Origin: an uncultured Burkholderiales bacterium
GTDB taxonomy: Bacteria > Pseudomonadota > Gammaproteobacteria > Burkholderiales > Burkholderiaceae_C
Length of the DNA stretch: 32,153 bases
Direction: 5' to 3'
Assembly (NCBI GenBank): GCA_903892175.1
Contig: CAITHK010000014.1
Location: forward strand, 1-32,153
Of the stretch, positions 1 to 32,153 are shown piece by piece. Position 1 is the first letter of the stretch. The number at the start of each line of letters is the position of its first letter. The notes under the pieces are model-generated. The model did not search any database. It was not told the origin of the DNA and was given only the letters and a program-made list of their open reading frames with translations. The position numbers were made by a program, and so were the translations under genes.

Positions 1-17
1 GATGCAGCGCGCAGGTC

Positions 18-1559
18 TTAAGCTTCGCGTCGCAAGGCCGGAAACAATATCACATCCCGAATGCTGGGGCTGTCGGTCAGCAACATCATCAGACGGTCAA
101 TGCCGATGCCGCAGCCGCCGGTGGGCGGCATGCCGTATTCCAGCGCACGCACAAAGTCGTGGTCAAAGAACATGGCTTCGTCGTCACCGCTGTCTTTGGC
201 CGCCACTTGGGCTTGGAAGCGGGCAGCTTGGTCTTCGGCATCGTTCAATTCGCTGAAGCCGTTGCCGAACTCGCGGCCCGTGATGTAGAGCTCAAAGCGC
301 TCGGTCACTTCGGGGCGAACATCGCTGGCGCGTGCCAGCGGCGAAATTTCAACCGGGTGTTCGCAAATGAAGGTGGGTTGCCAGAGTTTTTCTTCCACCG
401 TTTCTTCAAAGTACATCACTTGCAAGCTGGCCAAGCTGCGTGTGCTGAGCTTGTCTTTGTCTTCTTTGAAGCCCAATTTTTTCAGCGCATCAATCAACCA
501 TTCTGGGTTGCCCACATTGTCGCCCGCATCGGTGTATTTCAAAATCGCTTCAGGGATGGTCAATCGCTCGAACGGTTGGCTCAAATCCACCGGCTTGCCA
601 CTGTAGGTCAGCAGCAAAGTGCCTGCGGCTTTGAGGGCCGCGTCGCGCACCAACTCTTCGGTGAAGTGCATCAGGTCTTGGTAATTCCAATACGCCGCAT
701 AGAACTCCATCATGGTGAACTCTGGGTTGTGGCGCACCGAAATGCCTTCGTTGCGGAAGTTGCGGTTGATCTCGAACACGCGTTCAAAACCACCCACGAT
801 CAAGCGCTTGAGGTACAGCTCAGGCGCAATGCGCAAAAACATTTCTTGGTCCAACGCGTTGTGGTGCGTGGTGAACGGTTTGGCATTGGCGCCCCCTGGG
901 ATGGGGTGCAGCATGGGCGTCTCAACTTCCAAGAAGTTGTGTTGCACCATGAACTCACGTATGCCACTGACCGCTTTGCTGCGCGCCACAAAACGCTTGC
1001 GCGCAGTCTCGTCGGTCATCAAATCGATGTAGCGCTGGCGGTACTTGATCTCTTGGTCGTGCACGCCATGAAACTTGTCGGGCATCGGGCGCAAGCTTTT
1101 GGTGAGCATGCGAATGCTGCTGGCGTGGATCGACAACTCGCCGGTACGGGTTTTGAACAACTTGCCTTCACAGGCCACGATGTCGCCCAGGTCCCAGTGC
1201 TTGAAGTCGGCGTAGATGTCTTCGCCCACATCGTCGCGGGTGACGTAAATCTGAATGCGCCCGGTGCTGTCTTGCAGCGTGGCAAAACTGGCCTTGCCCA
1301 TCACGCGTTTGAGCATCATGCGACCTGCCACTTTGGCCAACTGGCCTTCCTCGGTCAGCACCTCGGCTGTTTTGTCGCCATGCAACTCATGCAAGGTGGC
1401 GGCGTGGTGCGCGGGTTTGAAGTCGTTGGGAAACGCCACGCCGAGGCCCTGGGCCTGCCGCTCGCGAATCGCTTTGAGCTTTTCTCGGCGCTCGGCAATG
1501 AGTTGGTTTTCGTCGACGGGAGCGGCTTCAGGAGCGGTGGGGGTGTGGGTGTTAGACAT
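18..1559 (-). CDS. lysS: Lysyl-tRNA synthetase, class II
   Basis: Charges tRNA-Lys with lysine in the cytoplasm for translation. The 513-residue protein has the usual length. An N-terminal anticodon-binding OB fold lies at about residues 85-185 ([14 protein letters not shown] onward). The class II catalytic core follows, with motif 2 ([14 protein letters not shown]) and the C-terminal motif 3 ([14 protein letters not shown], then SIRDVILFP). The ATG start gives a typical variable N-terminal tail ([14 protein letters not shown]), but the sequence before it is pyrimidine-rich and has no clear Shine-Dalgarno site. It is the last gene visible in the minus-strand series and follows accD across a 102-bp gap containing a heptamer repeat and a hairpin. 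Identification is secure; the exact start is slightly less so. Confidence 0.97.
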
Positions 1560-1588
1560 CGAGAGGGGACAGAGGGGTAGAGGAATGG

Positions 1589-1606
1589 GGCTGAGTCAAC
1601 TCAGCC
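1589..1606. repeat. Inverted repeat in the accD-lysS gap
   Basis: GGCTGAGT and ACTCAGCC form perfect 8-bp arms around a two-base centre. No T-run follows on the minus strand, so it is not a classical intrinsic terminator. It could be an operator or an mRNA-stabilising hairpin just upstream of lysS. Confidence 0.6.
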
Positions 1607-1618
1607 GAGTGCCATTTA

Positions 1619-1653
1619 CGAAGTGCGAAGTGCGAAGTGCGAAGTGCGAAGTG
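1619..1653. repeat. Five tandem copies of the heptamer CGAAGTG
   Basis: Five exact head-to-tail copies of CGAAGTG (CACTTCG on the minus strand) lie between the accD stop and lysS. The unit is 7 bp, so a change in copy number would alter spacing but not a reading frame. It looks like a slipped-strand microsatellite. Confidence 0.95.
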
Positions 1654-1661
1654 TCGAGTGC

Positions 1662-2534
1662 TTAGCTCACCGCATCCGCCGGCTGGCGCTGCAACATGGC
1701 CAAGGTGTTGGCAATGGTTTTGCGCAGTTCACGGCGGTCGCAAATGAAGTCAATCGCGCCTTTGGTTTGCAAGAACTCAGCACGTTGAAAGCCCTCAGGC
1801 AAGGTCACGCGTACGGTGCTTTCAATCACGCGTGGGCCGGCAAAGCCAATCAAGGCTTTGGGTTCGGCAATCACCACGTCACCCACAAAGGCAAAGCCGG
1901 CCGACACGCCGCCCATGGTGGGGTCGGTCAACACGCTGATGAAGGGCAAGCCCTTCTTGGCCAAACGGGTCAGCGATGCGTTGGTTTTGGCCATTTGCAT
2001 CAGTGACAGCAAGCCTTCTTGCATGCGCGCGCCACCCGTGGCGGTGAAGCAAATGAACGGCACTTTTTGCTCGATGGCGGTGTGCACGCCGCGCACAAAG
2101 CGCTCGCCCACCACCGAACCCATCGAGCCGCCCATGAAGTCGAATTCAAAGCAAGCCGCCACCACGTTGATGCTGTGCACCGCGCCACCCATCACCACCA
2201 GCGCATCGGTCTCGCCGGTGTTGCTCATGGCTTCTTTCAGGCGCTCGGGGTATTTGCGGCTGTCTTTGAATTTCAACGCATCCACAGGCACCACTTCTTG
2301 GCCTATCTCGTAACGGCCTTCACCGTCCAAGAATGCGTCCAGGCGTTGGCGCGCCCCAATGCGCAGGTGGTGGCTGCAACTGGGGCACACGTTTTGGTTT
2401 TGCGCCAGGTCGGTGTTGTAGAGCACGGTTTCGCAACTGGGGCACTTGACCCACACGCCTTCGGGCACGCTGCGGCGATCTGCCGGGTCGGTGTGCTGAA
2501 TCTTGGGGGGCAGTAATTTTTCGAGCCAACTCAT
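1662..2534 (-). CDS. accD: Acetyl-CoA carboxylase carboxyltransferase subunit beta
   Basis: Beta subunit of the carboxyltransferase half of acetyl-CoA carboxylase. With AccA it transfers carboxyl from biotinyl-AccB to acetyl-CoA, giving malonyl-CoA for fatty acid synthesis. The 290-residue length is normal. The N-terminal four-cysteine zinc ribbon is visible at about residues 30-55 ([10 protein letters not shown] and CPSCSHH), followed by the crotonase-like carboxyltransferase domain with [12 protein letters not shown] and [13 protein letters not shown]. It starts at ATG 76 bp after trpA and belongs to the same minus-strand series. The trpFBA-accD linkage is common in proteobacteria. Confidence 0.97.
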
Positions 2535-2610
2535 GGTGAGCCTTTCGTCAGATCTGAATGGATTGATTTTAGTCGCCAGGGCGACGCATGCCCGGCCTGC
2601 GCTGGGGGGC

Positions 2611-3420
2611 TCACGCGTCCAAGGCTTGTCGAATGCTCACCAAGAAGTCGTGCGCAGCTTGCACTGCTTGGCCCTCGGGAGCCGCTTCCAGCAACTGGAT
2701 GATGCGGCTGCCAATCACCACCGCGTCGGCCACGCGGCTGACGGCGCGTGCGGTCGTGGCATCACGAATGCCAAAGCCCACACCCACAGGAATGTGCACA
2801 TGCTGGCGAATGCGCGGCAGCATGGCTTCCACCGCATCGGTGTCGAGGTTGCCCGCACCGGTCACCCCTTTGAGCGACACGTAATATACGTAGCCACTGG
2901 CCACACGGGCCACTTGTTCCATGCGTTGGTCGGTGCTGGTGGGGGCGAGCAAGAAAATCAGGTCCATGTTGTGCGCGCGCAGCGTGGCCGCAAAGTCTTC
3001 GCACTCTTCGGGTGGGTAGTCCACGATCAGCACACCGTCCACGCCTGCAGCTGCGGCGTCTTTGACAAATGCATGGGCTCCGTGTTTCAGGTCGTAGCAC
3101 TCCACCGGGTTGGCGTAGCCCATCAAGACCACGGGGGTGGTGCTGTTGGTTTGGCGAAATGTGCGCACCATGTCCAACACTTGGGCGCTGCCAATGTGCA
3201 TGCGCAGTGCCGCTTCACCGGCCTTTTGAATCACCGGGCCATCGGCCATGGGGTCGCTGAACGGCACCCCCAACTCAATGATGTCGGCTCCTGCATCGAC
3301 CATGCCGTGCATCAGTGCAGGGGTGATGTCGGCTTGGGGAAAACCGGCCATCACATAGGGAATCAAGGCTTTGCGGCCTTGGACTTTGAGGGCCGAGAGG
3401 GTGACGTCGATGCGGCTCAT
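2611..3420 (-). CDS. trpA: Tryptophan synthase alpha subunit
   Basis: Cleaves indole-3-glycerol phosphate to indole and glyceraldehyde 3-phosphate and channels indole to TrpB. The ORF track extends this frame to 3870, but the real start is the ATG of [12 protein letters not shown], whose A overlaps the trpB stop in an ATGA junction. This gives 269 residues, the family norm. The catalytic glutamate and aspartate are in [16 protein letters not shown] (about residues 48-63), and the phosphate-binding glycine-rich loop GVGFGIRD is near residue 210. The four-base overlap implies translational coupling to trpB, as expected for a stoichiometric alpha2beta2 complex. Confidence 0.97.
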
Positions 3421-4691
3421 TTCGTGACCTTGATGATGTGTTCTGTCGAGCCGCCTTTGACGGACTGTCCTTGACAGCTCGGGCGGCAAAAGAAGTCCGC
3501 GCCGCTCAAGTCGGCCACGGTGCCAATGTCTTTGTCGCCACGCCCCGAGAGGTTGACCAAGATGGACTGGTTGGGCGACATGGTTTTGGCCAGTTGCATG
3601 GCGTAGGCCACGGCGTGGCTCGACTCCAGCGCAGGGATGATGCCCTCGGTGCGGCACAGGTAATGGAAAGCGTCCAAGGCTTCGGTGTCGGTGATGCCCA
3701 CATACTCGGCGCGACCGATGTCTTTGAGAAACGCATGCTCGGGGCCCACGCCTGGATAGTCCAGGCCAGCGCTCACGCTGTGGGTTTCGGTGATTTGGCC
3801 GTTCTCGTCTTGCAAGATGTAGGTGCGGTTGCCGTGCAACACGCCCGGCGCGCCCAGTTGCAGCGAGCACGAGTGCCGATCTGTGTCCATGCCTTCGCCT
3901 GCGGCTTCCACGCCGATCAAGCGTGTTTTTTCAAACGGGATGTAGGGGTAGAAGATGCCCATGGCGTTGCTGCCACCGCCCACGCAGGCCATCACCACAT
4001 CGGGTTGTGCGCCCTGATGCATCGTGGGCATTTGCGTGATGCATTCTTCGCCGATCACACTTTGAAAGTCGCGCACCATCATCGGGTAAGGGTGTGGGCC
4101 CGCTACGGTGCCAATGATGTAGAAGGTGTTGTCGACATTGGCCACCCAGTCGCGCATGGCTTCGTTCAGGGCGTCTTTGAGCGTGCGGCTGCCGCTCTCG
4201 ACGGGCACCACGGTGGCGCCCAACAGCTTCATGCGGTACACGTTGGGACTTTGGCGTTTCACGTCTTCCGCGCCCATGTACACCACGCATTGCAGGCCAT
4301 AGCGCGCGCAAATGGTGGCCGTGGCCACGCCGTGTTGGCCAGCACCGGTCTCGGCAATCACGCGGGGCTTGCCCATGCGCTTGGCCAGCATGGCTTGGCC
4401 AATGGTGTTGTTGATTTTGTGCGCGCCGGTGTGGTTGAGGTCTTCGCGCTTGAGGTAAATCTGTGCGCCTCCCATTTCACGGCTCATGCGGGCAGCGTGG
4501 TAAATCGGGGAGGGGCGTCCCACAAAGTGGGCCAACTCGCTTTTGAACTCGGCGATGAAGGCCGGGTCATGTTGGTACTTGGCGTAAGCCTCTTTCAGCT
4601 CTTCAATCGCATGGGTCAGGGTTTCGCTGACAAAGCTGCCGCCGTAATTGCCAAAGTGGCCGCGTGCATCGGGTTGTTGGTAGTTCGACAT
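3417..4691 (-). CDS. trpB: Tryptophan synthase beta chain
   Basis: PLP enzyme that condenses indole with L-serine to make tryptophan. The 424-residue protein has the PLP-binding lysine in [10 protein letters not shown] (about residue 90), [10 protein letters not shown], and the glycine-rich phosphate-binding loop [10 protein letters not shown]. The C-terminus continues somewhat past the usual end (about 20 residues after LSGRGDKD...), which is common in this group. The start ATG is preceded by a modest purine site (GCAGG). It sits 69 bp downstream of trpF, and that gap contains terminator-like structure. It overlaps trpA by ATGA. Confidence 0.97.
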
Positions 4692-4703
4692 AAAGGTGCC
4701 TGC

Positions 4704-4759
4704 AAAAAAGGTGGGGTTCGACCCCCAGCGCTTTGAAAAAGAAAAAGCTCAGCGCTGGG
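4704..4759 (-). promoter_or_regulatory. Attenuator-like competing hairpins between trpF and trpB
   Basis: Read on the minus strand directly after the trpF stop, CCCAGCGCT can pair with AGCGCTGGG (perfect 9 bp, 18-base loop). The TGGGG at the end of the second arm can instead pair with CCCCA (loop GTCGAA), followed by CC and six Ts, which is an intrinsic-terminator shape. The two stems share GGG and are mutually exclusive. They sit about 13 nt before the trpB ATG. The structure is seen directly; its function is inferred. Confidence 0.5.
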
Positions 4760-4760
4760 T

Positions 4761-5453
4761 TCAGTGCGCGTCTGAACGCGCGTGGTGGGCGTCTGCGGCA
4801 CGCACAGCGTCAGTGAACGCGCGAATCATGACGGGGTCTTTGATGCCTTTGGCCGACTCCACGCCAGAGCTCACGTCCACCGCCAGCGACAAGCCGCGGT
4901 CACGCAAGGCGTGCAGACCGTCTGTCACGTTGGCAGCGTTGAGTCCACCAGACAAGACGAGGTGAGCGTTGACGTTTTGAGGAAGCTGTGACCAATTGAA
5001 TGCCTTGCCGCCGCCGCCGTAACCGTCGACGTGGGCGTCGAGCAGCACCGCTTGGGCGTCTTTGTAATCGTGGGCGTATTTTAAGAGGTCAAACGGGGCT
5101 TCGCCTGCAGCGGGTTCAAGCGGAATGCGGGCCGCCCGAATCCAGCGTCGCCCCATCCGTTGGGCAATCTGGCGGCACTGCTCGGGCGTCTCGTCGCCAT
5201 GAAATTGCAGCCAAGCACCCTGCACCCGCAAGCAGGCTTGCGCAATGGCTTCGCACGACTCGTTGACGAACAGCAGCACGGGGGTGACAAAGGCTGGCAA
5301 GCGTTGGGCCAACTCCGCTGCGCGTTCCGCAGTAACGGCACGCGCACTGGGTGGGTACAGCACAAAGCCCACCGCATCGACGCCTGCCGCCACCGCAGCG
5401 TCAACGTCTTGCTCTCGGGTTAAACCACAAATTTTGATGCGGGTTCGGTTCAT
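4761..5453 (-). CDS. trpF: Phosphoribosylanthranilate isomerase
   Basis: Performs the Amadori isomerisation of phosphoribosylanthranilate to CdRP, the third step after chorismate in tryptophan synthesis. At 230 residues it is a stand-alone (beta/alpha)8 barrel of normal length. The signature KICGLTREQD with the general-base cysteine is at residues 7-16, GFVLYPPSARAV follows, and the catalytic aspartate is probably in LLDAHVDGYGGGGKAFNW. The start ATG overlaps the truA stop as ATGA, so it is likely translationally coupled to truA. An unusually structured 69-bp gap separates it from trpB. Confidence 0.95.
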   Translation of the reverse strand: MNRTRIKICGLTREQDVDAAVAAGVDAVGFVLYPPSARAVTAERAAELAQRLPAFVTPVLLFVNESCEAIAQACLRVQGAWLQFHGDETPEQCRQIAQRMGRRWIRAARIPLEPAAGEAPFDLLKYAHDYKDAQAVLLDAHVDGYGGGGKAFNWSQLPQNVNAHLVLSGGLNAANVTDGLHALRDRGLSLAVDVSSGVESAKGIKDPVMIRAFTDAVRAADAHHARSDAH

Positions 5454-6247
5454 GGCAAACCATCATACGCAGGCGCTCCAGTAGGCAAGCCCCACTGGGC
5501 ATCGTACTGCGGTCCTAAAAAATACAAACCATCGGGGCTGAAGGTGCGGCTGGCAGCGTCGCGGCTGCGCGCGGCCAACACCTCGGCCATCCACTCGGGC
5601 GGGTGGGTGCCTTCACCAATCGGAACCAAACAACCCATCAAGTTGCGGATCATGTGGTGTAGGAACGCATTGGCTTCAAATTCAAAGCGCCAATAGGCGG
5701 AGTGGGGTTGGGTGCTGCGCCGCGTGATGCGCAAGCTGCGCAGCGTTTTGACGGGGCTCAGCGCCTGGCAGCTGGAGGCCCGAAACGAGGTGAAGTCGTG
5801 CTCGCCCAACACGTATCCAGCTGCTTGCTGCATAGCTTCGAGGTTGAGCGCTCGGTACACCCAACCCACGCGACCCAGCTCCACACTGGGCCGTACCGGT
5901 GACTCCAACAACACATAGGCATAGCGGCGTGAGAGTGCGCTGCCGCGGCAGTGAAAGTCTCGGGGTACTTCTTGCGCCCACTGAACCGCAATGTCGAGTG
6001 GCAAGAAACTGTTGGTGCCACGCACCCATGAATAAGGGTCGCGCGCCAACTCGGTGTCAAAGTGAATCACTTGCATCAAGCCATGCACACCTGAATCTGT
6101 GCGGCCTGCGCACAGCGTTTGAACCCGTGTGGTGGTGAATTTCTGCAATGCCGTTTCAAGACGGTCTTGCACTGTTTTGCCCGAGAGCTGGCTTTGCCAG
6201 CCTTCGTAGGCTTGGCCGTTGTAGCTCAAGCCCATGGCGATACGCAT
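5450..6247 (-). CDS. truA: tRNA pseudouridine(38-40) synthase
   Basis: Converts uridines 38-40 in the anticodon arm of many tRNAs to pseudouridine. The 265-residue length is standard. The catalytic aspartate lies in CAGRTDSGVHG (about residue 52), and FHCRGSALSRRYAY and the late HHMIRNLMG motif are also typical. It begins 5 bp after the fimV stop and overlaps trpF by ATGA, so fimV-truA-trpF are tightly packed. This order is conserved in related bacteria. Confidence 0.96.
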   Translation of the reverse strand: MRIAMGLSYNGQAYEGWQSQLSGKTVQDRLETALQKFTTTRVQTLCAGRTDSGVHGLMQVIHFDTELARDPYSWVRGTNSFLPLDIAVQWAQEVPRDFHCRGSALSRRYAYVLLESPVRPSVELGRVGWVYRALNLEAMQQAAGYVLGEHDFTSFRASSCQALSPVKTLRSLRITRRSTQPHSAYWRFEFEANAFLHHMIRNLMGCLVPIGEGTHPPEWMAEVLAARSRDAASRTFSPDGLYFLGPQYDAQWGLPTGAPAYDGLP

Positions 6248-6252
6248 GGGTT

Positions 6253-7779
6253 TTAACCTCGCTCAGCCAGCCATTGCTTGGCACGGGCTTTCACCTCGCC
6301 TTTGGCTTCGCTGACCACTTCTTCCATCAGCGCGCGGCTGGTGTGCAACTGGCCGAGCTTCCAGAGTTCTTCTGCCAAATCCATGCGCACTTGGAAAGGG
6401 TTGGGTTTGGTCGGTTGGTCTAAGTCCAGCGAGATGTCTGGAATGTCCAGGGTCGGACGTGCCGGTTGGGCTTGTGGCGCAACCGGTGTGTCGGGTTTGG
6501 ATTCCTCTGCCGCAGTCGAAGGCGCGGCGGTGACCGGGGCCATGCTGGGTACAAACTGCGGCTCGAGATCATCGACGTTGGGAAGATCCAAATCGAACTT
6601 CACATTCAGTGGAGGTAGGCCTTGGATGTTGTCACCCTGCAGGCGACTGGCACGTCGAATCCAAAGGCCAATCAAGACCAACAAAGCGATGAAACCTCCC
6701 GCACCGATAGGTGCCATGGGGTGATGGGTCAGTTGACTCAGCCAGTCTTTGGGCTCTGCTTGGGTGGGCAGATCGGCTTCGATGCCTGCCGAGGCCACGT
6801 TGGCCGTGGCCGCAGCGATCTTGCCCAGCTCTGCAATATTGCGCCCCATTTCAGCGGCACGGCTGGCCACTTCTTGGGCTTGGCGCTGTTGTGCCAACTT
6901 GTCTTCCACGCCGCCTTGTGTGGGCTTGGTCAGCGTGAGTTTGTCTTCTTTGGTGCTGGCCTTTTTGTTTTGCACGCGCGCTTCCAATTTGCCTGAGCTG
7001 TCGCGGCTGGCTTTGGGTGCTGTGCCACCTGGGGCGCGAGCCGCCAATTCGGCACGATAGGCCTGGAAGTTGGCGGTTTGCACCTGAATTTCTTTGCGCG
7101 CTTCTTCGCGCGACAAGGACCTGGCATCTTGCTCGGACGGCATGCTCAACAACGAGCCCGACTTCAGACGGTTCACGTTCGCGTCCACGAACGCATCGGG
7201 GTTGCTGCGCAGCATGGCGGCCAACATTTGGTCCAGCGACACATTGGCTGATTTATTGCGGGCGGCCAACTCGCTGGCCGTGTCACCACGCTGAACTTGG
7301 ATGGCCTGGATGCCACCGCTCAATGCCGTGGGCGAGCTGGCTGAGGGTTGACGTCCGTCGTCCATCGACAAGCTGATGGCGCGCAGCAAGCGGCCATTTG
7401 CCCAGCGCAAGTCCAGCAACACGTCCAGGAAGTTGCTGGAGACCATTTGCTGGCTGGTGATGGACAAGTAGGGTCGCCCATCGTTGCGTTTGAGCAGTTT
7501 GACTTGGATCTCTAGTGCCGCACCTTGGCTGGTCGGCACCTCGAGTTTGGTGGCCTTGTAAACGTCTGAACTGGCCAGTGCCGCTTGGAAGTTGACCTGT
7601 TCCGCCGCTGACATGTCCACAATCTCAATTTCAGCTTTGAGGGCTTCACCTTGTTTGGACTGCACCACAGGGCGACTCAAAGTCAGCGCTTGCGCACTGC
7701 CCAACAGGGTCAAAGACAGGGCCGCCCACAACGCTGAGCGTTGGAACAGGTTGGATGCTGGGCGGAGGTCTCTGGTCAT
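6253..7779 (-). CDS. fimV: FimV-like LysM membrane protein
   Basis: Peptidoglycan-associated inner-membrane protein of the FimV/HubP group, which organises the cell pole and supports type IV pili in relatives. The 508 residues hold an N-terminal signal segment (LWAALSLTLLGSAQA), the FimV N-terminal domain (TLSRPVVQSKQGEALKAEIE), and a LysM-like stretch near residues 155-215 (VQRGDTASELAARN). A charged linker, one transmembrane helix near residue 355 (GGFIALLVLIGLWI), an acidic and proline-rich cytoplasmic part, and a conserved C-terminal FimV motif (MDLAEELWKLGQLHTSRALMEEVV) follow. It is much shorter than Pseudomonas FimV because the repetitive acidic region is reduced. It starts 24 bp downstream of asd. 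Confidence 0.85.
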   Translation of the reverse strand: MTRDLRPASNLFQRSALWAALSLTLLGSAQALTLSRPVVQSKQGEALKAEIEIVDMSAAEQVNFQAALASSDVYKATKLEVPTSQGAALEIQVKLLKRNDGRPYLSITSQQMVSSNFLDVLLDLRWANGRLLRAISLSMDDGRQPSASSPTALSGGIQAIQVQRGDTASELAARNKSANVSLDQMLAAMLRSNPDAFVDANVNRLKSGSLLSMPSEQDARSLSREEARKEIQVQTANFQAYRAELAARAPGGTAPKASRDSSGKLEARVQNKKASTKEDKLTLTKPTQGGVEDKLAQQRQAQEVASRAAEMGRNIAELGKIAAATANVASAGIEADLPTQAEPKDWLSQLTHHPMAPIGAGGFIALLVLIGLWIRRASRLQGDNIQGLPPLNVKFDLDLPNVDDLEPQFVPSMAPVTAAPSTAAEESKPDTPVAPQAQPARPTLDIPDISLDLDQPTKPNPFQVRMDLAEELWKLGQLHTSRALMEEVVSEAKGEVKARAKQWLAERG

Positions 7780-7803
7780 GTTCAGAATGGTAGCGGGTTT
7801 ATT

Positions 7804-8934
7804 TCATCGCTCGAGCAAGATGCGCAGCATGCGGCGCAGGGGTTCGGCAGCGCCCCACAGCAATTGATCGCCGACGGTGAAGGCGCCCAAATAATCGTTG
7901 CCCATCGCCAGTTTGTGCAAGCGGCCCACTGGGACGGTCAAGGTGCCAGTGACGGCGGCAGGCGTGAGCTCACGCTCAGAGATGTCACGTTGGTTGGGCA
8001 CGACTTTGACCCAGTCGTTGGCTTGAGCCAAGATCGACTCAATTTCATCCATGGGCACATCTTGCTTGAGCTTGATGGTCAAGCCCTGCGAGTGGCAACG
8101 CATGGCGCCAATGCGCACGCACAAGCCATCAATCGGGATGCTGCCCGCACTGCGGAAAGCCGGGTTGCCCAAAATCTTGTTGCATTCGGCGCCGCCTTTC
8201 CATTCTTCTTTGCTCTGGCCGTGATCGACCGGCACATCGATCCATGGAATCAAGCTGCCAGCCAAGGCGGTGTTGCGGAAATTTTGGGTGGGGAAGGCAG
8301 CGCTGCGCATGGTGGCCGAGACCTTGCGGTCGATGTCCAAGATGGCAGACGATGGGTTGGCCAAGTCGTCTTTGACGGCATCGTGCAAGGCGCCCATTTG
8401 GCTCAACAGCTCGCGCATGTTTTGAGCGCCAGCACCCGATGCAGCTTGGTAGGTCATGGCGCTGACCCACTCAATCATGTGGTGCTTGAATAAGCCGCCC
8501 ATGGCCATCAACATCAGGCTGACGGTGCAGTTGCCGCCAATCCAGTTTTTGCCGCCTTGGGCGAGGGCGTTGTCGATGACATCGCGGTTGACAGGATCGA
8601 GCACGATCACGGCATCTTCGGCCATGCGCAAGGACGACGCAGCGTCGATCCAGTGGCCCGTCCAACCTGCGGCGCGCAGTTGGGGGTAAACCTCTTTGGT
8701 GTAGTCGCCGCCTTGGCAAGTCAAGATGATGTCGCAGCGCTTGAGTGCAGCGATGTCATGCGCATCTTGCAGGGTGGTTTCGTTTTTGGCTTGTGCAGGG
8801 GCTTGGCCACCTGAGTTGGAGGTAGAGAAAAAGACAGGTTCAATCAGATCAAAGTCTTGTTCTTGAACCATGCGGTCAATCAACACCGAGCCGACCATGC
8901 CGCGCCAACCGACTAAACCTACTAACTTGCTCAT
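7804..8934 (-). CDS. asd: Aspartate-semialdehyde dehydrogenase
   Basis: Reduces aspartyl phosphate to aspartate semialdehyde with NADPH, the branch point to lysine/diaminopimelate, threonine, methionine and isoleucine. At 376 residues it is the long gram-negative form. The Rossmann motif is [13 protein letters not shown] at residues 5-17, the catalytic cysteine is in [12 protein letters not shown] (about residue 135), and the catalytic histidine is in [14 protein letters not shown] (about residue 275). The ATG is preceded by GAAAAGG. A 280-bp leader upstream contains a short peptide rich in aspartate-family residues and competing hairpins, which suggests control by attenuation. Confidence 0.97.
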
Positions 8935-8957
8935 TTCAACGCCTTTTCAACTGCCAT

Positions 8958-9020
8958 AAAAAGTGCCAGACCTGGCTGTGTGCCCGGCTCGTCTGGCCGG
9001 GAGGCGCGCGACGAGCCAGA
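8958..9020 (-). promoter_or_regulatory. Attenuator hairpins upstream of asd
   Basis: After the leader-peptide stop, the minus strand contains TCTGGC (9015-9020), which can pair with GCCAGA (8992-8997). The overlapping GGCTCGTC can pair with GACGAGCC (8986-8993 with 9010-9017, perfect 8 bp). The same downstream GCCAGAC (8991-8997) can instead pair with GTCTGGC (8965-8971), followed by AC and five Ts (8958-8962), a terminator-like end. The upstream pairings exclude the terminator, the classical attenuation layout. Confidence 0.55.
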
Positions 9021-9025
9021 GCGGG

Positions 9026-9130
9026 TTAGCCCTTGATGGTCGTGGTTTTCAAAATGTATGCACGCGAGCTCTCAGCAGCCTGGGCTGCTGGTGAATGGTT
9101 CATGGGGATGAACTGACAGGCGTGAAACAT
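9026..9130 (-). CDS. Putative attenuation leader peptide for asd
   Basis: A 34-codon ORF beginning ATG TTT CAC and ending with codons for YILKTTTIKG then TAA. It is too short for the ORF track. The last ten residues include three threonines, two lysines, two isoleucines and a leucine. Lys, Thr and Ile are end products of the pathway that Asd feeds, as in the E. coli thr operon leader. Its stop lies 5 nt before the first arm of the antiterminator-like stem, so a ribosome at the stop would cover that arm. The ATG is 6 nt after a TACAAT -10-like hexamer, so the message could be leaderless. An internal ATG (MNHSPAAQ) is an alternative start. Confidence 0.5.
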   Translation of the reverse strand: MFHACQFIPMNHSPAAQAAESSRAYILKTTTIKG

Positions 9131-9136
9131 GCTTAG

Positions 9137-9169
9137 ATTGTATCGGATGGCTTTTGGGGCCTGCGTCAA
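9137..9169 (-). promoter_or_regulatory. Candidate promoter for the asd leader
   Basis: On the minus strand TACAAT (9142-9137) matches the sigma-70 -10 at five of six positions. An upstream TTGACG (9169-9164) resembles a -35 but the spacing is 21 bp, longer than ideal. Transcription would begin at about the A of the leader-peptide ATG. Confidence 0.4.
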
Positions 9170-9214
9170 ACCCGTCTCATGCGCCTGTGGCGTGGGTGCA
9201 ACTTCTAGCGAGGA

Positions 9215-10300
9215 TCAGCGCAGTGCGTTCACCACCGCGTCGCCCATTTGCGCCGTGCCTACTTGGGTGGTGCCCGCACTGTAGATGTCAGGCGTACGCA
9301 GGCCTTGGGCCAGCACCGCTTTGACGGCAGTTTCAATGCGGTCAGCCGCGGCAGCTTGGTTCAAGCTGAAACGCAACATCATGGCGGCGCTCAGAATGGT
9401 CGCCAAGGGGTTGGCCACGCCTTTGCCCGCGATGTCGGGCGCGCTGCCATGGCTGGGTTCGTACAGGCCTTGGTTTTTTGAGTTCAAAGAGGCCGAAGGC
9501 AGCATGCCGATCGAGCCCGTGAGCATGGAAGCTTCGTCGCTCAAGATGTCGCCAAACATATTGCCCGTCACCACCACGTCAAAGCGCTTGGGTTCTTTCA
9601 CCAGTTGCATCGCGGCGTTGTCCACGTACATGTGGTCCAGCGCGATGTCTGGGTACTCTTTGCCGACTTCGCTCACCACGTCTTTCCAAAACTGGAAGGT
9701 TTCCAGCACGTTGGCTTTGTCGACGCTGGTCACGCGGCCTTCACTGCCAGAAGCTTTGCGTTTGCGAGCGGCTTGAAAGGCCACGTGGGCAATCCGTTCA
9801 ATTTCAGGTTTGCTGTAGCGCATGGTGTCAAACGCTTCCTCTGAGCCAGGGAAGTGACCGTCTGTTGCCACGCGGCGTCCACGCGGTTGGCCAAAGTAAA
9901 TGTCGCCCGTCAGCTCGCGAATGATCAAGATGTCCAGGCCCGAAATCAACTCAGGCTTCAAGCTCGACGCACCCACCAGTTGCTCGTAGCAAATGGCGGG
10001 GCGAAAGTTGGCAAAAAGCCCCATGTTTTTGCGCAAACCCAAAATGGCTTGCTCTGGGCGAAGGGGGCGATCCAAGGTGTCGTATTTCCAGTCACCCACC
10101 GCGCCAAACAGCACGGCATCCGATTGCATGGCCAACTTGAGGGTGGCGTCGGGCAAGGGGTGTCCGTGCGCGTCAAAGGCCGCACCGCCCACCAAGGCGG
10201 TTTCCATCTCAAACGTCAGGTCCAAAACATTCAATACTTTGATGGCTTCAGCGACGATCTCGGTGCCAATGCCGTCTCCTGGCAAAACTGCAATTTTCAT
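9215..10300 (-). CDS. leuB: 3-isopropylmalate dehydrogenase
   Basis: NAD-dependent oxidative decarboxylation of 3-isopropylmalate to 2-oxoisocaproate, the third step of leucine synthesis. The 361-residue protein begins with the diagnostic [15 protein letters not shown]. It has the substrate-binding [13 protein letters not shown] and [14 protein letters not shown], and the C-terminal [14 protein letters not shown] signature. The ATG start is 20 bp after leuD, with AGAAAG as a weak ribosome site. It is the last gene of the leuCDB group; asd follows after a regulatory gap. Confidence 0.97.
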
Positions 10301-10320
10301 GGTGACTTTCTGTGTGTGCG

Positions 10321-10965
10321 TTACATCGTGTGCGCCAGCCAGGGCTTGGTGGCCAGGCGTTCGGCTTCAAAAGCTCGGATCTTGTCGGACTGGCGCAGGG
10401 TCAGGCCAATGTCGTCAAAGCCATTGAGCAAGCAGAATTTGCGAAAGGCTTGGACCTCAAACGCAATGGCTTCGCCCTGGGGGCGAACCACCACTTGGTT
10501 TTCCAAATCAATGGTCAATTCGTAGCCCGGAAAGGCCAGCACTTCATTGAACAACAGGTCAACCGCCGATTCGGGCAACACGATGGGCAGCAGGCCGTTC
10601 TTGAAGCAGTTGTTGAAGAAAATGTCGGCAAAGCTGGGCGCAATCACGGCGCGGAAACCGTATTGGTCAATCGCCCAAGGTGCATGTTCGCGTGAAGAGC
10701 CGCAGCCAAAGTTCTTGCGCGCCAACAACACCGAGGCGCCTTTGTAGCGGGGTTGGTTGAGCACAAAGTCGGGGTTGGGTTTGCGGGTGGCGGGGTCTTG
10801 GCCCGGCTCGCCCAGGTCCAGGTAGCGCCACTCGTCGAACAAATTAGGGCCAAAGCCGGTTTTGCGGATCGACTTCAAAAACTGTTTGGGAATGATTGCG
10901 TCGGTGTCGACGTTCTCGCGGTCCATGGGGGCCACCAGGCCTTTGTGGAGTGTGAATTTCTGCAT
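10321..10965 (-). CDS. leuD: 3-isopropylmalate dehydratase small subunit
   Basis: Small (swivel) subunit of isopropylmalate isomerase, which works with LeuC. The ORF track begins at a TTG (MKGLDMQ...), but the ATG of [11 protein letters not shown] is preferred because GAAAGG lies 6 nt upstream and it matches the family N-terminus. This gives 214 residues. Motifs: [12 protein letters not shown], and [19 protein letters not shown], the substrate-binding loop. It begins 11 bp after the leuC stop. No entericidin-like gene sits between leuC and leuD here. Confidence 0.96.
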
Positions 10966-10976
10966 GTCTAGGCCTT

Positions 10977-12398
10977 TCAAGCGAACTTGCGCACGTCTAC
11001 AAAGTGGCCATGAATGGCCGCAGCGGCTGCCATGGCAGGGCTGACCAAATGGGTGCGACCACCGGCGCCTTGACGGCCCTCAAAGTTGCGGTTGCTGGTG
11101 GATGCGCAGCGCTCACCGGGCTCCAAGCGGTCGGCGTTCATGGCCAAACACATCGAACATCCAGGCTCGCGCCATTCGAACCCTGCTGCTTTGAAAATCT
11201 CGTGCAGGCCTTCTCGCTCGGCTTGTTCTTTGACCAAACCAGAGCCTGGCACCACCAAAGCCAGCTTGATGTTCTTGGCCACTTTCTGGCCCAGTTTTTT
11301 CACCACAGCAGCGGCCTCGCGCATGTCTTCGATGCGGCTGTTGGTGCACGAACCAATGAACACCTTGTCCACGAACAAGTCGTTGAGCGCCTTGCCAGGT
11401 TGCAAATTCATGTACGTCAAAGCGCGTTCAATTGCGCTGCGCTTGTTGGCATCTTTCTCTTTGTCGGGGTCGGGCACGAAGCCCGTGATGTCGAGCACCA
11501 TCTCGGGTGAGGTGCCCCAAGTGACCTGGGGCAAGATGTCCTCGGCTTTCAACTCCACCACGGCGTCAAACGTGGCATCGGGGTCAGAGTGCAAGGTCTT
11601 CCAGTAAGCCACGGCTTGGTCCCACTCGACGCCTGTTGGCGACAGAGGGCGACCCTTGACGTAATCGATCGTTTTGTCGTCCACCGCCACCAAGCCAGCA
11701 CGCGCACCACCTTCGATGGCCATGTTGCACAAGGTCATGCGACCTTCCATGCTCAGTGAGCGAATGGCCGAGCCGGCAAATTCCACCGTGTAGCCAGTGC
11801 CACCCGCCGTGCCGATCTTGCCAATGATGGCCAGCACCACGTCTTTGCCCGTCACGCCCTTGGCCAATTGACCTTCGACTTTGATCAGCATGTTCTTGGC
11901 TTTTTTGGCCAGCAGCGTTTGCGTGGCCATGACGTGCTCCACCTCAGAGGTGCCAATGCCATGGGCCAACGCGCCAAAGGCACCGTGGGTCGAGGTGTGA
12001 CTGTCACCGCAGACCACGGTCATGCCCGGCAAGGTGGCGCCGTTCTCAGGACCAATCACGTGAACAATGCCTTGGCGCTTGGACATGAACGGAAAGAAAG
12101 CGGCTGAGCCAAACTCCTTCATGTTGGCGTCCAGCGTGGTGATTTGCTCTTTGCTGATGGGGTCGGTGATGCCGTCGTAGCCCAACTCCCAGCCTGTGGT
12201 TGGGGTGTTGTGGTCCGCCGTGGCCACGATAGAGCTCACACGCCAGACCTTGCGGCCGGCTTGGCGAATGCCTTCGAAAGCTTGCGGGCTGGTGACCTCG
12301 TGCACCAAGTGACGGTCGATGTACAAAATGGCCGTGCCATCTTCCTCGGTGTGGACGACATGCTCGTCCCAAATCTTGTCGTAAAGAGTGCGTCCCAT
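10977..12398 (-). CDS. leuC: 3-isopropylmalate dehydratase large subunit
   Basis: Aconitase-family [4Fe-4S] enzyme that interconverts 2- and 3-isopropylmalate. The start is set at the ATG of [15 protein letters not shown], with GAAGGAAA directly upstream, rather than the ORF-track start eight codons earlier; this gives 473 residues. Cluster cysteines are seen in FIGSCTNSR and in [30 protein letters not shown] and [10 protein letters not shown] are further family signatures. It heads the leuCDB group and diverges from the bactofilin gene, with a 112-bp intergenic region. Confidence 0.97.
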
Positions 12399-12440
12399 GG
12401 GTTTTCCTTCGCAATAACCCATGATTTTATGCGGACCTCA

Positions 12441-12469
12441 CTCAAAGGACGGCCTAAAACAAAGATAAT
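12441..12469 (+). promoter_or_regulatory. Candidate promoter for the bactofilin gene
   Basis: GATAAT (12464-12469) matches five of six -10 positions. CTCAAA stands 17 bp upstream as a weak -35. The bactofilin ATG follows about 40 nt later, with AAGGA as ribosome site. The same AT-rich core reads TATTAT on the other strand and might also serve leuC. Confidence 0.35.
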
Positions 12470-12510
12470 ACAGTCACCTATGTACGGCCCATGCGGCTTG
12501 AAGGACTTAT

Positions 12511-12840
12511 ATGGCTGAACAAGCTGCCTTGGCAAACAACCTCGTGATTGGCGAGGGCGTCACCTTCAATGGCTCCATCGTGGCGCCTGGCAAGGTACTT
12601 ATCAGTGGCACCGTCACCGGACAGCTCCAAGCCGACGACTTGCAAATCGGCAAGAACGGCAAAGTCACTGGCAAAGTTCAAGCACGCGAGATTGATGTGC
12701 ACGGCGAGCTCAACGAAGACATCACCTGCAAAGACCACATCCTGATCCACAGCACGGGCAAGGTCACTGGCAGCTTGGAATATTCAGAACTTGAAATTCA
12801 GCGCGGTGGCCGGTTCCACGGAGACATGAAGCAACGGTGA
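12511..12840 (+). CDS. Bactofilin family cytoskeletal protein
   Basis: Bactofilins polymerise without nucleotide into beta-helical filaments that scaffold cell-shape, pole or stalk functions, often near the membrane. The 109-residue protein is almost entirely the bactofilin beta-helix, with the repeated pattern of short hydrophobic strands and glycines (GTVTGQLQADDLQIGKNG, GKVTGSLEYSELEIQRGG). The start ATG has AAGGA 6 nt upstream. Downstream is a CorA-type gene 62 bp away; no peptidase partner of the M23 type is seen. Family identification is confident; the cellular role here is unknown. Confidence 0.9.
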   Translation: MAEQAALANNLVIGEGVTFNGSIVAPGKVLISGTVTGQLQADDLQIGKNGKVTGKVQAREIDVHGELNEDITCKDHILIHSTGKVTGSLEYSELEIQRGGRFHGDMKQR

Positions 12841-12902
12841 TCCAGGGGGTGCTTGAGTGCCCCAATATGTCAACCGTCATGAAGTGACCTGACAATCACC
12901 GC

Positions 12903-14006
12903 ATGCGAATCTTCCACATCAGTTCCCACGCCGTGATGGAGACGGCTGAGTTGCCCCAAGCCATGCCTGATCAAGGCTTTGTTTGGATGGCTTTTGCCCG
13001 GCGTGAATTCGAAGTCATGCAGCAGTCCATCCAGACCACGCTGGAGCGAATGTGTGGCGCACAAATTGTTGACTTGCATGTGTCGGATGTGCTCAACAAC
13101 CAGCTTCCTTCCCATTACGACTACACCTCCGATTACCACCTGATGGTGTTTCGTCGTTTGGCTGCTGGGCAAACAGAGTCTGACTTGTCACAACCCGGGG
13201 CCATCTTGCACCGTTCACGTGACAAAGGCGGTCCACCCGTGCTCCATCGCATAGACACCAGTCCCGTGGCTTTTGTTGTGTTTGATCGTTTGGTGGTCAC
13301 GGTGCACCCGACCGATTGTGCGGTGCGCGACAGCTTTGCGGCTCGTTTACTTCACACGGCGCATGTCTCTGTTCACCAACAGGCCAACCGCATGCCCCTG
13401 AGTCCAGCCGACTTGATGTTGCGCGTCATCAGTCAAATGGTTGATGGGTATCTGAACCTGCGACGGGAGCTGACTCGACAACTCGACCACTGGCAGAGCG
13501 AGCTCATCAACCCCAACACCCGTTTCAACAACTGGAGTGCGTTGTTGGACGCACGCTTGTCGTTGCACCATTTGGATGAAATCTGTGAAGACCAGCGGGC
13601 GGCCATTCAAGACTGGATCGATGCCCTGGATGCCGTCAGCGAACCCCAGCCCGAGCTTGTGCGCTCGCATGAGTTGCTCAAAGTTCGCAGCCGCGATGTG
13701 TTGGAGCACATTGAGCGCGTGGTCCACCATGTGCGTCGCTTGGAACAAAGTGCCGAAACTGCGGTGCAAATGCATTTCAATGCGCAAAGCAACCGCACCA
13801 ACGACATCATGCGCACCCTCACCGTGCTGACCGCCATCTTCTTGCCATTGAATTTGATCACCGGATTTTTTGGCATGAACTTTGAGACCTTTCCTGTGCT
13901 GCATGACGAGCAAGGCCTGTGGTGGACCTTGGTCAGCATGGGGCTGCTGTCCGTGGCGCTGGTGGTATTTTTCTGGCGCAAACGCTACCTGGGCCACACC
14001 AGCTGA
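12903..14006 (+). CDS. corA: CorA-family divalent cation transporter
   Basis: Pentameric inner-membrane channel of the CorA/ZntB family, moving Mg2+ or other divalent cations. The 367 residues comprise a soluble N-terminal alpha/beta region, a long helical region (about 170-300) and two C-terminal transmembrane helices. The first (IFLPLNLITGFFGMN) ends in the signature GMN filter motif, and the second is LVSMGLLSVALVVFFW. The loop after GMN (FETFPVLHDE) is acidic, as in many family members. No clear Shine-Dalgarno sequence precedes the ATG. It converges with ppk2, with only 13 bp between the stops. Mg2+ versus Zn2+ cannot be decided from the sequence. Confidence 0.85.
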   Translation: MRIFHISSHAVMETAELPQAMPDQGFVWMAFARREFEVMQQSIQTTLERMCGAQIVDLHVSDVLNNQLPSHYDYTSDYHLMVFRRLAAGQTESDLSQPGAILHRSRDKGGPPVLHRIDTSPVAFVVFDRLVVTVHPTDCAVRDSFAARLLHTAHVSVHQQANRMPLSPADLMLRVISQMVDGYLNLRRELTRQLDHWQSELINPNTRFNNWSALLDARLSLHHLDEICEDQRAAIQDWIDALDAVSEPQPELVRSHELLKVRSRDVLEHIERVVHHVRRLEQSAETAVQMHFNAQSNRTNDIMRTLTVLTAIFLPLNLITGFFGMNFETFPVLHDEQGLWWTLVSMGLLSVALVVFFWRKRYLGHTS

Positions 14007-14019
14007 CCCTGTCGGGCAC

Positions 14020-14934
14020 TCAGTATTTTTCTGGCACGACCATGTTGTCCGGAACGGGGTGACGGATGTAGTCGGGGTTGCGCACCCGCGCAGGCATCTG
14101 CACCTCGTCGTGCGGAATTTCGTGGTAATTGAATTGACTCAACAAGTGGTCGATGCAGTTGAGACGGGCGCGCTTTTTGTCCACCGCTTGCACCACCCAC
14201 CAGGGGGCTTCAGGAATGTGGGTGCGTTCGATCATGGTTTCTTTGGCGCGGGTGTAATCTTCCCAGCGACGGCGGCTCTCCAAGTCCATCGGACTGAGCT
14301 TCCACTGTTTGAGGGGGTCGTGGATGCGTCCCAAGAAGCGGGCATGTTGTTCGTCATCGGTGATCGAGAACCAGTACTTGATCAGCGTGATGCCACTGCG
14401 TGCCAGCATCTTTTCAAACTCGGGCACGGTGCGAAAAAACTCTTCGTATTCATCGTCGTTGCAAAAGCCCATGACACGCTCGACCCCAGCGCGGTTGTAC
14501 CAGCTGCGGTCGAACAACACGATCTCACCGGCGGCGGGCAAATGGGCCACATAGCGTTGGAAGTACCACTGTGTGCGTTCACGGTCGTTGGGGGCGGGCA
14601 GTGCCGCAACCCTGCACACACGCGGGTTCAGCCGTTGCGTGATGCGCTTGATCACGCCGCCCTTACCTGCCGCATCCCTTCCTTCAAACAAAATAACCAC
14701 CCGCTGGCGCGTGGCCATCACCCAGTCTTGCAACTTCACCAATTCGCCTTGCAAGCGCAGCAACTCCCTGAAGTAAACCGCGCGGTTGACTTGCCCTGGC
14801 TCGTTGAGCGCGTTGCTGTTTTCGTCCGCGCCATCTTCGAAAGACATTTCCAGCTCTTCATCGATCGAATCCAAAATGTCTTCGCGCAAACGACGTATTT
14901 GCTCGTCGTCTAAGGGGGTGTGGCGTTGCGTCAT
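14020..14934 (-). CDS. ppk2: Polyphosphate kinase 2
   Basis: PPK2-family enzyme that transfers phosphate between polyphosphate and nucleoside di- or monophosphates. The start is taken at the ATG of MTQRHTPLDDEQ because AAAGGA lies just upstream; this gives 304 residues, the size of single-domain PPK2. Walker A is LFEGRDAAGKGGVIKR (about residue 80), Walker B is IVLFDRSWYNRAGVERVMGF, and the lid-like segment with RRRWEDYTRAKETM follows. Phosphate-box-like repeats lie upstream, with GATGAT as a possible -10, and it diverges from the TRAP operon. Whether it acts mainly on GDP, ADP or monophosphates cannot be told. Confidence 0.93.
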   Translation of the reverse strand: MTQRHTPLDDEQIRRLREDILDSIDEELEMSFEDGADENSNALNEPGQVNRAVYFRELLRLQGELVKLQDWVMATRQRVVILFEGRDAAGKGGVIKRITQRLNPRVCRVAALPAPNDRERTQWYFQRYVAHLPAAGEIVLFDRSWYNRAGVERVMGFCNDDEYEEFFRTVPEFEKMLARSGITLIKYWFSITDDEQHARFLGRIHDPLKQWKLSPMDLESRRRWEDYTRAKETMIERTHIPEAPWWVVQAVDKKRARLNCIDHLLSQFNYHEIPHDEVQMPARVRNPDYIRHPVPDNMVVPEKY

Positions 14935-14956
14935 TCGGGAGTTTCCTTTGTCTGAG

Positions 14957-14990
14957 ATCATCCCCAAACTGTGTGGCATTTTGATGACAG
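14957..14990 (-). promoter_or_regulatory. Candidate PhoB box and -10 for ppk2
   Basis: On the minus strand CTGTCAT, an exact match to the enteric Pho-box heptamer, is followed after 4 bp (CAAA) by ATGCCAC, with 11-bp phasing. Ten bases further is GATGAT as a -10-like hexamer. The predicted 5' UTR would carry the AAAGGA ribosome site. Computed by eye only. Confidence 0.5.
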
Positions 14991-14991
14991 C

Positions 14992-15025
14992 CTGTCACCG
15001 CTTTTTCACAATCGGTCGCTAGAGT
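14992..15025 (+). promoter_or_regulatory. Candidate PhoB box and -10 for the TRAP operon
   Basis: CTGTCAC, 4 bp (CGCT), then TTTTCAC gives an 11-bp-phased pair. TAGAGT starts 10 bases after the box. It lies back to back with the ppk2 box, one base apart, forming TGACAG-C-CTGTCA at the centre. The second heptamer is weak. Confidence 0.42.
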
Positions 15026-15065
15026 CGCGCTCAATTTCGCAATCTGCTGATTTTAAGGTGACATT

Positions 15066-15950
15066 ATTTTCTGGTCTTTTATCCGTCCCTTTCTCTTTTG
15101 TGTGCTGACGTGGTCAGTCACTGGCTGTGCGGTTCGCCCCTATGTGATGGACCAAGCAGCAGCGGCGTTGTCCTCGCAAGCACAATCGTTAGAAGACGAC
15201 TTGGTGCTGGCGCGCGAAGCCAGTGCCTTTTATCTCAAAGTGTCGGAGTCGGTGTTGCGTGAAGTGCCAGGCAACTTGCCATTGGCCGCATCCGTGGCCG
15301 CCGGCTTTACCCAGTATGCCTATGCTTTTGTGGCGCTGGAAGCTGACAAGCGAGAGCCGCAAGATGCCGCTGCCGCCCAGCAATTGCGCGAGCGCGCCGC
15401 CCGTTTGTACGCACGTGCCCACCGCCATGCGATGGCAGCACTCGAAGCCTCAGCGCCTGGCTTTACCCAGTCCTTGAACCGCCCGGATGCGCTCCAAACA
15501 TTGCGTTTGACATCTGCGCAAGTGCCCGTCGCGTATTGGGCTGCTGCTTCTTGGGGCGGATGGATTTCTTTGTCCAAGGACAACCCTGATGTTGTGGCAG
15601 ATTTGCCCACGGCCATTCAACTCGCCAAGCTGGCTTGGCTCAAGCAACCCGATTTTTCTCAAGGGGCTCTGGCCAGCTTGATGGGTACGTTTGAGGCCGC
15701 ACGGCCCGGCGGCTCAGCCGCACAAGCTGCGGTTTATTTTGAACAAGCCGTGGTTGCGGGTGCAGGCCAAAGTGCCGGCGTGTATGTGGCGCAAGCCGAA
15801 AGCCTGGCTTTGCCCAAAGGTGACCGGGCCAGTTTTGAAGCTTTGCTTCACAAAGCCGTGCAGGTCGCCACCCTTCACCGCAATCTGCCAAACGACATCA
15901 TGCGTGAGCGAGCCACATGGCTGCTGGGCATGGCGGACGACCTTTTCTGA
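15066..15950 (+). CDS. TatT-type TRAP-associated lipoprotein, probable ATT start
   Basis: Resembles TatT, the helical TPR-like lipoprotein that accompanies some TRAP transporters (TPAT systems, known from Treponema pallidum). The ORF track starts at GTG 15102, leaving only eight residues before the lipobox cysteine. No ATG, GTG or TTG occurs further upstream in frame before the stop at 15054. Reading from ATT 15066 gives a convincing lipoprotein signal (IFWSFIRPFLFCVLTWSVTGC, lipobox VTGC), with AAGGTG 5 nt upstream. The mature part is mostly alpha-helical, alanine-rich and repeat-like, with a length typical of TatT. DctP follows 9 bp later in the same frame. The start codon is the uncertain part. 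Confidence 0.78.
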   Translation: MFWSFIRPFLFCVLTWSVTGCAVRPYVMDQAAAALSSQAQSLEDDLVLAREASAFYLKVSESVLREVPGNLPLAASVAAGFTQYAYAFVALEADKREPQDAAAAQQLRERAARLYARAHRHAMAALEASAPGFTQSLNRPDALQTLRLTSAQVPVAYWAAASWGGWISLSKDNPDVVADLPTAIQLAKLAWLKQPDFSQGALASLMGTFEAARPGGSAAQAAVYFEQAVVAGAGQSAGVYVAQAESLALPKGDRASFEALLHKAVQVATLHRNLPNDIMRERATWLLGMADDLF

Positions 15951-15959
15951 AAGCTTTCC

Positions 15960-16970
15960 TTGTCTTCATACATTTCTTTTTGCCTCGCCTGTGTTTTGGC
16001 TTTTAGCCTTGGCGCTAGCCATGCGGCTGACAAACTGTTGCGTTTGGGCACCTTGGCCCCTAAAAACTCCCTTTACCACCGGCAATTGCTGGAGGTCGGT
16101 GAAGCTTGGCGTACCGCTCAAGGTGCCGGGGCCAAATATGTGGTCTTTCCAGACGGCAGCCAAGGCGGTGAGACAGAACTGGCGCGACGCATGCGCATCG
16201 GCCAACTGCAAGGTGCCTTGTTGTCAGTGGTGGGCTTGCACGAAATTGAGCCTTCCATCAGCGCCCTTCAAGCCATGCCTTTGCTTTTTAAGAATTGGGA
16301 CGAGGTGGACTACGTGCGCGAAAAAATGCGCCCCGCCATGGAGAAGAAGTTTTTCGACAAAGGCTTTGTCGTGTTGGCCTGGGGTGATGCCGGTTGGGTG
16401 CGCTTTTTTTCCAAAGACCCGGCCTTCAGGCCCGATGACTACAAAAAGATGAAATTTTTTGCTTGGGGTGGTGAGGCCGACCAACAAGAGATCATGAAAA
16501 GCTTGGGCTACACCCCGGTACCCTTAGAGACCAGTGACATCCTGCCCTCGGTGCAAACCGGCATGATCAATGTGGTGCCCTCCACCCCGTACTTCGCACT
16601 GGCCAGCCAAATCTACACCATGGCCCCCAACATGCTTGAAATCAACTGGGCGCCGATTGTGGGCGCTTTGGTGGTGACCAAAAAAGCTTGGGACGACATG
16701 TCGCCCGCTACTCAAGAGGTGGTGCGAGCTTCGGGGGAAAAAGCAGGCGCGCAAATTCGCAGCAAAGCCCGACTCGAGGTGGAAGAGGCTGTGGATGCCA
16801 TGAAAAAGCGCGGGCTCACTGTCAACCGTCCCAACTCGGAGCAAATGCGTGAGTGGAACGAGTTGGCCGACAAACTCTATCCCCGCATTCGCGGAACCTT
16901 GGTGCCCGCCGAGACCTTTGACGAAGTCATGCGCCACCTCAAAACCTACCGTTCCAGCAAGGCCAAGTGA
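15960..16970 (+). CDS. TRAP transporter substrate-binding protein, DctP family
   Basis: Periplasmic ligand-binding subunit of a TRAP transporter. The frame follows the tatT stop directly and contains no ATG before the mature part; TTG 15960 is the best start, with GAAAG upstream. It gives a signal peptide (FCLACVLAFSLGASHA) lacking the usual positive residues. DctP features include PDGSQGGETELARRMRIGQL and MINVVPSTPYFALASQIY. The position where canonical DctP proteins carry the carboxylate-binding arginine (usually K-I/V-R) reads KKMKFFAWGG, so the ligand is probably not a simple C4-dicarboxylate. Together with TatT this points to the TPAT subtype, for which hydrophobic ligands have been proposed. 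Confidence 0.88.
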   Translation: MSSYISFCLACVLAFSLGASHAADKLLRLGTLAPKNSLYHRQLLEVGEAWRTAQGAGAKYVVFPDGSQGGETELARRMRIGQLQGALLSVVGLHEIEPSISALQAMPLLFKNWDEVDYVREKMRPAMEKKFFDKGFVVLAWGDAGWVRFFSKDPAFRPDDYKKMKFFAWGGEADQQEIMKSLGYTPVPLETSDILPSVQTGMINVVPSTPYFALASQIYTMAPNMLEINWAPIVGALVVTKKAWDDMSPATQEVVRASGEKAGAQIRSKARLEVEEAVDAMKKRGLTVNRPNSEQMREWNELADKLYPRIRGTLVPAETFDEVMRHLKTYRSSKAK

Positions 16971-18748
16971 TGGTGCTGCGTTGGCGCCTGGATGAAGCCT
17001 TGGCCAGCCTGGCTTTGGTTCTCATGGCTTTGATTCCTTTGGTCGAAATCTTGGCGCGCCCCATGCTTGGTAAGGGGGTGGAAAACGCACCCATCTTGGT
17101 TCAGCACTTGGGCCTGTGGATGGCCATGTGCGGCGCCTTGGCGGCTGAGCGACACGGTCATCTGTCGAGCTTGGGCGCTTTGGTACCGGGTCGCCAAGGC
17201 TTGGCCCATGCCAGTGCAGGCGTGATTTGCGGTGTGCTGGCTTGGTCGTGTTGGCAATTGGTCCTCAGCGAGCGAGACGCGGGGCAACAACTGGCCTATG
17301 CGGTGCCCGTGTGGTGGGTTCAAGCCATCATGCCGATTGGCTTTGCGCTCTTGGGGGGCAAACTGGCCATGCGGGGAGAGGCGCTGGCTCCCTGGCGTAG
17401 GCTGAGTGGCTTGGTTTGGCCATTGCTCGGTTTTTTTGTGGGGCGTGCCTTTGACGGCCAAGCCCTCACCCTGTGGCCCATCGGATTGGGCTTGCTGTTT
17501 GTTTTGTTGTGTGGGGCCCCTATCTTTGCTGTGCTGGGAGGCTTGGCTTTGGCGCTGTTTTGGCAAGACGGCTTGCCTCTGGCCTCGGTGGCTTTGTCGC
17601 ACTACCAAATCACCGTCAACCCCTCTTTGCCCGCATTGCCCTTGTTCACACTGGCAGGCTTGGTGTTTGCGCGCACGGGGGCTGCTCAGCGCTTGGGGTC
17701 TGTCTTTTTGGCCTTGTTTGGCGGCGGCGTCATGGGCTCGGTCGTGGCTGCTGCGGTGTTGTGTTCGTGTTTCACTGCCTTCACGGGTGGCAGCGGTGTC
17801 ACCATCTTGGCCTTGGGCGGCTTGTTGCTTCCGCTGCTGCGCAACGCAGGTTACCCAGAGTCCAAAGGCATCAGCCTGGTCACCAGCGCCAGCGCCTTGG
17901 GGGTGTTGTTGGCGCCCTCAGTGCCACTCATCATGTACGCCATCATCGCGCGCGTGCCCATCAACACCATGTTCTTGGCGGGCTTGGTGCCTGCGGTGGT
18001 GATGGTGGGTTGTTTGTTGGTGTTTGGCGGTTATCTGCGGTCACCAGGGGCTCAGACCCGTTCAACTGTCACCGTCATTCCCTTGTCGGCGGCCTGCTGG
18101 GCTGCCAAATGGGAAATCTTGGCGCCCGTGGTGGCCATTGGCTCCCTGGCCAGTGGCTTGGCGACACCCACAGAAAGCGCTGCGCTCACGGCCTTGTATG
18201 CGGTGGCGACGCAGGCATTGGCTCATCGCGAACTGGGTTGGCGCTTGCTGGGCAATTGTTTGTCCGAGTGCGCGCAAATCATTGGCGGGGTCATGCTCAT
18301 CTTAGGCATGGCGTTGGGTCTGACCAATTATTTTGTGGATGCTGGCATTCCAGACCTGGCGGTGAATTGGGTGCAATCGGTCACCCAAAACAAATGGGTC
18401 TTCTTGGTAGCCTTGAATGTGTTCTTGTTGTTCGCTGGTGCGTTGATGGAAATTTATGCCGCCATCGTGGTGTTGGTGCCCTTGCTGTTGCCATTGGCGC
18501 AGAGCTATGGGATCGATCCGGTGCACTTTGGCATCATTTTTCTGGCCAACATGGAGATGGGCTTTTTGTGCCCCCCCGCGGGCATGAACATTTACTTTGC
18601 CTCAGCGGTATTCCAGCAGCCACTTCGTCGGGTCGCGCTGTCGGTGTTGCCTGCATTGGGGGCTATTTTTGTCGGCACCTTGCTGATCTCTTGGTTGCCG
18701 TTGTTGGCTTTGGGTTTGCCAGAATTGGTCAGTGCTTGGTTGCGCTGA
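16970..18748 (+). CDS. Fused TRAP transporter DctQ-DctM permease
   Basis: Inner-membrane permease in which the small DctQ subunit (about residues 1-150, four helices, including WMAMCGALAAERHGHL) is fused to the large DctM subunit (about 165-592). The M part has many hydrophobic helices and typical stretches such as CFTAFTGGSGVTILALGG, SVPLIMYAIIA and ATPTESAALTALYAV. DctM drives sodium-coupled import of substrate delivered by DctP. The ATG at 16970 overlaps the dctP stop (TGATG); the ORF track uses a GTG one codon earlier. Its last 20 bp overlap the convergent acyltransferase gene. Q-M fusions are usual in TatT-linked systems. Confidence 0.9.
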   Translation: MVLRWRLDEALASLALVLMALIPLVEILARPMLGKGVENAPILVQHLGLWMAMCGALAAERHGHLSSLGALVPGRQGLAHASAGVICGVLAWSCWQLVLSERDAGQQLAYAVPVWWVQAIMPIGFALLGGKLAMRGEALAPWRRLSGLVWPLLGFFVGRAFDGQALTLWPIGLGLLFVLLCGAPIFAVLGGLALALFWQDGLPLASVALSHYQITVNPSLPALPLFTLAGLVFARTGAAQRLGSVFLALFGGGVMGSVVAAAVLCSCFTAFTGGSGVTILALGGLLLPLLRNAGYPESKGISLVTSASALGVLLAPSVPLIMYAIIARVPINTMFLAGLVPAVVMVGCLLVFGGYLRSPGAQTRSTVTVIPLSAACWAAKWEILAPVVAIGSLASGLATPTESAALTALYAVATQALAHRELGWRLLGNCLSECAQIIGGVMLILGMALGLTNYFVDAGIPDLAVNWVQSVTQNKWVFLVALNVFLLFAGALMEIYAAIVVLVPLLLPLAQSYGIDPVHFGIIFLANMEMGFLCPPAGMNIYFASAVFQQPLRRVALSVLPALGAIFVGTLLISWLPLLALGLPELVSAWLR

Positions 18749-19481
18749 GCGCTTCGAGTTGTGCGGACACGCTCAGGTGGGACAACTGGGCCAATGATTT
18801 GCGTGTATGTCCTTTGGACGGCAAGGCTTCACCTGTGCTCAAGCGCACGGTGATAGACGGTGCTGAAAGAATCTTGTGCAGTGATTCGACAAAACCGATC
18901 TCGCCCACAAATGCCGCGACCAAACAGTGTTCACCTGTGTGGTCGTTGACGTAACGCAAGGCCATGGGGTGAACGTCGACCGCACGTTCAATCGCGGCCT
19001 CAAACAAGTTGGCGTGGAAGGGGCGTACGGCGTGACCCTCGGTGCTGGTGCCCTCTGGAAAGCCGGTCACCCGATAGCCCTGCGCCAAGGCCTCGCTGAC
19101 ATCGCGCACCATCTTGCGCGCAGAACTGGGCGAACCTCGGTTGACAAACACCACTTCGCACGCTTGCGCGATCGCACCCACCACGGGCCAGCTACGCACC
19201 TCTTTTTTGGCCACAAAGATGCTAGGTTGCAAGGACTGAATGATCAGCACGTCAAGCCAAGACACATGGTTGGCCACCAGCAGTTGAGGCCTGTCAAACA
19301 TGGGGCTGAAGTCTGGTTCAGGCGGCAGGTGCACCGTCACCCCCATGCCGCGCAAGGTGCGTTGCGACCAAGCTTGAATTTCGGCCCACTTCGCCTCGCG
19401 GCTCAAGCGTGGACTTCGTACCCACAAGATCCAAAAAGCTTCGATGAATGCCCCTATCAGGCGGATGTACTTGATCAACAT
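18729..19481 (-). CDS. olsA: PlsC/OlsA-type 1-acylglycerol-phosphate or lyso-ornithine lipid acyltransferase
   Basis: Membrane-associated acyltransferase of the PlsC family. The HX4D catalytic motif is NHVSWLD (about residue 70), VFVNRGSPSS follows, and the substrate-binding motif is FPEGTST. The start is placed at the ATG of MLIKYIRLIGAFIEAFW, the usual N-terminus of this family, giving 250 residues. The ORF track runs 17 codons further, through a phosphate-box-like repeat, from a TTG. Sequence alone does not separate PlsC (lysophosphatidate) from OlsA (lyso-ornithine lipid). Divergent linkage to olsB favours OlsA, the second step of ornithine-lipid synthesis. The stop overlaps dctQM by 20 bp. 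Confidence 0.72.
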   Translation of the reverse strand: MLIKYIRLIGAFIEAFWILWVRSPRLSREAKWAEIQAWSQRTLRGMGVTVHLPPEPDFSPMFDRPQLLVANHVSWLDVLIIQSLQPSIFVAKKEVRSWPVVGAIAQACEVVFVNRGSPSSARKMVRDVSEALAQGYRVTGFPEGTSTEGHAVRPFHANLFEAAIERAVDVHPMALRYVNDHTGEHCLVAAFVGEIGFVESLHKILSAPSITVRLSTGEALPSKGHTRKSLAQLSHLSVSAQLEALSATKH

Positions 19482-19492
19482 GGTGGTGGATG

Positions 19493-19526
19493 AGCTTAGG
19501 TGTGTCATGTGACAAAAGAGTGACTT
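19493..19526 (-). promoter_or_regulatory. Candidate PhoB box upstream of olsA
   Basis: On the minus strand AAGTCAC, 4 bp (TCTT), then TTGTCAC form an 11-bp-phased pair. A weak -10-like TAAGCT begins 10 bases after it. The transcript would begin only a few bases before the ATG at 19481, so the message may be nearly leaderless. No Shine-Dalgarno site is visible there. Confidence 0.42.
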
Positions 19527-19536
19527 GCTCAAAGTT

Positions 19537-19592
19537 ATGTCACCAAATCTTCATTGTTTTGACTTGCTTGCGTCATGTCGGGTTTCAAAAAT
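19537..19592 (+). promoter_or_regulatory. Candidate PhoB box array upstream of olsB-plcP-agt
   Basis: Four heptamers stand at exact 11-bp steps: ATGTCAC, TCTTCAT, TTGACTT and GCGTCAT. The first and last fit the Pho-box unit best. AAAAAT as a -10 starts 10 bases after the last unit. It lies back to back with the olsA box. The middle units are degenerate. Confidence 0.4.
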
Positions 19593-19640
19593 AACGTCAT
19601 TGCAAAACACAGCCATTCCTTCACATCACAAGGACCCCCG

Positions 19641-20489
19641 ATGAAAGAACTACCGAACCCCACCATGCCCTTGTCCATGATCGATTTGCCCAGGGGGTCA
19701 CTTCATCGACACGATCTTGAAACTCAAAAAACTCCTGTCTCCCAACAAGCCCCTAAAGACCGTTCGGGTTTGATCGTTCAATGGGCCAAGCACCAAGATG
19801 AGGTGCGTGAAGCCCAGCGCTTGCGCTACAACGTGTTCGCCACCGAAATGGGCGCGCGCTTGAAAGACAGCATTCCTGGCCACGACATTGATTTGTTCGA
19901 TGACTTTTGCGAGCACCTCATCATCCGCGACGACGTGACCCATCAAGTCATTGGCACCTACCGTGTGCTCACGCCTGCCCAAGCCAAACGCATCGGCAGC
20001 ACCTACTCGGATTTGGAATTTGACTTGACCCGTTTGCGTGCTTACCGCGAACGCATGGTGGAGCTCGGTCGCAGCTGCGTGCACCCCGAGCACCGCCATG
20101 GTGGCGTGATCATGGCCTTGTGGGGCGCTTTGGCCGAGTTCATGGTGCGCAACAAGTTGGATGTGATGATCGGTTGCGCCAGCATTCCCATGCTGCACCA
20201 AGGCGTGGTGAGTGGTGAGGTGGCGGCCAGCATTTGGCACCAACTCAAACAAACCCATTTGGCCGACATCGAATACCAAGTGCGTCCGCGCTTGCCTTTG
20301 CCCTTGGACAACTGGGAAGTCAGTGCAGCCTTTGAGCCGCCTGCACTCATCAAAGGCTATTTGCGCTTGGGTGCCAAAGTGTTGGGCGCACCTGCATGGG
20401 ACCCTGATTTCAACACCGCTGACTTGCCGATGTTGATGAAGATCAACGACATGCCCCCACGCTACCGCAAACATTTCTTAGGTGCTTGA
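19641..20489 (+). CDS. olsB: OlsB-type GNAT acyltransferase, ornithine lipid synthesis
   Basis: Member of the hemolysin-like GNAT family that includes OlsB, which transfers a 3-hydroxyacyl group from ACP to ornithine to make lyso-ornithine lipid. The start is the ATG of MKELPNPTMPLS, with AAGGA 6 nt upstream (ORF track 22 codons longer); this gives 282 residues. Family features: EAQRLRYNVFATEMGA (about residue 60), DIDLFDDFCEHLIIRD, VIGTYRVLTPAQA and VELGRSCVHPEHRHGG. It is the first gene of an operon; its stop overlaps the next ATG (TGATG). The family also contains related N-acyltransferases, so the substrate is inferred from context. Confidence 0.78.
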   Translation: MKELPNPTMPLSMIDLPRGSLHRHDLETQKTPVSQQAPKDRSGLIVQWAKHQDEVREAQRLRYNVFATEMGARLKDSIPGHDIDLFDDFCEHLIIRDDVTHQVIGTYRVLTPAQAKRIGSTYSDLEFDLTRLRAYRERMVELGRSCVHPEHRHGGVIMALWGALAEFMVRNKLDVMIGCASIPMLHQGVVSGEVAASIWHQLKQTHLADIEYQVRPRLPLPLDNWEVSAAFEPPALIKGYLRLGAKVLGAPAWDPDFNTADLPMLMKINDMPPRYRKHFLGA

Positions 20490-21256
20490 TGCACTACCGC
20501 GCAGTATTTATTTCTGATTTGCATTTGGGTACGCCCGGTTGTCAAGCCGAGGCCTTGCTGGACTTTTTGAAAGAGCACACCAGCGACTACCTGTACTTGG
20601 TGGGCGACATCGTGGATGGCTGGCAGTTGCGTCGCAACTGGTATTGGCCGCAAGCGCACAACGATGTGGTGCAAAAGCTCTTGCGCAAAGCGCGCAAAGG
20701 TTGCCATGTGGTCTATGTGCCAGGCAATCACGATGAGTTTGCGCGTCACTTCTTGGGCCATCAATTCGGTGGCATCGTGGTCAGTGACGAAGCGGTTCAT
20801 CCGATGCGCGATGGCCGTCGGCTGTGGGTCATTCACGGCGACTACTTCGACGCCGTGGTTCAACAAGCCAAGTGGTTGGCCTATGTGGGAGACTATTTGT
20901 ACGAGTTCACACTCAAGCTCAACCGCTACCTCAACAATTTAAGAGGGCGCTTGGGCCTGCCCTATTGGTCTTTGTCTGCCTACCTCAAACACAAGGTCAA
21001 GAAGGCCTTGAATTACGTCACTGACTTTGAAAAAGCAGTGGCCCATGAGGCGGCCAAAAGAGGTTACCAAGGGGTGGTCTGTGGTCACATCCATCGCGCT
21101 GAAATTCGCGAGGTCGAAGGTGTGCTGTATTGCAACGATGGCGACTGGGTTGAGAGTCGCACCGCCTTGGTTGAAACCACCGAGGGCAAGCTGGAACTTT
21201 TGCAGTGGCCTGCTTACCAGCAAGAAAGCACCGCTGGGGTCATGAAGGTCGCATGA
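20489..21256 (+). CDS. plcP: LpxH-like metallophosphoesterase, probable PlcP-type phospholipase C
   Basis: Calcineurin-fold metallophosphoesterase with all metal motifs: SDLHLG, GDIVDGW, GNHDEF and GHIHRA, plus HGDYFD. It would commonly be annotated UDP-2,3-diacylglucosamine diphosphatase. However, features such as LGTPGCQAE and NWYWPQAHNDVVQKLL resemble, from memory, the PlcP group (Sinorhizobium meliloti, marine bacteria), which cleaves the head group of phospholipids under phosphate limitation to give diacylglycerol. The ATG overlaps the olsB stop (TGATG) and the stop overlaps the next ATG (ATGA), so three genes are translationally coupled. Length 255. The role is inferred largely from the olsB and agt neighbours. 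Confidence 0.72.
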   Translation: MHYRAVFISDLHLGTPGCQAEALLDFLKEHTSDYLYLVGDIVDGWQLRRNWYWPQAHNDVVQKLLRKARKGCHVVYVPGNHDEFARHFLGHQFGGIVVSDEAVHPMRDGRRLWVIHGDYFDAVVQQAKWLAYVGDYLYEFTLKLNRYLNNLRGRLGLPYWSLSAYLKHKVKKALNYVTDFEKAVAHEAAKRGYQGVVCGHIHRAEIREVEGVLYCNDGDWVESRTALVETTEGKLELLQWPAYQQESTAGVMKVA

Positions 21257-22626
21257 AAATTGCCTTGGTCACCGATGCGTGGCAACCTCAAATCAATGGG
21301 GTGGTAACCACCTTGGTTGAATTGGTGGCGCATTTGCGTGAACGAGGTCATACGGTCGAGGTCATCCATCCGGGCTTGTTTCAAACCCGTCCCTGTCCTG
21401 GTTATGCGGGGATTGATTTGGCCGTGAGCCCTTATGCGGGTGTTGTTCAGCGGCTTGCTGCTTTCTCGCCACAAGCCATCCATATCGCGACGGAAGGACC
21501 CTTGGGCTGGGCGGCACGTCGTTGTTGTTTGCGCCAGAAATGGCCTTTCACAACGGCCTACCACACCCGATTTCCAGAAATACTCAAAGCTGCGCTGCGC
21601 GTTCCTTTGTGCTTGGGGTACGCCTTGTTCAGGCGCTTTCATCGCCCCTCCTCGGGCGTGATGGTGCCCACCCATGGCGTCATGCGCTTGTTGGGTGGCA
21701 AAGGGTTCAACACTTTGCGCGCTTGGACGCATGGCGTTGACACCGAGTTGTTTGCCTTTTCTGCGCAAGCACGCAACAACGATTTGTTGTCCGGACTCAA
21801 GCGTCCCATCGCTCTGTACGTGGGACGGGTCTCGTATGAAAAAAACATCGCTGCCTTTTTGGACATGCCTTGGCACGGCAGCAAAGTTGTCTGTGGGGTT
21901 GGCCCCTTAGAGAAAGAATTGAAGTCACGCAACGATGGCGTGCGTTGGTTGGGCGTGTTGCCCCGCGATGTGTTGGCAGGCGTGTATGCCGGCGCCGATG
22001 TGTTCACCTTTCCAAGCCGCCACGAAACCTTTGGCTTGGTCATGTTGGAAGCCATGGCCACGGGGACCCCTGTGGCGGCATTTCCAGTCGATGGTCCTCT
22101 GGAAGTGTTGGCTGCCTCGCAAGACGCACCTTGCCAACGCAAAGGGGGTGTGTTGAGCGAAGACTTGGGTCAGGCCAGTTTGGAGGCACTCAACATCCCG
22201 CGCACTGAAGCCAGGCAGCAGGCCTTGGCCTTCAGCTGGGAGGAGTCCACCCGCTTGTTCGTCCAGCATTTGATGCCGATTCAACGCAAGCCTGCTTTTC
22301 ATGCCAACCGGGTCAGTGATCCGGTCTTCGAAAGTTATTTGAGAAGTACCGGGCGATATGCAGATTACCTGTCTGTGCGCGACGAGTTGATACCGGGTGT
22401 GTTCTCACAAACCGACGTTGTCCTGAGCAACAACTTCAACGCGCACGAACCTCGCTTGCAGGTGTCTTGGGGCGCGTCACCGTCACGTATGCTGTGGATT
22501 GGTTTTCCTCCTTTGAGGGGTGCATTTGTCATCCACGATGGGGGCCGTGTTTTGGCCGTGCAAGGCTTGGTGGAACTGAGGCAACAACTGTCTGCTGGAC
22601 AGGCGCAAAGCCAGCTTGACCCGTGA
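21253..22626 (+). CDS. agt: GT4 glycosyltransferase, probable diacylglycerol glycosyltransferase
   Basis: GT-B fold glycosyltransferase of family 4. The true start is the ATG of MKIALVTDAWQPQINGV, overlapping the previous stop by ATGA; the ORF track begins 16 codons too early. The protein has 457 residues. N-terminal features include TEGPLGWAARR and TAYHTRFPE. The donor-binding half has ALYVGRVSYEKN and the E-x7-E motif HETFGLVMLEA. The partner PlcP would release diacylglycerol, and Agt in known systems adds glucose or glucuronate to it, giving a phosphorus-free glycolipid. The last 110 residues or so (from about 345) are not part of the usual GT4 core and I do not recognise them. The sugar cannot be deduced. 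Confidence 0.75.
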   Translation: MKIALVTDAWQPQINGVVTTLVELVAHLRERGHTVEVIHPGLFQTRPCPGYAGIDLAVSPYAGVVQRLAAFSPQAIHIATEGPLGWAARRCCLRQKWPFTTAYHTRFPEILKAALRVPLCLGYALFRRFHRPSSGVMVPTHGVMRLLGGKGFNTLRAWTHGVDTELFAFSAQARNNDLLSGLKRPIALYVGRVSYEKNIAAFLDMPWHGSKVVCGVGPLEKELKSRNDGVRWLGVLPRDVLAGVYAGADVFTFPSRHETFGLVMLEAMATGTPVAAFPVDGPLEVLAASQDAPCQRKGGVLSEDLGQASLEALNIPRTEARQQALAFSWEESTRLFVQHLMPIQRKPAFHANRVSDPVFESYLRSTGRYADYLSVRDELIPGVFSQTDVVLSNNFNAHEPRLQVSWGASPSRMLWIGFPPLRGAFVIHDGGRVLAVQGLVELRQQLSAGQAQSQLDP

Positions 22627-22640
22627 GGGCCCAAGGTGGT

Positions 22641-22685
22641 GTGTCACGGCATAGTCACTGATTTGTCACATTAGCTTGAAACACT
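22641..22685 (+). promoter_or_regulatory. Triple 11-bp-phased PhoB-box-like repeat upstream of ppk1
   Basis: GTGTCAC-GGCA-TAGTCAC-TGAT-TTGTCAC gives three heptamers at exact 11-bp spacing, the clearest repeat set in the window. AACACT, a partial -10, starts 10 bases later, about 26 nt before the ppk1 ATG. TACACT at 22694-22699 is an alternative -10. Confidence 0.6.
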
Positions 22686-22710
22686 AGCGGGCATACACTT
22701 CTTGTCACGT

Positions 22711-24813
22711 ATGTCTGTCCCCACCTTTCAAGAAAACAAACAAACACACTTCGCATCCTCGGTTTGGCTGGACCGTGATCTGAGTTTGCTCGCCTTCAAT
22801 GAGCGTGTGCTGGACTGGGCCAAGCGCGCCGAAGTACCTTTGCTTGAGCGTCTGCGTTATTTGTGCATCGTCTCCTCCAATTTGGATGAGTTTTTCGAAG
22901 TCCGTGCCGCTTTGCACCACAGCACGGCCAACCCCATAGTCGCACCTGACGCCGCCGGTGCCCAGGCCCAGCAATCTTTGAGCAAGCTGGCGCATGAATT
23001 GGTGGACGAACAGTACGCCCTCTATAACGACGTGTTGATGCCGGCGTTTGCCAAAGAAGGCATTCGCATCCTGTCGTTTGGTGAGCGCAACTTGGCACAG
23101 CACCGTTGGGTCAAAACATTTTTTGAACGCGAAGTGCGTCCCTTGCTGTTGCCTGTGGGCTTGGATCCGGCGCACCCATTCCCGCAAGTGGCCAACAAGT
23201 CGCTCAACTTCATCGTGCACCTCTCGGGCAGCGATGCCTTTGGACGCGACAACGAAATTGCGATTGTCAAAGTGCCACGCAGCTTGCCTCGCTTGATTCG
23301 TTTGCCAGACAAACTGTCTGGCAAACGCCTGTTGTTTGTGTCCATTTCCAGTGTGATTCGTGCCCATTTGGCAGACTTGTTTCCTGGCCGTGTCGTGGGT
23401 CAGTTCTCGCAGTTTCGTGTCACGCGCCATTCAGACTTGGCGGTTGACGAGGAGGACGTGAAAAATCTGCGTACCGCCTTGCGCCAAGGCTTGGTGCATC
23501 GCAACTATGGGCAAGCAGTTCGCTTGGAGGTGTCGTCGGGTTGTTCAGAGCACTTGTCCGACTTTTTGCTGCATCAGTTTGAGCTGCCGGTATCGGCGTT
23601 GTACCGCGTGCATGGACCAGTCAATTTGGTGCGATTGAACCAACTGATTGATCTGGTCGACAGCCCCACTTTGCTGTTTCCACGCTACTTCGCAAGTTAC
23701 CCCCACCAATTGTCCACGGCCAGCTCGATCTTTGACCAGTTGCAAAGCGGTGACGTGATGATTCACCAGCCCTACGAAAGCTTTGACGGTGTCTTGGCTT
23801 TTTTGCGTGAAGCCGTGCGCGACCCCGAAGTACTGGCCATCAAGCAAACCATTTACCGTACCGGCGCAGACTCGTCCTTGATGGAGTTGCTGCGCGAAGC
23901 CGTGCAACGTGGCAAAGAAGTCACCGTGGTGGTGGAACTCAAAGCGCGTTTTGACGAAGAGGCCAACATCAATTGGGCTGAAAAGTTGGAGTACATCGGC
24001 GCTCAGGTGGTGTACGGCGTGGTGGGCTTGAAAACCCATGCCAAGATGCTGTTGGTGTCACGCCGAGAGGGGCGCAGCATTCGCCGCTACGCTCACTTGT
24101 CGACCGGCAACTACAACCCGCGCACAGCCAAGCTCTACACCGACGTCAGCCATCTCACGACCGATCCCAAACTCACCCAAGACATCGAAAACGTGTTCAG
24201 TTTGCTGGCCAACCAAAGCAAGATCCCGCGCTTGAACAAGCTGTGGTTGGCGCCGTTCAATTTGCAGCGCAACCTGATCGATTTGGTCGACAAAACCGCA
24301 CAAGCCGCCGCCGGGGGTATGACCTGCCGCATTGTGTTGAAGATGAACACGCTCACCGATGAAAAGCTCATGGAAGCGCTTTTGCGCGCGGGCCAAGCGG
24401 GTGTGTCCATTGACTTGATCGTGCGAGGTGCCTGCATGTTGCCCGCGCAATGCCCGGGCTTGAGCGAGAACATCCGCGTGCGCTCCATCATCGGTCGTTT
24501 CTTAGAACACTCGCGGGTGTTTTACTTCCTCAAAGGTCAATCCGAATCTCTGTATTTGTCCAGTGCCGACTGGATGAACCGCAACATGTTGCGTCGTGTG
24601 GAGCTGGCGTGGCCTGTGGAAGACCCCGCCTTGCGCCAGCGCATCGTGGATGAATGTTTGATGTCGGCGCTCAAGGACAACGTGGATGCTTGGGTTCTCA
24701 ATTCGGACGGGCATTACATACGCGCTGTCCCTGCGCGCTCGCGCGCACTCAAACCCAAGCCTTTGATCGGTGCTCAGTCCACCTTGATGGCCCGATACAA
24801 CACCAAACCCTGA
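22711..24813 (+). CDS. ppk1: Polyphosphate kinase 1
   Basis: Reversibly polymerises the ATP gamma-phosphate into polyphosphate. The ATG start of MSVPTFQENK gives 700 residues (the ORF track begins three codons earlier at TTG). The N domain has LDRDLSLLAFNERVL and SSNLDEFFEVR. The phosphorylated histidine is expected in YAHLSTGNYN (about residue 470), the second catalytic histidine in FLEHSRVFYF, and SSADWMNRNMLRRVE matches the C2 domain. sixA follows 10 bp after the stop, so the two are likely co-transcribed, and ppx lies just beyond on the other strand. A Pho-box-like triple repeat precedes it. Confidence 0.97.
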   Translation: MSVPTFQENKQTHFASSVWLDRDLSLLAFNERVLDWAKRAEVPLLERLRYLCIVSSNLDEFFEVRAALHHSTANPIVAPDAAGAQAQQSLSKLAHELVDEQYALYNDVLMPAFAKEGIRILSFGERNLAQHRWVKTFFEREVRPLLLPVGLDPAHPFPQVANKSLNFIVHLSGSDAFGRDNEIAIVKVPRSLPRLIRLPDKLSGKRLLFVSISSVIRAHLADLFPGRVVGQFSQFRVTRHSDLAVDEEDVKNLRTALRQGLVHRNYGQAVRLEVSSGCSEHLSDFLLHQFELPVSALYRVHGPVNLVRLNQLIDLVDSPTLLFPRYFASYPHQLSTASSIFDQLQSGDVMIHQPYESFDGVLAFLREAVRDPEVLAIKQTIYRTGADSSLMELLREAVQRGKEVTVVVELKARFDEEANINWAEKLEYIGAQVVYGVVGLKTHAKMLLVSRREGRSIRRYAHLSTGNYNPRTAKLYTDVSHLTTDPKLTQDIENVFSLLANQSKIPRLNKLWLAPFNLQRNLIDLVDKTAQAAAGGMTCRIVLKMNTLTDEKLMEALLRAGQAGVSIDLIVRGACMLPAQCPGLSENIRVRSIIGRFLEHSRVFYFLKGQSESLYLSSADWMNRNMLRRVELAWPVEDPALRQRIVDECLMSALKDNVDAWVLNSDGHYIRAVPARSRALKPKPLIGAQSTLMARYNTKP

Positions 24814-24823
24814 GGAGTGACCG

Positions 24824-25324
24824 ATGGATTTGATTCTGTGGCGACATGCAGAAGCTGAGGTGGCTGGCCAAGGGAGTGACGACTTGTCACGTCAACTCAC
24901 CCCCAAGGGTGAACGTCAAGCGGCACGCATGGCCGTTTGGCTTGACCGCCATCTGCCAGAGGGTGCACGCGTTTTGGCCAGTCCTGCAAGGCGAACTGAG
25001 CAAACTGTTCAGGCACTGGGGCGCAAGTACAAACTGCGCGATGAACTGGTACCCGAAAGCAGCCCAGACGATGTGCTGGGGCTGGTCAAGTGGCACCCTG
25101 AGACAGGACCCCAAGGCAAAGGCACAGTCCTGCTCGTGGGTCACCAGCCTTACTTGGGCGAGATCGTCTCTCGGCTGATTGGCATGAAAGAAGCGATCTG
25201 TCCTGTACGCAAAGGCTCAGTGTGGTGGCTGCGAGCTCGCCTGAGGGAAGGATCGCTACAAACGGTCTTGATGACCGTGGCCAGCCCAGATCTTATTTCG
25301 CGTTCGTGGGACGACCGGTCTTGA
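24824..25324 (+). CDS. sixA: Histidine phosphatase family protein, SixA-like
   Basis: Small branched histidine phosphatase (RHG superfamily) of 166 residues. The N-terminal RHAEAE carries the phospho-accepting histidine (residue 8), ASPARRTEQT gives a conserved arginine, and the second catalytic histidine is in LVGHQP near residue 106. SixA removes phosphate from phosphohistidines, for instance on ArcB or PtsN-system proteins; its linkage to ppk1 is widespread but its partner here is unknown. The ATG has GAGGAG 7 nt upstream. Its 3' end overlaps the convergent small gene by 32 bp. Confidence 0.88.
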   Translation: MDLILWRHAEAEVAGQGSDDLSRQLTPKGERQAARMAVWLDRHLPEGARVLASPARRTEQTVQALGRKYKLRDELVPESSPDDVLGLVKWHPETGPQGKGTVLLVGHQPYLGEIVSRLIGMKEAICPVRKGSVWWLRARLREGSLQTVLMTVASPDLISRSWDDRS

Positions 25325-25709
25325 TGGTAGGCACATTGCTCAATGCAGCTTTGAACTGAATGTCGCTCATGGCAGCCAAGGCTTTGATGCCAGCGCGCAG
25401 CAACTCACTCTTTTTGACGGCTTGACCCAGCTTGCCGCTGCGCACCTTCAGGCTGTCGATCACCGTGTATTCGTCTTTGGGCATGGTGAAGCTGTCGCGC
25501 ACCATTTTTGGTTTTTTCACCTTGGTAGGTTTGACTGGCTTGGCTGCTTGTGGCGCTGCTGCGGGCTTTTGGGTCACCACCACTTTTTTGCTCACCACAG
25601 CTTGGGCCGCTTTACGTGGCGCAGCTTTTTTGACCGTTACTTTTTGGGTCACTGGGGCAGCAACAGTTTTAGCAGTTGTTTTGCGAACGGGGGGTTTGGT
25701 GGTGGCCAT
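25293..25709 (-). CDS. Lys/Ala-rich protein with possible ribbon-helix-helix domain
   Basis: This 138-residue protein has a basic, low-complexity N-terminal half of Lys, Ala, Val and Thr (KKAAPRKAAQAVVSKK) like histone H1-like or PHA-granule tails. The compact C-terminal part from about residue 68 (MVRDSFTMPKDEYTVIDSLKVRSGKLGQAVKKSELLRAG) looks like a ribbon-helix-helix DNA-binding fold. I recognise no exact function; nucleoid-associated or regulatory protein is the best guess. The ATG has a strong AAGGAG site. Its stop region overlaps the sixA end. Upstream is an AT-rich palindrome that could be an autoregulatory operator. Confidence 0.75.
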   Translation of the reverse strand: MATTKPPVRKTTAKTVAAPVTQKVTVKKAAPRKAAQAVVSKKVVVTQKPAAAPQAAKPVKPTKVKKPKMVRDSFTMPKDEYTVIDSLKVRSGKLGQAVKKSELLRAGIKALAAMSDIQFKAALSNVPTIKTGRPTNAK

Positions 25710-25734
25710 GAAATCTCCTTAGAAATTAATAAAA

Positions 25735-25760
25735 GAATAAACAGTATATATCGTTTATTC
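25735..25760. promoter_or_regulatory. Palindrome with TATACT -10 upstream of the RHH-like gene
   Basis: GAATAAAC and GTTTATTC form perfect 8-bp arms around AGTATATATC. On the minus strand the centre contains TATACT, a 5/6 match to -10, with a weak TTCCAA 17 bp upstream. A symmetric site covering the -10 fits autorepression by the encoded RHH-like protein. It could alternatively act as a weak hairpin. Confidence 0.45.
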
Positions 25761-25786
25761 TCTTTTTGGAAGTCACCAAAACTTCG

Positions 25787-27280
25787 TCAAGCTGTCACGA
25801 AATCAAATGTCCACGGCGTCTTTTGCCAAGACGTCGATTCCTGTCGCAGCAGGTGCGTCGATTGCGGGTGTTTTTCTGCCCAAGAGCTGCTGGCACTCAA
25901 GCTGAAAGTGCGTTTGCCTTCATGGCAGCTCAAGCTCAACCCTTGCAAGTCGGGGGCCAAACGCGCATGGCACAAAATGATGGCCAGTCGCAGAGACAAC
26001 AGCAGTTTGGCAAAACTGATGGATTCAAAATCGCTTTCAAGTTTTTTGAGTTTGCCGCGCTGCCCCAACACCAGCAAGCCCAAACGATGCAACTCGGGCA
26101 TGCTGAAGCCCAGCATGTCGGCATTGTCCAAAATGTAGGCGCCGTGCGTGTGGTAATCGCTGTGTGATATGGCAATGCCCACCTCATGAAGTGTGGCAGC
26201 CCAGCTGAGTTTGCGCATCGCCTGTGCCGTGCCGTCGCCCGCTGTGGGTGTCAGTTGCTTGAACAAGAGACTCGAAACCTCCCGCACTCGTTGACTTTGC
26301 AAGGCATCGACAGAAAACTTCTGTGCCAAACGCTGCACCGACACATCGCGCGCATCGGGTGCTTCGTCTTCACGCTCCACCATGTCAAAAAGTACGCCAT
26401 GGCGCAGTGCACCTTGTGCCACAAACAAACGCTCAATCTTGAGCAGATCCATCAAGGCGCGCAGCACACTCACGCCGCCACCAATCACCGCGCGGCGATC
26501 TTCTTTCAACCCATCCAAGCGAACCCGCTCTGCATGGCCTGCACGCATCAAACATTTGATCAGCCAGTTCAAGCCTTGTGCGCTGATCTCGCCCTCAGGC
26601 CAACCTGCGGTTTGCAAAATATCGGCGACCGCCCCGACGGTGCCAGACGCACCATAGGCTGCGCTCCAGGCTTCTCGCGGATATTGCGTCAGGGCTTCTT
26701 CCAACACCGCTTGTGCAGCAATCTCTGCGCGGTAGAACGTCTGTTCAGTGAACTCACCGGTCGGAAAGTATTTCATGGACCATGCCACGCTGCCCACACG
26801 AAACGAGGCGGTTTCGGTGGCTTCAGTGCCCGAGCCCAGAATGATCTCGGTGGAGCGTCCGCCGATGTCAATCACCAAGCGTTTTTCTTGGCTGTGTGGC
26901 AGCAGGTGAGATACACCTTGGTAAATCAAGCGCGCTTCTTCGGTTCCGGCAATCACCTCAATGGGGAAGCCCAAAATTTCACAACCTCGTTTGAGAAACA
27001 CATCGCGGTTCTTGGCTTCGCGCAAGGTTTGTGTGGCCACAGCGCGCACTTGCGACTTTTTAAAGCCCGACAAACGTTCTGCAAAACGTGCCAAACAATC
27101 CCAGCCCCGCTGCATGGCGTCTTGAGACAGGTTGCGTTCTTCGTCCAGGCCATTGCCTTGGCGAACTGTTTCTTTGAGGTATTCGATGCGTTCAATTTGA
27201 CCGTGGTCGTAGCGTCCAATTTCAAGCCGAAAGCTGTTCGATCCCAAGTCAATGGCTGCGAGAAGTGTGCCGTGGTTCAT
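25787..27280 (-). CDS. ppx: Exopolyphosphatase, Ppx/GppA family
   Basis: Degrades polyphosphate processively from its ends, and family members can also hydrolyse pppGpp. The ATG of MNHGTLLAAIDLGSNS is chosen because it matches the family N-terminus; the ORF track runs 31 codons further. This gives 497 residues. The actin-like ATPase motifs are AIDLGSNSFRLEI (phosphate 1) and LVIDIGGRSTEII (phosphate 2), where E. coli has GGGSTE, and YGASGTVGAVADI is the adenosine-like region. The C-terminal HD-like half has AATLHEVGIAISH. It sits tail-to-tail beyond sixA and diverges from the porin gene. No Shine-Dalgarno site is obvious. Confidence 0.93.
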   Translation of the reverse strand: MNHGTLLAAIDLGSNSFRLEIGRYDHGQIERIEYLKETVRQGNGLDEERNLSQDAMQRGWDCLARFAERLSGFKKSQVRAVATQTLREAKNRDVFLKRGCEILGFPIEVIAGTEEARLIYQGVSHLLPHSQEKRLVIDIGGRSTEIILGSGTEATETASFRVGSVAWSMKYFPTGEFTEQTFYRAEIAAQAVLEEALTQYPREAWSAAYGASGTVGAVADILQTAGWPEGEISAQGLNWLIKCLMRAGHAERVRLDGLKEDRRAVIGGGVSVLRALMDLLKIERLFVAQGALRHGVLFDMVEREDEAPDARDVSVQRLAQKFSVDALQSQRVREVSSLLFKQLTPTAGDGTAQAMRKLSWAATLHEVGIAISHSDYHTHGAYILDNADMLGFSMPELHRLGLLVLGQRGKLKKLESDFESISFAKLLLSLRLAIILCHARLAPDLQGLSLSCHEGKRTFSLSASSSWAEKHPQSTHLLRQESTSWQKTPWTFDFVTA

Positions 27281-27293
27281 AGCATGAGATGCT
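27281..27293. repeat. Short inverted repeat next to the ppx start
   Basis: AGCAT-GAG-ATGCT lies directly upstream of the ppx ATG. It would form a small hairpin at the ribosome-binding region or act as an operator half. The evidence is only the symmetry. Confidence 0.3.
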
Positions 27294-27315
27294 AGGTCAT
27301 TTTCATGACACATTC

Positions 27316-27349
27316 GTGTCTCAAAACTGTCATGGGCGCAATTTACACT
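27316..27349 (+). promoter_or_regulatory. Candidate PhoB box and -10 for the porin
   Basis: GTGTCTC, 4 bp (AAAA), then CTGTCAT, an exact match to the enteric heptamer, are phased at 11 bp. TACACT (27344-27349) begins exactly 10 bases later as a -10. The porin ATG is about 35 nt downstream of the predicted transcription start. Confidence 0.52.
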
Positions 27350-27355
27350 CCGAAA

Positions 27356-27373
27356 GTGGTTACTAAATACCAC
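27356..27373. promoter_or_regulatory. Operator-like inverted repeat before the porin
   Basis: GTGGT-TACTAAAT-ACCAC lies just downstream of the predicted -10 and would overlap the transcription start. This is a position typical of repressor operators. No regulator gene is visible nearby. Confidence 0.35.
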
Positions 27374-27390
27374 CTACCTACAATCTGCCA

Positions 27391-28743
27391 ATGCGCTTTT
27401 TCTCCCCGTCTTTTGTTGCTTGGCTTGCCTGTTGCGCGACCCTTGGTGCATGCTGGGCTGACGCTCCCTTCTCAACCGAGACCGAAGACCTCACGGCTCG
27501 CTACCAAGTCACTTATAACTGGCAACGGCACGGCGCGTTCAATGCCAGCTACAGCGGTGCCAACAGCATCCAACCCCTTTCAGAAAAAATGTACACCTTC
27601 AGTGCGACAGCGCACTGGGGCTTTCGACCTTGGCAAGACGGTGAGCTGTACTTCAACCCCGAAATCACCCAGGGGGTTCCATTTTCGGGGTCTCTGGTCG
27701 GATTGGGTGGCTTCACCAACGGTGAAATCACCCGAGCGGGCGGCAGCGACCCCAAGGTCTACAAGCAGCGTTTGTTTGTGCGTCAAACCTGGAACCATGG
27801 TGGCGAACAAGAAGCTGTAGAACCCGACTTCAACCAACTCGCAGGCCTGGTCAGCAAAAACCGTTTTGTATTGACCGCAGGCAACTTCTCCACCCTCGAT
27901 GTCTTTGACGACAACGCATACGCCAAAGACCCGCGCACCCAATTCATGAACTGGGGCAACTGGACTTATGCGTCCTATGACTACGCTGCCGATGCCCGTG
28001 GCTTCGGTTGGGGCTTTGCAGGTGAGTGGTACCAAGACGACTGGGTGCTTCGTTTTGGCCGCATGAGCGGTCCCACCACGCCTAACGCATTGCCGACAGA
28101 CTTTGCGCTGGCGCGTCACTACGGCGATCAGCTTGAGATTGAGCGTGCCCACACCTTGGGCGGTCAACCAGGCAAATGGCGCGTGCTGGCTTGGCGCAAC
28201 CGTGCTGTGCTGTCTAGTTTCAACGACGCCACCCAGTGGCTGGTGCAGCACCCCGGCAGCTACAGCGACCCCGTGGCGCTGGTTCAAACCCGCACCAGCG
28301 AAAAAATCAAATATGGTCTAGGTGCCAACATCGAGCAGAGCATTCAGTCGGGTGTTGGTTATTTCTTGCGCGTGATGAAGGCCGATGGTCGCACCGAAAC
28401 CCATGCCTTCACCGAAGTGGATGGATCGTTGTCCTCCGGTCTGGTGTTCAAAGGTGGCTTGTGGGGCAGAGAGGCAGATGCGGTAGGCGTGGCTTACTTG
28501 CAAAACACCTTGTCCCATGACCGTCGTCGGTTTTTGGCTGCGGGCGGCACCTCGTACTTCATTGGCGATGGCCAGCCTTTGACCCACTACAAACCTGAAA
28601 CCATCGTGGAAGCTTTCTACAGTTTTGGCTTGACCCGTGGCACGTGGTTGACGGCCGACTACCAGCGCATACAAAACCCTGCCTACAACGCAGACCGTGG
28701 CCCGATCAATGTGTACGCGGCGCGCTTTCACGCCGAGTTTTGA
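27391..28743 (+). CDS. OprB-type outer-membrane porin
   Basis: Predicted outer-membrane beta-barrel of the carbohydrate-selective OprB family, 450 residues. It has an N-terminal signal peptide (MRFFSPSFVAWLACCATLGACWA), alternating aromatic strands, family-like stretches (FNPEITQGVPFSGS, FTNGEITRAGGSDPK, DPRTQFMNWGNW, YDYAADARGFGWG) and a terminal phenylalanine (ARFHAEF) typical for BAM recognition. LGAC in the signal resembles a lipobox, but cleavage after WA is more likely. The gene diverges from ppx. The Pho-box-like promoter suggests a role in phosphorus stress, although OprB proteins usually pass sugars. I see no Shine-Dalgarno site. Confidence 0.82.
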   Translation: MRFFSPSFVAWLACCATLGACWADAPFSTETEDLTARYQVTYNWQRHGAFNASYSGANSIQPLSEKMYTFSATAHWGFRPWQDGELYFNPEITQGVPFSGSLVGLGGFTNGEITRAGGSDPKVYKQRLFVRQTWNHGGEQEAVEPDFNQLAGLVSKNRFVLTAGNFSTLDVFDDNAYAKDPRTQFMNWGNWTYASYDYAADARGFGWGFAGEWYQDDWVLRFGRMSGPTTPNALPTDFALARHYGDQLEIERAHTLGGQPGKWRVLAWRNRAVLSSFNDATQWLVQHPGSYSDPVALVQTRTSEKIKYGLGANIEQSIQSGVGYFLRVMKADGRTETHAFTEVDGSLSSGLVFKGGLWGREADAVGVAYLQNTLSHDRRRFLAAGGTSYFIGDGQPLTHYKPETIVEAFYSFGLTRGTWLTADYQRIQNPAYNADRGPINVYAARFHAEF

Positions 28744-28832
28744 CATCCATCGGTTTTGAGCTTGCACGCAGTCAGTGTGGCATTTGACGCCAACGTCATC
28801 AAAGCGACTTCTTGGCTGGCTAGCATTTGGCC

Positions 28833-29045
28833 ATGACTGAAAAAATCAAAAGTGTTCTCAGTGCCGATGGACTGCGCTACACAACGCGTGTTGTAGGTTC
28901 TCCTTTTGACTCATCCGGCCATCGTGGAACGATGAGTTGCATCAAGTGTGGTTTGCACAAATCCAGATCTCTGGGATCCTTTCGGCAAGTCGTTGGGAAA
29001 AGTACGTTCTTTTGCAGCGAGTGCAGTATCAAAAAGAATTCGTAA
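28833..29045 (+). CDS. Small zinc-ribbon-like hypothetical protein
   Basis: A 70-residue ORF (ATG; the ORF track begins two codons earlier at TTG). Two CxxC pairs, SCIKCG and FFCSEC, are about 24 residues apart and form a possible zinc ribbon. Basic residues surround them (HKSRSLGSFRQVVGK). Short proteins of this form occur in Burkholderiales without known function. No convincing ribosome-binding site is present. Base composition is lower in GC than in the neighbours. It could be a regulator or an RNA-binding protein; no function is claimed. Confidence 0.55.
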   Translation: MTEKIKSVLSADGLRYTTRVVGSPFDSSGHRGTMSCIKCGLHKSRSLGSFRQVVGKSTFFCSECSIKKNS

Positions 29046-29183
29046 ATTTTATATGTGTATTTTTCATGACGGTTTGGTGAAGGTTGACGCCGAATTTTCT
29101 CGAGAAATACCCAGATACAAATCGATTTAAAAATTAATGCGGTGCAATAATTTCAAACCGAAATGCACCTGAAAGGAACTGCC
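29046..29183. other. AT-rich spacer between two small genes
   Basis: This stretch holds no supported gene. A 25-codon frame starting ATGTGTATT (29054) and ending at TAA 29130 is possible but has no ribosome site. The AT-rich run before 29160 may contain a promoter for the next gene, but no hexamer pair is convincing. Confidence 0.5.
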
Positions 29184-29432
29184 ATGCGTGCCATCAAAAA
29201 AGCAAGAAAACTGATCGAAAGTGATCCAAGCTCAGCAATCTCCAAAGCACTCTCTAAGTTGGTCTTGGCTCTAGAAACCGAAACAGATTTTTCTTTGAAA
29301 CAACTTTATGACCTCAACATTGATGATTTTGATCTTGCGATGGAAGTCATGAAAGATTGGCGACTTGACCGTTTCTACGAAGGCAAAGCCAAGGTCATCG
29401 ACGTTGCGTTACAAGCCAGCTCCCTGAAATAA
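29184..29432 (+). CDS. Hypothetical 82-residue helical protein
   Basis: I do not recognise this protein. The ATG of MRAIKKARKLIES is chosen over the ORF-track start 7 codons earlier because AAAGGA stands 6 nt upstream. The N-terminus is basic, and the rest is acidic and helix-prone (LVLALETETDFSLKQLYDL, DDFDLAMEVMKDWRLDRFYEG). There is no signal peptide, membrane helix or cysteine. It is followed at once by a strong intrinsic terminator, which supports it being a real gene. Its composition is more AT-rich than the flanking operons, so it may be a lineage-specific acquisition. Confidence 0.65.
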   Translation: MRAIKKARKLIESDPSSAISKALSKLVLALETETDFSLKQLYDLNIDDFDLAMEVMKDWRLDRFYEGKAKVIDVALQASSLK

Positions 29433-29463
29433 AAAAACGACTCGCTTCAGAGTCGTTTTTTTT
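29431..29463. terminator. Bidirectional intrinsic terminator
   Basis: A run of seven As followed by CGACTC, loop GCTTCA, then GAGTCG and eight Ts gives a 13-bp stem when the A and T tracts pair, with a T-tract on both strands. It separates the plus-strand small gene from the minus-strand gpdQ-like gene (stop at 29483) and can serve both. Confidence 0.92.
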
Positions 29464-29482
29464 CGGGCGCATCACCAGTTGT

Positions 29483-30304
29483 CTAAACAATCAGTTGTCC
29501 TGATTCTTCAAAGAAGGGGTGAGGACCCTCAAATTTACCCGTGTGCGCGTGGTGCGTGACCAGGTTCGTGCCATTCCACCAGTGCAACAAATAGCCTGAA
29601 GGCTCCATGCTGAACATGGCCTGTGCATCAGGAGCTATGTCCAGTTGAACCGTATGTGCGGTGCTGTGGGCCGTCATCACGGAGCGGCCGCCCACACGAC
29701 TGCGTATGTTGCGGTGCAAGTGTCCGCAGACGATCAGTTCAATGTTGTCGTGCTGCCGAACCAAGTCACTGAAAGCTTCCCGTCCCGATAGGCCAATATC
29801 GTCCATGTGTCCTATGCCCGTGATGAAGGGGGGATGGTGCATCATGACCAAGGTCGGCGTGTATGGGTCGTTGGAAAGGGCTTGTTCCAGCCACGACAAA
29901 CGTGCTTGGCATAGCAATCCTCCACTATGGCCAGTATTCACCGTGTCTAAACCAATGATGCGAAGCGGCCAATGGGGTTCCTGGTGACTAAACTGCCAGA
30001 ACTCACCCTCTGGCTTGACCAGCAAATTGTGAAAGACATGCTGCATCGTCAAGCGATCGTCATGATTGCCGGGCACCACAAGCATGGGATACGTCAATGG
30101 CGCCAAGATGTCTTTCAAGTGCTCGTATTCTTCTGCATCACCGACGTCTACCAAATCGCCTGTGATCAGCAACAGATCTGGTTGCTGGGGTAGCGCCTGT
30201 ACATGAGACACCGCAGCTCTGAGCATGCTTGCTGTGTCCACCTTGTTGTAGGCCAAACGACCTCTAGGTTTGATATGGGTGTCACTGAACTGCGCAATCA
30301 ACAT
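29483..30304 (-). CDS. GpdQ/CpdA-type metallophosphodiesterase
   Basis: Class III phosphodiesterase of 273 residues with the dinuclear metal motifs FSDTHIK, GDLVDVGDAEEY, GNHDDR, MMHHPP and GHLHRN. The C-terminal extension (PSGYLLHWWNG, then HAHTGKFEGPHPFFEE) resembles GpdQ glycerophosphodiesterase of Enterobacter rather than short CpdA cAMP phosphodiesterases. It probably hydrolyses glycerophosphodiesters to glycerol 3-phosphate and alcohols. It lacks a signal peptide, so it is cytoplasmic. GGGAG precedes the ATG. It lies downstream of an ABC binding protein gene across a 61-bp gap with a strong hairpin. cAMP as substrate cannot be excluded. Confidence 0.82.
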   Translation of the reverse strand: MLIAQFSDTHIKPRGRLAYNKVDTASMLRAAVSHVQALPQQPDLLLITGDLVDVGDAEEYEHLKDILAPLTYPMLVVPGNHDDRLTMQHVFHNLLVKPEGEFWQFSHQEPHWPLRIIGLDTVNTGHSGGLLCQARLSWLEQALSNDPYTPTLVMMHHPPFITGIGHMDDIGLSGREAFSDLVRQHDNIELIVCGHLHRNIRSRVGGRSVMTAHSTAHTVQLDIAPDAQAMFSMEPSGYLLHWWNGTNLVTHHAHTGKFEGPHPFFEESGQLIV

Positions 30305-30323
30305 GGGTATCTCCCAATAAATA

Positions 30324-30347
30324 GCCTCACATCCCTAGATGTGAGGC
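30324..30347 (-). promoter_or_regulatory. Intercistronic hairpin before the phosphodiesterase gene
   Basis: GCCTCACATC and GATGTGAGGC form a perfect 10-bp stem with a four-base loop between the binding-protein stop and the gpdQ-like start. No T-run follows directly (TATTTATT), so it is more likely an mRNA-stabilising or partly terminating element that lets the binding protein be made in excess. Confidence 0.75.
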
Positions 30348-30365
30348 GTGAAACAGAATTTCGAT

Positions 30366-31652
30366 TTATTCCATAAAGTCTTCGGTGGCTTTGATCAGTT
30401 CAGGCAAAGCCATTTCAGGGGTTTTCTCACCACGCATGACAGCACCAAAGACATCGCGTTGCGCACGCCAGATGCGTACCGACTGACCACCAGGGTAGCC
30501 CGCCCAAGGCAGAGACTTGTCAATTTGTGTGGTTGCGGTGCGGAAGTTTGGGTTGGCTTCATAAAAAGGGCCCAAATATTCAGGGCTGATGGCCAACTGG
30601 TTGGTGGGCAAGTACCCGGTCATTTCCACCACGATTTTTTGGGCTTGTGGACTCGTCACAAATTTGATGAACTCCCAGGCTGCCTTTTGCTTGGCAGGAT
30701 CTTTTGCAAGTGTGATGACTGCGTTGCCGCCAGTGGGTACACCACCTTTGGTTTTGTTGTCGAGAGGAAAACGCGCCGTGGTGAACGTGAATCGACCACC
30801 GACAGCTTCGGTGACCTGCTTCAACTGCGCCGGTGTCGAGAAAAACATCCCGGTCTTACCTGCGCCGAACTGTTGACGTGACTGATCCCAGTCCACCATT
30901 TGCATGGCACCTTCTGTGACAAAACGACGCGCCAATTGCAATGCGCGCAGTCCGACAGCTCCATCAAAGCCGGCCTTCTTGGTGCCCGGTTTGACCAAAA
31001 CCCCGCCCTGTTGGTAGACCAGACCTTGGAACAACCAGTCGTCGGGCCAGGCGTGGATGTCGTAGGACATGCCGTTGATCTCTTTGTTTTGTGCGTGAAT
31101 TTTTCCGGCCAACTTGATCACAGAGTCCCAGTCTGTTGGCATTTTGGTGGGATCTGTGCCAGCGCGTTTGACCAGATCTGCATTGACATACATGATGGGC
31201 GAAGAGGCGTTGAAAGGCAGGCCATATTGCTTGGCGTCCACTTGACCCAGGGCGATCAAGCGAGGTGCGAAATTGGTTTTGGCAAATCCTTCGCCCTCGG
31301 ATTTGAGCAAGGGCTCCAAGCGAACAGTTTGGCCACGTGCGTCTAGCTTACGAATCAACTCGCCAAACAGGTGGTAGCCCGAGTAATACACGTCGGGCAG
31401 TTGATTGGTCACTGCATTGCGCAGCATGACCTGGTGTCCCTCGTCATAACTGGCCGCTGGTGCTCTGAAATTGATCTTGATCTCAGGGTGCAACTTCATG
31501 AACTCTTGCGCCAGAGGCTCATGAAAGCGTGCAAAACTCGGATAACAGTACAACACATCGATGGTGGTGACCTGTTGTGCATGCACTTGCGCAGCCCCAA
31601 ATAACGCGGCGCAGGCGCTGAGTGCCAGACCTAGCCTTTTGAACAACTTCAT
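30366..31652 (-). CDS. ABC transporter substrate-binding protein, family 1 (UgpB-like)
   Basis: Periplasmic binding protein of the MalE/UgpB superfamily. The start is the ATG of MKLFKRLGLALSACAALFG, with AGGAG upstream (the ORF track is 9 codons longer), giving 428 residues. A clear signal peptide ends at VHA/QQ. Typical features: EFMKLHPEIKINF, LPDVYYSGYHLFGELIR, YGLPFNASSPIMYVNADL and the late AAWEFIKFVTSPQAQK. The permease gene is 23 bp upstream and a GpdQ-like gene lies downstream. The ligand may be glycerol 3-phosphate, a glycerophosphodiester or a sugar; the neighbour suggests the phosphodiester, but this is inference. Confidence 0.88.
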   Translation of the reverse strand: MKLFKRLGLALSACAALFGAAQVHAQQVTTIDVLYCYPSFARFHEPLAQEFMKLHPEIKINFRAPAASYDEGHQVMLRNAVTNQLPDVYYSGYHLFGELIRKLDARGQTVRLEPLLKSEGEGFAKTNFAPRLIALGQVDAKQYGLPFNASSPIMYVNADLVKRAGTDPTKMPTDWDSVIKLAGKIHAQNKEINGMSYDIHAWPDDWLFQGLVYQQGGVLVKPGTKKAGFDGAVGLRALQLARRFVTEGAMQMVDWDQSRQQFGAGKTGMFFSTPAQLKQVTEAVGGRFTFTTARFPLDNKTKGGVPTGGNAVITLAKDPAKQKAAWEFIKFVTSPQAQKIVVEMTGYLPTNQLAISPEYLGPFYEANPNFRTATTQIDKSLPWAGYPGGQSVRIWRAQRDVFGAVMRGEKTPEMALPELIKATEDFME

Positions 31653-31675
31653 ACAAACTCCTGAGGTTAAAAAAA

Positions 31676-32153
31676 TCATGTGCCAGTTATCGTCAGCCCT
31701 TGGATGACTTGTTTGCGTGCGATTAAAAATACAAAGACCAAAGGCATGGTCAGCAAGGTCGCCCCAGCCATCAACGCACCGTAATCAGAGCCCGACTCCG
31801 CATTGGCAAAAAACATCATGCCCAAGGGTGGGGGGGCTAATTTGGTTTCGCTGATCACGATCATGGGCCAGTACAAATCGTTCCAGTGGGCCACCACTGA
31901 AAAGATAGAAAAAGCCGCGAGGGTTGATTTGTAGGAAGGCACAACAATGCGCCAAATGATGTCCAACTCACCCATGCCATCGAGCCTCGCTGCATGGATG
32001 ATGTCGTCTGGGAAAGTTTTGAAGGCCTGCCGCAATAAGAAAATTGCAAACACAGACAGAAAAAATGGCAGCATGATGGCAAAGTAAGAATTCAAGAGAC
32101 CCACAGTTGCCAGGGCGATGTAAATAGGGAGTGCGGTGACCTGAATAGGCACA
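31676..32153 (-). CDS. ABC transporter permease, UgpE/MalG type, cut by the window end
   Basis: C-terminal 158 residues of an inner-membrane permease; the start lies beyond the right edge. The EAA loop, which contacts the ATPase, is seen as HAARLDGMGELDIIWRIVVP, with flanking helices (YFAIMLPFFLSVFAIFLL, LLTMPLVFVFLIAR). It ends QGLTITGT. This is the MalG/UgpE-type second permease, so the partner permease and probably the ATPase gene should lie upstream outside the window. It runs straight into the binding-protein gene. Confidence 0.9.
   Translation of the reverse strand, partial: VPIQVTALPIYIALATVGLLNSYFAIMLPFFLSVFAIFLLRQAFKTFPDDIIHAARLDGMGELDIIWRIVVPSYKSTLAAFSIFSVVAHWNDLYWPMIVISETKLAPPPLGMMFFANAESGSDYGALMAGATLLTMPLVFVFLIARKQVIQGLTITGT

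Follow-up and report, generated by a model that had tools for sequence, protein, structure and literature searches.

The 32,153-nucleotide stretch of DNA analysed here (the window) carries, on its minus strand between leuB and asd, what is likely to be a ribosome-mediated attenuator through which asd would respond to the supply of Thr, Ile and Lys. The first-pass annotation had proposed the logic of the E. coli thr leader for this gap, and that logic fits both the window and those relatives in which the leader is a separate ORF, where codons for Thr, Ile and Lys are retained, a stem covaries and hairpins with a U-tract are enriched. Our reading is built by comparison of sequences and draws on the composition of the peptide tail, its codon bias, the covariation of the putative antiterminator (stem A), the enrichment of terminators and, in relatives whose leader is fused to LeuB, the coevolution of a loop with the asd start; transcription start, stalling, termination and the direction of regulation are the parts that we infer. 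Beyond the earlier proposal, the analysis suggests a transcription start placed by a TACAAT box, the use of the LeuB C-terminus as a leader in many relatives and, in these fused forms, the asd start region as the probable pairing partner.

The genes leuC, leuD and leuB are followed on the minus strand by a gap and then by asd, all four being named by NCBIfam models. The presumed regulated gene, asd (7804..8934), encodes aspartate-semialdehyde dehydrogenase (TIGR01745 asd_gamma, 622.9 bits against a cut-off of 402.9) and is preceded by a Shine-Dalgarno zone, AAAAGGCG (8940..8947), whereas leuB (9215..10300; TIGR00169) encodes 3-isopropylmalate dehydrogenase. Thr, Ile and Lys derive from the Asd product, as does Met. 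As the first-pass annotation had described, the gap contains a minus-strand ORF of 34 codons plus stop (9026..9130; ATG at 9130, TAA at 9028-9026), which encodes the peptide MFHACQFIPMNHSPAAQAAESSRAYILKTTTIKG and ends in ILKTTTIKG directly before the stop. The candidate control codons, ATT TTG AAA ACC ACG ACC ATC AAG (9032..9055; Ile Leu Lys Thr Thr Thr Ile Lys), give this short ORF the cluster of codons for products of the regulated pathway that is expected of an attenuator.

An open frame of 31-42 codons, most commonly 33, is found in 71 of the 71 separate-ORF relatives scored. The peptide itself is under weak protein-like constraint (pN/pS ~0.7), as expected of a leader, so the case for its translation rests on the open frame and the tail. 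Six nucleotides upstream of the window's leader ATG lies TACAAT (9137..9142, minus strand), a -10-like box and presumed promoter, which is matched at 6/6 or 5/6 positions, 3-10 nt (mostly 6-9) 5' of the ATG, in 71 of 72 ORFs scored. Its position would therefore put the transcript start at, or a few nucleotides from, the ATG, and the leader of the separate forms is probably leaderless. Upstream of the box, the separate-ORF relatives show no recognisable -35 consensus, and the promoter may depend on an activator or be of an unusual type. Window positions 9150-9137 and their counterparts in relatives form a strongly conserved CCATCCGCTACAAT-like block, likewise without a -35 consensus. Within the ORF, a hairpin (CAGCAGC-CCAG-GCTGCTG, 9073..9090, minus strand, -11.8 kcal/mol) has counterparts at a comparable position in many relatives and exceeds shuffled sequences in stability in 55 of 72; it may be an RNA polymerase pause hairpin, for which we grade the evidence as moderate.

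The first-pass annotation had asked for conserved Thr, Lys and Ile codons and a covarying stem in relatives, and had made its proposal depend on frame and pairings being conserved in close relatives. The comparison with relatives did not refute it. We collected 190 regions upstream of asd homologues and applied a rule based on the count of Thr, Ile and Lys in the nine residues before a stop no more than 260 nt from asd; the rule picked 139 regions and, once two short spurious frames were dropped, left 137, of which 130 are distinct sequences. In these 137 of 190 regions, a Thr/Ile/Lys-rich tail and a stem precede asd, with the stop typically ~90 nt (71-169) upstream of the gene. The sequences are not independent of each other, and the swap and shuffle tests used below correct for kinship in part. 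A covariance model built from 27 diverse members matched 308 of 401 genomes and 117 of 141 genera of the window's GTDB family, nearly always with one copy per genome; the window's own genome gives a single match, at asd (9.5e-20), and nothing else below E = 0.9. Only weak matches (best 8e-5 per genome) were obtained from 150 genomes of other families of the order.

Several loci depart from this pattern. One (L230, on contig 11 of G071) has a second weak model match away from asd (E = 3e-5), which is probably due to chance. Four others (L025, L026, L028 and L029) lack the leader wholly and have ~30 nt between leuB and asd. In Parvibium lacunae (L064), a Thr/Ile/Lys-rich leader (..TAKISTIKTIKTIIG*) lies ~72 nt upstream of asd and is accompanied by a different hairpin; it is perhaps an independent or very diverged version. 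The family also contains two well-separated types of Asd, ~84-97% (L002-L042) and ~70% (L091-L111) identical to that of the window. The leader element accompanies both types, suggesting that it and asd can each be exchanged without the other.

Relatives carry the tail in one of two architectures. In 72 distinct sequences (the diverged L064 left out), it belongs to a separate ORF, as in the window, where LeuB has an ordinary C-terminus; in the other 57, there is no separate ORF, and LeuB has a C-terminal tail whose stop lies at the corresponding position ahead of stem A. Curvibacter delicatus NBRC 14919 (L017) and Limnohabitans are examples with a separate ORF, and Curvibacter sp. PAE-UM (L030) is one of the fused form. 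Thr, Ile and Lys constitute ~82% of the last nine residues in separate and ~76% in fused forms, and all three are present among the last ten residues in 71/72 and 57/57 tails, respectively. Met is absent or rare in the tails, although it is also an Asd product. The order of the residues changes from tail to tail, with 31 different strings of the last eight residues in each class; what is conserved is thus codon identity and not a fixed peptide. This bears on whether the nascent peptide itself might arrest the ribosome, as SecM and TnaC do, instead of the ribosome decoding starved codons slowly. The high conservation of the peptide end in separate forms (KTTTIKG) would suit such an arrest, but arrest peptides require fixed residues, and the fused tails reorder theirs freely while retaining T, I and K (ITKTITKG, TTTKTIKS, KTISITTKR); together with the 31 strings per class, this makes arrest very unlikely.

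Codon choice in the fused tails differs from that in the LeuB body. ATT accounts for 63% of Ile codons in the tails and 12% of those in the body (p = 3e-23), and AAA for 49% and 10% of Lys codons, respectively (p = 1e-18), p values that are uncorrected for the relatedness of the sequences. The sensitivity of attenuators is set by codon choice (PMC1183508). The median number of residues after MGDAV in LeuB is 12 in fused forms, compared with 5 in the separate class and 4 in relatives without the element, and Thr, Ile and Lys account for 0.80, 0.17 and 0.09 of the last seven residues of LeuB in these groups. A tail that is part of LeuB in 57 sequences could in principle have been selected for the function of the enzyme and not for sensing. 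This we regard as very unlikely: the tail runs up to the stem at which the free leader ORF also stops, its codon bias is opposite to that of the LeuB body, and it is missing from the LeuB of separate forms and of relatives without the element. We slightly favour the fuller proposal that, in nearly half of the sequences, a LeuB tail written in rare synonymous codons serves as the asd sensor, and that free and fused leaders have swapped repeatedly, with the output moving from termination to translation. At least seven changes between the separate and fused states were counted on an Asd protein tree, a quick tree with many weak branches.

Stem A follows the tail. In the window, it comprises 11 bp between a 5' arm, TCTGGCTCGTC (region 2; 9020-9010), and a 3' arm, GACGAGCCGGG (region 3; 8993-8983), both on the minus strand. 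It begins with the TCTGGC that the first-pass annotation had placed 5 nt after the stop, at 9020, and its arms pair as had been claimed, GGCTCGTC (9017-9010) with GACGAGCC (8993-8986). Across 27 diverse sequences, 93.5% of cells are paired and four pairs are changed on both sides; the covariation score (0.232 vs 0.174) was reached by none of 500 shuffles. The onset of the stem, mostly 2-6 nt past the stop in relatives, means that a ribosome at the stop covers the 5' arm, whereas stalling on the control codons leaves that arm exposed, which is the placement expected of an antiterminator whose pairing is blocked by a ribosome at the stop. A further pairing spans the stop itself: around ~9031-9015 and in relatives, the last sense codon and the stop can pair with the start of the stem A 5' arm (GGGCTG/CAGCTC, AGACTG/CAGTCT), a hairpin formed with CAGCYC in 63% of sequences vs 25% of shuffles. 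Pairing of region 2 with the asd start codon showed no coevolution in 47 representatives (p = 0.54).

The competing structure described by the first-pass annotation is likewise present. GCCAGAC (8997-8991) can pair alternatively with GTCTGGC (8971-8965), followed by AC and then TTTTT (8958..8962), to give a terminator-like hairpin (regions 3:4; 8965..8997, minus strand, -15.1 kcal/mol) that is mutually exclusive with stem A. A strict terminator scan of the window found none, because the loop of the hairpin is long. The folding of this region is unremarkable (z = -1.1 vs shuffles), and folding statistics on the window by itself fail to separate the element from shuffles; it is therefore conservation that makes the case. 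At a threshold of -8 kcal/mol and with 0-2 nt of spacer allowed, 46 of 72 separate forms had a hairpin followed by a U-tract, compared with 12% of shuffles, and in 44 of the 46 the 3' arm of stem A forms part of the hairpin or lies within it; the fused forms gave 11 of 57 (shuffles, 7%). A count with no spacer and at -6 kcal/mol or better yielded 31 hairpins in separate forms and missed that of the window. GCCAGAC/GTCTGGC in exactly this form occurs in 15 of 130 sequences; it is a local feature, and we rejected it as the general pair. What is general is a hairpin resembling a terminator that incorporates or surrounds the 3' arm. A predicted terminator with a U-tract that excludes the antiterminator is found in the window and in separate forms, and is missing from most fused forms.

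A hairpin and a promoter-like box between leuB and asd might also have no further role than to terminate or process the leu operon transcript and to provide an internal promoter for asd, with the ORF and the LeuB tail as by-products. Stem A, however, has no U-tract behind it, the composition and rare-codon bias of the tail call for a coding explanation, and the tail is missing from LeuB where the element is absent, so that we consider this reading very unlikely.

The attenuator that we favour would work as follows. Transcription would start at the leader ATG or close to it, and translation would follow immediately. When charged Thr, Ile or Lys tRNA is scarce, the ribosome would stall within the last eight codons and leave region 2 free to pair with region 3; stem A would then form, and RNA polymerase would read into asd. 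With ample supply, the ribosome would reach the stop and cover region 2, region 3 would enter the hairpin before the T-tract, and transcription would stop. Since stem A formed with its loop unpaired is often the energetically favoured fold, repression would depend on co-transcriptional timing. In fused relatives, the sensor and stem A are kept, and the alternative partner of the loop would be the translation-start region of asd.

This last feature raises the question of whether attenuation acts on translation throughout, with the ribosome at the stop allowing the loop (CGCCCTT) to block the asd Shine-Dalgarno sequence and the U-tract hairpins being secondary. In the window, the corresponding loop segment, CGCCT (9002..9006, minus strand), is complementary to AGGCG in the Shine-Dalgarno zone, as seen in folds in which the 12 nt that follow the stop were masked as a rough ribosome footprint. 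With this mask, the loop pairs with AAGGGCG in many separate forms, and the unpaired probability of their Shine-Dalgarno sequence drops from 0.455 to 0.281, with a decrease in 56 of 72. A strong signal comes from the fused forms, in which the loop and downstream sequences of the same locus pair better than swapped ones (z = -6.5, p = 0.0002; 28 representatives below 80% identity). Pooled tests had suggested loop/start coevolution in all forms, an idea that we rejected when a split by class left it in the fused forms only; the separate forms have no lineage-specific coevolution (p = 0.89). Comparison of the free and masked states showed no sequestration of the start in fused forms. A modest effect appeared once stem A, the first of the structures to be transcribed, was forced: openness of the asd start region was 0.61 with stem A forced vs 0.53 with the ribosome at the stop in fused representatives (p = 0.038), and 0.54 vs 0.43 in separate forms (p = 0.027). 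In the window itself, no change is predicted; the Shine-Dalgarno zone is expected to be largely paired in either state, which leaves the terminator reading as the only workable one there. Given also the enrichment of U-tract hairpins in separate forms, translational control throughout is possible but doubtful. In the fused forms, by comparison, a predicted alternative pairing covers the downstream translation start, and since the loop is predicted to pair with this region, control there is probably exerted on translation. We conclude that the separate forms, including the window, probably use transcription attenuation and the fused forms control of translation, the latter being less certain.

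Systems of this kind are known, but no account was found of one at this gene or in this bacterial group, nor, most notably, of an enzyme-fused leader. An Rfam search gave no family match at the gathering score and, with E values up to 10, only an unrelated snoRNA model. In the open-access literature, we found neither an asd leader peptide nor such a LeuB tail. An attenuator at asd would act where the routes to Lys, Thr, Met and Ile diverge in a large family of environmental bacteria. Its LeuB-fused form would illustrate how a leader peptide can merge with the preceding gene, with the tail of an enzyme becoming the sensor, and the repeated interchange of free and fused forms would open the steps from transcription to translation attenuation to study in close relatives.

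A close counterpart in logic is E. coli thrL (Thr_leader in Rfam), in which a leader peptide rich in Thr and Ile codons is followed by competing antiterminator and terminator structures. The asd element shares the amino-acid-codon-rich leader peptide and the downstream antiterminator and terminator, but it precedes asd and not thrABC, adds Lys codons and occurs in another bacterial group; moreover, its leader is probably leaderless, and its fused forms mostly have no terminator. In the E. coli rph-pyrE intercistronic attenuator, the end of the upstream structural gene replaces the leader ORF, and UTP is sensed via RNA polymerase pausing. The fused asd form resembles it in using a gene end as the leader and differs in the proposed sensing of amino acids by control codons. 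A transcript that starts at the leader ATG, and hence a leaderless leader mRNA, is known from the trp attenuator trpLE(G) of Sinorhizobium meliloti (PMC7298713). The asd leader probably starts in the same way; trpLE(G) has Trp codons and controls a trp gene, and a sequence relation is not expected. Leader peptides without terminators, to which the fused forms may be compared, are covered together with the actinobacterial LEU element (PMC1262725); that element differs from the asd leader in its Leu codons, its position at leuA, its pseudoknot and the pairing of the control codons themselves with the Shine-Dalgarno box.
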